Positions 1 through 64,000 of a stretch of DNA of 64,000 nt are shown piece by piece; within the stretch, counting starts at the first letter, position 1, and every line of letters begins with the position of its first letter. This DNA is from an uncultured Ignavibacteria bacterium (GTDB lineage Bacteria > Bacteroidota > Ignavibacteria > Tepidaquicellales > OLB5): assembly GCA_937873695.1 (NCBI GenBank), contig CALMYL010000008.1, forward strand, positions 1 to 64,000, written 5' to 3'. The notes beneath the pieces were generated by a model. It was not told the origin of the DNA. It did no database searches and worked only from the letters and a program-made list of their open reading frames with translations. The position numbers were made by a program, and so were the translations under genes.

Positions 1-57
1 GAGGTCAGGAGTTTCCCAACGGGACGCCCTTGGCGCGAACATCCTTAGCTCCACAAT
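1..57 (+). other. 3' end of an unidentified, probably structured RNA
   Basis: These 57 bases are about 59% G+C, against a clearly AT-rich background, and run directly into an intrinsic terminator. They contain short self-complementary pieces (GACGCC/GGCG). No T-loop consensus of a tRNA or tmRNA is present, although the end TAGCTCCA resembles an acceptor strand. All three plus frames are short and none is convincing as a protein C-terminus. I read it as the tail of a structured RNA that begins outside the window. A protein end cannot be excluded. Confidence 0.3.
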
Positions 58-61
58 TTTG

Positions 62-92
62 AAAAGGTTAGCATTTATTGCTGACCTTTTTT
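62..92 (+). terminator. Intrinsic terminator
   Basis: A 12-bp stem (62-73 with 79-90, one G-U pair) closes a 5-base loop and its 3' arm ends in a run of T. It ends the transcript entering from the left edge and separates it from the DUF4256 gene. Confidence 0.8.
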
Positions 93-170
93 ATCTATAA
101 TAGACCTTTTTACAAAAACAATTTTTCCTTAATTTTGCAGAACTGTTTTTGAAGATCAAATGTATATATT

Positions 171-746
171 ATGATAAAAAGTAAAGCCGGTAAAAATTTA
201 TTATCCGCAAAACAAAAAGAAGAACTGCTCAAAATGCTTAAGGCCCGTTTTGAGAAAAACAAGGTTCGTCATAAAGGATTGGTATGGGATAAAGTGCAGC
301 CAAAGCTTGAAGCAAATCCGGATAAACTATGGTCACTTGGTGAAATGGAAAGAACGGGGGGCGAACCGGATGTAATTGGATTTGATAAAAAAACGGGTGA
401 GTTCATATTTTGCGATTGCTCTGCTGAGAGTCCTGCCGGACGCAGAAGTTTGTGTTATGACCGCGCAGCCCTGAACGCAAGGAAAGAGCATAAGCCTAAA
501 AACAGTGCAATTGAACTGGCGTCTGGAATGGGAATTGAAATCCTGACAGAAGAGCAGTATCGTGAACTGCAGAAGCTTGGTGAGTTTGACCTTAAAACAT
601 CAAGCTGGATACAAACTCCCGTTGAAATAAGAAAACTCGGCGGAGCTGTATTTTGTGACAGGCGCTATAATACAGTTTTCGTTTACCATAACGGAGCGGA
701 ATCATATTATGCTGCCAGAGGCTTCCGCGGTTTACTCAAAATATAA
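171..746 (+). CDS. DUF4256 domain-containing protein
   Basis: A 191-residue soluble protein matching the DUF4256 family over its whole length. Recognisable stretches are LWSLGEMERTGGEPDV near residue 54, FCDCSAESPAGRRSLCYDR near 80-98, the ITEEQYRELQKLGEFD-like segment near 127, and FCDRRYNTVFVYHNGAESYYAARGFRG at the C-terminus. There is no signal peptide or membrane segment. The family is uncharacterised, so no reaction can be given. The next gene follows after 16 bases on the same strand, so the two are probably co-transcribed. The start lies in an AT-rich leader without a Shine-Dalgarno sequence, as for most genes in this half of the window. Confidence 0.9.
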   Translation: MIKSKAGKNLLSAKQKEELLKMLKARFEKNKVRHKGLVWDKVQPKLEANPDKLWSLGEMERTGGEPDVIGFDKKTGEFIFCDCSAESPAGRRSLCYDRAALNARKEHKPKNSAIELASGMGIEILTEEQYRELQKLGEFDLKTSSWIQTPVEIRKLGGAVFCDRRYNTVFVYHNGAESYYAARGFRGLLKI

Positions 747-762
747 GAAATAACAAAAGTAC

Positions 763-1359
763 ATGAAAAAAAGCAAAACAAATCCGGAAACAGACTGGTA
801 TTTTAAGAAGCCTCGTAAATGGAAGGAAGAAATAAACATATTAAGAAATATCATTCTAAGCAGCGGATTAACTGAAGAGCTTAAATGGGGATGCCCCTGT
901 TACACGCTCGTGGATAAGAATATTGTATTGATACATGTTTTCAAGGAATACTGTGCTGTATTGTTCTTTAAAGGGGCATTATTAAAAGATCAGGAGAATA
1001 TTCTCATACAGCAAACAAAGAATGTTCAATCAGGCCGCCAAATGCGGTTTATAAGTCTTGCTGAAGTAAAAGAGCTTAAACCCGTACTGAAGGCTTATGT
1101 TATTGAGGCAATAACAATTGAAAAAGCCGGACTGAAAGTAGAATTCAAAAAGACTGCTGAGTATGATATGCCGGAAGAATTTCAAATTAGGCTTGATGAA
1201 GACGCTGCTCTGAAAAAAGCTTTTTACGCATTGACACCCGGCAGGCAGCGCGGATACCTTCTTTACTTTTCATCGGCTAAACAATCCAAAACAAGAGAGC
1301 AGAGAGTTGAGAAGCATATGAAGCACATAATTGATGGTAAAGGAATGGATGATAAATAG
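763..1359 (+). CDS. YdeI/OmpD-associated family protein (DUF1801 + OmdA)
   Basis: A 198-residue soluble protein. Residues about 15-120 look like the DUF1801 (YdhG-like) fold, with the typical ELKWGCPCYT and VLFFKGALL segments. Residues about 135-195 match the OmdA/YdeI C-terminal segment: a PEEFQ..LDEDAALKKAFYALTPGRQRGYLLYFSSAKQ-type region, a family formerly linked to bacteriocin resistance. Biochemical activity is unknown. It sits 16 bases after the DUF4256 gene and probably shares its transcript. It ends 34 bases before the stop of the convergent LytS-like gene. Confidence 0.88.
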   Translation: MKKSKTNPETDWYFKKPRKWKEEINILRNIILSSGLTEELKWGCPCYTLVDKNIVLIHVFKEYCAVLFFKGALLKDQENILIQQTKNVQSGRQMRFISLAEVKELKPVLKAYVIEAITIEKAGLKVEFKKTAEYDMPEEFQIRLDEDAALKKAFYALTPGRQRGYLLYFSSAKQSKTREQRVEKHMKHIIDGKGMDDK

Positions 1360-1393
1360 TGTTTTCCCCGTTGAGCATTAGAGTGAATTTGCC

Positions 1394-2428
1394 TTAGCTG
1401 CTGAGCGATACTTCCAATCTAACTATCTTTCTATTGTTCTCTTCAACTGATTCAAGATTGTAACCGGTCCCGAACTGCAGATCAAGGAACCTCCTTATAG
1501 AAGTGATGCTGAATACTTTTTCATCTCCCGGCCCTTCATCTTCCTCATTTACATAGCAGATGGTTTTGAACTTCAGCGTTTTGCCTGTGATGTTAAGTGA
1601 TATTTTAATTCCCGGAATTTCTGAACGGCCTGCGGCTGAAATGCTGAAGGTATTTTCAAGAAAAGGCATAAACAGCAGCGGAGGTACAGCCATTCCGCCT
1701 GTATCGCCGGAAACTTCAAGTGCCAGATAGCCCGGCGGATACATTACTTCCTGCAGTTTCAGGTAATTGCGAATATAGTTTATCTCGTCATCAAGGGGAA
1801 CCGCTTCAGGTGAAGTTTCATAAAGCATATAGCTCATGATTTCGGAAAGGTTTTCAATGCTGCAGATCGCCTCATCAGGCTTCTTTTCAATGAGATACTT
1901 TATGTTACCCAGGCTGTTTGAAAGGAATTTCGGATTTATCTGTGAGCGCAGCAGGGCAAGCTCACCTTTCAGGTATTTTTTCTCGCTCTCTTTTTGCTGC
2001 ATTACATTTTCATACCAGAGCAGCGAAATTTTAAGCAGCGAACCGGATACTGCATAAATGATATTTGTCTGCAGAATGCTCAGATATTGCCTGCTGAATG
2101 CCAGGAAAAATTTCTTACCGCTTTGCTCAAACACATCAGCAAATAGAGTTCTGACAAAGATGTAAGTTAGCGGCAATGATATAATGGTAATGAAGATCAA
2201 TCCATAGAGTATCAATAAGGCAGGTTTTTTCTTTGTAACGTGCTCCTTAGAAAGAAAAATGTAATAAAGATAAAAAACCGATACATGGAAAAAAAGATAA
2301 AGAAAATAATCACCGGCAATGATACCTGTGGAATATTTGCCTATGGAAGGAATAACTTCAAGTCCTGTGGATATCAGCAATACCAGCCACAAAACCAAAT
2401 GAAGCAGTATTTTGTTCTTTTTATTCAA
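1394..2428 (-). CDS. LytS-family sensor kinase homologue without the phospho-acceptor histidine (pseudokinase)
   Basis: A 344-residue membrane protein with four hydrophobic segments in residues 8-135 and a LytS-type (His_kinase, PF06580) C-terminal part. In its paralogue at 3156-4205 the H-box reads QINPHFLFNTL; here it reads QINPKFLSNSL, with Lys167 (codon AAA, 1928-1930) in place of the histidine. The N-box (FLENTFSISA against FIENSFKHGN) is altered, and the G-box glycines (GFGLPNIRRR) are replaced by VFSITSIRRF. Autophosphorylation is therefore unlikely. It is the third gene of a kinase-regulator-pseudokinase operon, starting 14 bases after the regulator's stop. I infer a modulator or decoy partner of the intact kinase. 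The intact reading frame argues against simple decay. Confidence 0.85.
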   Translation of the reverse strand: MNKKNKILLHLVLWLVLLISTGLEVIPSIGKYSTGIIAGDYFLYLFFHVSVFYLYYIFLSKEHVTKKKPALLILYGLIFITIISLPLTYIFVRTLFADVFEQSGKKFFLAFSRQYLSILQTNIIYAVSGSLLKISLLWYENVMQQKESEKKYLKGELALLRSQINPKFLSNSLGNIKYLIEKKPDEAICSIENLSEIMSYMLYETSPEAVPLDDEINYIRNYLKLQEVMYPPGYLALEVSGDTGGMAVPPLLFMPFLENTFSISAAGRSEIPGIKISLNITGKTLKFKTICYVNEEDEGPGDEKVFSITSIRRFLDLQFGTGYNLESVEENNRKIVRLEVSLSS

Positions 2429-2442
2429 TCACTCAAATCTGT

Positions 2443-3159
2443 TTACCTGCTCTCCCTTAGCAGGGAGATGACTTCGAAAAATCTTTTTTTGTATTTATCG
2501 CCAATTGGCAGTTCTTTTTTTGCAATCACAACACATTGCCCTTCAATTGAATCAATTTTATCAATGGCGATCATATAAGACTTGTGAATTCTGATAAATT
2601 GTGATTCCGGAAGTATCTTTTCAATATTCTTAAAGCTTTGCAGAGTTATAATATTTGATGCAGTGGTTTTAATGATAATGTACTCGCTTAAGCCTTCAAT
2701 ATAAATTATATCTTTCAGGTTAACCTTTAACATTTTATAGCCTGATTTCACAAAGATAAAATCCTTTTGATTTTCAGGCAGCGCGGGATCTTTGTGCGGA
2801 TCAGCTATCAGGTTGCAGGCTTTCTCAACAGCCTTCAGGAATCTTTCAAATGAAAATGGCTTCAGCAGGTAGTCGGTTACATCAAGATCGAATGCATCAA
2901 CTGCGTATTTCCTGTATGCTGTTGTCATTATAACTTTGGGCTTTTTCTGCAGTGTTTTAAGCAGCTGTGTACCGGTGAGACCGCCCATTTCAATATCGAG
3001 GAAGATAAGATCGACCGTGTTCGCAGAGAGGTATTCCAAAACACTGATGCCGTCTTTGAATGTTCTCATCAGCTTCAAAAAAGGCACCCTAGATATATAA
3101 TCCATAATTATATCAAGAGCCAGGGGCTCATCATCAACAGCTATACATTTAATGGTCAT
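2443..3159 (-). CDS. LytTR-family response regulator
   Basis: A 238-residue transcription factor. Residues 1-120 form a receiver with the acidic pair D9/D10, phospho-acceptor D55 (LIFLDIEMGG) and K100 (LLKPF). Residues about 135-235 form a LytTR DNA-binding domain (FIFVKSGYKMLKVNLKDIIYIEG, FIRIHKSYMIAID). Its ATG overlaps the stop of the upstream LytS kinase (ATGA at 3156-3159), so translation is probably coupled. LytTR proteins bind direct repeats upstream of a few target genes; the targets cannot be told from this window. Confidence 0.93.
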   Translation of the reverse strand: MTIKCIAVDDEPLALDIIMDYISRVPFLKLMRTFKDGISVLEYLSANTVDLIFLDIEMGGLTGTQLLKTLQKKPKVIMTTAYRKYAVDAFDLDVTDYLLKPFSFERFLKAVEKACNLIADPHKDPALPENQKDFIFVKSGYKMLKVNLKDIIYIEGLSEYIIIKTTASNIITLQSFKNIEKILPESQFIRIHKSYMIAIDKIDSIEGQCVVIAKKELPIGDKYKKRFFEVISLLRESR

Positions 3160-4205
3160 GGTATTAAAAAATTAAGTTTGACGTTAAATTCACTGCCGAC
3201 TGGCTCAATTTTCAACTCATAGTTCTTATCAAAGAGAAGATCAAGCCTGCGGCGAATATTGGGAAGCCCGAAACCACTGTTCCTGTTACCCGAGCCGTTA
3301 TTTTCTTTGGTGAAGTTTCTTGTGCTGAAAAATATCCGCTTTTCTGTGATATCCAGTTTTATGATGATCCCGGGAGAGTGTTTCAGCTTGTTACCGTGCT
3401 TAAATGAATTTTCTATAAACGGCATAAAAATCAGCGGCGGAACCTGCACTCCGGAATGATCGCCTGTGATAGAGAATACTATGAATCCGGGGTCACTGTA
3501 CCGTATCCTTTCAAGCTCGAGGTAGTTCTTTATGTATCTTATTTCATTGCCAAGCGGTACTTTTTCAAGAGATGATTCATAAAGCATATAATCCATAATT
3601 CCATTCAATTTATCGATACTGTAAACAGCTTTTGCCGGGATGCTTCTTATCAGTGATTTGATATTATTGAGAGTGTTAAACAAAAAGTGCGGATTGATCT
3701 GCGCTCTAAGCATTGCAAGCTCATTGGTAAGATTCTGCTTCTCGGTTTCTATCTGCCTTATCCTGCTTCTGTACCAGATAAGGGAGATTTTCGCCAGGCT
3801 TCCGAGGATGGAGTATATAGTCGCGGATGCCATTACTCCGTATATATATGTTACAACCCAATCCTGATGAGTAAACTTTACCGGGGCAGTAGAAGGATAG
3901 AAGTATATAAATGGATAATATGAAAGCAGGACTACCGAAAAGCCTGAGATGGTTATGTATAACAGACCGGCAAGTACTGTATAAACCGCATTCTTTTTGC
4001 GTAATGACTTTTGGGATAAGATGAAATAGAACAGGTAAAATGAAAGGCTGTTGTATATCAAAATTATGATCGTACCTGTTAATAATGAAAGAAACAGGAT
4101 ATTTTCAATATACGTGAACGTATCCAGCAGTGAGACGGATATGACAACTATCCAGAATACAATATGGAATTTTAGTATTGTCCCGTTTTCCATAATAATG
4201 ACCAT
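3156..4205 (-). CDS. LytS/YehU-type sensor histidine kinase
   Basis: A 349-residue inner-membrane kinase. Four hydrophobic segments lie in residues 12-140. They are followed by the His_kinase domain with the canonical H-box QINPHFLFNTLNNI (His173), N-box PPLIFMPFIENSFKHG and G-box GFGLPNIRRRLDLLF. It should phosphorylate the LytTR regulator whose ATG overlaps its stop. No periplasmic sensor domain of useful size is visible, so the signal is probably read in or near the membrane. An alternative start (MENG) lies four codons downstream; neither start has a Shine-Dalgarno sequence. Confidence 0.92.
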   Translation of the reverse strand: MVIIMENGTILKFHIVFWIVVISVSLLDTFTYIENILFLSLLTGTIIILIYNSLSFYLFYFILSQKSLRKKNAVYTVLAGLLYITISGFSVVLLSYYPFIYFYPSTAPVKFTHQDWVVTYIYGVMASATIYSILGSLAKISLIWYRSRIRQIETEKQNLTNELAMLRAQINPHFLFNTLNNIKSLIRSIPAKAVYSIDKLNGIMDYMLYESSLEKVPLGNEIRYIKNYLELERIRYSDPGFIVFSITGDHSGVQVPPLIFMPFIENSFKHGNKLKHSPGIIIKLDITEKRIFFSTRNFTKENNGSGNRNSGFGLPNIRRRLDLLFDKNYELKIEPVGSEFNVKLNFLIP

Positions 4206-4438
4206 TGAAAAATAATCAATATCAAATGTTTTAAATATCCAATTTAAATGAACCCGCCGGAATATTAAGTGAAATCAGATAATTCAGAAGCATAGAACAC
4301 CAATTTTCGGCTGTTTTTTACTTATCGAATTATGTGATTCACAGAGTATTTTGCATTATATAAAGGAAATGATTTTTGTACGAAGTTTCTATCGTTTATA
4401 TTTAAATGAAAATTTTATGAAATTATTTTCAATAAATA

Positions 4439-5917
4439 ATGAAAATTATGAAAACAATAATCTATATAATACTTTCTGCTGTTATTTGTTTATCCGGCTA
4501 TGCGCAGCCAATACCCACCGATAGTCTTTATCTTGGACAGGTACCCCCGGGCTACATGCCAAAAATTTTTGTTTTGCCTGTAAACGGCAGTCTTAGACCG
4601 ATTGAAAGGATCACAATTTCAAATGATGGTAAAGAGATATTTTACGGTCAATTAAATACTTACCCGCCAAGTGTTTCAAAAGTTCTTTATTACAGGTACA
4701 ATGAAAACAGGTGGCAGGTTTCCGAGGAATTATTCAGCGGATACGTTGCCCCGGCATTATCTCCAAATGACAGCATTATTTTTTTGCTGAAAAGCATTAC
4801 ATACGACCGTGCAGAGACATACTTTTCACGCAGAACAGTCTCCGGGTGGAGCACACCTGAAAAAATGTTCTATTTCAGCCAGCAATCACATTATACGCAG
4901 TCAACAAGCATGAATAACATTTACATATCCACAAATTTTCCCGGTTCAGCATTAAGGGATGTCGGGAAAGTGATTATAAGCGGTGCTGATACATCTGTTA
5001 TGAGTATTGGTATGCCTGTAAATACAACACTGGATGAAAGCGATTTTTTTATTGCACGTGATGAATCATACATAATTCACGCGCGGCACTCACCAGGAGT
5101 TGCTGGCGATCTGCTTATAAGCTACAAGAAAGTTAACGGCTCATGGACAAATTCAAAATCACTGGGCAGCCATATTAATTATCCCAATCCAACATGGGAA
5201 TACGGTCCGTTTGTTACACAGGATAATAAATACCTCTTCTTTACGCGCGGAGATAATGCATGGAACTCATATTTTACATATTGGTGCAGGATTGATAACA
5301 TAATTGATAGCCTAAAGTACACAAATTTTGTTCCGTATTTAAAAAATCAGATACCTAACCAGACAGATACCGTTGGGAAACTATTCAATTATACTTTCCC
5401 GGACAGCACATTTATTGACGATGACGGAAATAATACGCTAACTTATTCAGCATCATTAAGCAATGGTACACCGTTGCCATCCTGGTTGAGTTTCGATTCG
5501 GTTTCCAGAACTTTTTCAGGAACAATATCACCTGTGCAGTCCATAAGTATAAAAGTAACAGCAACCGATACTGCAGGTACAAGTGCATACTGCTCGTTTA
5601 CACTGAATATTATTCAGCACATAGGCCTTGAACCGATAAATGAGGCCGTACCGAATGAATACAGGCTTTCGCAGAATTATCCAAACCCGTTCAATCCAGG
5701 TACAAGCATTACGTTTGATATTATAAAGCAGACCCATACGTTATTGAAAGTATATGATGTAACAGGCAGGCTAACAGCAGTGCTGGTGAACGAAACACTG
5801 AGAGCGGGAAGTTATAAAGTCGAACTTAAAGCAGGAAATCTGAGCAGCGGGATATATTTTTACAAACTTGAAGCCGGAAATTTTATTCAAACCAGAAAAA
5901 TGATCCTGCTGAAGTAA
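4439..5917 (+). CDS. T9SS-exported protein with beta-propeller-like and cadherin-like domains
   Basis: A 492-residue secreted protein. A signal peptide covers residues 1-22 (cleavage after SGYAQ). Residues about 50-290 contain WD40-like/PD40-type strands (ALSPNDSIIFLLKS, YGPFVTQDNKYLFFTRGD). Residues about 300-388 look like a cadherin-like or putative-Ig (He_PIG) module (PNQTDTVGKLFNYTFPD, FSGT). Residues 413-492 are a type A T9SS sorting domain beginning NYPNPFNP and ending TRKMILLK. The sorting domain would be removed on passage through the outer membrane. The ligand or substrate is unknown. The gene is divergent from the LytS operon across 233 AT-rich bases with no other recognisable element. 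Confidence 0.88.
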   Translation: MKIMKTIIYIILSAVICLSGYAQPIPTDSLYLGQVPPGYMPKIFVLPVNGSLRPIERITISNDGKEIFYGQLNTYPPSVSKVLYYRYNENRWQVSEELFSGYVAPALSPNDSIIFLLKSITYDRAETYFSRRTVSGWSTPEKMFYFSQQSHYTQSTSMNNIYISTNFPGSALRDVGKVIISGADTSVMSIGMPVNTTLDESDFFIARDESYIIHARHSPGVAGDLLISYKKVNGSWTNSKSLGSHINYPNPTWEYGPFVTQDNKYLFFTRGDNAWNSYFTYWCRIDNIIDSLKYTNFVPYLKNQIPNQTDTVGKLFNYTFPDSTFIDDDGNNTLTYSASLSNGTPLPSWLSFDSVSRTFSGTISPVQSISIKVTATDTAGTSAYCSFTLNIIQHIGLEPINEAVPNEYRLSQNYPNPFNPGTSITFDIIKQTHTLLKVYDVTGRLTAVLVNETLRAGSYKVELKAGNLSSGIYFYKLEAGNFIQTRKMILLK

Positions 5918-5983
5918 AAGTGTATTTGTCATCAATGGATATTTAATAGGGAATATTATAATTGGATAATTAAGAATCATACA

Positions 5984-6622
5984 ATGAAGATCGAAACCAT
6001 AAAAAAGAAAAGTTTTGCGTTATCACTGATAGTGTATCCATTAATGCTGTTTATCGGTTTTGTCACCCATCCTGATCTGTTGGCTATGCAGCCTCTTCAA
6101 ACAGTTGAGCATTTGGTTAACAGGTTCCATAATAATGTTATGTATCATGCCGGGCATTTGATAGTTACTTTTTCGGTTCCGGTTATCATTATTTATTTTC
6201 TGGGAGTGATGAGTTTGCTACGGGGAAAAGGGAAGGCATTTGGATTCTGGGGCGGAGTAATCGGTATATTTGGAGCGTTTATTTTAGCTGTCGATAAAGG
6301 CGCTTTATGCTTAACAATGTCAGCTTTTGATACGCTTTCTGAGGAACAATTTGCCGTTTTTGCGCCATTTTTACAGGTAATTGTATCGAAAAGTGGTTTG
6401 CTATTCATTGTATGGCTTTTGTTTGCGCTGGTAATTGGAGGGATCATGCAAATTGTAGGTTTGCTTAAGGAAAAAGTAATTCAGAAATGGCAGGGTATTT
6501 TAATTATTGCCGGGCTGCTGCTTTTGCTGAATCCGGATATTGAATTGATCAGCTCAATAGGTGCTGCATTGATGTGTTTTGCTTATATACCCTGGGGAAT
6601 TATGGAATTTAAAAAATCGTAA
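5984..6622 (+). CDS. Uncharacterised integral membrane protein
   Basis: A 212-residue protein with about six hydrophobic helices (residues near 12-30, 55-77, 85-105, 125-152, 165-180 and 185-205). It resembles small DUF4386-like membrane proteins in size and topology, but I do not recognise a diagnostic motif. There is no signal peptide beyond the first helix. It lies 66 bases after the T9SS gene without a terminator between them. Function is unknown. Confidence 0.75.
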   Translation: MKIETIKKKSFALSLIVYPLMLFIGFVTHPDLLAMQPLQTVEHLVNRFHNNVMYHAGHLIVTFSVPVIIIYFLGVMSLLRGKGKAFGFWGGVIGIFGAFILAVDKGALCLTMSAFDTLSEEQFAVFAPFLQVIVSKSGLLFIVWLLFALVIGGIMQIVGLLKEKVIQKWQGILIIAGLLLLLNPDIELISSIGAALMCFAYIPWGIMEFKKS

Positions 6623-6706
6623 TTCCTTTTTATTTTAGAGAAAACTTATTGCAATTTATCAACAACTTAAAATTATTTTTGATGAAAATACTTAAAGGAA
6701 TATTTA

Positions 6707-7369
6707 ATGAATAGAATAATCAAATTCGGTGAAGATGTTGAAGGATATAACATCCCGGTATTAAATGAAAGGGAAGTGCGGGCAGCAGCCGGAATACTTT
6801 TTTTGGCAACTTTCATTTCATTAATGTATATATTATTTAATGAGAACTTTGTCCCGATAAAATACGTGATCACATTTTTCCTCATGGATTTTATTATACG
6901 GGTTTTCATAAATCCCCGGTTCTCGCCTACGCTTATTTTGGCGCGTTTGATAGTATCAAACCAAACACCTGAATACGTTGGGGCTGCCCAAAAGAAGTTT
7001 GCATGGGCTATTGGTGTTATTTTGTCTGCTGCTATGTTCTACTTTTTTATTATAGTGAACGCGTATAGTCCTGTGACAGGTATTATTTGTCTGGTTTGCC
7101 TTATATTCCTGTTTTTTGAATCAGCATTCGGTATATGCCTTGGCTGTAAATTCTATCCATTATTTTTCAGGAAGAAAGTTCAATACTGCCCCGGTGAAGT
7201 ATGTGATACACGGCATAAACAAGCAATTCAGAAAACTTCAGGAGCCCAATTATTCGCTTTGCTGGCATTCATATCTTTCATTGTTTTGATTACTTATACA
7301 ATGAATGGCAGGTTTAGTGAAAAACCATATGACCTGATGGGTGTTAATAATACTGAACAAAAAAAGTAA
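6707..7369 (+). CDS. DUF4395 domain-containing membrane protein
   Basis: A 220-residue membrane protein matching DUF4395: the opening VEGYNIPVLNEREVRAAAGI, the IRVFINPRFSPTLILARLIV segment near residue 65, the AQKKFAWAIG helix start near 93, and the cysteine-bearing FGICLGCKFYPL near 140. About five transmembrane helices are visible. Cys145, Cys148, Cys163 and Cys168 (the latter two in YCPGEVC) could be redox-active or bind metal; that is inference. It is followed after 19 bases by the oxidoreductase start, so an operon is likely. A weak AAGGAA precedes the ATG. Confidence 0.87.
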   Translation: MNRIIKFGEDVEGYNIPVLNEREVRAAAGILFLATFISLMYILFNENFVPIKYVITFFLMDFIIRVFINPRFSPTLILARLIVSNQTPEYVGAAQKKFAWAIGVILSAAMFYFFIIVNAYSPVTGIICLVCLIFLFFESAFGICLGCKFYPLFFRKKVQYCPGEVCDTRHKQAIQKTSGAQLFALLAFISFIVLITYTMNGRFSEKPYDLMGVNNTEQKK

Positions 7370-7388
7370 GTTTAAATTTAAAGTGAAA

Positions 7389-8330
7389 ATGAAAGCAGTA
7401 ATATGTACTAAATACGGGCCGCCGGAAGTTCTCCAAATAGTGGATATTCCCAAACCGATTCCGAATGATAAAGAATTGCTTGTGAGGATCAAAGCAACAA
7501 CTGCTCATATAGGTGATACAAAAATAAGACGATTTGAACCGGGATTGGGAGCTGTGCGTGATTTCTTTTTTAAACCGATAATGCGGTTTATGATAGGGTT
7601 CAGGGGTCCGCGAAAAAAGATCCTCGGGATGGAATTTTCGGGTGACGTGGAATCAATTGGTAAAAATGTTACCAAATTCAAACCAGGCGATTCCGTATTT
7701 GCGACCACTGAATTCAGATTCGGAACATATGCTGAATACTGCTGTATTTCTGAAGATGGAGTACTGGCAGCCAAACCCGAAAATTTTTCCCATGCCGAAG
7801 CTGCCCCGGTTTCAAATGCGGGCTTGACCGTACTGATAAATCTGAGAAAAGCCAATATTCAGAAAGGGCAGAGGGTTTTAATTTATGGAGCATCAGGCAG
7901 CGTAGGCACTTATGCTGTACAGATAGCAAAGTATTTGGGCGCAGAAGTTACGGGGGTATGCAGTACATCTAATTTAGAAATGGTCAAATCGCTTGGAGTT
8001 GAAAAGGCAATTGATTACACTAAAGAAGATTTTACCGAACAAGAAGATAAGTACGATGTAATTTTTGATGCTGTCGGGAAAATAAAATTCTCAAAACGTA
8101 AAAAATCTTTAAAGAAAACCGGTATTTATCTTAGCGCGCTTGCCATTTCAGGAAATGTAATATTGAAAGCGGAAGACCTTGAATACCTTAAAAATCTTTG
8201 TGAATCAGGCAGTCTCAGAACTGTGATCGACAGAACATACAGCATAGACCAAATAGTTGAAGCGCACAAGTATGTTGATAAGGGTCATAAAAAGGGGAAT
8301 GTAGTGGTGCTGATGAGTACAAGTCCCTGA
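7389..8330 (+). CDS. NAD(P)-dependent MDR-family oxidoreductase (quinone-reductase type)
   Basis: A 313-residue cytoplasmic enzyme of the medium-chain dehydrogenase/reductase superfamily. The N-terminal GroES-like half begins MKAVICTKYGPPEVL and contains the GMEFSGDV segment. The Rossmann half shows LIYGASGSVGTYAVQIAK (about residues 157-174), VTGVCSTSNLEMVKSLG and the typical DVIFDAVG. Zinc ligands of alcohol dehydrogenases are absent, so reduction of a quinone or enone with NADPH is the likely chemistry. The open frame extends upstream to 7341. I chose 7389 because homology begins there and the longer form would overlap DUF4395. Confidence 0.9.
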   Translation: MKAVICTKYGPPEVLQIVDIPKPIPNDKELLVRIKATTAHIGDTKIRRFEPGLGAVRDFFFKPIMRFMIGFRGPRKKILGMEFSGDVESIGKNVTKFKPGDSVFATTEFRFGTYAEYCCISEDGVLAAKPENFSHAEAAPVSNAGLTVLINLRKANIQKGQRVLIYGASGSVGTYAVQIAKYLGAEVTGVCSTSNLEMVKSLGVEKAIDYTKEDFTEQEDKYDVIFDAVGKIKFSKRKKSLKKTGIYLSALAISGNVILKAEDLEYLKNLCESGSLRTVIDRTYSIDQIVEAHKYVDKGHKKGNVVVLMSTSP

Positions 8331-8403
8331 AACTGCAATTGATTTCGGTTTTGTATTATATTTTATCATATTACATTAATTTTTCAACTGTTAAATTTGC
8401 AGT

Positions 8404-9243
8404 ATGAATGCAATTTGTGTAAGTGATATTCACGGAAACGATGTTAAATACAGGAAACTTTGCTCATATATTAAAGAGAATCTGCCTAAAGCAGTTTTTA
8501 TAGCAGGTGATGTTTTACCGAATTATTACATAACTGACCCTAAAGAATTTATTGATGATACACTTAAACCTTTACTTTCTGAGCTAAAAGATGAACTTGG
8601 CGAAAATTTCCCTTCAATATTTTTAATTACCGGCAACGATGATGCGGCTGTGTGCTGCGAACATTTTAGTTACCTGGAACTGAAAGGTCTGATCTGTTTT
8701 GCAAATAAAACCGTTATCAGTAAACCATGCTATAATGTATTGGGCTATCCTTACGTGCCTCCTACACCCTTTTTGCTTAAGGACTGGGAGAAATATGATG
8801 TATCACGATATTTACCAAGGGATACAGTTTCTCCTGAAGACGGTATAAGAACAATTGAAGTGCCGGCAAACATTAAGAAGTACACAACGATCAAGGATGA
8901 TCTCGAGGAGTTATCGGGAGAAGTTGCGGATTTCAGCAAGACCATTTGCCTGTTTCATTCGCCTCCGGTTGAAACTAACCTGGATAAAATATATGGCAAC
9001 GGCATTAACGGTGATAAAGAAATACTCAGCATCGGCAGTTACGCGATAAGGAAATTCATCGAAAAATATCAGCCGCTTGTTACAATACACGGACATATTC
9101 ATGAATCAACTGATATTTCAGGTAATTGGCAGGATAGGTTGGGCAGGACTGTATGCTTTAACGCTGCAAATTCAGGCAGCGAACTGGGGATAATAGAGTT
9201 TGACATTGCTGCTCCCGGGGATGCTCACAGGATTTTGATATGA
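8404..9243 (+). CDS. Metallophosphoesterase
   Basis: A 279-residue calcineurin-like phosphoesterase with the five expected metal-binding blocks: SDIHGN (residues 7-12), AGDV (near 37), GNDD (near 78), FHSPP (near 183) and HGHIHES (near 223-229). These ligate a two-metal centre that hydrolyses phosphoesters. The substrate is unknown. There is no signal peptide, so it is cytoplasmic. It is transcribed alone and ends at a hairpin shared with the convergent gene. TAAATTTG lies 12 bases before the ATG and resembles the Bacteroidota -7 box, so the message may have almost no leader. Confidence 0.9.
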   Translation: MNAICVSDIHGNDVKYRKLCSYIKENLPKAVFIAGDVLPNYYITDPKEFIDDTLKPLLSELKDELGENFPSIFLITGNDDAAVCCEHFSYLELKGLICFANKTVISKPCYNVLGYPYVPPTPFLLKDWEKYDVSRYLPRDTVSPEDGIRTIEVPANIKKYTTIKDDLEELSGEVADFSKTICLFHSPPVETNLDKIYGNGINGDKEILSIGSYAIRKFIEKYQPLVTIHGHIHESTDISGNWQDRLGRTVCFNAANSGSELGIIEFDIAAPGDAHRILI

Positions 9244-9256
9244 AGATAGTATAATT

Positions 9257-9284
9257 CATCCGGTGGCGTTGCTGTCACCGGATG
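9257..9284. terminator. Hairpin between convergent genes
   Basis: A perfect 9-bp stem, CATCCGGTG (9257-9265) with CACCGGATG (9276-9284), encloses a 10-base loop. It lies between the phosphoesterase and the convergent 1059-aa protein. No long T-run follows in either direction, so a shared terminator or 3' stabilising hairpin is inferred. Confidence 0.6.
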
Positions 9285-9293
9285 GATAAGAAT

Positions 9294-12200
9294 TTACTTT
9301 CCAATTCTAAGCTGTTTAGCCGGATCGGTTATTGCCCCTATCTTGCTTGCAAAGCTTGTGCGTTTTTCGATATCTTCATCAGTAACGTAATGGATATCCA
9401 GTAGTCCATCGGAAGTATAGCCTGTTTTGAGATAATTAAGCTCGCTAAGGCACTGGCTCCAGCCTTCAAACCACAGGTTCAGTTTTTCAATATCAGCGTT
9501 TTCATCAACGTGTATCAGAAGGTCAATATCGCTTGCGGGTCCCGCGTTGGCGTTTTTGGAACTTCCGAAAATATAGAAACCCTTTACTCCGAAATTATCA
9601 GCAGGTATAAGCTCCGCCATTCTTTCAGCCATTTTGTAACGCCATTGCCAGTAGTTGCTTGGCTGCCACTCAACATACTCGCTGGTATCAAGAGAAGTTA
9701 CCTTTGAAGCCTTGGGTTCATCCAGAAATGCGATAGCCTCTTCAAGCTCAGCGTTTATAAGTACCCTCAATATTTGGCCGTCAGTAGCATGGGTAACATC
9801 AATAACTTTAACAGTATCTTCCAGATGTTTATATTCCGGAACCAAATGCTCGAGCATATTTTCTGATTTGCGGAAGAAGGGTTCATTGAATATAATATCC
9901 TCTGCATCGGGGTATAGCGGCAAATACCTTATAGATGCTTCAACCAGGTCCTGGAAAAAGTGTGTGCCAAATGAAAGATCAGGGGTATAGTTGCCAACCT
10001 GTTTGGCAATTTCGATGAGCATTGAAGTATTGTTTATATCAGAATATGTAACGTTTACTCCAAGCTTAATATCACCGCGGCTTCCCCACCTTCCGGGTCC
10101 CATTAAAATGAACCTGCGCTTTGGCAGAATTTTATTAAGTTTGCCAACCGCCCTGCCTATTTCAACCAGTTCATCGCGTGAACCGATGTTGTAATAATTC
10201 TGCGGGTCAACGTAAACTATGTGCGAAATTTCAGGTACTTTTCCGTTTGATACATATTTGTTGGCAGTGAACACAACTTTTTTTCTGGGGATATCCCTTG
10301 GGATCGGGTCAGGTTGTATTTCTTTTGATTTGGTTTGCGAGCGGCACTGCAGTATATAAAAATCAGTGCCGTTTGATGCGAATTCAATATCGACCGGGCA
10401 GCGCATGCCTTCCTGAAGTGTATCAAGCAGGAATTTTATCTGCGGAACAAACAGATTGTTTGAAATGAGCCCTTCGAAGGTAACAATAATATCATCGTTT
10501 TCATAATCAGCGCCCATACCCATTGGCTGGGTGATATGGTTATCTTTGATAATTGAGATCATACTCTTGAGACCGGGATATTTATTACCTGTCTCTTTAA
10601 TAATGGCGCTTATTTTGTGAGTTTCAAATTCATTCGTGTTCAGATCTATCAGATCAATATGCTGAGGGGTATATTTTATTTTTTCCATAAAAGAAACATT
10701 CACTCTCAGATTCGGCTGACCCGGCGCCAGCAATATGGGATAATCATCGCCAAGCCTGTCAACAGCGCGTGTGCCAAGACCCGGTACAAGCCTGATCAGC
10801 CCATCTTCGCGTTTTATGCGGGGTGACCAGCGGAATTCATTGTTGCTGAAAGCAACGCCTGCGTATGCAGGCATAAAATACTTACCGATTTTAGAACCTA
10901 CAACTTCCTGTATCATAATACCCATTTCTTCGTGGAAATCAAGCAGGTTTCGCTCAGCACGGTACTCTATCGGATCAGGTCCGAATGTCGATGCATATAC
11001 CTCAGAGATAGCGTCTAACAGAGCAGATAAACGTTCGCTTTTTGTACCCTGGTTAGCGATAAAAAGGCTTTTATATTTTCCTGAAAAAGCCGCTCCAAAC
11101 TGGTCTTCCAGCAGACTTGAGCTTCTGACTACCAGCGGACACTCTCCAAAATCATCAAGCGCTACGGATACTCCGTTTATGAATTCTGAAGTAAAATCAG
11201 AGTTCTTGAAGATCTGCACAATATGAGGGTATTCTCTTCTGATCTCTTCTATATCCTTATATTTTTGTTCAATTACTTCTTCAAGTTCATTGTAATGCAG
11301 GAAATGCATTATTCCATCAGAAGGAATAAACCAGGTTTTGGGTATCCTGATATTTTTGAATTTATCCGATGTTTTCGCCTTTTTTGCTATGATCTTTGAT
11401 GCCAGAAACATACCGGCGGACTTTCCGCCAAGTTTGCCATAGCTCTTGGACGGAAGAATTATCCTGTCTGTGAGGTCATAAAAATCATTTATATCAACAA
11501 ATTCTTTTGCTATAGAAATAAATTCTGTTTGGTCAGTGAAGAATCTGCGTATAAGAGAGACTTTAAGTCCTTTTTCAATTGAAGGAGAAAGCTCGCCGTT
11601 TGAAAGCAGGGGGTAATATTTTCTAAGCGCTTCGGAGATCTCGTTTAGCGGGGTTTCCATTGTTTCCACAGCTTTTACAAGTCCGCTGCACTTATCTTCA
11701 TATATCCATTTCTGCAGTTTCGCAAGTATCTCGTCATCCCTTAAATTTTCATCCGCAAGTTTAATTACTGACTGAACAAAGGCGGCGTTATCAAGTGATT
11801 TTTTCTTCAGAGGTTTGTTTTCTTCAAAAACTGTATCGCCGTCTTCATCAACCAATGATTTCTGCTCAATACCGGCATCTTTCAAAAGCTTCTGCGCTTC
11901 TTTATTTTCCTGCCAGCATAGATTATGCAGCAATTTACGGATAATTGTATTGAACAAGGGTTTATCTGTCTTGTATAGCATATCAAGCACTACCTGCCAC
12001 TTGTGTTTCAGGCTGCCCGTAGAAACATCCCTGATTTCCTGAAGTTCAGATATGAATGCGAATGTATCTTTATGCAGAATAAAGTGACTAAGGCGTTCAG
12101 CAATTGTATTAAGTAACTTTCTTTCTTCTTTCAGGAACGGACCTTCATCATGATCTCTTACGGGTTTAACATAATACACCGAAATATGACCGACGACTTC

Positions 12201-12473
12201 ATCATTTACTCTGATATCAGCCCTTTGAAACCAGATACTTTCTGAAAAGTGCTCAGTGGTGTATGTATTGCCTTTATATTCAAGCTTTACGCGTGTAATA
12301 TCAGGGTACTGCCATCCCGGAGGAATAGCATCAACTACAAGGCTGAATGCTTCATCAAGTGATATATCGGAATGATTAAGAGTGTCTTCTATCTTATACA
12401 GGCAATTCAGTTCTTTGGCTCTTTCTTCAAGCTCTCTTACAAGATGTTCAATAGGCTGTGTCTTTTCGTTCAT
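9294..12473 (-). CDS. GAF / PEP-pyruvate-binding domain / nucleotidyltransferase fusion protein
   Basis: A 1059-residue cytoplasmic protein. Residues 1-135 look like a coiled start (ELEERAKELNCLY) plus a GAF-like sensor domain. A helical linker follows. Residues about 345-740 are the ATP-grasp PPDK_N (PEP/pyruvate-binding) domain, with GGKSAGMFLA, VRSSSLLED, GAAFSGKYKS, GIMIQEVVG and DIEFASNGTDFYILQCRS. A conserved segment MGPGRWGSRGDIKLG follows near 800. Residues about 950-1059 carry a polymerase-beta-like nucleotidyltransferase: GSS at 970-972, DID at 982-984, and D1026 as third carboxylate. No phosphohistidine swivel or PEP-binding barrel follows, so it is not PPDK or PEP synthase. I infer nucleotide-dependent signalling or protein modification. 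A paralogue without the nucleotidyltransferase lies at 22334-25285. Confidence 0.85.
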   Translation of the reverse strand: MNEKTQPIEHLVRELEERAKELNCLYKIEDTLNHSDISLDEAFSLVVDAIPPGWQYPDITRVKLEYKGNTYTTEHFSESIWFQRADIRVNDEVVGHISVYYVKPVRDHDEGPFLKEERKLLNTIAERLSHFILHKDTFAFISELQEIRDVSTGSLKHKWQVVLDMLYKTDKPLFNTIIRKLLHNLCWQENKEAQKLLKDAGIEQKSLVDEDGDTVFEENKPLKKKSLDNAAFVQSVIKLADENLRDDEILAKLQKWIYEDKCSGLVKAVETMETPLNEISEALRKYYPLLSNGELSPSIEKGLKVSLIRRFFTDQTEFISIAKEFVDINDFYDLTDRIILPSKSYGKLGGKSAGMFLASKIIAKKAKTSDKFKNIRIPKTWFIPSDGIMHFLHYNELEEVIEQKYKDIEEIRREYPHIVQIFKNSDFTSEFINGVSVALDDFGECPLVVRSSSLLEDQFGAAFSGKYKSLFIANQGTKSERLSALLDAISEVYASTFGPDPIEYRAERNLLDFHEEMGIMIQEVVGSKIGKYFMPAYAGVAFSNNEFRWSPRIKREDGLIRLVPGLGTRAVDRLGDDYPILLAPGQPNLRVNVSFMEKIKYTPQHIDLIDLNTNEFETHKISAIIKETGNKYPGLKSMISIIKDNHITQPMGMGADYENDDIIVTFEGLISNNLFVPQIKFLLDTLQEGMRCPVDIEFASNGTDFYILQCRSQTKSKEIQPDPIPRDIPRKKVVFTANKYVSNGKVPEISHIVYVDPQNYYNIGSRDELVEIGRAVGKLNKILPKRRFILMGPGRWGSRGDIKLGVNVTYSDINNTSMLIEIAKQVGNYTPDLSFGTHFFQDLVEASIRYLPLYPDAEDIIFNEPFFRKSENMLEHLVPEYKHLEDTVKVIDVTHATDGQILRVLINAELEEAIAFLDEPKASKVTSLDTSEYVEWQPSNYWQWRYKMAERMAELIPADNFGVKGFYIFGSSKNANAGPASDIDLLIHVDENADIEKLNLWFEGWSQCLSELNYLKTGYTSDGLLDIHYVTDEDIEKRTSFASKIGAITDPAKQLRIGK

Positions 12474-12532
12474 ATTATAGAAATTTTTCGGGTTTGAAGA
12501 AAATTACTTCAGGAAATTTAATTGAAAATGAT

Positions 12533-12567
12533 ATAAAAAAATATAGCCGGGTTTGAGCCCCGGCTAT
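12533..12567 (-). terminator. Intrinsic terminator of glutamate dehydrogenase
   Basis: A 9-bp stem (12543-12551 with 12559-12567; ATAGCCGGG/CCCGGCTAT), read on the minus strand, is followed directly by a T-rich tract at 12542-12533. It lies 26 bases after the dehydrogenase stop. Confidence 0.82.
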
Positions 12568-12592
12568 TGAAATTACTGTGTTTATAGTTATC

Positions 12593-13879
12593 TTACAGCC
12601 AGCCTCTATCTTTACAAGCGTGAGCGACCTTTGAAATTGAAATCACATAAGCCGCATCTCTCATGTATAGTTTGTTCTTTACTGCGGTATCATAAACAGC
12701 GTCAAAAGCCGAAGACATAATATTATCAAGTTTTGTAAGAACTTCCTCTTTTGTCCAGAAATAATTCATGTTAGACTGAACCTGTTCGAAGTAACTGCAC
12801 GTAACACCGCCCGCGTTTGCAAGAAAATCCGGGATAACAAAAATATCCTTTTTCTGGAATATCTTGTCTGCTTCTGGGGTGGTAGGTCCGTTTGCGCCTT
12901 CAGCAACTATTTTTACTGTATCCGCAATCTTTATCGCGTTATCACCGCGTACCTGGTTTTCCAAAGCAGCGGGAATAAGTATATCAACTTTCTGCTCTAT
13001 CCATACGTCACCCGGCAGAATTTCATATCCAAGTTTCTTAGCTTCGGTTTTATCAATGCCGCCAAATTTATCTGTTATCTTCATCAGTTCATCAAAACTG
13101 ATACCTGAGTCTCTTTTAAAGGTGTAAGATGTCTGGTCTTTCTGGTCCCAGCATGATACGCAAACAGCTTTTCCGCCAAGCTGGGTATAAAGCTGAAGCG
13201 CATACTGAGATACATTTCCAAAACCCTGAAATGCAGCGGTGGTTTCTTCGATCTTTAAGCCTTTTTTCCTGCATGCTTCGCGGAGAGTATAAATAACACC
13301 GTAACCTGTTGCTTCGGTTCTGCCAAGCGAGCCGCCCATTCCCACAGGTTTGCCTGTAATAAAGCCGGGGTGCTTACCGCCGTGTATAACTTCAAATTCA
13401 TCAAGCATCCATAACATGTGCTGTGCGTTTGTCATAACATCAGGTGCCGGAACGTCATTTATCGGTCCGACATTTTTTGCAAGCTGTCTTACCCATCCGC
13501 GGCAGATCTGTTCCTGCTCGCGAATGCTTAAATTATGCGGATCACAAATAACGCCGCCTTTACCGCCGCCTAAAGGAATACCAACAACTGCGCATTTCCA
13601 TGTCATCCACATTGCAAGCGCGCGAACCGTATCAATTGTTTCCATCGGGTGAAATCTTATTCCGCCTTTTGAAGGACCGAATGCATCGTTATGCTGAACT
13701 CTGAATCCTTTGAATATCTTTGTTGTTCCATCATCCATTTTTACAGGAATTGAAAAATGATACTCGCGTAATGGTTCTCTTAAAAGCTGTCTGGCTGACT
13801 CGTCCAAAGTCAAAATATCCGCTACTTTATCAAACTGTGCCTGCGCCATCTGGTAGGCATTAAAATTTTTGTCGCTCAT
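12593..13879 (-). CDS. gdhA: Glutamate dehydrogenase (Glu/Leu/Phe/Val family)
   Basis: A 428-residue cytoplasmic enzyme interconverting glutamate and 2-oxoglutarate plus ammonia with NAD(P). The substrate domain shows GPSKGGIRFHP (K71), MTWKCAVVGIPLGGGKGGV with K95 and the catalytic K107, and DVPAPDVMTN. The Rossmann domain shows QGFGNVSQYALQLY, and the family segments VAEGANGPTTPEAD and PDFLANAGGVTCSYFE follow. Length and motifs fit the hexameric type found in Bacillus and Bacteroidota. It is monocistronic, with its own terminator. NAD versus NADP preference cannot be judged by eye. The neighbouring WYL regulator points the same way, but a regulatory link is not shown. Confidence 0.95.
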   Translation of the reverse strand: MSDKNFNAYQMAQAQFDKVADILTLDESARQLLREPLREYHFSIPVKMDDGTTKIFKGFRVQHNDAFGPSKGGIRFHPMETIDTVRALAMWMTWKCAVVGIPLGGGKGGVICDPHNLSIREQEQICRGWVRQLAKNVGPINDVPAPDVMTNAQHMLWMLDEFEVIHGGKHPGFITGKPVGMGGSLGRTEATGYGVIYTLREACRKKGLKIEETTAAFQGFGNVSQYALQLYTQLGGKAVCVSCWDQKDQTSYTFKRDSGISFDELMKITDKFGGIDKTEAKKLGYEILPGDVWIEQKVDILIPAALENQVRGDNAIKIADTVKIVAEGANGPTTPEADKIFQKKDIFVIPDFLANAGGVTCSYFEQVQSNMNYFWTKEEVLTKLDNIMSSAFDAVYDTAVKNKLYMRDAAYVISISKVAHACKDRGWL

Positions 13880-14065
13880 TTTATGACCTCTGTATCTTTA
13901 TTTTTAGATATCCTATTAATTTTTAAAAAGTAAATATATGTTATTTATAGGTTAAACTTTGTGGCTCTATACAAATATCATAATTTTTTTATTAAAAAAA
14001 ATTGATATAAATCATACATATTCAAAATTATTTTATTCGTTTTAGCCTAAAGATAAAGGTCAATT

Positions 14066-14935
14066 TCAGTCAATTTCATAATTTGCGAGTGTTTCTTTTG
14101 CCAGGGTGATAACTCTTGTTTTCAGCTCGTCAGGTTCAATTACCTTAACTCCACTGCCGCGGCTTACTATCCATGATGCAAGTTCATCTATGGAGTTCAC
14201 GGTTGTTTCATAAATGAAATTTCCATCTGCCGATTCTGTAAAAGTTTCGCTGGTCATAAGTTGTTTTGGAAGTATCCTTTCTTTCCATACGGTTGAAAAA
14301 AGTAATTTGATATCTATTTTATCTGTGCCAACCCAGCTTTTCCATGAAAACCTGAATACGTCTTCCAGGATGCTGTCAGGTATTTTTGAAAATGATCTTT
14401 CCGTGTGACGCGCTTCGAGTATCTTGTTTAAATGGAACTGCTTGAACTTTCCGTCAGAACAGGTTAATACTCGCCAGTAATTATCAATCTGGAATACAAG
14501 CACCGGGCAAATTTCCCTGCCAAAATCAAGCATTCCGTTATCCTTCTCGTAATCAATTGCCGCAACCAGGTTCTTTTCAGCTGCCATCTGCAGTATCACG
14601 AAATTTGCGAGCGATTTTTCACCCAGCCTGCTGACAAGCAGTTTGGTTGATTTATCGGCGAAGGCGGGAGACTGGCTGAGAGATGAATACTGACTAATGA
14701 GCTCAAGAAGTTTTGGTTCAGGGAGTTTTTTATTAATGCATACTCCTTCTTTTTTGGTTGAATGTATATCAATCCCGATAGAACGAAGCTGCTGCAGGTC
14801 ACGCATAATAGTCAGTTCTTCAACTTCAAAAATGTATGAAAGATCGGCGGACCTTAAAATGCCTGAGTAATTTTGTGAAAGTATCAGACCCACTATTTCA
14901 AGCTGCCTTTTGAATTTACTTCTGATATCCTGCAT
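14066..14935 (-). CDS. WYL-domain transcriptional regulator
   Basis: A 289-residue DNA-binding protein. An N-terminal winged HTH (residues 8-60; SADLSYIFEVEELTIMRDLQQLRSIGIDI) is followed by a WYL domain around residues 125-200 (AAIDYEKDNG, VLVFQIDNYWRVLTCSDGKFKQFHLNKI) and the C-terminal WCX extension. Canonical W-Y-L is replaced by a YWRVL-type segment. WYL domains bind nucleic acid or nucleotide ligands and often control DNA-damage or defence genes. Its targets are not evident here. It has its own 188-bp upstream region shared with the divergent OmpA-VWA gene. Confidence 0.85.
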   Translation of the reverse strand: MQDIRSKFKRQLEIVGLILSQNYSGILRSADLSYIFEVEELTIMRDLQQLRSIGIDIHSTKKEGVCINKKLPEPKLLELISQYSSLSQSPAFADKSTKLLVSRLGEKSLANFVILQMAAEKNLVAAIDYEKDNGMLDFGREICPVLVFQIDNYWRVLTCSDGKFKQFHLNKILEARHTERSFSKIPDSILEDVFRFSWKSWVGTDKIDIKLLFSTVWKERILPKQLMTSETFTESADGNFIYETTVNSIDELASWIVSRGSGVKVIEPDELKTRVITLAKETLANYEID

Positions 14936-15123
14936 GAATGCAAATTAATCATATTAAATCAGAGTACAAATAACCTGAATGTGAGATTATTCAGCTGTGC
15001 CATTAGGATGTACAGTTAGTTTTATCAGTTAGAAAATTTTAAAATTCTATCACAGTATGATAGGAAATTACAGTTTCAGAAAAGTATGTTGCACCAGAAT
15101 TCAATTAGAGGAGGAAAATAATT

Positions 15124-16647
15124 ATGAAAGATCAAACGGCAGAAAAAGAGATCTCCAAAAGGCAGTACTCAGCTCAAACAAGTCATCATACACAAAAGCG
15201 CGGCATAAGATACCTGCTGTGGCTGTTAATCGCAGTAATTCTGATCTCGATCATATCACTTGTTTCAACGGCATATAGCGCTCCGCATGAGCTGAATTTA
15301 CTTCTAGACTCAGTGAACAGCTCTGAAACAGTATATTTTGATTACGGAAAATGTAACCTTAAAAATGAAGTATTTGCGGTGCTGGATAAGATCGCTGCGG
15401 AATTGAAGAATAACCCTGCAGTTCTTCTGTACATAACAGGTTATACCGATGACAGGGGCAGTGATGAATTTAACAATTTACTTTCGCTGGAAAGAGCAAA
15501 TGCTGTGAAGAATTATTTGGTTTCTATGGGAATACCGTCAGAAAATCTTATTGTAAAAGCTATGGGCAAAAGTGAACCCCTGAACGAAAATAAGACTGAA
15601 GAAGAGAGAGCCAGAAACAGGCGTGTTGTGTTTTCTTACACTGATCCAGAGAAAAATACAGGCAGGTACGCAATAGATAAGTTTCCGCACAGAAGGTTTT
15701 ACGCTGAGCCAACTCTTGAAAATGAATTTGTTAACTCTTCGGTAAAGATAATTTCAAGAGAAGAGATATCAGCTGAGCTTTCAATCCGAGATTCGGCGGG
15801 TTTGCCGGTAGATTCTGTGAAGAACGAAGATATAACTGCAATGCTGAAGTGGGATAACAACGGAGCGATGGATTCAACAGAAGGTACACCCAGACTTATA
15901 CCCATAAATGATAAAAGGAAGATAGCATTTACACTTACTATGGATTACAGCGGAAGTATGTATGGCACAGAAACGCGAAGAAGAGATATAAAGAAGAGCG
16001 ATAAAATAATAGCCATGGAAAAAAGCGTTGAGCAATTCATTAATTTGCTTGGAAACAGAATGTACTGCCGGATCATTAAGTTCGGCTCCGATGTTTTACC
16101 CCCATTAAGGTATACGGGATCAAAAGATGTTTTGCTTCGTGCACTGGAAAGCAATTCCTACCCTATGGGAGGTACGGCATTATACTCTTCAATTTATACC
16201 GCGCTTGGCGATACGGTTTTTCAGAGTAATCCTACAATAATGAAAACAGTTATTGCATTTACTGACGGTATGGAAAACTCATCAGAAAAGATAACGCTGG
16301 ATTCAATATACAGCAGAAGCAGGGCTACCGGCACAAAGGTATTTACGGTAGGCCTTTATGATGATGTAGGTACGTATAAGCCCGGTGATTACGAAATAAA
16401 GAGAAGAAAATCTGATATGCTTTCAATTGCGCAGCGAACAGGCGGATTTTTCTACCAGGCGGATAACCCGGATTTGCTCAAAAAAATATATGCCGGTATT
16501 CTTGACCAGATATTAAAATCTTACACAGTAAGTATTATCTGGAACAGTTCAAAACTTCCGCCAAAAGGAACACAGGTAAAAGCCGAATTAAAAGTTAATG
16601 TTAATGGTATTGTAAGAGTAATGTACAAAAATTACGTAATGGAATAG
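15124..16647 (+). CDS. OmpA-domain plus von Willebrand factor A protein
   Basis: A 507-residue inner-membrane-anchored or exported protein. One transmembrane segment lies at residues 29-50. An OmpA/MotB peptidoglycan-binding domain occupies about 62-175 (VYFDYGKCNL, ITGYTDDRGSDEFNNLLSLERANAVKNYL, RNRRVVF). A VWA domain follows at about 275-465 with the metal-site motif DYSGS and FTDGMEN. The combination suggests a cell-wall-bound surface or periplasmic adhesion/scaffold protein. The start has an unusually strong Shine-Dalgarno sequence (AGAGGAGG, 15107-15114), rare in this half of the window. It ends at a bidirectional hairpin. Confidence 0.88.
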   Translation: MKDQTAEKEISKRQYSAQTSHHTQKRGIRYLLWLLIAVILISIISLVSTAYSAPHELNLLLDSVNSSETVYFDYGKCNLKNEVFAVLDKIAAELKNNPAVLLYITGYTDDRGSDEFNNLLSLERANAVKNYLVSMGIPSENLIVKAMGKSEPLNENKTEEERARNRRVVFSYTDPEKNTGRYAIDKFPHRRFYAEPTLENEFVNSSVKIISREEISAELSIRDSAGLPVDSVKNEDITAMLKWDNNGAMDSTEGTPRLIPINDKRKIAFTLTMDYSGSMYGTETRRRDIKKSDKIIAMEKSVEQFINLLGNRMYCRIIKFGSDVLPPLRYTGSKDVLLRALESNSYPMGGTALYSSIYTALGDTVFQSNPTIMKTVIAFTDGMENSSEKITLDSIYSRSRATGTKVFTVGLYDDVGTYKPGDYEIKRRKSDMLSIAQRTGGFFYQADNPDLLKKIYAGILDQILKSYTVSIIWNSSKLPPKGTQVKAELKVNVNGIVRVMYKNYVME

Positions 16648-16662
16648 ATTATTCATTTTGCC

Positions 16663-16697
16663 GTAAAGCAGCCCGCATAAAATGCGGGCTGCTTTAC
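16663..16697. terminator. Bidirectional terminator hairpin
   Basis: A perfect 15-bp inverted repeat (16663-16677 with 16683-16697) closes a 5-base loop between two convergent genes. The stem begins GTAAAG, so the 3' arm ends CTTTAC. It can serve either strand. Confidence 0.8.
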
Positions 16698-16710
16698 ATA
16701 TGAAAAAGAG

Positions 16711-17349
16711 TTAATCGTTTAGAACCAGTTTGTGTTTAATAGCATAGTGAGTAAGATCAACATTTGATTTCAGGTCCATTTTTTCAAGTATCCTTGAACG
16801 GTAAGTACTAATTGTTTTTACGCTCAAAGAGAACTTATCGGCAATTTGAGTAAGCGAGTAACCGGATGCCAGCAGGCACAATACCTGGAATTCCCTTTCA
16901 GATAGGTCATCATGAGGCTCTTTGCCGGCGTCTTTGTTCACGGAAAAAATCAGCGTTTCAGCAAGTGAACTGCTGATATATTTGCCCCCGTTTATGACTT
17001 TTTTTATTGCCCTTATAAGTTCGCCGGGAACGCTGTCTTTGTTAAGATAGCCATCGGCGCCCGTTTTAATTGCTCTTACCGCAATTTCTTCTTCAGGGTG
17101 CATAGATAAAATCAGTATTTTTAATTCAGGTTTTTTCTGCTTTATCTCTATCAGGCAGTCCAGCCCGCTCTTGCCCGGCATAGTGATATCCAGAATGAGC
17201 AGGTCCCAGGGCTGCTTTTCAAGCTGGCTGAATATTTCATCACTGTTTGATGCTTCTCCAAGCACCTGCATATCTGTTTCATCAGAAAGTATCTGTTTTA
17301 TACCGCGTCTTACAACGGAATGGTCATCAGCTATTAGTATTTTTATCAT
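16711..17349 (-). CDS. NarL/FixJ-type response regulator (LuxR HTH)
   Basis: A 212-residue transcription factor. The receiver has D8/D9, phospho-acceptor D54 (LLILDITMPGKSG) and K104. The C-terminal LuxR-type HTH lies at about 148-208 (LSEREFQVLCLLASGYSLTQIADKFSLSVKTISTYRSRILEKM). Its ATG is 6 bases after the stop of the partner kinase, so the two form an operon. Targets are unknown. Confidence 0.94.
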   Translation of the reverse strand: MIKILIADDHSVVRRGIKQILSDETDMQVLGEASNSDEIFSQLEKQPWDLLILDITMPGKSGLDCLIEIKQKKPELKILILSMHPEEEIAVRAIKTGADGYLNKDSVPGELIRAIKKVINGGKYISSSLAETLIFSVNKDAGKEPHDDLSEREFQVLCLLASGYSLTQIADKFSLSVKTISTYRSRILEKMDLKSNVDLTHYAIKHKLVLND

Positions 17350-17355
17350 ATATAA

Positions 17356-18444
17356 TTAATTGGTTTTCTGTTTTAGCGGAACACTTAGCACTATTTCAGT
17401 TCCTTTATTTTCAGCAGAGCGGATCGCAAGGCTTCCGTTGATAACATCGGCTCGCTCCTGCATACTTATCAGTCCCAGCGATTTGGTTTGTCTAATTTTG
17501 TTTTCAAGGTTAAAACCGGTGCCGTTATCCTTTATACTGAGTATTAATTCATCTTTCTTCAATAATGCTTTTACTTCAACCCTTGTACATTTTGAGTGGC
17601 GGGTAATATTTGTTATTGCTTCCTGGAATATCCTGAATACAGTGATGGAGCCTGTACTATCAAGGTTTACGGGAAGGTCAGGAACATTTAATACAGTTTC
17701 TATGCCTGATCTTTTTCTGAAATCTTTCAGAAGGCTTTCAATAGCCGGCAATATTCCAAGCTGGTCAAGCAGCCTGGGTCTCAGGTCAGAAGAGATCCTT
17801 CTTACGGTGCCAATGGTATTTTCTACTATGCCCGAAAGATTGTACATTCTGTCAACAATATCCGGATCACTTGCGTGCTTTTTGCTGATCCACATTATTT
17901 CGAGGTTAATAGCTGTTAGTGATTGTCCCAGTTCGTCGTGTATCTCCCTGGCTATTCTTACGTTCTGTTCTTCCTTAATAGATTCAATTTTTTTGTTAAG
18001 CTCTCTCAATTGACTGCTTTTCTGAACAAGCTCTGCTTTCGATTTCTTGTGTTCTCCAATTTCTTTAACAAGTTCTTCTGTCCGCTGTTTTATCAGGTTT
18101 TCCTGGTTATCTCTAAGCAGTCTAAGCTTGGAAATAAGCAGTGTGACCACAGTAAAGAATCCCAGCCTGACCAGTGTACTCCAGTAGTTAAGAACAAAAT
18201 TAGTGATCTCTTGGAATCCGTTAGTATCCATATAGAACCACACTACAGAACATATAAGCGCGAACAGCAACCCGTAGTACTTATTTGTATTCCATGTGAC
18301 AAATGCGATAGGTATCAGGTAAAAAATGGAGAAAGATACTTCGTTGGTAGTAAAGTAATCAGTTAACGCAACTACCGAAACAAGAACTACTCCAATAAAT
18401 AGTTTTGCAGGTAAACCGGCATTTTTTAAAAAATCACGTATCAA
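17356..18444 (-). CDS. NarX/DegS-type sensor histidine kinase
   Basis: A 362-residue membrane kinase. Three or four transmembrane helices lie in residues 12-107 with almost no loops, followed by a coiled coil at 110-160. The HisKA_3 dimerisation domain has H-box AREIHDELGQSL (His169). The HATPase_c domain ends the protein, with the RHSKCTRVEVK segment and the nucleotide-binding DNGTGFN, SLGLISMQERA and GTEIVLSVPL. It should phosphorylate the NarL-type regulator encoded 6 bases downstream. The absence of a periplasmic domain suggests it senses a membrane-associated or internal signal. Confidence 0.93.
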   Translation of the reverse strand: MIRDFLKNAGLPAKLFIGVVLVSVVALTDYFTTNEVSFSIFYLIPIAFVTWNTNKYYGLLFALICSVVWFYMDTNGFQEITNFVLNYWSTLVRLGFFTVVTLLISKLRLLRDNQENLIKQRTEELVKEIGEHKKSKAELVQKSSQLRELNKKIESIKEEQNVRIAREIHDELGQSLTAINLEIMWISKKHASDPDIVDRMYNLSGIVENTIGTVRRISSDLRPRLLDQLGILPAIESLLKDFRKRSGIETVLNVPDLPVNLDSTGSITVFRIFQEAITNITRHSKCTRVEVKALLKKDELILSIKDNGTGFNLENKIRQTKSLGLISMQERADVINGSLAIRSAENKGTEIVLSVPLKQKTN

Positions 18445-18630
18445 CGGGCTGAATTTAAATTAAACTTTTTCATGAAACAAATCCCGGGTTTTCCATAATA
18501 TACAATCTTGTATTTAAAAAAGAATGATAAATAGTAAAGGAGAGTCTAACGTAATATATTAACAGATTTTTGTATGTAAAGCAAATGAATTGTAGGCAAT
18601 ATTTACTCTGAATGGACGGCCAAAAAACTG

Positions 18631-19086
18631 CTACTTCTGCAAAGGCAAATTTCTTTTTGACCATTCGTCAATTCCCCCTATTATGTAGTGTATTTGGGGA
18701 AAACGAAGCTCCTTCATTAATTCAAATGCCATAGCCCCTTTTCTCCCGTTTTGATCAATTATTATGTATCTCTTGCTGCGTTCCAGGTTACTTATCTTAT
18801 CAGGGAAATCAGGCATGCTAAAATCCAGATTCACGGAATTTTCAATCTTTAAGGAATCGAATTCACGGCCGGTTCTGATATCCAGAAGGACTACGTCAGC
18901 ATCGCCTTTGTGATTTTCCAAAAAAACGGAAGCTTCCTCAACGGTTATTTTATCGCTTCTCAGGGAAGGGAACAGGTACTCACATCCCTGGACGGTTAAC
19001 AGCAATGCCAATATTCCGATCAATTTAATCCTTTTTCGAATGAAAGCGGGATAGAAATTCATACTGTGAAGAAGTGATTTTTTCAT
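18631..19086 (-). CDS. Lipoprotein with a rhodanese-like domain lacking the catalytic cysteine
   Basis: A 151-residue exported protein. A basic start and hydrophobic segment (residues 18-34) end in the lipobox-like VQGC, with Cys35 as the likely lipidation site. Residues 45-150 are a rhodanese fold: ITVEEASVFLENH, VVLLDIRTGREF, IENSVNLDF and YIIGGIDEWSKRNLPL. The active-site loop, normally CxxGxRS, reads DQNGRKG here, with Asp111 in the cysteine position and Lys116 in place of the arginine. Sulfurtransferase activity is therefore not expected. I infer a binding or sensory role at the envelope. No operon partner is apparent. Confidence 0.82.
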   Translation of the reverse strand: MKKSLLHSMNFYPAFIRKRIKLIGILALLLTVQGCEYLFPSLRSDKITVEEASVFLENHKGDADVVLLDIRTGREFDSLKIENSVNLDFSMPDFPDKISNLERSKRYIIIDQNGRKGAMAFELMKELRFPQIHYIIGGIDEWSKRNLPLQK

Positions 19087-19209
19087 GGTGCCAATTTCCT
19101 TTATCCAAAAATACTCAAAAATTGGTTAAAATTCAAAAAAATAAGCCAAATTATGAATACCTGAATGTAATTAAATTCACTACAAGGCTTTAGCACATAT
19201 TACTATATT

Positions 19210-19237
19210 TTTGAGGCTGTTCAAAGTGTTATGTTTG
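19210..19237 (+). promoter_or_regulatory. Bacteroidota-type promoter candidate
   Basis: TATGTTTG at 19230-19237 fits the TAnnTTTG -7 box used by the primary sigma factor of Bacteroidota. TTTG at 19210-19213 lies 16 bases upstream, slightly closer than usual for the -33 box. It would start a transcript near 19244 that ends at the terminator at 19600. Such short boxes occur by chance in AT-rich DNA. Confidence 0.35.
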
Positions 19238-19306
19238 TATAGAAAGATTAATTGAATAGTTCATTAAATAGTTAGTTAGATAGTTTCAAAATGGTTAATT
19301 AGATTT

Positions 19307-19533
19307 ACCCTTATGATTTTCAGGTTTCACCCCGAAATAAAGTTTTACCCTTATGAGCAGAATCCGGAACCCTTATGTAAACATGAAGCGAACCCTTATG
19401 AAAATGTAACAGAACCCTTATGAGTATGAAAAGCAGCCCTTATGAAAAGCAGTAGTGAAACCCTTGTGAAATATGAAGGACCCTTACGAAAGATTTGGTT
19501 TACCCTTGCGACTGGATGGCGCTGCCCTTATAA
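19307..19533 (+). repeat. Ten phased copies of a 10-bp core, ACCCTTATGA
   Basis: Cores begin at 19307, 19347, 19369, 19392, 19414, 19436, 19460, 19480, 19502 and 19524. The steps are 40, 22, 23, 22, 22, 24, 20, 22 and 22. A weak extra copy (ACCCCGAAAT) lies at 19329, exactly 22 after the first. Substitutions increase to the right (TTGTGA, TTACGA, TTGCGA, TTATAA). The 12-base spacers are A/G-rich but not conserved. A 22-bp step is two helical turns and is not a multiple of three, so selection on a nucleic-acid site fits better than a peptide repeat. Confidence 0.85.
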
Positions 19534-19549
19534 ATAAATAGATTGGTTT

Positions 19550-19600
19550 AAGCCGGTTGTAATTGGGATAGAATAGCCCAAACAACCGGTTTGTTTTTTT
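19550..19600 (+). terminator. Strong intrinsic terminator after the repeat array
   Basis: AAGCCGGTTGT (19550-19560) pairs with ACAACCGGTTT (19582-19592), with one G-U pair. An inner TTGGG/CCCAA helix (19563-19567 with 19577-19581) extends it, and TGTTTTTTT follows. The T-tract is on the plus side only, so it ends a rightward transcript, yet no gene precedes it. Confidence 0.85.
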
Positions 19601-19705
19601 GTTCCTGCCAACATTACTTTTTTTTTAGATAAATTCCGATATACAGCCCAAAAACAGAAATCTGAAATCTGTATAATTTCATATGATTTATGTATAAATT
19701 TATGG

Positions 19706-20872
19706 ATGAAAGATAAAGTAAATCTGGGGATATTTGGCTGCGGCTCAATTTTCAGGTCCATGCACCTTCCATCACTTTTAAAGCTGGCTGATAAATTCAA
19801 TATTGCCGCAGCTTATGATACTGAGAGCCGTGCAGTTGCACTCACCCGGGATTCACTTCCGCGGAGCTTAAAATTAAAATTTGCAGAAAGCCCTGGAGAA
19901 ATTTTGACAGACCCTTCAATTGACGCGGTTGCTGTTTTAACCAGTACTTCGGCGCATGTAAAGTATACTCTTCTTGCTCTTAAACACAAAAAACATGTAT
20001 TTCTTGAAAAGCCCGCAGCAGTTTTGCCGGCAGATGTTAAGCGAATAATTTCTGCCGAAAAAAAATACCGCAGGTTCGTCCAGGTTGGTATGGTTTTAAG
20101 ATACAGCTCCTTTTACAAGGAACTCTGCCGGATAGCAGACTCACAGAAATACGGAAAAGTGCTGTGGATGAACTGGCTTGAAACAAGACCATTTGACCCG
20201 ATGATATGGCGTTATATTGACTCTGCTAAGGAAGGTGATGCTATTATTCATGATAAGGCTGTACACCAGATAAATCTTTTCAACAGGTTTGCCGGCTCTA
20301 AAGCGGAAGAAGTGGCAGCTTTTGGGGGGCAATATCTGATAAATCCGCGCACTTACACCAGAGTCAGGGCATTCAGAAATGAAGTAGAACTCAAAGGTGA
20401 TTCCAATGATAATCTTATGGCGATCATAAAATACAAAAATGGTGTAAAAGCTTCTATTACTGTATCGTACGTTAGTCCTCATGCCAGGGAATCACGCTGG
20501 ATAATTCAGCTTGAAAAAGCGAAGATAGTCGCTCACTTTGAAACTTTTGCAAAGGCAAACAGAAGTTCTAAACGCAAATGGAAAGGAAATCCTTCAAGTA
20601 TTTATATATTTGCTGATAACAGAAAATTACCGGTTGCGTGGCGTTACCCGATGAGCTATCCTCCGGATGATATCAATCTTGCATTCTATGATGAGTACCC
20701 GGATGAACCAATGCACCCCGGTTCCGGCGGGCAATGGAAAGAGTTCTACGAAACAGTAACCCGGGGGGTAAAACCTGAGAGCAGTACCATGGTTGCCCTG
20801 GAAGACATAATAGTTGCAAAAGCAATTGATGATGCAATAAAGAAGAAAAAAGTAGTTAAAATATTTCGGTGA
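19706..20872 (+). CDS. Gfo/Idh/MocA-family oxidoreductase
   Basis: A 388-residue cytoplasmic NAD(P)-dependent oxidoreductase. The N-terminal Rossmann domain has NLGIFGCGSIFRSMHLPSL (residues 6-24), AVAVLTSTSAHVKYTLLALKHKKHV and the family's EKP motif (FLEKPAA near 100). The C-terminal alpha/beta domain carries the GDAIIHDKAVHQINLFNRF region, with the histidines often used in catalysis. Substrates of this family are mostly sugars and inositols; which one cannot be told. The DUF1343 (NamZ-type) gene follows after 151 bases, so a role in amino-sugar or cell-wall sugar metabolism is possible but unproven. Confidence 0.9.
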   Translation: MKDKVNLGIFGCGSIFRSMHLPSLLKLADKFNIAAAYDTESRAVALTRDSLPRSLKLKFAESPGEILTDPSIDAVAVLTSTSAHVKYTLLALKHKKHVFLEKPAAVLPADVKRIISAEKKYRRFVQVGMVLRYSSFYKELCRIADSQKYGKVLWMNWLETRPFDPMIWRYIDSAKEGDAIIHDKAVHQINLFNRFAGSKAEEVAAFGGQYLINPRTYTRVRAFRNEVELKGDSNDNLMAIIKYKNGVKASITVSYVSPHARESRWIIQLEKAKIVAHFETFAKANRSSKRKWKGNPSSIYIFADNRKLPVAWRYPMSYPPDDINLAFYDEYPDEPMHPGSGGQWKEFYETVTRGVKPESSTMVALEDIIVAKAIDDAIKKKKVVKIFR

Positions 20873-21023
20873 CATCAGAAATTCCGGATTTATGTCTGAC
20901 TGAAAAAAGTCATTAATATATTTTAATGTTATAGTTTTTGAAAACTTGAACGTGTTTTTAAATTATGAGTGAAAATGTGATTGTAAATCTTTTTTTAATA
21001 CCTCTAATACATTTGGGAAAACC

Positions 21024-22262
21024 ATGTTTTTAAAATTTTTGCTAATAGGAGCTTTCTTTTTTTTCAGCAGTATTAATTGCCAAAGCAGTACCTTGGGAAC
21101 TGCACAAAAGGCTGCTTACAGCAAATTCCGCCTGGGAAACGAAGTGCTGCTGGAAAGATCTGCTGATCTTAAAGATAAGCGCATTGGAGTTTTGACCAAT
21201 CAAACCGGTATTTTGCATGACGGCACACACATTATTGATGCATTGGTAAGCAGGGGAGTTAATGTTGTGAAGATCTTTTCTCCCGAACATGGCATAAGGG
21301 GTGATGAAAATTATTCAGATACTGATGAGAAAACCGGTATACCTATAGTTTCATTGTATAACGGCAAGGTTAAACCTTCAGGCAGCGATCTTGCAGATAT
21401 TGACTTGATAATATATGATATTCAGGATGTTGGCGCCAGGTTCTATACATACACTTCAACTTTGTATTATGCCATAGAAGCGGCTGCAGAAAACGGCAAG
21501 CAGATATGGGTATGTGACAGACCGATGATAACAAATGCCGGCTATACTTCCGGGTTTATGCTTGAAGCCGGCTATGAATCCTTTGTCGGCAAGATCCCCG
21601 CCCCACAGGCATACGGGATGACATGCGGTGAACTTGCTTCTTACCTTAACACAGAGGTATTCGGCAGTTCATCAAAGCTTGATGTTATAATGATGGATGG
21701 TTATACCAGAAGTACCGATTATAATTCTTTAAAATTAACATGGGTAAAACCATCTCCAAGCATGTTTTATCCTTCTACCGCAGTTTGTTATCTTGCTAAT
21801 TGCCTTCTTGAAGGCACAAATGTTTCAGAAGGCAGGGGAACTGATAAACCATTTGAGTATTTTGGGGCACCATGGGTCAATGCTCAGCAGATCGCAGATG
21901 AACTGAATTCACAAAATTTTGAAGGCGTAAGATTTGAAGCAGTTACTTTCACTCCTTCTGAAAAAATATCAGCATATCCGCCAAAGTTCTTTAATAAAGA
22001 GTGCAGCGGCGTATATTTGAATGTGACAGACAGGAACCTTTTCAGGCCGGTTAAATGCGGAGCGGCCATATTGATCGCTTTATACAGGTTCTGCCCGCAG
22101 TTCAAATTCAACAAAGATAATTTTATTGATAAACTTGCAGGTACAGATAAGCTCAGAAAAATGATAATTGCAGGAAAGACTGCGGATGAAATTGAATCAG
22201 AATGGATGAACGAATTGAATGCTTTTGATGAAGTAAGAAGCAGGTTCTTGCTTTACAAGTAG
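21024..22262 (+). CDS. namZ: DUF1343 protein, exo-beta-N-acetylmuramidase NamZ type
   Basis: A 412-residue exported protein. A signal peptide covers about residues 1-19 and ends SINCQSS, so a non-canonical lipobox at Cys19 is possible. The mature part matches DUF1343 (PF07075): IGVLTNQTG, VVKIFSPEHGIRGD, IYDIQDVGARFYTYTSTL, CDRP, and the SEGRGTDKPFEYFGAPWV-type segment near 275. Family members characterised as NamZ release MurNAc from the non-reducing end of peptidoglycan fragments. The periplasm is the expected site. It may work in cell-wall recycling. Confidence in the family is high, in the exact reaction moderate. Confidence 0.88.
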   Translation: MFLKFLLIGAFFFFSSINCQSSTLGTAQKAAYSKFRLGNEVLLERSADLKDKRIGVLTNQTGILHDGTHIIDALVSRGVNVVKIFSPEHGIRGDENYSDTDEKTGIPIVSLYNGKVKPSGSDLADIDLIIYDIQDVGARFYTYTSTLYYAIEAAAENGKQIWVCDRPMITNAGYTSGFMLEAGYESFVGKIPAPQAYGMTCGELASYLNTEVFGSSSKLDVIMMDGYTRSTDYNSLKLTWVKPSPSMFYPSTAVCYLANCLLEGTNVSEGRGTDKPFEYFGAPWVNAQQIADELNSQNFEGVRFEAVTFTPSEKISAYPPKFFNKECSGVYLNVTDRNLFRPVKCGAAILIALYRFCPQFKFNKDNFIDKLAGTDKLRKMIIAGKTADEIESEWMNELNAFDEVRSRFLLYK

Positions 22263-22333
22263 TTTCCCCGGGGATCTATTGATGTTTGTTAAAATGATCT
22301 GTTAATTGTAATAACTTCTAAACTATAATACAT

Positions 22334-25285
22334 ATGCTGCAGGAAGAACTTAAATCAATATTCAAGAAACACAAAAGCGATAACGAGATCTATCATGACC
22401 TTGCGCAGTACCATGTTCGAGAGATCCTTCTGATAACTTCATTATATGACGCTTTTATACTCGAAGAAGAGGAAAAGCTTAATGAAAAGATCTTTGGCGA
22501 GTATTACGGACTCGATTTGTCCAATGTCCCCAGGATAACTAATGCATCTGATGAAAACGAAGCTGAAAGTCTGCTGCAGCAAAAGTACTTCGATTTTGTA
22601 ATAATCACAATGCGCACCCAGAACCTTTCTCCTTTTGAACTTGCCCAGAAACTTAAAAGCATTAAGCCGGATCTCCCGATTTTCCTGCTGCTATACGATA
22701 ACAGTGATATTGTGCTGGTGAACCAGATGCGTGATAAAATAGAAATATTTGAAAAAGTATTCGTCTGGAACCGTGAAACCAAGATATTTCTTGCAATTAT
22801 TAAATATTTTGAAGACAAGAAAAATTGCTCAAATGATACGGAAGTTGGGCTGGTTAGGGTAATTTTGCTTGTAGAGAACTCCATCAGGTATTATTCACGT
22901 TACCTGCCTATACTTTATACGGAAATTATAAAACAAACACAGCGGCTGATTACCAAAGATAACCTTGACGGTGTGAAGAAAATTCTGCGAATGCGGGCGC
23001 GTCCCAAAGTTCTGCTGGCTGTAAGTTATGAAGAAGCAATTGAACTTTATGAAAAATTCAAGAATACAATTTTATGCGTTATTTCTGACGTAAAATTTCC
23101 ATATGAAGGCAGAATAAATGAAGAGGCGGGAATAAAGCTGCTGCAGAAAATAAAAACTGATGATTTTGATCTGCCATTTCTGCTTCAATCATCAGAAAGT
23201 ACTTTTGCAGAAACCGCGGTATTGAATGATGCGACATTTATCAACAAGAATTCAGAGACTCTTTCTGATGACCTTCGTGATTTTATTCTGGATAACCTTG
23301 GATTCGGCGATTTTATCTTTCGTGACCGTTCAGGTGCGGAAATTGCGCGTGCTTCATCAATAGATGAATTCAAACATCAGCTTAAAAAAGTACCCGCTGA
23401 GTCTGTTCTTTATCACGGCAGCAGGAATCATTTTTCTGCGTGGCTTATGGCAAGAGGCGAGATCCAGATAGCTGAACATCTGGAAAAGTTAAAAGTAACA
23501 GATTTTTCAGGGGCTGATGCAATAAGAGATTACATCATTAAGACAACAAAGAATGTGGAGACAACTGTTTCGAGGGGTGGTGTGGTTGATTTCAGTCCCA
23601 AATTCCTGGAAGAAGATAACCTGATCTTAAGGCTTGCCCCGGGCTCATTTGGAGGAAAAGGTAGGGGAATTGCATTTATTAATACGCTTCTGCAAACCAA
23701 AGAACTTTTCAGCGGTATAGAAAATGTTTCTATCAAGATCCCTAAAACCGCCATTATTGGCGCAGAGGAATATGAAAACTTCATAAATAAACACGATCTT
23801 TACGGAATACACATGGATCACAGCTATGATGAAGTTAAACAGATATTCCTTGCTAAACCGCTTTCAGAAGAACTGGTTTCAAAATTGAGAGTTTATCTGG
23901 ACAGGATCACATCACCTCTTGCGGTCAGGTCTTCGGGGATGTTTGAAGATTCGATATCGGAATCATTTTCAGGGATATACCAGACATTTCTAATTCCTAA
24001 CAACCACGAGAATCTAAATGAAAGATTGAAGAATCTTGCAGACGCTATTAAGCTGGTTTACGCTTCAATTTATTCTAAACATGCCCGCAGTTACTTTGAG
24101 GCAATAAATTACAGAATTGATGACGAGCGTATGGCAGTGGTACTTCAGGAAATTGTAGGAATAAACTATGATGATATTTTCTTCCCGCACATTTCAGGAG
24201 TAGCTCAGTCTTATAATTTTTATCCTATTGCGCGGTTTAAGCCTGAAGATGGTATCTGTATATCAGCGGTAGGATTGGGAAAATATGTTATAGATGCAGA
24301 AAAAGCATTCCGTTTCTGCCCGCGTTATCCCAAAATAGATATTGTTGACCCCGAAACGCAGCTCAGGGATACCCAGTCTTTTTTTTATGCAATTGATATG
24401 GAACGGGGTATTTCAAATCTTGCACAGGGCGAGGATATTACACTGAAAAGAGTTGAAATAGCCGACGCGGAAACACTTGGAGTACTTGATGATGTTGTTT
24501 CTGTATATGACCCTCAGGACAATAAAGTTAAAGTTGGATTGAACCATAAGGGACCCAGGATAGTTAACTTCGCGGGGATTTTAAAATATGATCTTTTCCC
24601 GTTTGCCAAAGTATTAAGCAGACTGCTTGAGATAATAGAGAGTTCAATGGGTCTGCCTGTAGAAATTGAATTTGCAGTAAATCTTGATGAGAACAATCCC
24701 GGGTTTTATATTCTGCAGCTTAAGCCGCTAATTAGAAGCAGTGAGTTTTTTACAATTGAAGAAGATGAAATAGATAAAAACGACCTCATCCTTTACACAG
24801 AGCGCGGCATGGGCAACGGCAAAGTTGAAAATATTACCGATATTATATACGCTGTACCTGAGTTATTTAATAAGGCAAAGACCGAACAAATGGCAATTGA
24901 AGTTGAAAAGCTGAATGTGATGATGAAACTTGCGAAGAGAAATTATGTACTGATTGCCCCCGGCAGGTGGGGCACCCGCGACCGTTGGCTTGGGATTCCG
25001 GTGCAATGGCCGCAGATATCAAATGCAAAAGTAATTGTTGAAACAGACCTGGATGATTTTAAGGTCGATGCTTCGCTTGGTTCACATTTTTTCCATAATA
25101 TCACCTCGATGAATATTGGTTATCTTACCGTTCACCAGTCCAACGGGCGTGATTTTATTGACTGGGAATATCTTAAGTCTATAAAGCCTGAAAATACTAC
25201 AGAACATTTTGTGCATCTGCATCTTGATAAGCCCGTGAATATCCTTATGGACGGGAAAAAGAGCATAAGCCTGATAGAGAAGTAG
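22334..25285 (+). CDS. PEP/pyruvate-binding-domain protein with receiver-like N-terminal domains
   Basis: A 983-residue cytoplasmic protein. Residues about 30-160 and 178-330 resemble two degenerate receiver folds (REILLITSLYDAFILEEE, FDFVIITMR; VRVILLVENSIRYYSRYLP, LCVISDVKFPYEG), the second retaining an aspartate in SDVK. A short helical part precedes an ATP-grasp PPDK_N domain at about 440-810: GSFGGKGRGIAF, VRSSGMFEDSISESFSGIY, MAVVLQEIVG, VEIEFAVN and YILQLKPL. APGRWGTRDRWLGIP near 875 aligns with the same segment of the 1059-aa paralogue at 9294-12473. No swivel histidine domain follows. I infer phosphotransfer or nucleotide-dependent signalling rather than central metabolism. Confidence 0.84.
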   Translation: MLQEELKSIFKKHKSDNEIYHDLAQYHVREILLITSLYDAFILEEEEKLNEKIFGEYYGLDLSNVPRITNASDENEAESLLQQKYFDFVIITMRTQNLSPFELAQKLKSIKPDLPIFLLLYDNSDIVLVNQMRDKIEIFEKVFVWNRETKIFLAIIKYFEDKKNCSNDTEVGLVRVILLVENSIRYYSRYLPILYTEIIKQTQRLITKDNLDGVKKILRMRARPKVLLAVSYEEAIELYEKFKNTILCVISDVKFPYEGRINEEAGIKLLQKIKTDDFDLPFLLQSSESTFAETAVLNDATFINKNSETLSDDLRDFILDNLGFGDFIFRDRSGAEIARASSIDEFKHQLKKVPAESVLYHGSRNHFSAWLMARGEIQIAEHLEKLKVTDFSGADAIRDYIIKTTKNVETTVSRGGVVDFSPKFLEEDNLILRLAPGSFGGKGRGIAFINTLLQTKELFSGIENVSIKIPKTAIIGAEEYENFINKHDLYGIHMDHSYDEVKQIFLAKPLSEELVSKLRVYLDRITSPLAVRSSGMFEDSISESFSGIYQTFLIPNNHENLNERLKNLADAIKLVYASIYSKHARSYFEAINYRIDDERMAVVLQEIVGINYDDIFFPHISGVAQSYNFYPIARFKPEDGICISAVGLGKYVIDAEKAFRFCPRYPKIDIVDPETQLRDTQSFFYAIDMERGISNLAQGEDITLKRVEIADAETLGVLDDVVSVYDPQDNKVKVGLNHKGPRIVNFAGILKYDLFPFAKVLSRLLEIIESSMGLPVEIEFAVNLDENNPGFYILQLKPLIRSSEFFTIEEDEIDKNDLILYTERGMGNGKVENITDIIYAVPELFNKAKTEQMAIEVEKLNVMMKLAKRNYVLIAPGRWGTRDRWLGIPVQWPQISNAKVIVETDLDDFKVDASLGSHFFHNITSMNIGYLTVHQSNGRDFIDWEYLKSIKPENTTEHFVHLHLDKPVNILMDGKKSISLIEK

Positions 25286-25298
25286 TACAAAAACCTGC

Positions 25299-25329
25299 CA
25301 TCAGCGGATGACAAGCTCAGCCGCTGATG
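25299..25329. terminator. Hairpin downstream of the PPDK_N gene
   Basis: CATCAGCGG (25299-25307) pairs perfectly with CCGCTGATG (25321-25329) around a 13-base loop, 14 bases after the stop. There is no T-run, so termination is only inferred. Confidence 0.5.
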
Positions 25330-25544
25330 CGCGCCCGCAGTTCCGATAAAGATCATAAACTCCCGCCATTTCATCTTTTAATCACAGGTATCACGTATCT
25401 TTTACTGCTATTTAGTATTTGATTATCTATAGAAATCATTTTAAATTGTGGGGTGAAGAAGTGAATCCATCTGTAACGCTCAATTCACAAATTAAGAAAA
25501 ATGTCCCCGGAAATTTTATAAAAAGTATTAGGAAAAACTACATC

Positions 25545-27725
25545 ATGAAATTAAATTGCAGCAGTAATAGAATGAAAATAATAATAACACTATTAAACAT
25601 TATGATATTATTGCTGCTGCCGGAAAAAAATAACCTTAATGCCCAGACGAGCTTTTTCTGGCAGCATCCCTTACCTACAGGCAACCAGCTTGAAGCGGTT
25701 AAGTTCATTAACCAGCAGACAGGCATTGCCGTTGGTGCAGCAGGCACCATTATGAGAACTTCGAACGGGGGTTTGAACTGGGAAGTTCAGCCTTCGCCGG
25801 TTTATGCCTATTTATGGGATGTGACCTATGTAAATGCAAATATCTGGGTAATAGCCGGGGTCGATGTTTCTTCAGGCAGCAACGGTATAATACTGAGATC
25901 AACCAATGGCGGGACTGCATGGACTATAGTACAGAACCAATCAGGCGCAAATTACAAAGGCGTTGATTTTCCGAGTCAGAATGCGGGATATGTAGTTGGT
26001 GCCGGAACAATACACAAATCAACTGACCAGGGAGCAACATGGGTGTTGCAGCCAACTGGAGTTGGCAATTTCTACACGGTAGATTTCTACGATGACTTGT
26101 TTGGCGCGGCTGCAGGAATTAACAGCCTACGGACTACTACTAACGGCGGTTTAAATTGGATAGCACATACAGGGGTAATTGAAAATATGTTTGATCTTTG
26201 CGCAGGAATATCGTGCATAGATCTGAACACAATCATAGGAGGAGTTCAGTCTGGGAATGATTATATAATTAAAACTACAAATGGTGGCTTAAACTGGACG
26301 AATTTTCATAATTTTTTCACTCGAAATAATGAGATATTGCTTGATTTAGAAATGACAAATAATTCCGGATTTATTGTAACAGAGTTGGGTAGAATTTTAA
26401 GAACCACAGATAGAGGATTGAATTGGCTAATGGATACAACATTTATGTATCCGATTTTAAGGGGATCATCCAGATGCGTTAATATGCTTGATGAAGGCAT
26501 TATTTATCTTGCAGGTAGTGGCGGAGTTGTTTTAAAAAGCAATAATTCAGGGTTGAACTGGAATTTTTTAACGGGGTATCAAACAAATCTAAGAGGCATA
26601 CAGTTTCTGAATTCTAATACAGGATATGTATCAGGTGACGGTGGCACTATTCTTAAAACGACAAATTCCGGCAATAACTGGCAGGAAATAAACTCAGGTT
26701 ATTTTAGGAATCTGCATTCACTCTATTTTACAGATGTGAATACAGGTTATGCGGCAGGCGATAGCGGCATTGTTATTAAGACATCTGATGGCGGATTGAA
26801 TTGGTTTCCTCAGATTAGTGGAACTGACAAGAATCTGCTCTCTATTTGTTTTGCGAACCATAGTATCGGTTATGCCACAGGTGGTGAACAGAATAACGGG
26901 CAGGGGGTTATAATAAAGACCACAAATGCCGGAACTAATTGGTTTACGCAGCTAAGTGGATCTTCAATGAACTTCACTTCACTCTTTATACATAATCCTG
27001 ATTCGGCTTTTGCCCTTACAAATTCAAGTTTGTTTAAAACTTCCAATGGAGGTATGAATTGGGATTTTGTTAGTGGTGTTGAAGGTTACGATATTCAATT
27101 TACAAATGCAGCAACAGGTTATGCAATGGGTTCTAATCCAAATGTTTACAAAACCACTAATGGTGGAGTTAACTGGTTTGTTATAAGCAGCGGTTATGAT
27201 GTTGCATACCGTTCAATTCAGTTTTTTGATGAGTTTGGAATTACAGCTGGAAGTGATGGCAGCATTATGAAAACAACTAACGGTGGAGCAAACTGGATAG
27301 TATTACCATTTGTAACTGAAAATTATCTTCGTTCTTTGTATTTCACAGATCCTAATACAGGATATGTTGTAGGATATATGGGAGCAATTCTAAAAACCAC
27401 TAATGGCGGGTTGTCTTTTCTGAATTCAATTAATGAGATAATCCCCAAAGGTTACACACTTTATCAAAATTATCCAAATCCGTTTAATCCTGCTACAAAA
27501 ATAAAGTTTGAAGTACCCGTAAATCATACAGGCAGAAATTCTAATACAAAACTAATTGTCTTTGACATACAGGGTAAGGAGCTAGTCAGTTTAGTTGATG
27601 ACGTATTGAGTGCGGGAGTTTATGAAGTAACATTTGATAGTAGCTTGATTTCATCTGGTATATACTTTTACAGGTTTGAAACAGAGGATTTTTCTGAAAC
27701 CAGAAAAATGATCCTGATGAAATAG
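25545..27725 (+). CDS. T9SS-exported protein with Ycf48-like/BNR repeats
   Basis: A 726-residue secreted protein from the chosen start. The frame is open upstream to 25419, but the signal peptide (MKLN..., hydrophobic core ITLLNIMILLLLP, cleavage near NLNAQ) begins at 25545. The mature part has about 14 repeats of roughly 45 residues ending in T-x-NGG-x-NW, the beta-propeller pattern of Ycf48-like and BNR repeats. It ends with a T9SS sorting domain (NYPNPFNPATKIKF... TRKMILMK). Such propellers usually bind carbohydrate or protein; the ligand is unknown. The next T9SS gene follows after 106 bases. Confidence 0.9.
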   Translation: MKLNCSSNRMKIIITLLNIMILLLLPEKNNLNAQTSFFWQHPLPTGNQLEAVKFINQQTGIAVGAAGTIMRTSNGGLNWEVQPSPVYAYLWDVTYVNANIWVIAGVDVSSGSNGIILRSTNGGTAWTIVQNQSGANYKGVDFPSQNAGYVVGAGTIHKSTDQGATWVLQPTGVGNFYTVDFYDDLFGAAAGINSLRTTTNGGLNWIAHTGVIENMFDLCAGISCIDLNTIIGGVQSGNDYIIKTTNGGLNWTNFHNFFTRNNEILLDLEMTNNSGFIVTELGRILRTTDRGLNWLMDTTFMYPILRGSSRCVNMLDEGIIYLAGSGGVVLKSNNSGLNWNFLTGYQTNLRGIQFLNSNTGYVSGDGGTILKTTNSGNNWQEINSGYFRNLHSLYFTDVNTGYAAGDSGIVIKTSDGGLNWFPQISGTDKNLLSICFANHSIGYATGGEQNNGQGVIIKTTNAGTNWFTQLSGSSMNFTSLFIHNPDSAFALTNSSLFKTSNGGMNWDFVSGVEGYDIQFTNAATGYAMGSNPNVYKTTNGGVNWFVISSGYDVAYRSIQFFDEFGITAGSDGSIMKTTNGGANWIVLPFVTENYLRSLYFTDPNTGYVVGYMGAILKTTNGGLSFLNSINEIIPKGYTLYQNYPNPFNPATKIKFEVPVNHTGRNSNTKLIVFDIQGKELVSLVDDVLSAGVYEVTFDSSLISSGIYFYRFETEDFSETRKMILMK

Positions 27726-27831
27726 AACATCATAAGTTCAGTTTTTTCAATCTTTTCCGGAAGAGATATTCAATTAACAGGCACAAAATATTTGATAACC
27801 TTGATCAGTATGATTTTGCTGCAATTTACTA

Positions 27832-29568
27832 ATGATCAATAAAACAAAAATGCGAAAAATCTCAATAATAGTATTTTTCTTATTAGTTTCAATAAATGTT
27901 TTTTCACAATTTCCTGAATCATATCCGTTTGAAACCTATTTAGACCAAAATGAAAATCTATATGTTACAGGTACATATCAAAATGATATTTTGATTATTA
28001 AATACAACTCAAATGGTGGGCAGCTTTTGTGGGAGTATTATCCGAATACAGGACAGGATAAAGGAATGGATATCGTTTCTTCTGCGAATGGTGAGTTTAT
28101 TTATGTTGCCGGTTACTCGTTCAACAGTGCGACAGGTGAATATAATATTCAAATACTAAAGTATCAGGATGATGGATTTAATGACATTCTTGTATGGCAC
28201 CGCGAATATGGCAGCGCATTGGATAATGATAAGGCTTACGGCATCACGATAGATGCCAATGAGAATGTTTATGTCTGCGGGTACGTAACGAATTTCGATA
28301 TGACGACTGATTATATTACCCTGAAATATGATTCTGATGGTGTTCTGGTATGGGAACGAAAGTATGAGATACCCGGCAATGAAGTGGCAACAGACATATT
28401 GACAGACAACTATTATTTGTATGTGATAGGTTACAAAGATGAAACTCCTGATGATTTAGGAAGCGGTTTGCCAACTAAAGACATAATGCTTTTAACGTAC
28501 CTTATAGATGACCCGATCCCTACGCCAACTATTATTGATCTGCCGGGCAGCACAGAGATACCTACTTCATTCAAAATAACAGAATTATCTATGGGAAGTG
28601 TTCCCCCGATAGTTTCCAAGCTAGCAACTTCCGGATACCAGGAAAAAATAGTCGGGAGACTTTGGGACAAGAACTACTTTGTTGCATTTTATGATCGCAA
28701 TGTCAGTGGCAGCGAAAACATAGTTGGCTGGAGCAGAGATTGGGGTACATATCCAAACGACGATATAGCGACGGAAATTACAGCCGATAACTCCGGAAAT
28801 CTTGTGGTAACCGGCTATTTTGATAATTCAGGAAATGACGACTTTGGTACTTTAAAATTCGATAAGACAGATAATTCAATTATCTGGGGGCCAATTGTGC
28901 ACGATATTGACGATGGGCAGGACAGGGCGTCTTCTGTTTTCAGGTATAATAATACATATGCGGTTTCAGGATACAGTCAATACAGCCAGACAAACAGCTA
29001 TATTACTAAAAAATTCACTGAGATAAATTCCCAGTTCGAAGAATCGTGGTCAAGCGCATTCGTTCCGGAATTTTCAGAAAATGAAAACTGGGAGGTTTAC
29101 ACAGATTTTTCCACAGATTCATATATACTTTCAGATAACAGTATTGTTACAGTTGCATTTGCATGGAATAATGATTTGGCTGAATATTCAATAGTGAAGT
29201 ACGATTCTTCAGGGCAGGAGTTGTATACAGTTGAGCCCGGCGCATTCCGTTCCGGGAACCGGAACAATGAAAGGCAGGGTATGGAAATACCAAAGCAATT
29301 TGAACTCAAACATAATTACCCGAATCCGTTCAATCCAGTAACCATGATAAGCTACAGCATACCTGAGCAGAGCTTCGTGACCCTAAAAGTATATGATATG
29401 ATGGGAAAAGAAGTAGCCCGCTTGGTGAGCACAACTCAGAACGCCGGAAATTATACAAAGCAGTTTGATGCCGGTAAACTTGCAAGCGGCATATATATTT
29501 ACAGGCTGACTGCAACAAACAGCAGCAACAGGTATGAAAAAACAGAAAAAATGACATTGATCAAATAG
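27832..29568 (+). CDS. T9SS-exported beta-propeller protein (SBBP-like repeats)
   Basis: A 578-residue secreted protein. A signal peptide lies at about residues 1-26 (FFLLVSINVFSQ); an alternative start is at residue 7. The mature part has repeated blocks of the form YVTGTYQND..IIKYNSNGGQLLWE, YVCGYVTN..TLKYDSDGVLVWE and VVTGYFDNSGNDDFGTLKFD, the pattern of SBBP beta-propeller repeats. A type A sorting domain starts near residue 495 (NYPNPFNP) and ends EKMTLIK. It is probably a cell-surface or released protein; the target is unknown. Confidence 0.88.
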   Translation: MINKTKMRKISIIVFFLLVSINVFSQFPESYPFETYLDQNENLYVTGTYQNDILIIKYNSNGGQLLWEYYPNTGQDKGMDIVSSANGEFIYVAGYSFNSATGEYNIQILKYQDDGFNDILVWHREYGSALDNDKAYGITIDANENVYVCGYVTNFDMTTDYITLKYDSDGVLVWERKYEIPGNEVATDILTDNYYLYVIGYKDETPDDLGSGLPTKDIMLLTYLIDDPIPTPTIIDLPGSTEIPTSFKITELSMGSVPPIVSKLATSGYQEKIVGRLWDKNYFVAFYDRNVSGSENIVGWSRDWGTYPNDDIATEITADNSGNLVVTGYFDNSGNDDFGTLKFDKTDNSIIWGPIVHDIDDGQDRASSVFRYNNTYAVSGYSQYSQTNSYITKKFTEINSQFEESWSSAFVPEFSENENWEVYTDFSTDSYILSDNSIVTVAFAWNNDLAEYSIVKYDSSGQELYTVEPGAFRSGNRNNERQGMEIPKQFELKHNYPNPFNPVTMISYSIPEQSFVTLKVYDMMGKEVARLVSTTQNAGNYTKQFDAGKLASGIYIYRLTATNSSNRYEKTEKMTLIK

Positions 29569-29579
29569 AAAAAAGGTTT

Positions 29580-29625
29580 CAGCAGCCGTGCAGTTTACTG
29601 CATATAAAAACCTTAAAGGCTGCTG
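29580..29625 (+). repeat. Structured 46-bp direct repeat, copy 1
   Basis: CAGCAGCC at the left end pairs with GGCTGCTG at the right end. Inside lies a second hairpin, TGCAG-TTTA-CTGCA. It is 85 bp from a near-identical copy, just after the SBBP-propeller gene. It could be a transcription-ending or message-stabilising element. Confidence 0.8.
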
Positions 29626-29664
29626 GGAGCTGAGTAAACTAAAAAACCGATCAATTTCCTGTAT

Positions 29665-29710
29665 CAGCAGTCATGCAGTTTACTGCATAAAAAACCTTAA
29701 AAGGCTGCTG
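29665..29710 (+). repeat. Structured 46-bp direct repeat, copy 2
   Basis: The second copy keeps the inner TGCAG-TTTA-CTGCA hairpin unchanged. In the outer stem it changes one C to T (CAGCAGTC with GGCTGCTG), so pairing is kept as G-U. That supports selection for the fold. It lies 51 bases before the small gene at 29761. Confidence 0.8.
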
Positions 29711-29760
29711 TATCCAGGTTAATAAAAGTAAAATCATAAACCTTTTTATAATAAACAACC

Positions 29761-30006
29761 ATGAGAAACAAATTCACAAAATTCATAGCCATAAGATGCA
29801 CTAATGAAACAGAACAGACTCTTGCTTATAGTGAAATATCAGGAAGACTTTTTGTGCCAAACGGCCAGCCAACTTTGTTTAATGATCTTAATGATGTAAA
29901 AGGCGCCATAAGAAGGACCAAAGGCTACCAGAAAAAACTGAGTCCGGGAACGGCGAGGAAGACCAAGTATATGGTTTATAAACTTAATTTCAAACTGCTG
30001 GATTAA
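29761..30006 (+). CDS. Small basic hypothetical protein
   Basis: An 81-residue soluble protein, rich in Lys and Arg, with no recognised family. Charged stretches (RRTKGYQKKLSPGTARKTKYM) suggest nucleic-acid contact, but this is only composition. It ends opposite the stop of the convergent 475-aa gene (4-base overlap of the stop codons). No Shine-Dalgarno sequence is seen. It may be real because the frame fills the gap exactly and begins after the structured repeats. Confidence 0.55.
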   Translation: MRNKFTKFIAIRCTNETEQTLAYSEISGRLFVPNGQPTLFNDLNDVKGAIRRTKGYQKKLSPGTARKTKYMVYKLNFKLLD

Positions 30007-31430
30007 CCATTTTGTATTACGGCTAGCTCTGATACCTTTTCGTTGAACCAGTCCCTTTCGGGAACAAATGATTTTTCTCTGTCAAGCAGTTCTATGAACT
30101 TCTGAAGCTCAACGTTATCCCTTGATCTGACTTTTAAGAGATATTTAAAATATTTAATAAGCATTTTTAAATTGTGAATCTGCTGGGAGTTAAGAATATT
30201 GTTCCTGTACATGTAATGTTTTATACTGTCTAAAGAAAACTTAATGCCGTCATAGTCGCCTAATTCATACAGCGTTTTAAGCATGATAGTTTTGGCGTTA
30301 ATATAATAGTTTGGGGTTCTGTATACAACATTATTCAGATGCTTAAGAGAAGATTCATATTTTGAAGAGTAAAAATGCAGTTTCGCCATGCTTAAGTTGT
30401 ATACATCATGGTAATATTCAGGCTCAATATCTGTTTTGTGTTTTTCTATGAATTTCTCAAGCCAAATAAAATCTTTTGCCCACACAGCGGCAATTACAAT
30501 GCTGTTAAAAGCAGAATGAGGTATGTACCTTTCGCTCTTAATAATCCCTTTTCGCTCCATTTGTTTGTATACTTCAAAAAGTTTCGGGCGGAAGTTCAAT
30601 GATCCTGCGTTAATCCTGTTCCAATAGTAAGAAGCAAGGTAAGTATGATAATAATTCAGCCGCATCTTATCGAATTTCTTCTCATTCTTCTTTATATAAT
30701 CTGCGAGTTCATCTATATATTGCTGATCGGATCCCTTCAGTGTTGCCATTACAGTCAGATAAATTATATAAAGGTTAGGGTGTTCTTTTGATATCAAAGC
30801 TTTATTTTCTTCTGCGAATTTGAGGATCTCATCAAAGAACCTTAACTCGGCTTTATATTTATCTTTGTTCATCACATTGTGAAGCAAAATATCCCTTATC
30901 AGGTTAAGTTTGCTGTACACAAAATGCAAATCCATGTTTAAAGATGCTTTCTCAAGCCCTTTTGGTGATGGATTTTTCAGCTTATTATAACCTTCATAAT
31001 ATTGCAGCAATTCTATCCTGGAAAGGCTTCTGTAATAAGGGTCTTCTTTGAAATATTCGGCAGAAAGTCTTCTGCTGAACTGCCTGTAAGCCGCAGAAAA
31101 ATCATTTTGCATTCCCTTTTCCTGCATTAATTCAAGCATGTTTGTATCAATAGAAAAAGGATCGAGTTTATCAATTCCTGAATAGCCAAGGAACCGTTCA
31201 AATAATTTTTTCAGGTCAGAGAGGACTTTTCGGAATCTTGTATCATTATATTTTTCACCGGGATAAAGTGATGAAAATAATATATGATTATCAGAATTCA
31301 CATTTTCCTGATTTCTGAGCAGTCTGAATAGTTCAACCGGTTTCCGGGAAGTATTGAAATAAGGTGAGTTAATGAACTTTTCGAATCTCAATAGTTCTTC
31401 ATCCGAAAGATGCTTAAGTAAGTTTTTCAT
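30003..31430 (-). CDS. Helical-repeat hypothetical protein
   Basis: A 475-residue soluble protein, almost entirely helical. It opens LKHLSDEELLRFEKFINSPYFN, a start I recognise from a family of uncharacterised proteins in Bacteroidota. Helix pairs of about 35-40 residues with aromatic packing positions (YHTYLASYYWNRI, YHDVYNLSMAKLHFYSSKYESSLKHLNN) suggest a TPR-like scaffold. There is no signal peptide or catalytic motif. It is transcribed alone. Function is unknown; protein-protein binding is inferred. Confidence 0.8.
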   Translation of the reverse strand: MKNLLKHLSDEELLRFEKFINSPYFNTSRKPVELFRLLRNQENVNSDNHILFSSLYPGEKYNDTRFRKVLSDLKKLFERFLGYSGIDKLDPFSIDTNMLELMQEKGMQNDFSAAYRQFSRRLSAEYFKEDPYYRSLSRIELLQYYEGYNKLKNPSPKGLEKASLNMDLHFVYSKLNLIRDILLHNVMNKDKYKAELRFFDEILKFAEENKALISKEHPNLYIIYLTVMATLKGSDQQYIDELADYIKKNEKKFDKMRLNYYHTYLASYYWNRINAGSLNFRPKLFEVYKQMERKGIIKSERYIPHSAFNSIVIAAVWAKDFIWLEKFIEKHKTDIEPEYYHDVYNLSMAKLHFYSSKYESSLKHLNNVVYRTPNYYINAKTIMLKTLYELGDYDGIKFSLDSIKHYMYRNNILNSQQIHNLKMLIKYFKYLLKVRSRDNVELQKFIELLDREKSFVPERDWFNEKVSELAVIQNG

Positions 31431-31656
31431 GATACAAAAGCGGTATCCGGATTAATGAAGTTTATGTACAGCAATTTTGCCTGCATAAAGCAATATTACT
31501 ACAACAAAAACACAAAAACAATGATTTGCATAATAATTATTAATCACGTATTAGCTTTGTGGATAGTTATTGCGAAGTATTGAGGCCGGAATCATTGCTC
31601 CTGGCCTTTTGCTGCAAAAAGGAAGTTACACATAATCTCATTGTGAGATTATTGAT

Positions 31657-32106
31657 TCATTTAATTGAAATAAGTATAGGATCTGAATCAATATTGCGAT
31701 ATTCCCCTGCGATGTATACTTCTGCATTACTGCTGTTTTCACTAAAAACTATTATGTAACCATTTGTACCATTAACCTGGTTAATGACAGGGGAGTTATT
31801 CTTTTTCAGCTTTGAACTGAATTCAAAAACATCACCCCCAAATGTTGTCAGCGAAGCGTTTTTAACCAGGTATGTATTTTTTCCCAATGGGATTATCTGT
31901 TCACCGCTCAGAATTTCTTCATTTCCATCCGCATTAAAGTCCGCACTTAGATATGACACACTTTCTTTTACAGATGTGATTTCTAAATTTAAAATATATC
32001 TATCCGGATACATCATTTCCAGATTTTCAGAAGCTGCTGAATTTCCGTCTGCAAATTGTGAAAATACCGAACCTGTTAGAATTGAAATGAAAATGATAAA
32101 CTTCAT
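31657..32106 (-). CDS. Secreted hypothetical protein under a sigma-54-like promoter
   Basis: A 149-residue exported protein. The signal peptide is residues 1-17 (FIIFISILTGSVFSQ). The mature part has one FG-GAP-like calcium-loop segment (DFNADGNEEIL near residue 57) and beta-rich strands. No enzyme motif is visible. The start carries a strong Shine-Dalgarno sequence (TAGGAGGA) and a sigma-54-like element 27-47 bases further upstream. It is divergent from the lmo0937/FAD-Rieske/Ku operon and shares its control region, so it probably belongs to the same regulon. Confidence 0.72.
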   Translation of the reverse strand: MKFIIFISILTGSVFSQFADGNSAASENLEMMYPDRYILNLEITSVKESVSYLSADFNADGNEEILSGEQIIPLGKNTYLVKNASLTTFGGDVFEFSSKLKKNNSPVINQVNGTNGYIIVFSENSSNAEVYIAGEYRNIDSDPILISIK

Positions 32107-32141
32107 TCGAAAAATCCTCCTATCTTTTGTTATGAAAGTTA

Positions 32142-32159
32142 AATCAATTTCTGTGCCAG
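32142..32159 (-). promoter_or_regulatory. Sigma-54-type promoter for the 149-aa secreted protein
   Basis: Read on the minus strand, CTGGCAC-AGAAA-TTGATT fits the -24/-12 consensus YTGGCAC-N5-TTGC except for the last base. Predicted start is near 32133, about 27 bases before the ATG at 32106. Confidence 0.65.
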
Positions 32160-32207
32160 AAAATGCTCGTGATTAAATCAGTTTTTTGGGGTTATAAGTA
32201 AATTGTG

Positions 32208-32222
32208 TGACATTTTTGACAT
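32208..32222 (+). promoter_or_regulatory. Candidate activator-binding site (TGACAT direct repeat)
   Basis: TGACAT-TTT-TGACAT lies between two divergent sigma-54-like promoters, 80-94 bases upstream of the rightward one and about 50-63 from the leftward one. The same layout (TGACAT-TTT-TGGCAT) occurs at 51543-51557 upstream of a third promoter. It is a candidate enhancer site for the NtrC-type activator encoded at 52360. Confidence 0.4.
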
Positions 32223-32301
32223 TAATTATCATAGGTTTGTCACTTATTGGTTCCTTTTATAAAAAATATCTTCTAAAAGCTCTGTCAACGGGTCTAAATA
32301 T

Positions 32302-32319
32302 TTGGCATAGAAATTGTTT
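32302..32319 (+). promoter_or_regulatory. Sigma-54-type promoter for the lmo0937/FAD-Rieske/Ku/LigD operon
   Basis: TTGGCAT-AGAAA-TTGTTT has the right spacing for -24/-12 binding by sigma-54. Predicted start is near 32328, some 55 bases before the first ATG (32383). It is nearly identical to the element at 59158. Confidence 0.65.
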
Positions 32320-32382
32320 GATTACATATTATATAAATTCATTGTTCATTTTTATAAAAAAATTATTAAAGGAGAAATCATC

Positions 32383-32535
32383 ATGCTTTGGACAATAGCG
32401 ATAATTTTATTGGTTCTGTGGCTATTAGGTATGGTAAGTTCATACACAATGGGCGGTTTCATTCATATTTTAATTGTACTTGCCATAGTTGCAGTACTTA
32501 TAAGACTGATACAGGGAAGAAATCCTGTAGCGTAA
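32383..32535 (+). CDS. lmo0937-family small membrane protein
   Basis: A 50-residue protein that is almost all membrane: MLWTIAIILLVLWLLG, a short polar break at SSYTMGG, and a second hydrophobic stretch HILIVLAIVAVLIRLI. This is the lmo0937 family, also common as a stress-induced small protein. The frame is open upstream to 32314. I chose 32383 because AAAGGAG (32368-32374) precedes it and a second copy of the family at 62182 starts with the same MLWT. It is first in the operon containing FAD-Rieske, Ku and the LigD parts. Its role is unknown. Confidence 0.82.
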   Translation: MLWTIAIILLVLWLLGMVSSYTMGGFIHILIVLAIVAVLIRLIQGRNPVA

Positions 32536-32557
32536 GCAGCAAACCAGGAGGATAACT

Positions 32558-34075
32558 ATGATACCTGAATCAGGGAAAACAGAATCGATCTGGATGGGGA
32601 CATTTAATGTCCCCGCGTTTTATGCATTGGATAGTGACAGCAGCTGTGATGTTTGTATTGCAGGCGCCGGAATAACCGGACTTACATGCGCATATATGCT
32701 TCTTAAATCAGGCAAGAGTGTGATAATCGCAGATGATGGTAATATCGGTGGTGGTGAATCATCCCGTACAACTGCTCATATAACCAGCGTAATTGATAAC
32801 AGGTATTACAACATAGAAAAACTGCATGGTGAAAGGGCATCCTTGCTGGCAGCAGAAAGTCAAAAAGCCGGAATAGATCTTATAGAAAGAATTATTTCGG
32901 AAAACAATATTGAATGCGATTTCACCCGGTTGAACGGGTACCTGGTCTTTAAACCCGGAGAAAGGGCCGGGGTACTGGAAATGGAGTATGAAGCTGCAGC
33001 AAGGGCAGGTATTGATGTAAAGATGGCACCTTCACCTCCTTACAGTGCGCTTGGAGATTATCCCTGCCTTGAATTTCCCGGCCAGGCTGAATTTCATATG
33101 CTTAAATACCTTGTAGGTCTCGCCAGAGCAGTAATATCTATGGGCGGCAGGATTTACACAAAAACTCATATAAAAAAAATAACTGACGGTCAGCCCCCAA
33201 TTGCGGAAACACAGAACAAAATAAAAATAACAGCGAAGGATATAATAATCGCGACTAACAGCCCTGTAAGCGACTATCTCGCAATTCACACAAAACAGGC
33301 TGCATACCGAACATATGTTATCGGAGTCAGGATCCCGAAGGATTCAGTTCCGCATGCACTTTATTGGGATAACGAGAATCCATATCATTATATCAGGATT
33401 TACAAACAGCAAAAAAATGACATACTTATTGTAGGCGGTGAGGATCATAAAACCGGTCAAGAAGAATATACAGATCAGCATTTTGAGAATTTGATAAAAT
33501 GGACAGCCCAACGGTTCCCAATGGCAGAACATGTAGAGTATAAATGGTCCGGGCAGGTTTTAGAACCCTTTGACGGATTGAGTTTCATTGGCAAGGACCC
33601 TGAAAATCCTGAGCATGTATACATTGCAACCGGAGATTCAGGAATGGGAATAACTCACGCTTCATACGCAGCTATCCTGCTTGATGATATGATAAACGGA
33701 AGAGATAATAAATGGGCCGATCTTTATGACCCAAAGCGAATTACTTTGAAGGCTGCCCCCGAATTCATTAAAGAAGGTTTCAATACGGCAATTCAATATA
33801 TAGATATTATTACACCGCCTGAATATGCAAATGAGCAGGAAGTCCCGGAAGGTACAGGCGCTATACTGAATTTAGGAAAGGATAAAACAGCAGTATTTAA
33901 GGATAAAGATGGCAAAGTTTATAAATTCTCAGCACTATGTCCTCATTTAAAATGCGTTGTAGAATGGAATAAGACAGAAAATACGTGGGATTGCCCGTGT
34001 CACGGCTCCCGTTTTGAAGCAACAGGAAAAGTCATAAACGGACCTGCTTTAGCAAACCTGAAACCAATCATATAA
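32558..34075 (+). CDS. FAD-dependent oxidoreductase with C-terminal Rieske domain
   Basis: A 505-residue cytoplasmic flavoenzyme like Bacillus YhfW. The FAD-binding fold opens at residues 24-50 (CDVCIAGAGITGLTCAYMLL). GGGESSRTTAHI near 67 and THASYAAILLDDMINGR near 370 fit the DadA-type amine/glycine-oxidase group. Residues about 425-505 are a Rieske [2Fe-2S] domain with ligands C461, H463, C479 and H482. Electrons would pass between flavin and cluster; the substrate is unknown. A strong AGGAGGA precedes the ATG. It follows the small membrane protein by 22 bases and precedes ku by 5, so redox chemistry and end-joining genes share one transcript. Confidence 0.9.
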   Translation: MIPESGKTESIWMGTFNVPAFYALDSDSSCDVCIAGAGITGLTCAYMLLKSGKSVIIADDGNIGGGESSRTTAHITSVIDNRYYNIEKLHGERASLLAAESQKAGIDLIERIISENNIECDFTRLNGYLVFKPGERAGVLEMEYEAAARAGIDVKMAPSPPYSALGDYPCLEFPGQAEFHMLKYLVGLARAVISMGGRIYTKTHIKKITDGQPPIAETQNKIKITAKDIIIATNSPVSDYLAIHTKQAAYRTYVIGVRIPKDSVPHALYWDNENPYHYIRIYKQQKNDILIVGGEDHKTGQEEYTDQHFENLIKWTAQRFPMAEHVEYKWSGQVLEPFDGLSFIGKDPENPEHVYIATGDSGMGITHASYAAILLDDMINGRDNKWADLYDPKRITLKAAPEFIKEGFNTAIQYIDIITPPEYANEQEVPEGTGAILNLGKDKTAVFKDKDGKVYKFSALCPHLKCVVEWNKTENTWDCPCHGSRFEATGKVINGPALANLKPII

Positions 34076-34080
34076 AAATT

Positions 34081-34851
34081 ATGAAAGCATTATGGAAAGG
34101 TTCAATAAGTTTCGGGCTGGTAAATATACCGGTAAAACTTTATTCAGCCTCACAAAGTCATACTCTTGATCTTGATATGCTTCGTAAGGGAGACCTTTGC
34201 CAGGTTAGATTTGCACGTGTATGCAGGGATGACGGAAAAGAAATACCATATGAAGATATTGTAAAAGGTTACAAATATGAAGACGGCGACTACGTTGTGC
34301 TGACGGATAAAGATTTTGAAAGCGCCAGCGTTGAAAAAACACATACAATAGATATCCTGCATTTTGTTAATGAGAAGGAAATAGACCCGGTTTATTTTGA
34401 AAAACCCTATTTCCTTGAACCGGAAAGATCGGGAACAAAATCATATGCATTATTACGAGAAGCGATAAAGCAAACAAAAAAAGCGGGTATAGGCAGATTT
34501 GTACTGAAAAACCGGGAACATATAGGTTTGCTGAGATTATTTGATGATATCATTGTTTTTAACCAGATAAGGTATTACGATGAAATAAGGGATAGAGATG
34601 AGTTATCAATTCCGGCATCAAAACAGGTTACAAAAAAAGAAATAGATATGGCAGTTGACCTTATTAAACAACTGAGCAAAAAATATAATCCAAAAGAATA
34701 CAAGGATACTTATGTTGATGAACTGAAAAAGATAATCACAAAGAAAGCACGCGGTCAAAAGATAAAACCCAAAGGTACAACTCCTAAACCAAGCGCTGCG
34801 GGCAGTTTAATGAAACTGCTTAAACAAAGCATGAAGAAAAAAGCGGCATAA
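34081..34851 (+). CDS. ku: Non-homologous end joining protein Ku
   Basis: A 256-residue DNA-end-binding protein of normal bacterial length. It opens MKALWKGSISFGLVNIPVKLY and carries the expected core segments DIVKGYKYEDGDYVVL, IDPVYFEKPYFLEPE and IGRFVLKNREHIGLLR. The lysine-rich tail (after residue 225) is typical of the ligase-recruiting or DNA-binding extension. Homodimeric Ku threads onto broken DNA ends and recruits LigD. The three LigD activities are encoded directly downstream as separate proteins. Confidence 0.96.
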   Translation: MKALWKGSISFGLVNIPVKLYSASQSHTLDLDMLRKGDLCQVRFARVCRDDGKEIPYEDIVKGYKYEDGDYVVLTDKDFESASVEKTHTIDILHFVNEKEIDPVYFEKPYFLEPERSGTKSYALLREAIKQTKKAGIGRFVLKNREHIGLLRLFDDIIVFNQIRYYDEIRDRDELSIPASKQVTKKEIDMAVDLIKQLSKKYNPKEYKDTYVDELKKIITKKARGQKIKPKGTTPKPSAAGSLMKLLKQSMKKKAA

Positions 34852-34863
34852 AACGCAGAAGTA

Positions 34864-35466
34864 ATGAGCCTGAGCGTATACAGAAAAAAAAGGAACTTTG
34901 AGAATACTTCTGAACCGGCCGGAAAAAAGAAGACATCGCCTGGGCAGCTCATTTTCACTGTGCAGAAACACGATGCGAGCCATTTACATTATGATTTCAG
35001 GCTTGAGCTTGGCGGGATTTTAAAAAGCTGGGCTATCCCCAAGGGACCTTCAATGAACCCGGAAGATAAAAGACTCGCAATGATGGTTGAGGATCATCCT
35101 TTTGATTACAGAGATTTTGAGGGAACCATACCCAAAGGAAATTACGGAGCAGGTGAAGTAATAGTATGGGATAGAGGATTGTACTTGCCTGCAGGAGGTG
35201 GAACTGATAAAGAAGAAAATGAAAAACTCTTTAAGAAAGCTTTAAAAAAAGGTGATATAAAAATTGTGATGCTGGGTAAAAAGCTAAAGGGTGAATTTGC
35301 ACTTGTGAAGATGAAAAAGGACGAAAAAGCCTGGCTGTTAATAAAGAAAAGAGATGAGTTCGCGGCTGATACAGATGTACTAAAAAAAAACAAATCTGTT
35401 TTAAGCGGGAAAACTATAGAAATGCTGCAGAAATCAGATGGCAGAAAAAAGAAAAAAGCCGGATAG
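34864..35466 (+). CDS. LigD 3'-phosphoesterase domain as a stand-alone protein
   Basis: A 200-residue protein matching the LigD PE domain, which trims 3' ends by removing phosphates and ribonucleotides with Mn2+. Diagnostic segments are HDASHLHYDFRLELGG (near residues 38-53), SWAIPKGPSMNP, VEDHPFDYRDFEGTIPKGNYGAGEVIVWDRG (near 80-110) and, near the end, EFALVKMK. A lysine-rich tail ends GRKKKKAG. It starts 12 bases after ku and overlaps the ligase gene by 29 bases in another frame. In most bacteria this domain is fused to ligase and polymerase. Confidence 0.93.
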   Translation: MSLSVYRKKRNFENTSEPAGKKKTSPGQLIFTVQKHDASHLHYDFRLELGGILKSWAIPKGPSMNPEDKRLAMMVEDHPFDYRDFEGTIPKGNYGAGEVIVWDRGLYLPAGGGTDKEENEKLFKKALKKGDIKIVMLGKKLKGEFALVKMKKDEKAWLLIKKRDEFAADTDVLKKNKSVLSGKTIEMLQKSDGRKKKKAG

Positions 35467-36424
35467 TTTTTTGAAAATTCCTTTTCCCGGGAAAATTAAA
35501 CCAATGCTTGCAGTATTAAGTGATAAACCATTTAACAGCAAAGAATGGATATTTGAAATTAAATGGGATGGTTACAGGGTAATTGCAAAAAAGAAAAACA
35601 GAACAGCGGCATTAAGCTCACGCAGCCTTAATTCTTTTGACAGATTATTTCCGGAAATTAAGAAAGCTCTTCAGACAGTTAAGGGAGATTTTGTAATTGA
35701 TGGCGAAGCGACTGCAATGGATGACAACGACAGAAGCAACTTTCAGCAGCTGCAAAACCACCTTAAAACAGGAAAAGGTAATATTGTTTACTGTGTATTT
35801 GATCTTCTTTGGCTAAACGGATACAGCACTGAAATGATGCCCGTTACAGAAAGGAAAGAATTGCTAAGAGATCTTATAAATGGGTTTGATAATATAATTT
35901 ACAGCGAACATATACACAATAATGGTATTAAGCTGTTCAGGGAAGCAAAGAAACTCAGATTTGAAGGAATAATTGCCAAAAAAGCGGATAGTTTCTATTA
36001 TGAAAATACCCGTTCAAACAGCTGGCTTAAGATAAAAACGGAAAATACCATTGATGCCGTAATATGCGGTTACACCGAACCAAGAGGCAGCAGAAAATAT
36101 TTCGGGGCGTTATTGTTAGGGGTATATATCAACAACATGCTGATATATATTGGGCATACAGGAACAGGGTTCAATGGATCAAATCAAAAACCTTTATTTG
36201 CCTTAATGCAAAAATATATTTCAGCAATAAGCCCGTTTGAAATTGTTCCAAAACCAAATGCGCCGGTTACCTGGCTAAAACCTGCGCTTGTTTGCGAGGT
36301 AAAATTTTCTCATATGACAAATGACGGAATATTAAGACACCCTGTATTTCTGAGAATGCGTGATGATAAAGCAGCTGAAGAAGTTACTATAAGCTCACAA
36401 AAAAAGAAAAAAATCACCATCTGA
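35438..36424 (+). CDS. ligD: ATP-dependent DNA ligase, LigD ligase domain
   Basis: A 328-residue ligase. The nucleotidyl-accepting lysine is K42 in IKWDGYR. Further motifs are LSSRSLNSFDRLFPE, VIDGEATAMD, FDLLWLNGY, EGIIAKKAD and WLKIK, followed by an OB-fold with GALLLGVYINNMLIYIGHTGTGF and EVKFSHMTNDGILRHPVFLRMR. It seals nicks after end processing. The start ATG lies inside the phosphoesterase gene in the +1 frame, within a lysine-codon A-run. The protein ends in another lysine-rich tail, 5 bases before the polymerase start. Confidence 0.94.
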   Translation: MAEKRKKPDSFLKIPFPGKIKPMLAVLSDKPFNSKEWIFEIKWDGYRVIAKKKNRTAALSSRSLNSFDRLFPEIKKALQTVKGDFVIDGEATAMDDNDRSNFQQLQNHLKTGKGNIVYCVFDLLWLNGYSTEMMPVTERKELLRDLINGFDNIIYSEHIHNNGIKLFREAKKLRFEGIIAKKADSFYYENTRSNSWLKIKTENTIDAVICGYTEPRGSRKYFGALLLGVYINNMLIYIGHTGTGFNGSNQKPLFALMQKYISAISPFEIVPKPNAPVTWLKPALVCEVKFSHMTNDGILRHPVFLRMRDDKAAEEVTISSQKKKKITI

Positions 36425-36429
36425 ACAAA

Positions 36430-37332
36430 GTGGATAAGAAGATAAAAATAAACAGTCACATAATTGAGCTTACAAACCTTGAAAAGATATACTGGCCAAA
36501 GGAAAAATACACAAAAGGCGACCTTTTGGGTTACTACAGCCGCATCTCGAAATATATGCTTCCTTATTTAATGAACAGACCTCATTCACTGAACCGTTTC
36601 CCAAATGGCATTAACGGCAAAAGCTTTTATCAAAAAGATGTTAAGGGCAAGGTTGCCGGCTGGATAACAACAGCGGAAGTTTATTCAGAATCAAATGAAG
36701 AAAATATAAACTATTTTGTATGTACAAACAAAGCTTCACTATTGTATATGGTGAATCTTGGATGTATTGAGATCAACCCGTGGTTTTCAACCACGAAGAA
36801 GATGGACTACCCCGACTACCTTGCAATTGATCTTGATCCGCTTGATATATCATTCAAAAAGGTTATTGAGACAGCTGAAGCTGTAAAGGAAGTACTGGAC
36901 AAGGCTGATGCCAAAGGATTTTGTAAAACCTCCGGCGCGACGGGAATTCATATTTACATTCCTTTAAATAAAAGATATGATTTTGAAATTTCCAGGGAGT
37001 TCGCCCACGTAATTGCGGAACTAACGCAGGATCTTGTTCCGGGGATTACAAGCATAGTAAGATCGCCGGCAAAACGCAAAAGGAGAGTATATATAGATTA
37101 CCTTCAGAACAGAACAGGACAGACACTTGCGGCGCCTTACAGCGTAAGACCCAGGCCCATGGCGACTGTATCAACACCGCTGGAGTGGAAGGAATTACGA
37201 AAAATTGAGTCACCGGAAGAATTTACCATAGAAAATATTTTTAGACGACTTCAGAAAAAAGGAGACTTGTTTAAAGGAGTACTTGGCAAAGGTATAAACA
37301 TTGAAAAGTGTATGAAAAATCTTGGAATATAG
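36430..37332 (+). CDS. LigD polymerase (AEP primase-type) domain as a stand-alone protein
   Basis: A 300-residue archaeo-eukaryotic-primase-type polymerase, which fills gaps at broken ends, usually preferring ribonucleotides. Motifs seen: LTNLEKIYWPKEKYTKGDLL at the start, LAIDLDPLD (catalytic DLD near residue 138), the FCKTSGATGIHIYIPL nucleotide-binding segment, and RSPAKRKRRVYIDYLQN followed by RTGQTLAAPYSVRPRP. The start is GTG. It is the last of the three split LigD parts, in the order PE-LIG-POL, the same domain order as fused LigD of Pseudomonas. Confidence 0.93.
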   Translation: MDKKIKINSHIIELTNLEKIYWPKEKYTKGDLLGYYSRISKYMLPYLMNRPHSLNRFPNGINGKSFYQKDVKGKVAGWITTAEVYSESNEENINYFVCTNKASLLYMVNLGCIEINPWFSTTKKMDYPDYLAIDLDPLDISFKKVIETAEAVKEVLDKADAKGFCKTSGATGIHIYIPLNKRYDFEISREFAHVIAELTQDLVPGITSIVRSPAKRKRRVYIDYLQNRTGQTLAAPYSVRPRPMATVSTPLEWKELRKIESPEEFTIENIFRRLQKKGDLFKGVLGKGINIEKCMKNLGI

Positions 37333-37333
37333 T

Positions 37334-39298
37334 ATGCTAATAAACCAGCTGAAAAAGATAAATTACATTAAGAAAAAAACATACAGATCACTATTTTTAC
37401 TTACCTTTGCGTTTTTTGCGTGGTCCACATTTACATATTCTCAGGAACTGCTTGAAACTGATGAAATTGAATTCCGGTTTACAGACAGGCAATCCTTTGA
37501 TGAGAGTCAGCTTAAAGATGCCATTGCTCTTACTAAAAGCAATGTTTTCAGTTTAAAACTGGTTGAGGGTGATATTCAGAAACTCAAAAAATTCTATTTT
37601 GATAACGGTTTCTTTGATGTAACGGTTGATACTTTAATTACCGTAAATCGTGAAGATTCCGAAGCTTCGGTCATTTTTGAGATAACCGAAAATAGCCGTT
37701 ATAAAATAGATTCTGTTCTAACAAACGGTTTTGAGAAAATTCCATCGGAGACTCTTGGCAAGTTCCGGAGGATCAACACAATAAAAAAGGGCGATAATTA
37801 CAGCAAGGTGTTAATTATTCAGTATGGCAACGAAATTCTCGATACCCTCCAGAATAATGGATTCATGAATGCCCGCTATAGGATGGACTCCGGTACTGTT
37901 ATCAGGAGATATAAGGAAAAAAGTACTGCCGTTGTTGAGCTTAGCTTTGAAGGAACCGATACAATATATTACTTTGGCACAACAAAAATTAATATAAAGG
38001 ATAATGAATATGGTGTAAGAACGGAGTTACCTGCCGAAGAAATAACATATAAGGAGGGAGAGATTTTCAGCAAAGCGAAGAAGCTGGAGAGTGAAAGAAA
38101 CATTTCAAAGATACCAATAATATCCAGCGCAAAATTAAATCCGGTTGAATATTCAGGGAATACAGTGAACTTTACTGCTGATATTACATTGAATAAGAAG
38201 AATGAATTGACCCCTTTCATAAAAGGCTCAAATTTTGAGAACAGATTTTACCTTGGCGCAGGAATAAGGTATCTGAATAAATACTTTTTATCAGGCAACC
38301 GCACACTTATGCTTGAACTTGAGGGAGACTTTAATTCACCTGATATAAACCGCTCAGAACTATCGGCAACTGTAACACAGCCGCATTTTATCAGAAGAAA
38401 TATTACGCTAACTGATAAGCTGGCAATTGGATTTAACAATGTTGAAAATTACAAAAACTACTTTTTGGCAAATTTTACAACATTAAATTATTTTATTGCA
38501 CCGCATACATTTTACAATAATGTATACCTTGACCTGAATGAAGAATTGATATGGATAAAATATGATACAATAGCTACAGGAAGGCAGACACAGTTCAATT
38601 CAATCTTAAGCATTACATTTGAGCATGATAATACAAATAATCTGCTTGCACCTTCACGCGGGTTTTATCATTCTATTCTTGCAGGAAACGCCGGCCTGCT
38701 GCCCCGCCTTGTTACAGGATTATTGGGCAAAAGTGTATTTTACTCTCAGTTTTTCAAGGTCTATACTTTGAATAAAGGTTATTTTTCTTTAGGAAGAAAA
38801 GACCATACAGTTCTTGCAGCCAACATAAAAATTGGCGATATAATTGAGTACGGCGCGGGAGAAAATATCATCCCTGTACAGCCGCCGTACAAATTTTTCA
38901 GCGGGGGTTCCAGCAGTTTAAGGGGGTGGAATGCCAAAGGAAACGGTATGCTTGAAAACAAAATAAACGGCGGTACATTCCTGCTGGAAGGAAGTATTGA
39001 GCTCCGCCGAAAACTTTTCCCTGATGCTGAAGGATTCACAAGCGCGCTAGGCGGAGCCGTTTTTTTTGATTACGGCAATGTATGGGAAACCCACAAAAAT
39101 TTCAGGGTTTCGCAAATAGCAATGGCAGTTGGAGTTGGCGTAAGGTATGATCTGTTTATTGGTCTCATACGATTTGATTTTGGTTTTAAGCTGTATGACC
39201 CTTCAGCACCGGAAGGTGAACAATGGCTTTTTGATAATCCCGGCAGAATATTCATAGATAAATTCGCGGTTCAGTTCGGTATAGGGCAGGCTTTCTGA
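37334..39298 (+). CDS. Omp85-family outer-membrane protein (TamA/BamA-like)
   Basis: A 654-residue outer-membrane protein from the ATG at 37334; a TTG start 12 bases earlier would overlap the polymerase gene. A signal peptide reaches about residue 36 (FFAWSTFTYSQ). POTRA-like repeats cover about 40-280 (FTDRQSFDESQLKDAI, FYFDNGFFDVTVDTL, VIFEITENSRYKIDSV). The Bac_surface_Ag barrel covers 300-654, including FFSGGSSSLRGWNAKG, close to the conserved lid-lock RGF-type motif. It inserts or exports outer-membrane proteins. TamB is encoded convergently 16 bases away, suggesting a Tam-like pair. Confidence 0.9.
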   Translation: MLINQLKKINYIKKKTYRSLFLLTFAFFAWSTFTYSQELLETDEIEFRFTDRQSFDESQLKDAIALTKSNVFSLKLVEGDIQKLKKFYFDNGFFDVTVDTLITVNREDSEASVIFEITENSRYKIDSVLTNGFEKIPSETLGKFRRINTIKKGDNYSKVLIIQYGNEILDTLQNNGFMNARYRMDSGTVIRRYKEKSTAVVELSFEGTDTIYYFGTTKINIKDNEYGVRTELPAEEITYKEGEIFSKAKKLESERNISKIPIISSAKLNPVEYSGNTVNFTADITLNKKNELTPFIKGSNFENRFYLGAGIRYLNKYFLSGNRTLMLELEGDFNSPDINRSELSATVTQPHFIRRNITLTDKLAIGFNNVENYKNYFLANFTTLNYFIAPHTFYNNVYLDLNEELIWIKYDTIATGRQTQFNSILSITFEHDNTNNLLAPSRGFYHSILAGNAGLLPRLVTGLLGKSVFYSQFFKVYTLNKGYFSLGRKDHTVLAANIKIGDIIEYGAGENIIPVQPPYKFFSGGSSSLRGWNAKGNGMLENKINGGTFLLEGSIELRRKLFPDAEGFTSALGGAVFFDYGNVWETHKNFRVSQIAMAVGVGVRYDLFIGLIRFDFGFKLYDPSAPEGEQWLFDNPGRIFIDKFAVQFGIGQAF

Positions 39299-39314
39299 TA
39301 ATATTAATTCTGTT

Positions 39315-42300
39315 CTAGAATTTGATCTTGTATAGAATTTTTATTTCTGTTGTCATTATATCATTCTGGTTTGAGGTTAATGATTGTTTCTTTTCTTCCC
39401 GTGCAAATTCAAGAAGCAATGTTTCGGGGAGATTTAAATTAAGTATCCTGTTCAAAGGATAATCAACCACAAGTTCAAAGTTCTTAACATCCTTAAGCAA
39501 TTTGCCTCCGAATTTTACCCTGGCATCACCAAGCTCTGAAATAAGCTCAACATCGGTATCCTTAACATTTCCTTCTGTGTAATTGAACTGCGCATCTACA
39601 ATAAACGGCAGGACTTCCCTGACTGTCTGCGAAAGATAAGATGAGGCATACAACGAGCTTACTGAAGCGCCGAGTGAAGATGCTACCGCAGTCCGTTCAG
39701 AAGCAGAAAGTTCACTTTTGTACCTGCCAAAAAGCAGGTATGTGATCGCATCAGACTGAGCATCACTGCCGGATACTTCACTGCCATCCTGGTAAAGATT
39801 CAGGGTCAATTCAGGTTTCTTAGCGCTTCCTTTTACAGTTATAACAACCTCCACTTCACTTGTAGTAACAGAGCCGTACTGTTCGTTATTTTTTGTACTC
39901 GAGTAAACTCCTTTTATATCCAGAACAGGATTGGAAATATCACCATCAAATTTGATATTACTTTCGTTTAGCTTGAAATTCCTGTAAAACCTGTAATAAG
40001 AGTCACCGGCTACATCAACTGAACCGAATGCCTGCAAGCTCCCGTTGACTGTTTTTATATCAAGATCCGCTTTGAGCTCACCAAATAGTCTATCACGAGT
40101 AATATTATTAAAATCTATGGAGGCGTAAATACTGCTTTCGGTCTTAACATTAACATCAAGATTCACGAACGTTTCCTTGGAGCTATCCTGAGATAAAGAA
40201 TATCCTGCTCGTTCAAACGGGTTTAGCTTTGCATATTCACCGGGCTCAAGTGTTACAAGTGAATCTTTTGTAAACTTCAGGGAATCATTCCCGGCATCAA
40301 TATAAACAAAATTATCGTCGCCGGTATTGTAACCGCTTCCTTCCAGAGGCACTGAAGATATCGCAGCATCCTTGATCATCAATTGTCCTGTTATAAAAAG
40401 ACTATCAAGGCTACCGGTTACTTTTACCGGGGGATTACCGGTACCTGCAAGAATATACCCGTAAACACCAAGGTCATTTTGTTCAACATCTTTATCAAGC
40501 AAAACCATATCGCCGGTTGCCTCAAGGTCAATATCTGTTATCTTCAGGTCCTTAAAATCCAGGTTCCCAAACAGAGCTATATGCCTTGAATCATCATCAA
40601 CATTGTACAATTTTAATCTGTTTAACACCAGTTTAAAATTATTAGTGCTCATATCTGCATCAAAACTGTAGTCCATACCGGTAAGCGGAAAGAGATACCC
40701 ACCCTCGGTAATCTTCAGGTTACCTGTCAGCTGCGGATCAGAAGCCGTACCTTTTGCTGTGAGGTCAGCGTTAAGTACTCCCCTTAAACTTTCAATATCC
40801 TTCACCAATAAACTAAAGTTATCGAGCAGGAAATTATCTGCTTTTAGGTTAATATCTACCGGCAGCGTTGAAACATTCAGAGCATTCATCGTATCACCTG
40901 ATAGCGGATTCTGAAACGGTATAATTCCCCTGATAGTTAATGTACCTTTATTATCTGAATTTTCCATTTTAACTAACGCATCTGCAGTGTTATTTTCATA
41001 ATTTGCATTAACTGTAATAACACCAATATCACTATCCTGATACTTAATTGTATTTGATCTTATTTCAGCTTTCAGCTGCGGTTCAATAAGCGTACCTTTA
41101 TATGTAACAACAAAAACTGAAAGCTCACCCTCAATATCATTATCTGCAGACACTATATAAGAGGAATCCGCCATATTTACTATTCCGGCTATATCGAATA
41201 ATTTCAGGTTATTGCCTTCGAGCTTAAGGTCACTTTTGTTATTAAGCGAAAGTTCACCGCTGACACTCAATACAGCACTTCGGCTTTTGATATTGAACTG
41301 ATCGAAAATAAATTTATCCCCATCATTAAAACTAAAGACCCAATTATTTTTGTTTTCAATGTTGTAACCTCCGTATATTACTTTAACTGTATCAAGATCT
41401 GCAGAGATCTTTGAATTACCTATATTAAACTTACCTGAAATTGCGGCATAGCCCAATGTATCTGCTTTTCCGCGAAGCTCAATATCTGCTTCATTACCCA
41501 GCATGCTGATATTTGCCATTACTGAATCAAAATTGTTATTTCCAATAACTAGCCTGTTAACCTTAGACTGCATATCTATCCTTAATCCCTGCAATGAACC
41601 TGTATAATCATTGGAAATTCCAGTGTTAGATCTCAGATTATTCAATACGAAAACTGTATCGTTGTAAGAAAACGATCTCACTTCGAAATTATTAGTTAAG
41701 TAAAAGCCTTTTGCGGAATTTTTTATGTTCCCTGAAATATCTCCGTTAAAATTAACCCCAAACGGTTCTAACATTTTGGCAAGCTTTATACTATCTTTTG
41801 TTAAAAGGTAATATGAAAGATCAATATTATCATTAATAAATGTACTGTTAATACTTATTTCTGATCCAATTTCCCGGGCCGAATCATTTAAAATATCCGC
41901 AGTACCCGTACTGTTTATAATAATATCACTTGCAATAGAAATATTATACATTATTACATTAATAAGCCTATCCATTTTAAAAGAGCCTTCAGCATTCAAG
42001 TCGGCCATATCCGTTTTGATGCTAATAGTTCCGTTTGAATTGCTGCTGTGAATTTGGGCATTGACAGGCGTGGATGGAATTTCATATTCACCGAAGAATG
42101 ATTCAGATATTCCCAGCTGATAATTTCCGCTTATATTTTCAGGGGAAATACCTGAACCGCTAACATCAAAATTGAAATTCAAATTACTTTTATCGCTTGC
42201 GTTGCCGGTTACAGAAGCTACATTCAGCCCGTTTACATTACCCTTAAGGTTATAAACAGGGTTCTTCATGTTCCGGATATTTATTCTGCCGGCTGCTGAA

Positions 42301-43838
42301 ACATTACCCATTGAAGATGAGTGTTTTATGTTAAGTGTGATATTTCCATTATTTGTGCGAATGTTTCCGCCTGAAGTTCTTACATCGTATTTCCCAAAAC
42401 GTGAGTCATGCATTGAATAAGTGAGATTTGAATTCATTTTATTAAGATCAAATCCCCTGCCATCAAATTTAGCATTAAGGTTCAAGCTGCTGTTAAAGCT
42501 GTTATCACGCAATATTCTGCCAATATTCAGCTGCCTGGTGTTTACATAACCCGAATAAACTTCGTTATCCAGATCCAGAAATACATTTCCATCAGTGTGA
42601 CCTGCATCAGTATTTATATAGAATTCTGAATTGAATTTTGTATAAGTTCCCTTGTACTTAATATCTGCATAAACAGTACCAACATTACTGAAATCAGGAA
42701 TATTGCCTTTGTACACACGTTTAACATCAGGAGTATTGATAACAATATTATTACCATATACATCAAGATAAAGACTGTCGGGTCTGTGCAGATTGACGAC
42801 TCTGCCCTTTATCTGAATATTGGAATTAGGCAGAGTTAAACCAATATTTTCGGCAATCAGGTCACCGTATTTTCCTTCAGCGTCAAGTTTGAGGCCAACA
42901 ACCGTATCCAGAAAACTGAGTTCATGTAAAAAGAAACGCAGTTCTTTGAAATCAAACTTTTGTATATCAATACTTGCTTTAATGTACTTATTCCCCAGTT
43001 CTTCATAATCAAAATCATTGAATGGGTTGAAGCTTTCAGCATAAAGTCTGTATATTTTGATATCAGACTTATTTGTCGTAAGCCCGAAGTTCCAGAGATC
43101 GGTAGTTGTATCCTTTTCATTGATATTTGCATTAAAATGCATGTTGTGAATTTGAAGGTCTGAGTTAGTATTAAATGAAAGATCGTTAATGTTCACTGAT
43201 TTAAAATCTCTATAATACTTTGCGCTTAACTCCAGATTGAATTCAGAAATATCAGACCTAAAAAGGTCAAAATTTTCCATTAATGAACGTTTTTCCTGCC
43301 AGTTAGGCATAAGCCCGTTTGTATCACCTGCTGCCCTGAAGAAACCATTATTTATTTTAAGATATTCAACTGATAAGTCCCAATCAAACGATGAAGATGT
43401 AGTATCCGGTTCAGATGGCGCGAACAGATTTTCGAAGTTCCAGATAAGGCTATCGCCGGAGCTAATCTTTGTTATATTTATTACTGGCTCATTTAATATT
43501 ACATGATCAAGTGAAATTCTTTTATCAAGCAAACCCCAAAGATCGTATCCCACTTCGAGAGAGTTAAAACTAAGCATTGTATCATTGCGTACTGTTACGC
43601 TCCCTTTATTGAGCTTGATGCCATAAAAAATATTTCCTTCAATTGATTCAGCGTTTATGTGATTATCACGGGGAGTCTGCGAAGTATTAAGTTCATCAAG
43701 GGTATAATTGAGGACAATTTTATTGAAAGTATCGGACTGAACAAAAATAAACAGGAATATAAGCAGAAAAAAAAACGCACCGGCCATCCATAACAGAATT
43801 TTGCCGCCTTTTTTTAAAATGTGAGAAGGTTTTTTCAT
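39315..43838 (-). CDS. tamB: TamB-like translocation and assembly module protein
   Basis: A 1507-residue envelope-spanning protein. One N-terminal transmembrane helix lies at residues 12-33 (ILLWMAGAFFFLLIFLFIFV). A very long beta-rich body with repeated N-x-x-G/D-type strands follows, of the AsmA-like bridge kind. A C-terminal DUF490/TamB domain covers about 1150-1507 (PQLTGNLKITEGGYLFPLTGMDYSF, GSVDVAGDSYYRFYRNFKLNESNIKFDG, DAITYLLFGRYKSELS). Such proteins form grooves that carry lipid or unfolded barrels to the outer membrane. It overlaps the upstream yihY by 4 bases and faces the Omp85 gene. Confidence 0.9.
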   Translation of the reverse strand: MKKPSHILKKGGKILLWMAGAFFFLLIFLFIFVQSDTFNKIVLNYTLDELNTSQTPRDNHINAESIEGNIFYGIKLNKGSVTVRNDTMLSFNSLEVGYDLWGLLDKRISLDHVILNEPVINITKISSGDSLIWNFENLFAPSEPDTTSSSFDWDLSVEYLKINNGFFRAAGDTNGLMPNWQEKRSLMENFDLFRSDISEFNLELSAKYYRDFKSVNINDLSFNTNSDLQIHNMHFNANINEKDTTTDLWNFGLTTNKSDIKIYRLYAESFNPFNDFDYEELGNKYIKASIDIQKFDFKELRFFLHELSFLDTVVGLKLDAEGKYGDLIAENIGLTLPNSNIQIKGRVVNLHRPDSLYLDVYGNNIVINTPDVKRVYKGNIPDFSNVGTVYADIKYKGTYTKFNSEFYINTDAGHTDGNVFLDLDNEVYSGYVNTRQLNIGRILRDNSFNSSLNLNAKFDGRGFDLNKMNSNLTYSMHDSRFGKYDVRTSGGNIRTNNGNITLNIKHSSSMGNVSAAGRINIRNMKNPVYNLKGNVNGLNVASVTGNASDKSNLNFNFDVSGSGISPENISGNYQLGISESFFGEYEIPSTPVNAQIHSSNSNGTISIKTDMADLNAEGSFKMDRLINVIMYNISIASDIIINSTGTADILNDSAREIGSEISINSTFINDNIDLSYYLLTKDSIKLAKMLEPFGVNFNGDISGNIKNSAKGFYLTNNFEVRSFSYNDTVFVLNNLRSNTGISNDYTGSLQGLRIDMQSKVNRLVIGNNNFDSVMANISMLGNEADIELRGKADTLGYAAISGKFNIGNSKISADLDTVKVIYGGYNIENKNNWVFSFNDGDKFIFDQFNIKSRSAVLSVSGELSLNNKSDLKLEGNNLKLFDIAGIVNMADSSYIVSADNDIEGELSVFVVTYKGTLIEPQLKAEIRSNTIKYQDSDIGVITVNANYENNTADALVKMENSDNKGTLTIRGIIPFQNPLSGDTMNALNVSTLPVDINLKADNFLLDNFSLLVKDIESLRGVLNADLTAKGTASDPQLTGNLKITEGGYLFPLTGMDYSFDADMSTNNFKLVLNRLKLYNVDDDSRHIALFGNLDFKDLKITDIDLEATGDMVLLDKDVEQNDLGVYGYILAGTGNPPVKVTGSLDSLFITGQLMIKDAAISSVPLEGSGYNTGDDNFVYIDAGNDSLKFTKDSLVTLEPGEYAKLNPFERAGYSLSQDSSKETFVNLDVNVKTESSIYASIDFNNITRDRLFGELKADLDIKTVNGSLQAFGSVDVAGDSYYRFYRNFKLNESNIKFDGDISNPVLDIKGVYSSTKNNEQYGSVTTSEVEVVITVKGSAKKPELTLNLYQDGSEVSGSDAQSDAITYLLFGRYKSELSASERTAVASSLGASVSSLYASSYLSQTVREVLPFIVDAQFNYTEGNVKDTDVELISELGDARVKFGGKLLKDVKNFELVVDYPLNRILNLNLPETLLLEFAREEKKQSLTSNQNDIMTTEIKILYKIKF

Positions 43839-44791
43839 CCTGTCCTGACTTTCTTTCCCCGGGTATTTTTGCTTACTGCATTATTTATAAGATCAGTCAC
43901 TTTGGGCATTATTATACTCTCATTTGTTGGCTGCAACTTTTGACTATTGAACCTTTTTCTCACGACCTGTGTCAGTTCCGCCCCGAAATATAGTATGAGC
44001 CCTGAATAGTATATCCACACAAAAATTATAACAAGCGAAGCTGCGGCGCCGTATGTTGAACTGAATGAAGAACTGCCAAGATAAAGGCTGATCAGGTATT
44101 TGCCCAAGGTAAAAAGAACAGAGGTTAATACCGCTCCAAGCCAAACGTATTTCCATGAAATAAGTACATCGGGTAATATTTTGTATATCAGCGCAAACAG
44201 AACGGAAAGAACGATAAGGGACGACAGATTATTGAATATAAATGCCATGGGAATAAGAGAAGGAAACTGTCCGCTCATAAAGTTATTGAGTATGGAAATT
44301 AATGAAGAAATAATAAGTGAAACGATCAGAAGAAAGCCTGTTGCTACAACCATCGAAAATGAAATGACCCTGTTCCTGAAGAAAAGCCATATACCTCTGC
44401 CGGGTTTTAGTTCAACACCCCAAATTATATTAAGAGATTCCTGCAGCTCAAGGAAGACACCAATTGATCCGAGCACAAGCAGTATAATACTTAGTATAGC
44501 TGCAAACAAACCCGCAGATTTACTGGCAGCACCCTTTAATATTGTTTCAATCATAACTGCGCCATCAGGTCCGAGCAGGTTTTTCAGCTCACTGAATATC
44601 TGCCCTTTGGCGGCATCTTCACCAAAGACAAAGCCGGCAATTGCTATAACAATTATCAATAACGGACCAAGTGAAAATGCGGCATAATAAGAAAGAGCTG
44701 CCGCCATTTTGAATCCTTTATCATCAAGCATTTCATAATAGGCTTGCAATAATAGCGTGGGAATCTGCTTAATTTTAAATTTTTTACTCAA
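43835..44791 (-). CDS. YihY/BrkB-family membrane protein
   Basis: A 318-residue inner-membrane protein of the YihY (formerly RNase BN-like) family, with six helices. Characteristic segments are MAAALSYYAAFSLGPLLIIVIAIAG near residue 29, SIILLVLGSIGVFLELQESLNIIWGV near 102-127, SWKYVWLGAVLTSVLFTLGKYLISLYLG near 214, and the end of the last helix VWIYYSGLILYFGAELTQV near 258. The ancient RNase assignment is not supported for this family; the function is probably transport or envelope structure. It overlaps both neighbours (8 bases with the glycosyltransferase, 4 with tamB), so the three are translationally coupled. Confidence 0.92.
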   Translation of the reverse strand: MSKKFKIKQIPTLLLQAYYEMLDDKGFKMAAALSYYAAFSLGPLLIIVIAIAGFVFGEDAAKGQIFSELKNLLGPDGAVMIETILKGAASKSAGLFAAILSIILLVLGSIGVFLELQESLNIIWGVELKPGRGIWLFFRNRVISFSMVVATGFLLIVSLIISSLISILNNFMSGQFPSLIPMAFIFNNLSSLIVLSVLFALIYKILPDVLISWKYVWLGAVLTSVLFTLGKYLISLYLGSSSFSSTYGAAASLVIIFVWIYYSGLILYFGAELTQVVRKRFNSQKLQPTNESIIMPKVTDLINNAVSKNTRGKKVRTG

Positions 44792-47042
44792 CCTGCAGTT
44801 CCTGTCTTATCCTGTACATCCTGTGCAGGGCGGTAAGCCAGCTTACTGTTGATTCAGCTCCCTGGTTCTGGTTTGTAATTGCCGATGTAAGTCCGTCAAA
44901 ACATCCGCCGGTAGTAAAGTCATATAACGGCTCCTGCCTGTCATTATTACCCAGGAACCAGCTGAATGCGATACCTGTTTTATTGATCCACTCCATATCT
45001 TCAGTTATCAGGTAAGCCTGGTAACATGCGTCAATTACAGAAGCAATTTCAACAGGCTGCTGGTCAAACTTTGCTTTATCCCTGCCTTTAAAATACCAGC
45101 CATCATTCCCGACCAGAGAAATGTAGTTCCTTTCTTTATCATAAATTATGTCAAACATCCAGTTAAGTGATTCAAGTCCATTGTACAGGTAATTACTGTT
45201 CTTAAAATATATGCCACCCATTAACAGCGCCTGTGACAAGCGCGCATTATCATATGTAAGAAAGTTTTCAAACCACTTCCACTCACTGCCTGAATGCTGA
45301 ACGTAAGAATCATTGAGTCTTTCAAGTAATTTTTTGCAGATTCGCTTTACATCACGGGCGCCTGAAAATCTCTGCAGGTAAAAAATACATCCCATAATTA
45401 TATGGGCTATAGACCTGAGCGAAGTAAATTTTTCCATGTTCTTTAATGTGGAATCAAAAAGCATCTTGCATAAAGCAAGGTGCGAGTGGTTTTCAGCATT
45501 TTTGATAAAATATCCAAGCACAAACATTGTTCTGCCGTTTGAATCTTCTGAGCCGGATTCTTCGAGCCATTTCCTGTCGTAACTCATAAAATTCCTGAAC
45601 AATCCTGTTTCTTTGTTATACGCATAATGAATGAATGATAAATAAGTATATAACAGCCTGTCAGCAAGGGGATCGTGAAACAGGTATTTATTCATAATTA
45701 TAACAAGTAAGGCCCGGCAATTATCATCAATGCAATATCCTTCATTCCTGTTTGGTATAGAAAAAACAGAATGCTGCAGAATGCCGGTAGTATCTGTAAT
45801 ATTGCTCAGATGAGTGAGATTCACTTCAGGAAGTGAAGGTATCATCTTGTATTTTGGTGAGGGGACAAGGCTGGTTGAGTTGATAGTATATTCAGCCGCA
45901 GCCTGCTGGAACAGTTCATAGTATTTCTTCGCAACTTCGCTCCATATCATTTGCCTTCCTGCCTCGTAAGCATTCCTGCGCAGCCTGTTGCGTTTGTTTT
46001 CGTCATCCAGCAGATCCTTTATTGCAGCAGAAAGCGCAGCCACGTCGTGCGGTTCATATAATATTCCTTTTTCATCTTTCAGCAGTTCTTCAGCGTACCA
46101 ATATGGTGTAGATATTATTGCTTTGCCGGATGCCAGGGCATAAGTCAAAGTACCGGATACGATCTGCTCGAGATTATGATAAGGTGAAATATAAATATCA
46201 CTCATAAGCAAAAATTCAAGAAGCTCTTCGGTATCAACAAACCGGTTTATAAAAATTACATTGTTTTCCAATCCGTGTTTTTTAACCAGGTTTTCAAGGC
46301 TGTTACGGTATGACTCACCATACTGTTTTTTGATATGCGGATGAGTGGCCCCCAGTATAATGTAAGCTACATCAGGGTTTGTTTTTACTACTTCAGCAAG
46401 AGCGTTAATTACATCTTCAACACCCTTTCCCGGGCTCAGCAAACCAAAGGTCAGCAATACTTTTTTTTCGGTCAGCTGGAATTTATCTTTATAGTATGTT
46501 GTATCAAGGAACTGAACGTCATGCGCGCCATGAGGTATGTATCTGATCTTTTCCGGGGGAATGCCGTACACTTTTGAAAGCATTGAAAAAGCTTTATGAG
46601 ACTGAACTACAATATAAGATGAATACCTGCTTATTTCCTGAAGTACTTTATGCTGGTCCTCGTTGGGATGCTGGAGCACAGTATGCAGAGTGGTCACAAC
46701 GGGTTTCTTCAGATTTTCGAGGAGATATAATATATGCGAGCCGGCTTCACCGCCGTACAGACCAAACTCATGCTGGAGATTGATTATATCTTTGTTTGAT
46801 AAATTCAGATAATAAGCAGCTTCCTTAAAATCATTGATGCTCTTATCTTTGATCTCAAATTTCACCTCTTTTGAATACTTATAACCTTCCGGTATATCAT
46901 TAAGGGCAGTTATATTCGATCTCAGAGAATTTCCGTTAATGATATTTCTGAAAGATTCCGCAAGATCATTTGTAAAAGTGGCAATTCCGCATTGCCTGGG
47001 GATAAATGATGAAATGAATGATGCTCCAAATGTTTTAGCCAT
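44784..47042 (-). CDS. GT4-type glycosyltransferase with C-terminal alpha-helical domain
   Basis: A 752-residue cytoplasmic enzyme. Residues 1-380 are a GT-B fold GT4 glycosyltransferase: FIPRQCGIATFTNDLAESF at the acceptor side, VVTTLHTVLQHP, LLTFGLLSPGKGVEDVINALAEV, and the donor-site segment DIYISPYHNLEQIVSGTLTYALASGKAIISTPYWYAEELL (the ExxxxxG region), with ILYEPHD. Residues about 420-750 are helical with repeated aromatic residues (IDDNCRALLVII, WFENFLTYDNARLSQALL, WYFKGRDKAKFDQQPVEIASV), like an (alpha/alpha) toroid. It starts 5 bases after the GH130 gene, so both probably act on the same mannose-type glycan. Confidence 0.87.
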   Translation of the reverse strand: MAKTFGASFISSFIPRQCGIATFTNDLAESFRNIINGNSLRSNITALNDIPEGYKYSKEVKFEIKDKSINDFKEAAYYLNLSNKDIINLQHEFGLYGGEAGSHILYLLENLKKPVVTTLHTVLQHPNEDQHKVLQEISRYSSYIVVQSHKAFSMLSKVYGIPPEKIRYIPHGAHDVQFLDTTYYKDKFQLTEKKVLLTFGLLSPGKGVEDVINALAEVVKTNPDVAYIILGATHPHIKKQYGESYRNSLENLVKKHGLENNVIFINRFVDTEELLEFLLMSDIYISPYHNLEQIVSGTLTYALASGKAIISTPYWYAEELLKDEKGILYEPHDVAALSAAIKDLLDDENKRNRLRRNAYEAGRQMIWSEVAKKYYELFQQAAAEYTINSTSLVPSPKYKMIPSLPEVNLTHLSNITDTTGILQHSVFSIPNRNEGYCIDDNCRALLVIIMNKYLFHDPLADRLLYTYLSFIHYAYNKETGLFRNFMSYDRKWLEESGSEDSNGRTMFVLGYFIKNAENHSHLALCKMLFDSTLKNMEKFTSLRSIAHIIMGCIFYLQRFSGARDVKRICKKLLERLNDSYVQHSGSEWKWFENFLTYDNARLSQALLMGGIYFKNSNYLYNGLESLNWMFDIIYDKERNYISLVGNDGWYFKGRDKAKFDQQPVEIASVIDACYQAYLITEDMEWINKTGIAFSWFLGNNDRQEPLYDFTTGGCFDGLTSAITNQNQGAESTVSWLTALHRMYRIRQELQVE

Positions 47043-47047
47043 AAATT

Positions 47048-47998
47048 TTAGTTTTTCCTTAGAAATTCCAGTATATCTTTCAATGATGCTGTTGCTATCG
47101 CCATTGTAGTATCAGCGGCACCGTAATACATAATAAGCTCATCCCCTTTGAGAACAACACCGCAAGGGAATGTTACATCAGGGACGTCACCGACTCTTTC
47201 ATAATATTCATTGGGCCCAAAAACCCACTCATCACATCTTTTGATAATCCTGCTGGGGTCATCAAGATCAAGAAGAGCCAGACCAAGTCTGTATAAAGAG
47301 CCGGCCGCAGTAGTTTTTACTCCGTGGTAAATTATCAGCCAGCCTTCCGGAGTTTCAATCGGCTGGGGGCCGAGCCCCACCTTATACGCATCCCACCAGC
47401 TTCCGCGCCGTGCCGGGAGCAGTATAGCGCTATCACCCCAATGTTTAAGATCAGGTGAATATGAGATCCAGATATGCGCTCCCAATAAATAACTTGTTGG
47501 GGATGGCCTGTGGATCAGAACATATCTTCCGTTGAATTTTCTGGGGAATAATGACGCATCCTTATCATCAGGCGGCATTATTACACCATATCTTCTGAAG
47601 CCGCGAAAATCTTCTGTTGTAGCCAATGAAACCAGGGGACCGCTTTCTGAAAAGGAAGTATAAACAATTGCATACCTGCCTTCATCTTCAAGCCTTATAA
47701 TTCTTGGATCTTCAATGCCATAAATTTCTTCTGGGAACTCTTCGGGTTTAGGCTGCAGTGTGGGGGTATCATCTATTTTCCAGTTTGTGTAACCATCTCT
47801 GCTTTCAGCTTTGCACAAATGTGAAAATCCTTTCATGTCCTCTATCCTTACAAGCAGCAGAACTTTCCCGTCGTATAAAGTTGCCCCGGCGTTAAAAACC
47901 GAATTGATACGGTATTTCCACATTGAAGGGGTTAGTACCGGGTTATTTTTGTATCTTTTGAATAATTCACTTTCCTGATAAATTGTTTTTGAATTCAT
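47048..47998 (-). CDS. GH130-family glycoside phosphorylase
   Basis: A 316-residue five-bladed beta-propeller enzyme of family GH130. Diagnostic segments are RYKNNPVLTPSMWKYRINSVFNAGAT (residues 14-39), LLVRIEDM, YGIEDPRIIRLEDEGRYAIVYT with the general-acid aspartate region near 97, ASLFPRKFNGRYVLIHRPSP, and DVTFPCGVVLKGDELIMYYGAADT near the end. Family members phosphorolyse or hydrolyse beta-mannosides. It lies between a glycosyltransferase and a methyltransferase. A clear AAGGAG precedes the ATG. The exact linkage cannot be told. Confidence 0.92.
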   Translation of the reverse strand: MNSKTIYQESELFKRYKNNPVLTPSMWKYRINSVFNAGATLYDGKVLLLVRIEDMKGFSHLCKAESRDGYTNWKIDDTPTLQPKPEEFPEEIYGIEDPRIIRLEDEGRYAIVYTSFSESGPLVSLATTEDFRGFRRYGVIMPPDDKDASLFPRKFNGRYVLIHRPSPTSYLLGAHIWISYSPDLKHWGDSAILLPARRGSWWDAYKVGLGPQPIETPEGWLIIYHGVKTTAAGSLYRLGLALLDLDDPSRIIKRCDEWVFGPNEYYERVGDVPDVTFPCGVVLKGDELIMYYGAADTTMAIATASLKDILEFLRKN

Positions 47999-48036
47999 GT
48001 ATTATCTCCTTAATATCTTTTAAAATTTCTGCTCTT

Positions 48037-48150
48037 CTAATGTCTTCCGTCTCCTTTTTTGCCGTACCTTCTGGAAGTTATATATATCCAATAGGCATAA
48101 CCGCCCCATGCGGCCAGCCCTATAAGAACTGCCAATACTATGTATTCCAT
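48037..48150 (-). CDS. 37-residue membrane protein
   Basis: A small frame between the methyltransferase and GH130 genes. It starts MEYIVLAVLIGLAAWGGYAYW, a single transmembrane helix, and ends with a basic tail (SRRYGKKGDGRH). AGAGG lies 7 bases before the ATG. Its size and topology resemble the other tiny membrane proteins of this island. Function is unknown. Confidence 0.6.
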   Translation of the reverse strand: MEYIVLAVLIGLAAWGGYAYWIYITSRRYGKKGDGRH

Positions 48151-48190
48151 TTTAACCTCTTTTCATATATTTTCTAATACAAACCTGATT

Positions 48191-48979
48191 CTATACTTCA
48201 ATGCAGTAGTTACCCATATCGATCGGTCTTTCAGAACGCTGTGCGGTCATCCTGAAAATATTTATCAATCCTTCTTTATCCTGCGCAAGAGCCTCGGCAA
48301 TTGCATCAGATCTTTTGTTGAACTTGAAATCTTCAATATACTCATTCTTTATAAACTCATTCTGAGGTACAATCTCTGAATTCGTTATTTTTAAATGACC
48401 GGTTTTTATCCAGAGTTTTTCCCACCATTCAAGTGAATGAACAAAATACCATTTATCCTGGTAATGTTCGCGCATGTATTCAGGTACTTCCGCAAGAAAA
48501 GTGATCTCTTTGGAAAAACAAATATCAACTACCCCGATAAAACCACCCGGTTTTAAGAACTGTGAAATGTACGGAGTGAATTTTTCGTCAGTACCAAAGT
48601 ACATATATGAATCTACAGAAACTATAGCATCAAAGAAATGTGAAGCGAAGGGCAGTTCCTTCGCATTAAGTTTCAGCGGATAGACCTTGTGTTCGCAATT
48701 CATTTCTTTGATGCGGCGATAATTTTCTGAAGGCGCTATATACTGATCAATAGCCCAAACTTCAACGCCGAACTCTTTTGCAAGAAATATTGCGCTTGCT
48801 ACTTTACCGCACCCAAGATCCAGGACCCTCATCCCTTCTTTAAACTCCATTACTTCGCAAAGACTTTCAAGGTTATATAAAACATTTTCACCAAGCGAGT
48901 TCTTCATTATCCATGCTTTATCATATGTTGCACTTAGAGGAAACAATGTATTTCTGAATGATGCTGAATCGGTATTCAT
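48191..48979 (-). CDS. Class I SAM-dependent methyltransferase
   Basis: A 262-residue cytoplasmic enzyme. The SAM-binding motif I is MRVLDLGCGKVASAIFLA (residues 50-67). The acidic end of strand 2 is VWAIDQY. Motif IV-like FDAIVSVDSYMYFG is near 120, followed by FLKPGGFIGVVD. The fold resembles small-molecule methyltransferases (cyclopropane/sterol type). The substrate is unknown. It sits in the same-strand run upstream of GH130 and the glycosyltransferase, with no Shine-Dalgarno sequence. Confidence 0.88.
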   Translation of the reverse strand: MNTDSASFRNTLFPLSATYDKAWIMKNSLGENVLYNLESLCEVMEFKEGMRVLDLGCGKVASAIFLAKEFGVEVWAIDQYIAPSENYRRIKEMNCEHKVYPLKLNAKELPFASHFFDAIVSVDSYMYFGTDEKFTPYISQFLKPGGFIGVVDICFSKEITFLAEVPEYMREHYQDKWYFVHSLEWWEKLWIKTGHLKITNSEIVPQNEFIKNEYIEDFKFNKRSDAIAEALAQDKEGLINIFRMTAQRSERPIDMGNYCIEV

Positions 48980-49001
48980 ATTTATCAGTTAGTTTATTTG
49001 C

Positions 49002-49328
49002 TCATTTATCCTGCAGATCATGCTCTTCTCTCACCGGAATATCTCCGATGATCTTGGCAAGCTTGGGATCGGCATATGCGCCGTATGAATCGACAAGGAC
49101 CCCTTTTGTGCCATTTTTTGCAGTAATTGCGTATATTATCGCACTATCTGAAGGATTAGAATCTCCTTCATAACGTTCCGTTTTTTCAATCATCAGATCA
49201 GAAGCTTCGTATTTGCTGCCATCAGAATCGCAGCAAAGTTCATCATCCTTTATGCTGAAATCATGAATGTAGCCTTCTTCTCTGAGACTCTCAATTATTT
49301 CAATAACAGATTTCATCAATTTGTACAT
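49002..49328 (-). CDS. Small conserved protein, often labelled phosphoribosylpyrophosphate synthetase
   Basis: A 108-residue soluble acidic protein. It resembles a short Bacteroidota family (pattern: L-R-E-G-Y-x-x-D-F-S-I near residue 16, YEGDSNPSDSAIIYAI near 53, GTKGVLVDSYGAYADP near 72) that databases often name phosphoribosylpyrophosphate synthetase. It has no PRPP motif and is one third of the enzyme's length, so that name is not justified. AAAGGAG precedes the ATG. Function is unknown. Confidence 0.75.
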   Translation of the reverse strand: MYKLMKSVIEIIESLREEGYIHDFSIKDDELCCDSDGSKYEASDLMIEKTERYEGDSNPSDSAIIYAITAKNGTKGVLVDSYGAYADPKLAKIIGDIPVREEHDLQDK

Positions 49329-49348
49329 ACATTCTCCTTTAGTTTTAT

Positions 49349-49423
49349 TTATTCACCAACCAGTACTATTATTGCCGCAAATACGTATATCATTGTCAGA
49401 ACGTAAAAGATAAGATTTTTCAT
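49349..49423 (-). CDS. 24-residue membrane peptide
   Basis: MKNLIFYVLTMIYVFAAIIVLVGE, given here only as a short frame: one hydrophobic helix with a basic start and acidic end. A near-perfect Shine-Dalgarno sequence (AAAGGAGG, 49433-49440) lies 9 bases before the ATG, which is rare in this genome and the main reason to call it. It lies between DUF421 and the 108-aa gene on the same strand. Confidence 0.6.
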   Translation of the reverse strand: MKNLIFYVLTMIYVFAAIIVLVGE

Positions 49424-49455
49424 TTCTGTTTGCCTCCTTTACAGGTTAAAAACTT

Positions 49456-49902
49456 TTATTTTTCAATTATGCTGATACCACCATCTGTTTCAAGTACCGC
49501 TTTTTTAACATTCCTGATATCTTTGATGCCATTTTCTCTTAATGCTTCATCAAGATCTTCACGTGTTAATTTCTCTTTATGCATTTTCCGGTGGCTGATC
49601 CTGCCGTTAGTGACAATTGTTACCGGGCTGCCTTCCAGAAACTTTTTTATGAATTTGAACCTGTAAGCTACATTCAATATCAGGTAGTTCATTACAGATA
49701 ATGTAATAATACAGGTTACTGCCGAAATAAAAGCGTTTTCCTGGGGTATCAAAGAGCCAATTGCCTCACCAATCAGGATTATAAGAACAAGATCACCCAG
49801 AGATAACTCAGCTAAACCCTTTTTACCAAGCAGCCTTAAACAAATTATGATGAGAATATATAAAGCTGCACTGCCGCCGGCAACTTTAAGTAATTCCGTC
49901 AT
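49456..49902 (-). CDS. DUF421 (YetF-like) membrane protein
   Basis: A 148-residue protein with three N-terminal helices (residues 10-27, 38-52 and 58-78) and a soluble C-terminal part with the family's GSPVTIVTNGRISHRKMHKEKLTREDLDEALRENGI segment. It is shorter than Bacillus YetF (about 230 aa), having one C-terminal subdomain. DUF421 genes occur in sporulation and stress regulons; biochemical function is unknown. Its ATG overlaps the stop of the Lys/Arg-rich gene (49899-49902). Confidence 0.88.
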   Translation of the reverse strand: MTELLKVAGGSAALYILIIICLRLLGKKGLAELSLGDLVLIILIGEAIGSLIPQENAFISAVTCIITLSVMNYLILNVAYRFKFIKKFLEGSPVTIVTNGRISHRKMHKEKLTREDLDEALRENGIKDIRNVKKAVLETDGGISIIEK

Positions 49903-50162
49903 TTCCGCTTGGATTTAACTTCACCTTTTTTACGCCTTGTTTTATTTACTGTGGCCATCGCAATTCTTTTAGCGGTTTTTTCAGGCTTGCCTTCTTTTCT
50001 TTCAGATTCAAGAATATGCTTATATTGTCTTTTCCTCTTTGCCGGAAGTTCGGTTTTTCGTTTTTCAGCGCCCTTATGTCTGTTTCCGGCGGAACTACTT
50101 TTTTTTGAAGTGGTACCGGAACTCTTTTTCGATTTTGATGTATTTGTTTTTTTTGCCGGCAT
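49899..50162 (-). CDS. Lys/Arg-rich small protein, 'plasmid stabilization protein' type
   Basis: An 87-residue highly basic protein starting MPAKKTNTSKSKK. The frame is open to 50213, but the upstream part would run through a hairpin and lacks a ribosome site. The C-terminal half (RKRQYKHILESERKEGKPEKTAKRIAMATVNKTRRKKGE) matches a short family commonly called plasmid stabilization protein, although no toxin-antitoxin evidence exists here. The lysine-rich N-terminus is probably disordered and could coat nucleic acid. It overlaps DUF421 by 4 bases. Confidence 0.75.
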   Translation of the reverse strand: MPAKKTNTSKSKKSSGTTSKKSSSAGNRHKGAEKRKTELPAKRKRQYKHILESERKEGKPEKTAKRIAMATVNKTRRKKGEVKSKRK

Positions 50163-50184
50163 TCTGTTTAAATTTAAATTTTCA

Positions 50185-50210
50185 GTCTGCCGCTGATAAC
50201 AGCGGCAGAC
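50185..50210 (-). terminator. Hairpin after the DUF892 gene
   Basis: A perfect 11-bp stem (50185-50195 with 50200-50210) has a 4-base loop. On the minus strand it is followed by TGAAAATTTAAATTT, a weak T-tract. It ends, or partly ends, the DUF892 transcript. It also lies in the leader of the next minus-strand gene (start 50162), so read-through control is possible. Confidence 0.65.
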
Positions 50211-50251
50211 CAATGGGGTAAATCAGGATTTGGATATTGAGTTCATATTAT

Positions 50252-50761
50252 TCATTCTTCGGCCTCTGCCGGTTCAAGCGCTTCTGCATTCAATTCTTCA
50301 GAAATTGCAGTCAATTTTTCATCTGCGGCGCTTTCTTCCATTTCTGTGTTTTCCAACAACTCTTCAATATCATTGTATCCTAGCAGTCTTGCGTATGTTT
50401 TCGCGCATCCGTAGGATGCAATTTCATAGTGCTCAACTTTCTGCGCAGCTGCGATCAGGGCTACATCACGCACTTCAGGTGTGCAATCTTCTTCCAGTAT
50501 CTCTTTGCCTTCTTCAATAAGACCTTCCATCGCCCTGCATTTTTTGCCTGCAAGAGATTTACCGGCAAGTTTTGAGATCTTTTCGAGTCGTACAACCTGA
50601 CTTTCTGTTTCACTTAAATGATCTTCAAAAGCCTGCCTTAATTCATCTGAAGCAGCCGCTTTTGCCATTTTAGGCAGAGCTTTAGTTAATTGCTTTTCTG
50701 CGCTGTAAAGATCTTTTAATTCTTCCATTAAAAAATCTTCTAAAGTTTTCAATTTAGCCAT
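50252..50761 (-). CDS. DUF892 ferritin-like protein (YciE/YciF type)
   Basis: A 169-residue four-helix ferritin-like protein. It opens MAKLKTLEDFLMEELKDLYSAEKQLTKALPKMAKAA, the hallmark of DUF892, and carries the metal-ligand glutamate and histidine pattern on later helices (HLSETESQVVRLEKI, AAQKVEHYEIASYGCAKTYARLLG). Relatives are induced by stress and stationary phase; a dimetal centre is likely. The frame is open to 50869, overlapping the next gene. I chose 50761 because family homology begins there and GGAA precedes it. Confidence 0.9.
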   Translation of the reverse strand: MAKLKTLEDFLMEELKDLYSAEKQLTKALPKMAKAAASDELRQAFEDHLSETESQVVRLEKISKLAGKSLAGKKCRAMEGLIEEGKEILEEDCTPEVRDVALIAAAQKVEHYEIASYGCAKTYARLLGYNDIEELLENTEMEESAADEKLTAISEELNAEALEPAEAEE

Positions 50762-50804
50762 TTTAATTCGTTCCTTATTTTTGTTTTGTTGAATTGATAA
50801 AACT

Positions 50805-51422
50805 TTAATATTGCTTTTCTGATTTCGCGGTATTTTTTCTGTTGATTTCATCGCGTCTTTTTTCATCAACCTGATGCCTGTAGTTTTCCTTTTTTATAGT
50901 GCCGCCGATATTTTCACCTTCTTTCCTTTCATATGTTTCTGTTTTCGGACGGTCAAGTATGGAATCGTTTCTGGTATCGTTCAGCCTGGCGGCCTTATCA
51001 ACATTTTGTTTCAGACCCTGCTGGTTGTTGGCTTCATTCATTTTTTCCTGCTGCCATTTTGCATCTTTTGTCTTAGGATCAGTTGTGTCATCCCGTTCGA
51101 GTCTTTCGTTTTCATCACCACGCTTTTCTTTTTTCTCATTCTCTGATGTGTTTCGCGGATCAAATCCGGGGGTTCCCTTCTCTTTCTTTTCCTGATTTTT
51201 TTCTTTATCTGTTATTTCGGGCTTGAAGCCTGTTTGCCCTGTATTTTTTTCAGGCTTCTCACCATTGATACCGGTAGTAATATCATCATTCTTTTTTTCG
51301 GGAATTGGAAGATCTACTTCCTGTGATCTATCCTTTGAGAAATTGTCTTCGTTAGTTTTTGTGTTCGGCCCCTCGTTGTTTGGTGTTAAATGAGTTTGTG
51401 AAGTATTTTTTGGTTGCGTCAT
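50805..51422 (-). CDS. Disordered hydrophilic protein
   Basis: A 205-residue protein with almost no hydrophobic residues. It is dominated by Lys, Glu, Asp, Asn, Thr, Gln and Arg, with many short charged blocks (KKEKGTPGFDPRN, EKKEKRGDENERLERDD). Folding is unlikely. Composition recalls hydrophilins and LEA-like stress proteins, but no repeat motif of a named family is seen. GGGAG precedes the ATG, and a sigma-54-like promoter lies 44 bases upstream. It probably shares its transcript with the downstream DUF892 gene. Coding status is supported by both elements; the function is inference. Confidence 0.72.
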   Translation of the reverse strand: MTQPKNTSQTHLTPNNEGPNTKTNEDNFSKDRSQEVDLPIPEKKNDDITTGINGEKPEKNTGQTGFKPEITDKEKNQEKKEKGTPGFDPRNTSENEKKEKRGDENERLERDDTTDPKTKDAKWQQEKMNEANNQQGLKQNVDKAARLNDTRNDSILDRPKTETYERKEGENIGGTIKKENYRHQVDEKRRDEINRKNTAKSEKQY

Positions 51423-51465
51423 AGCGGTAGTCTCCCGGTTTAGTTATTTTGAATAATTATAGTAC

Positions 51466-51483
51466 ATTCAATTATTATGCCAA
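51466..51483 (-). promoter_or_regulatory. Sigma-54-type promoter for the disordered-protein/DUF892 operon
   Basis: On the minus strand it reads TTGGCAT-AATAA-TTGAAT. The predicted transcription start is near 51457, about 35 bases before the ATG at 51422. Spacing equals that of the four other elements in this island. Confidence 0.65.
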
Positions 51484-51542
51484 ATTATATTTTGATTTAT
51501 GGGTCATTTTAACAATAATTTCTATATACATATAAGTATTTA

Positions 51543-51557
51543 TGACATTTTTGGCAT
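51543..51557 (+). promoter_or_regulatory. Candidate activator-binding site (TGACAT-type direct repeat)
   Basis: TGACAT-TTT-TGGCAT, 60-74 bases upstream of the minus-strand promoter at 51483. It matches the 9-bp-spaced repeat at 32208-32222 in 14 of 15 positions. It partly overlaps the T-tract of the neighbouring terminator, so either use could explain part of it. Confidence 0.35.
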
Positions 51558-51585
51558 AAAAAAAGCAGGTCAACGGACCCGCTTT
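51555..51585 (-). terminator. Intrinsic terminator of the 224-aa lipoprotein gene
   Basis: A 10-bp stem (51562-51571 with 51576-51585), read on the minus strand, is followed by a run of T. Positions 51567/51580 pair as G-U in the minus-strand RNA but would be an A-C mismatch in the plus-strand RNA, so the direction is clear. It lies 22 bases after the lipoprotein stop. Confidence 0.8.
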
Positions 51586-51606
51586 AGTGTATCGCATATT
51601 TTTATA

Positions 51607-52281
51607 TTACTCAAATTTCCATGAAGAAATTACTCTGACACAATTTTCATCTTTTCCGTTTGATTTGTCTTTTCCGGTATAAGGGTTATCAAGTTCCTTT
51701 GAATCTGTTAGCCAGAATGTTTTGGCCGGAAGCGCTGAACAATCAAGTTTATATATAGTTCTTTTATCTAACCCGAATTTTCTGACAAGGACTTCCATAG
51801 AGCTGGTGAGTTCACTGAACTTTTTTCTCTGTTCTGAAAGTACTGATGATTTTGACATTTCCGCGATGATCTTTTCACTAGTAGAAAGCCATAACTTCCA
51901 TTCTTTATCCATTTCGGCAGCCGGTGCATATGTTACAGTATTTTTCAAAACTTTACTGAACTCTTCTGCATTCTCACGGGTTCCGGAAGTATCATCATCG
52001 GCAAGTTCATCTTTGATATCTTCATATTTGTCAAAAATGTCATTAAGCGCAGATCTGAATTCTTTGCTTCTAAGCGTGGAACCGCCGCCGGGTTCAACAG
52101 GAGCATTGTTGAAAAGTGAGTCATTACTAAGCCTGGTATTTATTATTGTATCCAGCTCATGACCGAGCTTTTGTGAAGCAGAATCAATAGTTTGCTTTAC
52201 TTCATGTCTATCTTCTCTGGAACAGGAAGAAAAAAGCACGGCCGAAAATAAGCTGAATGAAAACATAACTATTCTAAACAT
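51607..52281 (-). CDS. Hypothetical lipoprotein under a sigma-54-like promoter
   Basis: A 224-residue exported protein. The signal segment ends in the lipobox-like LFSSC, with Cys20 as the likely lipid site. The mature part is mostly helical (KQTIDSASQKLGHELDTII, SALNDIFDKYEDIKDELADD, KVLKNTVTYAPAAEMDKEWKLWLSTSEKIIAEMSKSS) and has no recognised family. GAGGAGG precedes the ATG, and the sigma-54-like element sits 36 bases upstream. It has its own terminator, so it is a single-gene unit next to the activator gene. Confidence 0.78.
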   Translation of the reverse strand: MFRIVMFSFSLFSAVLFSSCSREDRHEVKQTIDSASQKLGHELDTIINTRLSNDSLFNNAPVEPGGGSTLRSKEFRSALNDIFDKYEDIKDELADDDTSGTRENAEEFSKVLKNTVTYAPAAEMDKEWKLWLSTSEKIIAEMSKSSVLSEQRKKFSELTSSMEVLVRKFGLDKRTIYKLDCSALPAKTFWLTDSKELDNPYTGKDKSNGKDENCVRVISSWKFE

Positions 52282-52316
52282 GAGTATTGTCCCTCCTCAC
52301 TTTTAAGTAAAGATAT

Positions 52317-52334
52317 ATACAAACTTCATGCCAA
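52317..52334 (-). promoter_or_regulatory. Sigma-54-type promoter for the lipoprotein gene
   Basis: TTGGCAT-GAAGT-TTGTAT on the minus strand, with predicted start near 52308, about 27 bases before the ATG at 52281. It lies in the 78-base gap after the activator gene. No TGACAT-type site is seen nearby. Confidence 0.62.
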
Positions 52335-52359
52335 TTTTGTTTATTAGAACGTCTGCTTT

Positions 52360-53718
52360 TTAGTTTATTCCAAGGCTCTTCAGTTTTCTGTAGAAAGTCC
52401 GCTCATTTATGTTCAGCAGCTTTGCTGCTTTCGATTTATTTCCGCCTGATTCATCAAGTGCGCTAAGAATTGCATCTTTTTCGGCTTTTTTGGTAAGGGA
52501 TTCAAATGTTGTAGTATCATTTTCGGTAGTTTTAGCTTCAATATTATTATTTGGAACTACTTCATCAGTTATATTGATCTTTTCCATGATGCTTCCTGTC
52601 GTAAGCAGAACCGCTCTTCTTATAGTGTTTCTCAGTTCACGTACATTTCCAGGCCACAGATGATTTTTTATCTTTTTCATTACATTATCTGCTACCGATA
52701 TGACTGATCTGTTGAGTTCTTCATTGGCATCTTTTATGAAATGTTTCACCAGAAGTTCCAGATCGTCTTTTCTTGCCCTCAGAGGAGGAAGATCAATGTG
52801 AAATTCGTTTAGTCTGTAATAAAGGTCAGCCCTGAATTTATTGGCGTTAACAGCATCCGCCAGCCTGACATTAGTTGCAGTAAGTATACGAACATCCAGC
52901 GTAAGGGCTCTTTTGCCGCCAATCCTGGTAACCTTTCTTTCCTGTATGGCGCGAAGCAGCTTTATCTGGTTCGCATCAGAAAGATTGGTAATTTCATCAA
53001 GGAATATTGTACCGCCGTTACCCTGCTCAAACTTGCCTTCTCTCTGCGATTTTGCATCTGTAAATGCGCCCTTTTCATGGCCAAACAGTTCGCTTTCTAT
53101 TAGAGATTCCGGAATAGCCCCGCAATCAACGGCAATAAAAGGCTTTTCTGCTCTTTCACTTGCCCTGTGTATCATGTTGGCAATTACTTCTTTTCCGGTC
53201 CCGCTTTCACCCTGGATAAGGACAGTCAGATTTGTGGGAGCTACAATTTTCACCTGGTCAAACACTTCTTTCATCTCGCTGCTGGAACCTATTATGCCGC
53301 CGCCCTTATAGGAATCATCGGTTCTCTTCCTTAGAATTGCGAGTTCTTTATTGAGATATCTTATTTCAAGGGCTTTTCTGAGAGTCATGATCATCCCGTC
53401 ATTATCAAATGGTTTTGTCAGATAGTCGCTTGCACCCTGTTTCATTGCTTCAACCGCATTTTTGATATCCCCGAAAGCTGTAAGTATGATGAACGGAATA
53501 TCGGGGTCAATTTTTTTAACTTCAGCCAGGATCTGCATTCCATCCATTTTAGGCATTTTCATATCGCAAATAACAAGGTCGTAATTTTTTGTTTTTACTT
53601 CCTCTATAGCCTTCGAGCCGTCTTCAACTGATTTTGGGTCATATCCGTGCTCTTCGAGCACGCTTTCAAGCGTATATCTTAATGATTCATTATCATCTAT
53701 GATGAGAATTTTTTCCAT
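52360..53718 (-). CDS. NtrC-family sigma-54-dependent response regulator
   Basis: A 452-residue activator of sigma-54 RNA polymerase. The receiver (1-120) has D8/D9, D52 as phospho-acceptor (VICDMKMPKMDG) and K102. The AAA+ domain (about 140-375) has Walker A GESGTGKE (170-177), the sigma-54-contacting loop GAFTDA (217-222), and GGTIFLDEI as Walker B. The C-terminal Fis-type HTH is GGNKSKAAKLLNINERTFYRKLKSLGIN. It lies 22 bases after the giant kinase gene, its likely partner. Five sigma-54-like promoters within 28 kb are its probable targets. Confidence 0.95.
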   Translation of the reverse strand: MEKILIIDDNESLRYTLESVLEEHGYDPKSVEDGSKAIEEVKTKNYDLVICDMKMPKMDGMQILAEVKKIDPDIPFIILTAFGDIKNAVEAMKQGASDYLTKPFDNDGMIMTLRKALEIRYLNKELAILRKRTDDSYKGGGIIGSSSEMKEVFDQVKIVAPTNLTVLIQGESGTGKEVIANMIHRASERAEKPFIAVDCGAIPESLIESELFGHEKGAFTDAKSQREGKFEQGNGGTIFLDEITNLSDANQIKLLRAIQERKVTRIGGKRALTLDVRILTATNVRLADAVNANKFRADLYYRLNEFHIDLPPLRARKDDLELLVKHFIKDANEELNRSVISVADNVMKKIKNHLWPGNVRELRNTIRRAVLLTTGSIMEKINITDEVVPNNNIEAKTTENDTTTFESLTKKAEKDAILSALDESGGNKSKAAKLLNINERTFYRKLKSLGIN

Positions 53719-53740
53719 ATTACTGATCTATACTTATAAT

Positions 53741-56700
53741 TTAATTACGATTTTCCACCGGCAGCTTTATTTCCACATGTGTACCTTTGCCCGGTTCACT
53801 GGAAATGTTCAGTATGCCATTATGTGACTTAATATATTGGTATGCAAGTCCAAGTCCAAGCCCGGTACCCGTTTCTTTTGTTGTAAAAAAGGGTTCAAAT
53901 ATCTTATCAAGATTCTCCTGCGGAATTCCTTTACCGGTATCGATTATATCAATAATAATCCTGTGATTGATCTTATCTTCCCTTGCCCTTACTGAAATGC
54001 TGCCTTCAGTTTCTATGGCATCAATTGCGTTAGAAATGAAATTGAGCAAAGCATTTTCAAGCTTCACTTTATCGGCGTGCAGTACCGGCAGTTTAGGTGA
54101 AATATCCTTGCTAAGTGCAATATGTTTTTCGGCGCATCTTGCTTCTATACTGTTCATTGTGTTCTCAAGCAGTTCTGAAACAGGGAAGTCATCATAAACC
54201 AGGTCCTCAGGAGAAGCAAAATTAAGCAGGTCTTTGATAATTTTGTTTGCTATATCAGAATTAACAAGTATATATTTGAGATGCTTTTTCATTTTTTCAT
54301 CTTCGATCTTGGATTTTTCAAGAAGCTGTGCAAGTGCGCTTATATTTGCCAGGGGGTTCCGGATCTCATGGGCAATTCCGGAGGAGAATCTTCCCAAAGC
54401 GGCCAGTTTTTCGTTATGTACAAGCTCTTTCTGGGCTTCTATAAGTTTGGCATTTGTTTTTCTGAGTTCTTCTTCCACCAGTTTTATTTCTGTGATATCC
54501 TGTACACTGCCGTATAGCCTGACAGGCTTTTTTCTTTTATCGTACTCAACCCTCAGATCAAGGCTAAGGTACTTCAATCTTCCTGAAGGAGTAACTATTC
54601 TGTAATCTATCTCGGCATCATGCGGCTTCTTTTCAATAGAATTGACAAGTTCATCCATTGTCTGAAGGTCTTTGTGATATATATATTTACGCAAGTTACT
54701 GTAACTTATCGATTCTGCTCCCGGTGTGAATTCGTATATCCTGTACATTTCATCAGACCAATGTTGTGAACCCGTTATTAGCTCAGTCTGCCAGCTTCCC
54801 AGTTTGGCTATACTTTGCGCTTCTTTCAGTTGTTTCTCACTTTGTCTTATCTTCTCTTCGGCTTCCTTCATTTCGGTAACATCCATGAAAGTACCAACCA
54901 TTCTTGTAACATTGCCTTTGCCGTCCTTTTCAATTTCACCCTGTGAATGAATTATCTTGATCTTGCCTGTCGAGCTTTTTATGTTCAGGTAGTAATCAAA
55001 GCTTCCGTCACTTTCCAAGGCTGCATTTATAGCATCTTCACGGATCTTCCTGTTATCTTCATCCAGCAAATTAAGATATTGCTGCTGAGTGATATCTGTG
55101 TTTTCCCTGATCCCGAATATACGGTACATTTCTGAAGACCATTTAACCTTATCAGTGAAAGCATCCCACTCCCAGCTCCCCATTTTTGCAATTTCCTGTG
55201 CTTCCTTCAGCCTCTGTTCGCTTTCTATCAGATCGCGTTCAGCTTTTTTTCTTTCGGTAATATCCCGGGTAACTTTAACAAACCCTTTCAGCTTGTCACC
55301 ATCGTACAACGCTGAAAAAATAATTTCAGCCCAGAATTGTGAGCCATCTTTTCGTTTTCTCCAGCCCTGGTTTTCATACCGGCCCTGGGAGGCGGCCATT
55401 TGCAGATTATATTCGGGCAATCCGCTTTTAATATCTTCCTCAGTATAAAATTCAGAAATATGCTTTCCAATAATTTCATGATGTTTATATCCTTTGATAA
55501 GCTCCGCAGCGGGATTCCAGCTTTTTACATGCCCAGTTTCATCAAGAAGTATGATAGCGTAATCCTTAACGTTTTCCATAATAAGAGAAAGTCTTTCTTC
55601 ATTTTCCCGGATCTTCTTTTCTGCATCATGCACAAGTGTAATATCAAGACATGTCCCTACCATCTTCAGAACATTTCCCCTGTCATCCAGTTTAACTCCG
55701 CCAGAAGAGCGAAGCACTTTTATTTTGCCCGAAGGTGTAATTATCCTTTCATTAAATTCAAAAGACTTCTTATTTGAAAACGCATCTAAGATCTTTGATT
55801 TTATTATTTCCCTGTCCTCAGGATGCAGTTTACTCAGAAATCCTTCATATGAGTTATCAAAATCTTCTTTTGTAATTTCGTAAATGTTATACATTTCATC
55901 TGACCATTTTACGGTATCAGTTACCACATCCCACTGCCAATTGCCCAATTTAGCAATTGATTGCGCTTCAAGCAGAGAATTTCTGTTTTCAATAAGTTCG
56001 TTTTCTATTGACTTTCTGGAGGAAATATCACGAATCATACCTGTGAAGTATACACGCTCGTTCAGTTCCCATTTGGCTATGGATAGTTCAATAGGAAATT
56101 CTTTTCCGTTCTTTTTCCTTCCGGCAAGCTCTAAAGTCTTACCATGCAGCTCTGATATCCCTGTATCGGCAGCTCTGTTAAGAGCTTTTTGGTGTTGAGA
56201 GATATATCTTTCAGGCATTAATATTGTCAAAGAACTGCCGAGCAATTCATCGGTTGTATACCCGAACATATCTGAAGTGCTTGCATTAACGTAGATTATT
56301 TCACCATCATTGTTTGCTGTTATGATGGAATCATTGGCTGTATCAGCAATAGCGCTGAAGTGTTTTTCCCGTTCCTTTATTTCTTTTACAAATTCATTCT
56401 TGCCGATAACGCCTCTTATCTCATTTGAAATACTTACTATACTATCCAGTATTTCCTTATCGGGTTTAATATCTTTTGAATTGAAGAATTCCAGGATGCC
56501 AATAACCCCATTCTTATCAATAACCGGAACCCATATGCTTGATTTAAGACCGATCTTTCTGCATAGCTCGGCACGTTTATATATCTTTGTATCTTCCAGA
56601 AGAGATATATCTATCCATACAGGTTTTTTTTCTTTGATAACTTCTTTCTGAATTACGTGTTCATTACCTAATGTGATCTCTTCTGTTAATGCCCTGAATA

Positions 56701-59068
56701 CTTCATATTCCGGTTTAAGGCATTTGTTCCATATACCTGAACTTTTCAGTTCGCTGCCGTTAAACGTAAGGAAATGCCCGATATCCCAGCCGGTATATTC
56801 ACAAACCTTGTCAATAGAATACTGTATACATGGTGTATTTTCGGTGAAAGTATTTGCTTCAGTGGCAACTTCATTAACCAGATTAAGCAGACTGAATCTT
56901 TTTTCCAGAAGAACGAGATTATTTTTTTCCGCTGTAATATCCTGAACAATTCCGACAATCGCGTCAACTCTTCCTTCTTCATCCCTGATTACTGAGGAAG
57001 AAAGATATATAAAGAACTCACTTCCATCACTTCTTCTGTTAACAAGTTCTCCCTTCCAGCCGTTTTTAAGTGATTCACTGAGAATTTCCCTTCTTTTTTC
57101 ATCTGAAATGCTTTCTGTATATAATACAGGAATATTTTTATCAAGAAGTTCACTTTCCAAATACCCATAGACTGATTCAAATGCGGGATTTACGAATATT
57201 GTTCTGTTCTGTAGATTTGATATAAAAACGCATTCTTTGATTCCACGGAGTGCATGACCGAAAAGCTTCAGTCTGTTTTGCACTTTTTCTTTGATCGCCA
57301 TTTCATCAAGCAGTCTGTTCAGCGTATTCGCAAGTTCTATGGTTCGTTCATTAACTTTCTGCTCAAGTTCTTCATAAGCAATCTTCAGGTTTTCTTCGGC
57401 TTTTTTCCGTTCGAGGAAATTGCCAACCTGATTTCCGGCAGATTCAAGCACTTCAAGCAGATCGTACTTTGCAGTAAGCTCATTCTGATTAAAACACTCA
57501 ATTACAGCTATTACTCTATCACCATCTTTAATAGGTACAGCAAAACCCGTTTGCCAACCAAGTTTCGTAAAACCTTCCTGTCCGGATGATAATTCGTCTG
57601 AGTTCAAATTTTCCAGCCAAAGCGATTTTGCTGATTCCCATACTTTTCCGGGCAAACCTTTGCCCTTTTCAAGTTCAAAAGAACTGCCATAAACAGCATT
57701 GTATTTTTTTGCGTCAGCGGGGTTTTCGCTCCATATGGCCTTTTGTTTTAATTTATCCTCATCTGCTACCCATGCAATTCCGAATTTCCAGTTCACCCCG
57801 GTGCAAATGTTTTCCAGCACACTCTGCAGCGCATCTTCGGTAGTTAACGCTTCGGCTAATGTGCGTGATACTGAGTATTGTATCTTAAGGTATCGTTCTG
57901 TTCGTTTCTTTTCGTGAATATCAATAGCAATTCCTATATAACCCGCGAACTCTCCGCCGGAATATCTGGGTATACCTCTGCTTAAGATCCATCTGTAGTC
58001 ACCATCTGCAGATTGCAGCCGGTACTCAATTTCAAAAGGTTCTCTGCTTTCAAAAAAAACTGCGTAAGTATTCAGGCATCTTTCCAGGTCCTCAGGAAAT
58101 ATTCCATCCACCCAGCCGTTTCCGATCTCCTGTGAAAGTGTTCTTCCTCTGAAATCGAGCCAGCCTTTGTTAAAATATTCGCATTTTTTGTCAATCCCAG
58201 AGATCCATATCAATGCCGGGGCAGAGTCCGCCATTTCCCGGAACCTGCTTTCACTTTCGCGAAGTGAATGTTCAATTTTTATCCTGTTATTTATTTCATT
58301 TACAAGGTTATCGTTTGAGTCTTTGAGTTCAGCTGTTCTTTCTTCAACCTTATCTTCCAGTTCTTCGTATGATCTTTTCAGTAATATATCTGTTTCATTT
58401 TTGTTTTTTATCAATCTGCTAAACACAAAAAGCGATAGACCCAGTACTGCAAAAGCAAAAAGACTTGTGATAATAATGAAAGCCTGCGTATTTGTAAGGC
58501 TATCTTTTGAAGATTGTTGTCTTTCTTCCAGCAGTCTGAATTCTTCATTCTTAATGTGTGCTGTGATCTTATTCACTTTTTCGAGATCCTCCTGAGACAG
58601 CATAGCTAACCCGGTTTGCAATGCAGAGACTTGACCTTCAGATCTGAATATCGCAATTGAAGAATCCAGCAGCAGATTGATTTTTTTTGATAGCGAGTCA
58701 ATAGTAATAATGTTTTGCTGTTGTGCAGTATTTTCAGGTGTTAATAATTTCAGCTGCCCAATTTCGTAAGCAAGTGTATTCTGGTACTCCCTGTACTTCA
58801 AATAATACTTTTCATCGCCTTTTACAATATAACTTCTTCTTTGAAGCTGGATATTTGAGAGCAGGAAGCTTATTTCATCAGTTTTTCGTAAAACTTTGTT
58901 GGTATGATCGATAAGTTCTACACTACTCTTGTATAAACTTATGTTATTGTATGTAATTATACTGAGAACTATGAAACATAACAAGAATATCAAAAAAGCT
59001 GCAGGGATAAATTTTTCCAGCGGCAGTTTTTCCGCGAATTTTCTGAATTTTTGATTGTTGGTATTCAA
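53741..59068 (-). CDS. Multi-PAS/GAF sensor histidine kinase with CHASE3-like input domain
   Basis: A 1775-residue membrane kinase. Transmembrane helices lie at about 20-42 and 195-217, with a periplasmic CHASE3-like domain between them. The cytoplasmic part has, in order, a coiled coil, PAS1 (270-390), GAF1 (395-555), PAS2 (600-720), GAF2 (728-900), PAS3-PAS7 (910-1545), HisKA with H1567 in GIAHEIRNPL, and HATPase_c (FISNAIDAIE, DTGKGIP, TGTGLGLGL). PAS4, PAS6 and PAS7 share EAQ-x-IAK-(L/M)G-(N/S)W and W-S-x-EMY-x-I, so they arose by duplication. It resembles NtrB-type kinases and sits directly before the NtrC-type gene, forming the probable signalling pair. Confidence 0.92.
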   Translation of the reverse strand: MNTNNQKFRKFAEKLPLEKFIPAAFLIFLLCFIVLSIITYNNISLYKSSVELIDHTNKVLRKTDEISFLLSNIQLQRRSYIVKGDEKYYLKYREYQNTLAYEIGQLKLLTPENTAQQQNIITIDSLSKKINLLLDSSIAIFRSEGQVSALQTGLAMLSQEDLEKVNKITAHIKNEEFRLLEERQQSSKDSLTNTQAFIIITSLFAFAVLGLSLFVFSRLIKNKNETDILLKRSYEELEDKVEERTAELKDSNDNLVNEINNRIKIEHSLRESESRFREMADSAPALIWISGIDKKCEYFNKGWLDFRGRTLSQEIGNGWVDGIFPEDLERCLNTYAVFFESREPFEIEYRLQSADGDYRWILSRGIPRYSGGEFAGYIGIAIDIHEKKRTERYLKIQYSVSRTLAEALTTEDALQSVLENICTGVNWKFGIAWVADEDKLKQKAIWSENPADAKKYNAVYGSSFELEKGKGLPGKVWESAKSLWLENLNSDELSSGQEGFTKLGWQTGFAVPIKDGDRVIAVIECFNQNELTAKYDLLEVLESAGNQVGNFLERKKAEENLKIAYEELEQKVNERTIELANTLNRLLDEMAIKEKVQNRLKLFGHALRGIKECVFISNLQNRTIFVNPAFESVYGYLESELLDKNIPVLYTESISDEKRREILSESLKNGWKGELVNRRSDGSEFFIYLSSSVIRDEEGRVDAIVGIVQDITAEKNNLVLLEKRFSLLNLVNEVATEANTFTENTPCIQYSIDKVCEYTGWDIGHFLTFNGSELKSSGIWNKCLKPEYEVFRALTEEITLGNEHVIQKEVIKEKKPVWIDISLLEDTKIYKRAELCRKIGLKSSIWVPVIDKNGVIGILEFFNSKDIKPDKEILDSIVSISNEIRGVIGKNEFVKEIKEREKHFSAIADTANDSIITANNDGEIIYVNASTSDMFGYTTDELLGSSLTILMPERYISQHQKALNRAADTGISELHGKTLELAGRKKNGKEFPIELSIAKWELNERVYFTGMIRDISSRKSIENELIENRNSLLEAQSIAKLGNWQWDVVTDTVKWSDEMYNIYEITKEDFDNSYEGFLSKLHPEDREIIKSKILDAFSNKKSFEFNERIITPSGKIKVLRSSGGVKLDDRGNVLKMVGTCLDITLVHDAEKKIRENEERLSLIMENVKDYAIILLDETGHVKSWNPAAELIKGYKHHEIIGKHISEFYTEEDIKSGLPEYNLQMAASQGRYENQGWRKRKDGSQFWAEIIFSALYDGDKLKGFVKVTRDITERKKAERDLIESEQRLKEAQEIAKMGSWEWDAFTDKVKWSSEMYRIFGIRENTDITQQQYLNLLDEDNRKIREDAINAALESDGSFDYYLNIKSSTGKIKIIHSQGEIEKDGKGNVTRMVGTFMDVTEMKEAEEKIRQSEKQLKEAQSIAKLGSWQTELITGSQHWSDEMYRIYEFTPGAESISYSNLRKYIYHKDLQTMDELVNSIEKKPHDAEIDYRIVTPSGRLKYLSLDLRVEYDKRKKPVRLYGSVQDITEIKLVEEELRKTNAKLIEAQKELVHNEKLAALGRFSSGIAHEIRNPLANISALAQLLEKSKIEDEKMKKHLKYILVNSDIANKIIKDLLNFASPEDLVYDDFPVSELLENTMNSIEARCAEKHIALSKDISPKLPVLHADKVKLENALLNFISNAIDAIETEGSISVRAREDKINHRIIIDIIDTGKGIPQENLDKIFEPFFTTKETGTGLGLGLAYQYIKSHNGILNISSEPGKGTHVEIKLPVENRN

Positions 59069-59101
59069 ATTGCCTGAAATATAATGAATTTTACGACAAT
59101 A

Positions 59102-59114
59102 ATGTCATTGACAT
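59102..59114. promoter_or_regulatory. Palindromic candidate activator site
   Basis: ATGTCA-T-TGACAT is a perfect inverted repeat, 44-56 bases upstream of the sigma-54-like promoter at 59158 and 34-46 bases from the divergent kinase gene. It uses the same TGACAT half-site as the sites at 32208 and 51543 but in inverted arrangement. Confidence 0.4.
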
Positions 59115-59157
59115 GCCTTATACATACCAAAATAACATCAAAAACAGCAAAAAAGAT

Positions 59158-59175
59158 TTGGCACAGTAATTGTTA
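59158..59175 (+). promoter_or_regulatory. Sigma-54-type promoter for the lone-receiver gene group
   Basis: TTGGCAC-AGTAA-TTGTTA is the best match of the five to the consensus. Predicted start is near 59184, 49 bases before the first candidate ATG (59233) and 180 before the receiver gene. Confidence 0.7.
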
Positions 59176-59232
59176 TTTCTTGTTGGTACCAAAAGATAAC
59201 AAAAACATAAATAAATAAAAATGGAGGGTATG

Positions 59233-59349
59233 ATGTTAGACTTAAGGATAAAAAAGGAAGATTTGGGATATTTAAGGTTAATTATTGACCTGGCATCCGC
59301 AGAATCCAAAGACAATAAGAAGAAAATAAAGAATACACCTCTCAATTAA
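59233..59349 (+). CDS. Possible 38-residue charged protein
   Basis: A short frame, MLDLRIKKEDLGYLRLIIDLASAESKDN followed by a lysine-rich tail. The GGAGGG at 59223-59228 is well placed for the ATG at 59233; ATG at 59221 and 59230 are in the same frame. It is the first frame after the sigma-54-like promoter and ends 14 bases before the receiver gene. The amphipathic middle part could bind a partner protein. No family is recognised. Confidence 0.45.
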   Translation: MLDLRIKKEDLGYLRLIIDLASAESKDNKKKIKNTPLN

Positions 59350-59363
59350 AATTAGATCATATC

Positions 59364-59771
59364 ATGAATATTCTGATATTAATAGTTGAAGATGATAAGT
59401 ACATGAACGAGACTCTGTGTGAAGTTCTGGAATCTGAGGGATATAATGTTGAATCAGCATTAAGCGCACTTGATGCAATAAACAAAATAAAGCACAGTGA
59501 AAAATATTACCAATTGCTGATACTCGACTATAATCTTCAGTACCTGCAGGGTATTACAGGACTTGACATATTCGAGATGGCAAAGGAAAAGGACCCCGGA
59601 GTAAAAGCAATTATGATATCTGCCTACGGTAAAGATAAAGAACTGAAAGAAAAGGCCCGCTCAACAGGAATTGACGCTTTTATTGATAAACCATTTCTTA
59701 TCACAGACCTGATCGATACCGTAGATGGTATCTTGCGGCATTCTGCCAGCAAAGAAGCAGCTTCACAATGA
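59364..59771 (+). CDS. Single-domain response regulator
   Basis: A 135-residue receiver with no output domain. The acidic pocket is D10/D11, the phospho-acceptor D55 (LLILDYNLQYLQG), the switch Ser86 (MISAYG), and the conserved lysine K109 (DKPF). Such proteins relay phosphate or bind partner proteins. It sits opposite the giant kinase and heads a group controlled by a sigma-54-like promoter. I infer that it feeds back on the kinase or phosphorelay. It has no clear Shine-Dalgarno sequence. Confidence 0.92.
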   Translation: MNILILIVEDDKYMNETLCEVLESEGYNVESALSALDAINKIKHSEKYYQLLILDYNLQYLQGITGLDIFEMAKEKDPGVKAIMISAYGKDKELKEKARSTGIDAFIDKPFLITDLIDTVDGILRHSASKEAASQ

Positions 59772-59823
59772 AACATCTTTTAAATAAAATAAGCATGAAA
59801 ACATTAACAAAGGAGAATTTAAA

Positions 59824-60438
59824 ATGAAAACATTTAAATATTTGACGTACTACATGGTGATATGTTTAATATCACTTTCAGGAGTAACTTATTCGCAGGT
59901 TTCAACAGAAAGAATAAAGATCAAAAAAGAAAAATTCCCGCAATTTTCAATTGCGCCTTCAGGCGGTGCAATATTCCCTCTTACCAGGGACTTTAGAGCG
60001 GATTTTAAGCCGGGCGGAGTTGTTGGGATGGATGTGGGTTTAAAATTAAATAAGGAAGTTGGAATATACGGTAAATTCAACTATATGTTCATGTCATCCA
60101 AAAAGACCGGCGCTCCAATAGGTCAATATATGGAGTTTTCAGCGGGACCGAGATACTTTTTTACGCATCCAAAACTGAAATCACAGGTTTATTTTGAAGG
60201 CGGAGCCGGTGCATATTATTTTAACCAGAACAGTTATGTTGATCCTGTAGATAATACCATCACTGTTAACCAGGTTTCACAGACTAATGCCGGTATTAAC
60301 GGCGGAATAGGCGCAAGTTTATATCTTAGTGATGCGGTCGATATTCTTGCGAAGGCAAAATACCACAACGTATTTACAAGAACAGGGTCCGTTGGCTTCA
60401 TGACTGTAAATGCCGGGATTGAATTTACAATAAAATAG
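59824..60438 (+). CDS. Outer-membrane beta-barrel protein
   Basis: A 204-residue exported protein. The signal peptide is residues 1-26 (YMVICLISLSGVTYSQ). The rest has alternating strands typical of OmpA/Opa-like eight-stranded barrels (GGVVGMDVGLKL, VGIYGKFNYMF, YMEFSAGPRYFF, VYFEGGAGAYYF, GINGGIGASLYL, DILAKAKYHNVF) and ends with an F/I-T-I-K-type strand (VNAGIEFTIK). AAAGGAG precedes the ATG. It is likely part of the sigma-54-controlled group and ends at a hairpin. Confidence 0.86.
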   Translation: MKTFKYLTYYMVICLISLSGVTYSQVSTERIKIKKEKFPQFSIAPSGGAIFPLTRDFRADFKPGGVVGMDVGLKLNKEVGIYGKFNYMFMSSKKTGAPIGQYMEFSAGPRYFFTHPKLKSQVYFEGGAGAYYFNQNSYVDPVDNTITVNQVSQTNAGINGGIGASLYLSDAVDILAKAKYHNVFTRTGSVGFMTVNAGIEFTIK

Positions 60439-60454
60439 CTTCAGCAGCAAATTA

Positions 60455-60480
60455 TCAGCAGGGCTTAAAAGCCCTGCTGA
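60455..60480 (+). terminator. Hairpin after the barrel gene
   Basis: A perfect 12-bp stem, 60455-60466 with 60469-60480, and a 2-base loop (folding would open it to four or more). The following ATTGTAAA is a poor T-tract, so partial termination or message protection is inferred. Confidence 0.65.
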
Positions 60481-60523
60481 ATTGTAAACAGAGAATTAAG
60501 AAAATAAATGAGGAGCTTTAAAA

Positions 60524-61153
60524 ATGAAACAAATTTTGATGATTCTATTATTATCTACAACAGTTATATTTTATTATGGATGCAGCGAAGATGACGACCC
60601 GATAAACCCACCTGCAACAGATACTGTGGCAGTAAACTATAATGATCTTATTATTTCAGAAAGAACCCTGCCGTTTGATGATGCGCTCAGCGCTGTTGAT
60701 CTTTTCAGCGGTATGATAGTAAAGGATTCAAGCAGATATAAAGACGCAAACCTGATAGACTCTATAGCATTAGGTGATTCAGTTTATTACCTGCGTTCCG
60801 GAGATCTTTCGGACTTTCCTGTATCAGTTCCGGGATACAGAACGAGGTTTAAATTAGTTATGCTTCAGGCATCCCAATCACAATTTGATACTATGAAGGT
60901 TATTCCTGATTCAGATACTACATTGTCTGAAAACGATTTTACAGCAGATAATACAGGTTCGTTTACGGCTCCGCTATTGTTTAATACCGTATATGGATTT
61001 TATTTAAAAGGTAAGTTTGATGATAATGTGACGCCTTACCCTGTATACGGATTGCTTTACCTCGAAGAAGCGTATAATGAATCCACCGGTTTTAAGCTGA
61101 AATTTGATATCAAGATCAACAAAGAAGGCAGAAACCAATTCAGATCACAATAA
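60524..61153 (+). CDS. Hypothetical lipoprotein
   Basis: A 209-residue exported protein. The signal ends FYYGCSEDDDP, so Cys20 is the likely lipid site with an acidic +2 region, which in many Bacteroidota favours surface exposure. The mature part is beta-rich with an Asp/Asn-rich surface and has no recognised family. GAGGAG precedes the ATG. It follows the barrel gene by 85 bases with a hairpin between. Confidence 0.78.
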   Translation: MKQILMILLLSTTVIFYYGCSEDDDPINPPATDTVAVNYNDLIISERTLPFDDALSAVDLFSGMIVKDSSRYKDANLIDSIALGDSVYYLRSGDLSDFPVSVPGYRTRFKLVMLQASQSQFDTMKVIPDSDTTLSENDFTADNTGSFTAPLLFNTVYGFYLKGKFDDNVTPYPVYGLLYLEEAYNESTGFKLKFDIKINKEGRNQFRSQ

Positions 61154-61198
61154 AATATAATATCTGCCTAACCCGGCAGAATAAGGAGAAATTGAAAT

Positions 61199-61597
61199 AT
61201 GGAACAGAGAACATCATCAGCTAACGGAAAAGGTTTCCTGCTTGGACTGCTTGCAGGGGGGGCAATAGGCGGCATTGCCGCTCTGTTGTACGCTCCCAAA
61301 AGCGGAAGAGAGCTAAGAAAGGATATTGGAAAGAAAGGAAGGGAAGTAATGAAAGAAACAGGTCAGTATGTTGATACAGCAAAAGCAAAGGCGGCGGATA
61401 TTATATCAGACGGAAGGCAGAAAGCTGAAGATCTGATTAACGACGCCAAACACAAAGCCGATTCAATTACCAGGGGTACCGAAAAACTATATACCCAGGG
61501 TAAAGAATACATTACCGAAGAGGCTGCAAAGCTGAAGGGAGCATTTAAGGCAGGGGTTGATACTTTCAATGAAGAACGCAAAAATAAACAGAGATAG
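61199..61597 (+). CDS. YtxH-domain protein
   Basis: A 132-residue protein. The N-terminal membrane segment GFLLGLLAGGAIGGIAALLYAPKSGRELRKDI (residues 12-43) is the signature of YtxH. The rest is a long amphipathic helix of the KAKAADIISDGRQKAEDLI type with heptad spacing. YtxH proteins belong to general stress regulons in Bacillus. AAGGAG precedes the ATG. It is the first gene of a short run of small envelope proteins. Confidence 0.9.
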   Translation: MEQRTSSANGKGFLLGLLAGGAIGGIAALLYAPKSGRELRKDIGKKGREVMKETGQYVDTAKAKAADIISDGRQKAEDLINDAKHKADSITRGTEKLYTQGKEYITEEAAKLKGAFKAGVDTFNEERKNKQR

Positions 61598-61621
61598 TAC
61601 GAATCTAAGATTGGCGGAAAA

Positions 61622-62014
61622 TTGGAAATACTTAATATCATAAGAATATCGGCTGAAATAATGATGTTCGTTTTAATAAGCGCTGCCTGTATATACGTAA
61701 TTGTGAACATCAGAAAATTCAATTCATCCGTTAACAGCATAACCAGCAGCATTAGCGAAATGGATAAAGGATTAAAGCCTGTATTGAACGATATTGGTAC
61801 ATTAACAGCTAAATTGAATGCGGTCGCTGATTCCGCAGGCAGGATCAGCGATAACGCGGAAAACATTAGCGGAAAGATACTGGATAAAACTGAAGAGGCA
61901 GAACTATACATAAACCTTGTAAGAGACAAAACATTTTCAGGCATAAAGAACATTTTTAACTTAAGCCGCGCTGTTAAAAAGGGTTTTGGGACATTTTACA
62001 GCAAATTAAACTGA
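61622..62014 (+). CDS. DUF948-like membrane-anchored coiled-coil protein
   Basis: A 130-residue protein with one N-terminal helix (residues 8-28) followed by an amphipathic helical region (FNSSVNSITSSISEMDKGLKPVLNDIGTLTAKLNAVADSAGRIS), a layout like DUF948 or methyl-accepting-type helices. The start is TTG, 24 bases after the YtxH stop, with GGCGGA before it. The first ATG would remove most of the helix. YtxH and DUF948 proteins are often neighbours. A role in envelope stress is inferred. Confidence 0.75.
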   Translation: MEILNIIRISAEIMMFVLISAACIYVIVNIRKFNSSVNSITSSISEMDKGLKPVLNDIGTLTAKLNAVADSAGRISDNAENISGKILDKTEEAELYINLVRDKTFSGIKNIFNLSRAVKKGFGTFYSKLN

Positions 62015-62020
62015 ATAGCC

Positions 62021-62155
62021 ATGATAATAAACAAAAATACTGAACTTTTCAATGAACACATTGAAATTGAACGTGATGATGATAATGATGAAATCTACAA
62101 GTGGTTAAGTTTGCTTTTACTTTTCATCTGGATCTTCACAATGTTCGCACTTTGA
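62021..62155 (+). CDS. 44-residue membrane protein
   Basis: A small frame starting MIINKNTELFNEHIEI, with an acidic middle (ERDDDNDE) and one C-terminal helix (WLSLLLLFIWIFTMFAL). It starts 6 bases after the previous stop and ends 26 bases before the lmo0937-type gene, so it fits the run of small envelope genes. There is no Shine-Dalgarno sequence; translational coupling is likely. No family is recognised. Confidence 0.6.
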   Translation: MIINKNTELFNEHIEIERDDDNDEIYKWLSLLLLFIWIFTMFAL

Positions 62156-62181
62156 AAAACAAATTTACGGGGGTAAATTAA

Positions 62182-62319
62182 ATGCTTTGGACTATTTTTA
62201 TTTTTCTTATAATTCTGTGGGTGTTAGGAATTGTTTCTAATTTTCTTGGCGGTTATATACATATTCTTCTGATAATTGCAGTAATTGTCATAATTTTAAG
62301 TTTTTTCAAAAGGAAATAA
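62182..62319 (+). CDS. lmo0937-family small membrane protein, second copy
   Basis: A 45-residue protein, MLWTIFIFLIILWVLG then SNFLGGYIHILLIIAVIVIIL with a basic end. It aligns over its whole length with the protein at 32383 (MLWTIxIxL-I/V-LW-L/V-LG; GGxIHIL). GGGGG precedes the ATG. It is followed by the ECF sigma gene after 3 bases. Confidence 0.8.
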   Translation: MLWTIFIFLIILWVLGIVSNFLGGYIHILLIIAVIVIILSFFKRK

Positions 62320-62322
62320 ACC

Positions 62323-62826
62323 ATGAAAAATATCGTATGCAATAAGGATAATCTGTTCATGAATGAGATTTACATTCACCATAAATATTTCCTTAATATT
62401 GCCAGGAAAATGACAATGAACGAATTTGATGCCGAAAATCTTCTTCAGGATACGTTTATAAGGGCATATCGTTTCCTGGATTCGTTTGAACCTGGCAGCA
62501 ATTCTAAAGCGTGGGTGTTCAGGATAATGAAAAACCTGTTTATCAATTTTAACCGGAAAAAACAGGCGCATCCGTGCTACAGCATAGATACTCTGGTAAA
62601 TGAACCATCTGAACAGCAAGAAGAAAGCAGACTTAAGTACTTCGAGATCGTAAAGATCATAGAAAGCATTAAGGACGATTATCGACAGGTAATAATTCTA
62701 TTCCATTTGGAGGAATTTTCTTTGATAGAAATTTCAAAGAAATTGAATTGGCCTTTGGGCACTGTTAAAAGCAGGCTCCACCGGGCAAGAAAAGAATTCA
62801 GGAAAGTGTTTGAAGAATCCATTTAA
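62323..62826 (+). CDS. ECF-type RNA polymerase sigma factor
   Basis: A 167-residue sigma factor. Region 2 is FDAENLLQDTFIRAYRFLDSFEPGSNSKAWVFRIMKNLFINFNR (residues 35-78) and region 4 is YRQVIILFHLEEFSLIEISKKLNWPLGTVKSRLHRARKEFRK (residues 120-161). No anti-sigma factor gene follows, so control must come from elsewhere, perhaps from its position in a sigma-54-driven operon. AAAGGAAA precedes the ATG. Confidence 0.93.
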   Translation: MKNIVCNKDNLFMNEIYIHHKYFLNIARKMTMNEFDAENLLQDTFIRAYRFLDSFEPGSNSKAWVFRIMKNLFINFNRKKQAHPCYSIDTLVNEPSEQQEESRLKYFEIVKIIESIKDDYRQVIILFHLEEFSLIEISKKLNWPLGTVKSRLHRARKEFRKVFEESI

Positions 62827-62852
62827 TAATACTTTAAAGTTCGGAGGCAGCA

Positions 62853-63179
62853 ATGGAAAAAATCGGCAGCCAGCTGTTTATTGAGGGTGAAGATAACAGT
62901 CTATTCATTTACTTTCATTTGCAGGATTTCAGGATAAACAGAGCGCGCGAGATCCTGGAAAAGTACGCGGAAGATTTCAGGGATCGGGATTTTGAGAATA
63001 TAAGTATTGCCTTCTTCAACAAAGGGGCCCCGGGGGAGCATTTAAGCCTGTATAGAAAAACAAACAACAGGGTGCTGGGCAGGATATTGAAAGGGATAAA
63101 ATGCATAAGCGCTAAATTTCAATACAAGGATAATCTGAAAATTGTGAACAAACCCAGACTTCTAACCAACAGGAACTGA
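62853..63179 (+). CDS. Hypothetical protein next to the ECF sigma factor
   Basis: A 108-residue soluble basic protein with a strong Shine-Dalgarno sequence (GGAGG). No family is recognised and no cysteine cluster of zinc-type anti-sigma factors is present. It lies 26 bases after the sigma gene and 2 bases before the SDR gene. A regulatory role is possible from position only. Confidence 0.65.
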   Translation: MEKIGSQLFIEGEDNSLFIYFHLQDFRINRAREILEKYAEDFRDRDFENISIAFFNKGAPGEHLSLYRKTNNRVLGRILKGIKCISAKFQYKDNLKIVNKPRLLTNRN

Positions 63180-63181
63180 GT

Positions 63182-64000
63182 ATGCAAAAATCATCGGCAA
63201 AACGAAAAGTGAGGAAAGCAGCGCGTCAGAATAGACAGCCCGGACTGGAATACTTAATGGAGCCAAAGCCTGAGTTTTCATCTGATGCATACAAAGCTTC
63301 GGGCAGGCTCGCAGGAAAGATCGCACTTATTACAGGCGGTGATAGCGGCATAGGAAGAGCGGTGGCGGTTGCTTTCGCAAAAGAAGGATGTTCTACAGCG
63401 ATTGTATTTCTGAATGAAAAAAGGGACGCAGAATTTACTGCTGGAGCAATATCAAAACTGGGTGCTGAATGTTTGCTGATAAAAGGAGATATTTCAAAAG
63501 AACTTTTTTGCCGAAAGGCAATAAATGATTGCATAAAAAAATTCGGGAAGCTGGATATTCTGGTAAACAACGCAGCTGTGCAGTTTCCCAGGAGCGATAT
63601 TACCGAAATTACAGCCAAACAGCTTATGAAAACGTTCAGCGTGAACATCTTTTCTTATTTTTACATGGTAAAGGCAGCACTCAAATATCTTAAAAAGAAT
63701 TCAGCTATAATTAATACAACATCTGTAACAGCATACAGAGGCAGCGGACACCTGATTGATTATTCAGCAGCTAAGGGAGCAATTGTTTCCTTCACCAGGT
63801 CTCTTTCCGCAAGTCTCGTTAAAAAAGGGATAAAGGTTAACGGCGTAGCACCCGGCCCAATCTGGACACCCCTGATACCGGCAACATTTCCTCCTAAGGA
63901 CGTCGCTTCATTCGGTACGGATGTCCCTTTGGGCAGAGCCGGGCAGCCTGAGGAGGCTGCCCCATGCTACGTTTTCCTTGCATCCGGTGATTCTTCTTAT
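63182..64000 (+). CDS. SDR oxidoreductase, YdaD/general-stress type (3' end outside the window)
   Basis: The frame is open to the last base (273 codons, no stop). A basic N-terminal extension and QPGLEYLMEPKPEF (near residues 19-32) precede the classic fold. NAD(P) binding is at TGGDSGIGRA (near 51), the structural motif is NNAA, and the catalytic S..Y-x-x-x-K is TTSVTAYRG...YSAAKGA. The PG motif is GVAPGPIWTPL. This layout is typical of YdaD/YhxC-type general-stress dehydrogenases. It starts 2 bases after the 108-aa gene, with AGGAA ahead. Confidence 0.92.
   Translation, partial: MQKSSAKRKVRKAARQNRQPGLEYLMEPKPEFSSDAYKASGRLAGKIALITGGDSGIGRAVAVAFAKEGCSTAIVFLNEKRDAEFTAGAISKLGAECLLIKGDISKELFCRKAINDCIKKFGKLDILVNNAAVQFPRSDITEITAKQLMKTFSVNIFSYFYMVKAALKYLKKNSAIINTTSVTAYRGSGHLIDYSAAKGAIVSFTRSLSASLVKKGIKVNGVAPGPIWTPLIPATFPPKDVASFGTDVPLGRAGQPEEAAPCYVFLASGDSSY

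Follow-up and report, generated by a model that had tools for sequence, protein, structure and literature searches.

We asked what is formed by a row of short, similar cores, separated by dissimilar spacers, in a 64,000-nucleotide stretch of DNA from an uncultured Ignavibacteria bacterium; this whole stretch is referred to here as the window, and all positions without a genome handle are positions in it. A sequence-only reading had left two options for these cores, an untranslated RNA with many binding sites (a sponge) or a helical array of DNA operators, and our comparison of related genomes supported the first option and spoke against the second. We put at roughly 60% the probability that the locus encodes a non-coding RNA that acts as a multivalent decoy (sponge), a judgement drawn from comparison of sequences.

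The core array and its distribution

A search for sequences matching ACCCTTATGA at 8 or more of 10 positions identified ten cores between positions 19307 and 19533, far above dinucleotide shuffles (mean 0.5, maximum 4, n = 500), in agreement with the number first proposed. All lie on the plus strand in a single orientation. Core 1 (ACCCTTATGA, 19307–19316) was shown by the genus comparison to carry a conserved leader, GTTAATTAGAT, and a trailer, TTTTCA; cores 2 (19347–19356), 4 (19392–19401) and 5 (19414–19423) are also ACCCTTATGA, and the others are core 3 (ACCCTTATGT, 19369–19378), core 6 (GCCCTTATGA, 19436–19445), core 7 (ACCCTTGTGA, 19460–19469), core 8 (ACCCTTACGA, 19480–19489), and the degenerate cores 9 (ACCCTTGCGA, 19502–19511) and 10 (GCCCTTATAA, 19524–19533). 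Terminal copies are degenerate in most relatives as well. The steps from core to core are 40, 22, 23, 22, 22, 24, 20, 22 and 22 bp. The first of these had been taken to hold a weak eleventh copy; however, conservation extends to the double gap (40, 49 and 39 bases in genomes G000, G005 and G011, respectively), which is without a core in relatives. A further set of ATAGTT motifs, said to recur every 12 bases, was found in this genome only, just the last (ATAGTTAATTAGAT, by core 1) being conserved.

Arrays at this common locus were found in 11 of 13 genomes of one genus (Ignavibacteria, 'OLB5' group), a count obtained by pattern search followed by promoter homology, histidine kinase synteny and direct reading. 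The carriers are G000, G001, G002, G003, G005, G006, G008, G009, G010 and G011, together with G012, which has a degenerate form of three copies; copy number ranges from 3 to 11 per genome. Across the 11 genomes the core has the consensus CYCTTRTGA, and among 89 cores, a few of which are matches at chance level, CC(C)TT hardly varies. Steps are 15–27 bp, mostly 22–24 bp, with occasional double gaps of 35–49 bp, so the term "phased" does not describe the array, and with such irregular spacing consecutive cores fall on differing faces of the helix. The spacers, which are A-rich and C-poor (8.6% C), are not conserved across the genus while the cores are: four genome pairs gave core versus spacer identities of 0.97 vs 0.78, 0.91 vs 0.65, 0.85 vs 0.61 and 0.86 vs 0.53, with two of the six pairs showing a small gap (0.79 vs 0.75 and 0.77 vs 0.73).

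That the array is real and functional-looking, as these comparisons indicate, bears on its reading as a tandem repeat, selfish or neutral, whose place next to a promoter is accidental. Adjacent units are near-identical in G008 and G011, spacers included (those of G008 are near-perfect 23-bp units), which indicates that units are born by tandem duplication and that only the core is later kept; multiplication of this kind is what a neutral repeat would show. However, the cores persist as the spacers diverge, and copy numbers are alike at one locus across species, and we regard accidental adjacency as very improbable. A decayed tandem duplication with cores and spacers equally diverged is disfavoured by the same identities, even though units do multiply by duplication.

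In G004 the array has been lost as a whole unit and both flanking genes are retained (G004:C2; L302:3139-3394), and in G007, which is 64% complete, no array was seen. A pattern search over 59 relatives found the array confined to the genus; among 391 genomes of the class there were no arrays outside it, two other matches being plain tandem repeats. The matches listed in a scan of contigs for arrays were likewise mostly constant-step tandem repeats, and phage DNA gave no match to the array.

The predicted transcription unit, its neighbours and a second RNA gene

The array is preceded by a Bacteroidota-type -7 promoter box of the form TAnnTTTG (TATGTTTG, plus strand, 19230–19237) and followed by a one-direction intrinsic terminator (AAGCCGGTTG...CAACCGGTTTG plus a T-run, plus strand, 19550–19600), both of which had been described from the sequence. 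The box varies between species yet stays compatible, as TATGTTTG, TAACTTTG and TAATTTTG all fit TAnnTTTG, and conservation in the promoter region covers ~70 bp comprising a palindrome, an ACTAT stretch and the -7 box. The palindrome is imperfect (TGTAATTAAATTCACTACA, plus strand, 19166–19184; consensus TGTARTn7AYTACA), is conserved across the array loci, and is a putative activator site with its centre ~68 bp before the predicted start. In the terminator hairpin 86% of cells are paired and 6 pairs have changed on both sides; neither this pairing percentage nor the covariation score was reached by any of 500 shuffles, which ignore relatedness. As promoter, array and terminator are kept together, in one orientation, in 11 of the 13 genus genomes, they appear to be one unit read on the plus strand, from which we infer a non-coding RNA of ~358 nt (19243–19600, the start being approximate). 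Rfam gave no matches above the gathering score in the window. The predicted structure of the array region was not above that of shuffles, no conserved hairpins were seen around the cores, and predicted accessibility of the cores gave no consistent signal, the cores being no more accessible than in spacer-shuffled controls.

On its other side the promoter faces a divergent gene for a rhodanese-domain protein (minus strand, 18631–19086), followed by a HisKA_3 sensor histidine kinase (minus strand, 17356–18444), syntenic in the genus and a candidate controller, and a NarL/LuxR-type response regulator with Response_reg and GerE domains (minus strand, 16711–17349), a candidate activator of the RNA. 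This order of array, rhodanese gene, kinase and regulator is the same in all genus members with enough contig, and the gene downstream of the array encodes a Gfo/Idh/MocA oxidoreductase (GFO_IDH_MocA) or NamZ. The sister-genus genome G013 has the kinase and regulator without the rhodanese gene and without the array. Since G004 and G013 both carry the pair in the absence of an array, the pair probably predates the array, and the link between regulator and array is one of synteny.

A second small-RNA gene (L386:1501-1766, equivalent to G000:C8:507286-507551; homologues L387-L395) was spotted through palindrome copies at G000:C8:507292, within a short unit that has a terminator at its end. Its promoter has the palindrome, array-like spacing to within a base, and TATATTTGTATAG. 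Homologues are present in 8 of the 13 genomes, with two copies each in G005 and G002. The RNA carries a CCCTTCTGATTTTTACC element (CCCUUCUGAUUUUUACC) that matches the first core of the array, and in a joint alignment of both RNA types the promoters align, as does the element CCCTTMTGATTTTYA, which corresponds to array core 1 with its conserved trailer. Nine of the ten copies of the second RNA encode a peptide of 14–22 residues ending in NPF. All ten share an unchanged CCC-TTC at synonymous sites, with the Asn codon and the stop codon varying, and copy G002a, whose ORF is lost, retains the element along with ACCCTTTCGGTTTTCA, which suggests that the element is important at the nucleic-acid level. 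From these comparisons the array RNA gene and the second RNA gene look co-regulated and related.

In 1.66 Mb of G000 the full promoter layout occurs at only three intergenic sites, namely those of the two RNAs and one before another response-regulator/kinase locus. This palindrome-type site (G000:C8:109627, upstream of MPYNMLIVEDSDL...; L292 in G009) precedes a further response regulator and a large HisKA_3 kinase, which suggests that the regulon takes in signalling genes. Other palindrome copies are present in the genus and some are orthologous. For instance, in four genomes (L287, L288, L277 and L278) the palindrome stands 44–47 nt before the gene of a secreted 458-residue protein, with a conserved G-run (AGGGGG) after it in the presumed leader, and in four genomes (L262, L263, L264 and L273) a palindrome-like site lies between divergent rpiB-like and PAS-like sensor genes.

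Partner, targets and rival explanations

Searches for the proteins known from sponge systems identified no CsrA (PF02599) in any of the 13 genomes, positive controls being detected, and no Hfq (PF17209), with controls again working. Proteins with an RRM domain (PF00076) were found only in G007 (L326), the 64% complete genome in which no array was seen, and in G012 (L327), which has the three-copy degenerate array; there were none in genomes with full arrays. With n = 2, this confinement of RRM to genus members that lack a full array may be coincidental.

If the partner were an RNA, the cores would be seeds that pair with complementary AAGGG-bearing sRNAs or mRNAs, and the transcript a multi-seed antisense regulator or sRNA sponge. 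Such pairing would be in keeping with the substitutions at core positions 1–8 of the non-terminal copies (9 C-to-U and 11 A-to-G changes, against 2 U-to-C and no G-to-A), almost all of which are compatible with G-U wobble; however, these counts include orthologous core copies and hence are not independent, and position-specific constraint accounts equally well for the spectrum. In addition, the second RNA has a C at the A/G position, which would break the pair. The TCAYAAGGG sites of G000, G002 and G009 were all catalogued, and the majority were inspected in their sequence context; no noncoding site was common to the three genomes, and the number of sites was below that of a reversed-pattern control. 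Conserved sites were either coding or located in a hairpin-rich region of two genomes, and we rejected them as partner RNAs; that in the XerC/D recombinase, for example, encodes HTLMNY inside the coding frame and is not at its start. Near-complements of the extended core, sought in 0.86 Mb, gave no clear candidate. Pairing of the core with Shine-Dalgarno sequences was dropped as use of these is weak, and pairing with the anticodon loop of tRNA-Met was dropped as the conserved CCC would not pair. On this evidence seed pairing seems to us unlikely. Given the lack of a complementary RNA in these searches, and an element in the second RNA that breaks the pairing rule, an RNA-binding protein is the more likely partner.

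The cores could also serve as DNA, either as operators or as architectural sites, with transcription through them incidental, and iterons and operators are indeed typically short direct repeats about two helical turns apart. The steps here, 15–27 bp and mostly 22–24 bp, do not hold to one helical face, however, and we rejected an operator or iteron array for want of regular helical phasing. Moreover, the array always stands in one orientation, with a conserved promoter before it and a covarying terminator after it, and the core element recurs in a second promoter-terminator unit, all of which makes a DNA element improbable. A proposal of translation, or of action on the ribosome, with each core offering an AUG or GUG as start-codon bait or as the start of a short peptide, draws on the R at position 6, which yields these two triplets, and on the NPF peptide of the second RNA. 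Against it, the units do not have lengths divisible by three and frame is kept neither between copies nor between species, variants with ACG, GCG or AUA occur, CCCUU (CCCTT) precedes none of 678 start codons, and the CCC-TTC of the second RNA is invariant at synonymous sites and in the ORF-less copy; we find translation as hard to credit as accidental repetition. What the sponge RNA has in its favour over these is the company of promoter and terminator in 11 of 13 genomes, conservation of core over spacer, the loss of the entire array in G004, and the presence of a second RNA gene whose promoter is alike and which bears the core element.

A classical sponge should mimic sites in its target mRNAs, and it thus counts against the sponge reading that the core is not enriched elsewhere in the genome or in 5' regions (1.66 Mb). 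Among mRNAs with a core at the start codon the only case was a ComEA-like gene in G000 and G009, which was weak and was set aside. On the minus strand at G000:C6:116453, ACCCTTATGGTTTTCT (14 of 16 positions matching the extended core) is located right behind a TAATTTTG box; this site, in the leader of a secreted 450-residue protein, marks a possible candidate target mRNA.

Proposed mechanism and comparison with known systems

The comparison points to a discrete, ORF-less transcription unit with several copies of one motif, as expected of a decoy RNA, which would also bind and titrate a regulator, and the view of the locus as a gene for a regulated RNA has good support in the 13 genomes compared, all of one genus. 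We propose that a signal would activate a transcription factor, for which the neighbouring NarL-type response regulator is a plausible candidate; bound to TGTARTn7AYTACA ~68 bp upstream, this factor would drive transcription that starts at the TAnnTTTG promoter and ends at the intrinsic terminator. The resulting RNA of ~350 nt would display 3–11 copies of CYCUURUGA, each of which may bind one molecule of a post-transcriptional regulator and so draw it off its targets, and the second small RNA, with its element CCCUUCUGAUUUUUACC and like promoter, would mean that at least two RNAs act on one partner.

RNAs of the CsrB and RsmZ type have so far been regarded as adjuncts to CsrA or Hfq, and the sponge design proposed here has a different motif in bacteria where neither protein was detected. 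The array could thus be a bait for finding a new RNA-binding regulator in a large, little-studied group, and the variation already present in the genus (copy numbers from 3 to 11, a single clean loss, cores with changes) lends itself to tests of dose dependence. In addition, the second RNA with its small ORF hints at how one ancestor may have given rise both to a short coding RNA and to a multi-site decoy.

Several known repeat systems resemble the array in part. A CRISPR array is ruled out by the 10-nt cores and the variable length of the spacers. Type III antitoxin RNAs (ToxI) are also tandem-repeat RNAs with a terminator, but in these whole repeats are conserved, unlike the array, which conserves only the core; we rejected a type III toxin-antitoxin RNA as there is no toxin gene after the array, the downstream gene being GFO_IDH_MocA. 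The nearest studied system of sRNAs and an RNA-binding protein in related bacteria is RbpB/FopS of Bacteroides, a multicopy sRNA family with a 5' element in common (PMC11697453); however, that system has many genes with one seed each, whereas the array is one gene with many sites, and in genomes with a full array no RRM protein was found. The Pseudomonas Hfq decoys CrcZ, CrcX and CrcY, of which CrcZ has six ARN repeats (PMC4063720), share with the array RNA several copies of a repeated motif, but the motif here is CYCUURUGA and Hfq was found in 0 of 13 genomes. RsmX/Y/Z and CsrB/C offer a further parallel in design: they are likewise untranslated, carry many copies of a short motif and comprise several co-regulated RNAs. 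RsmY and RsmZ have a palindrome at about -75 that is driven by a two-component system with a NarL-type regulator (PMC4950607, PMC2375449), the GacA site of rsmY being TGTAAG-N6-CTTACA at about -75 (PMC4950607), and the array palindrome, TGTARTn7AYTACA at about -68 beside a NarL-type regulator/kinase pair, resembles it in form and place. Unlike the GGA of Csr/Rsm RNAs, which is presented in hairpin loops, the array motif is CYCUURUGA with no conserved hairpins seen around the cores, and the array occurs in another phylum, with CsrA absent from the searches of all 13 genomes. By analogy, the array RNA would work like RsmXYZ/CsrB or CrcZ and be a member of neither group, having another motif and no cognate protein detected. 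We tentatively suggest, at somewhat less than even odds, a lineage-specific form of post-transcriptional control in which at least two co-activated CYCUURUGA RNAs, under the kinase/NarL-type pair, titrate a new RNA-binding regulator where CsrA and Hfq are undetected, a logic like that of Gac/Rsm which would have evolved independently and with other parts.
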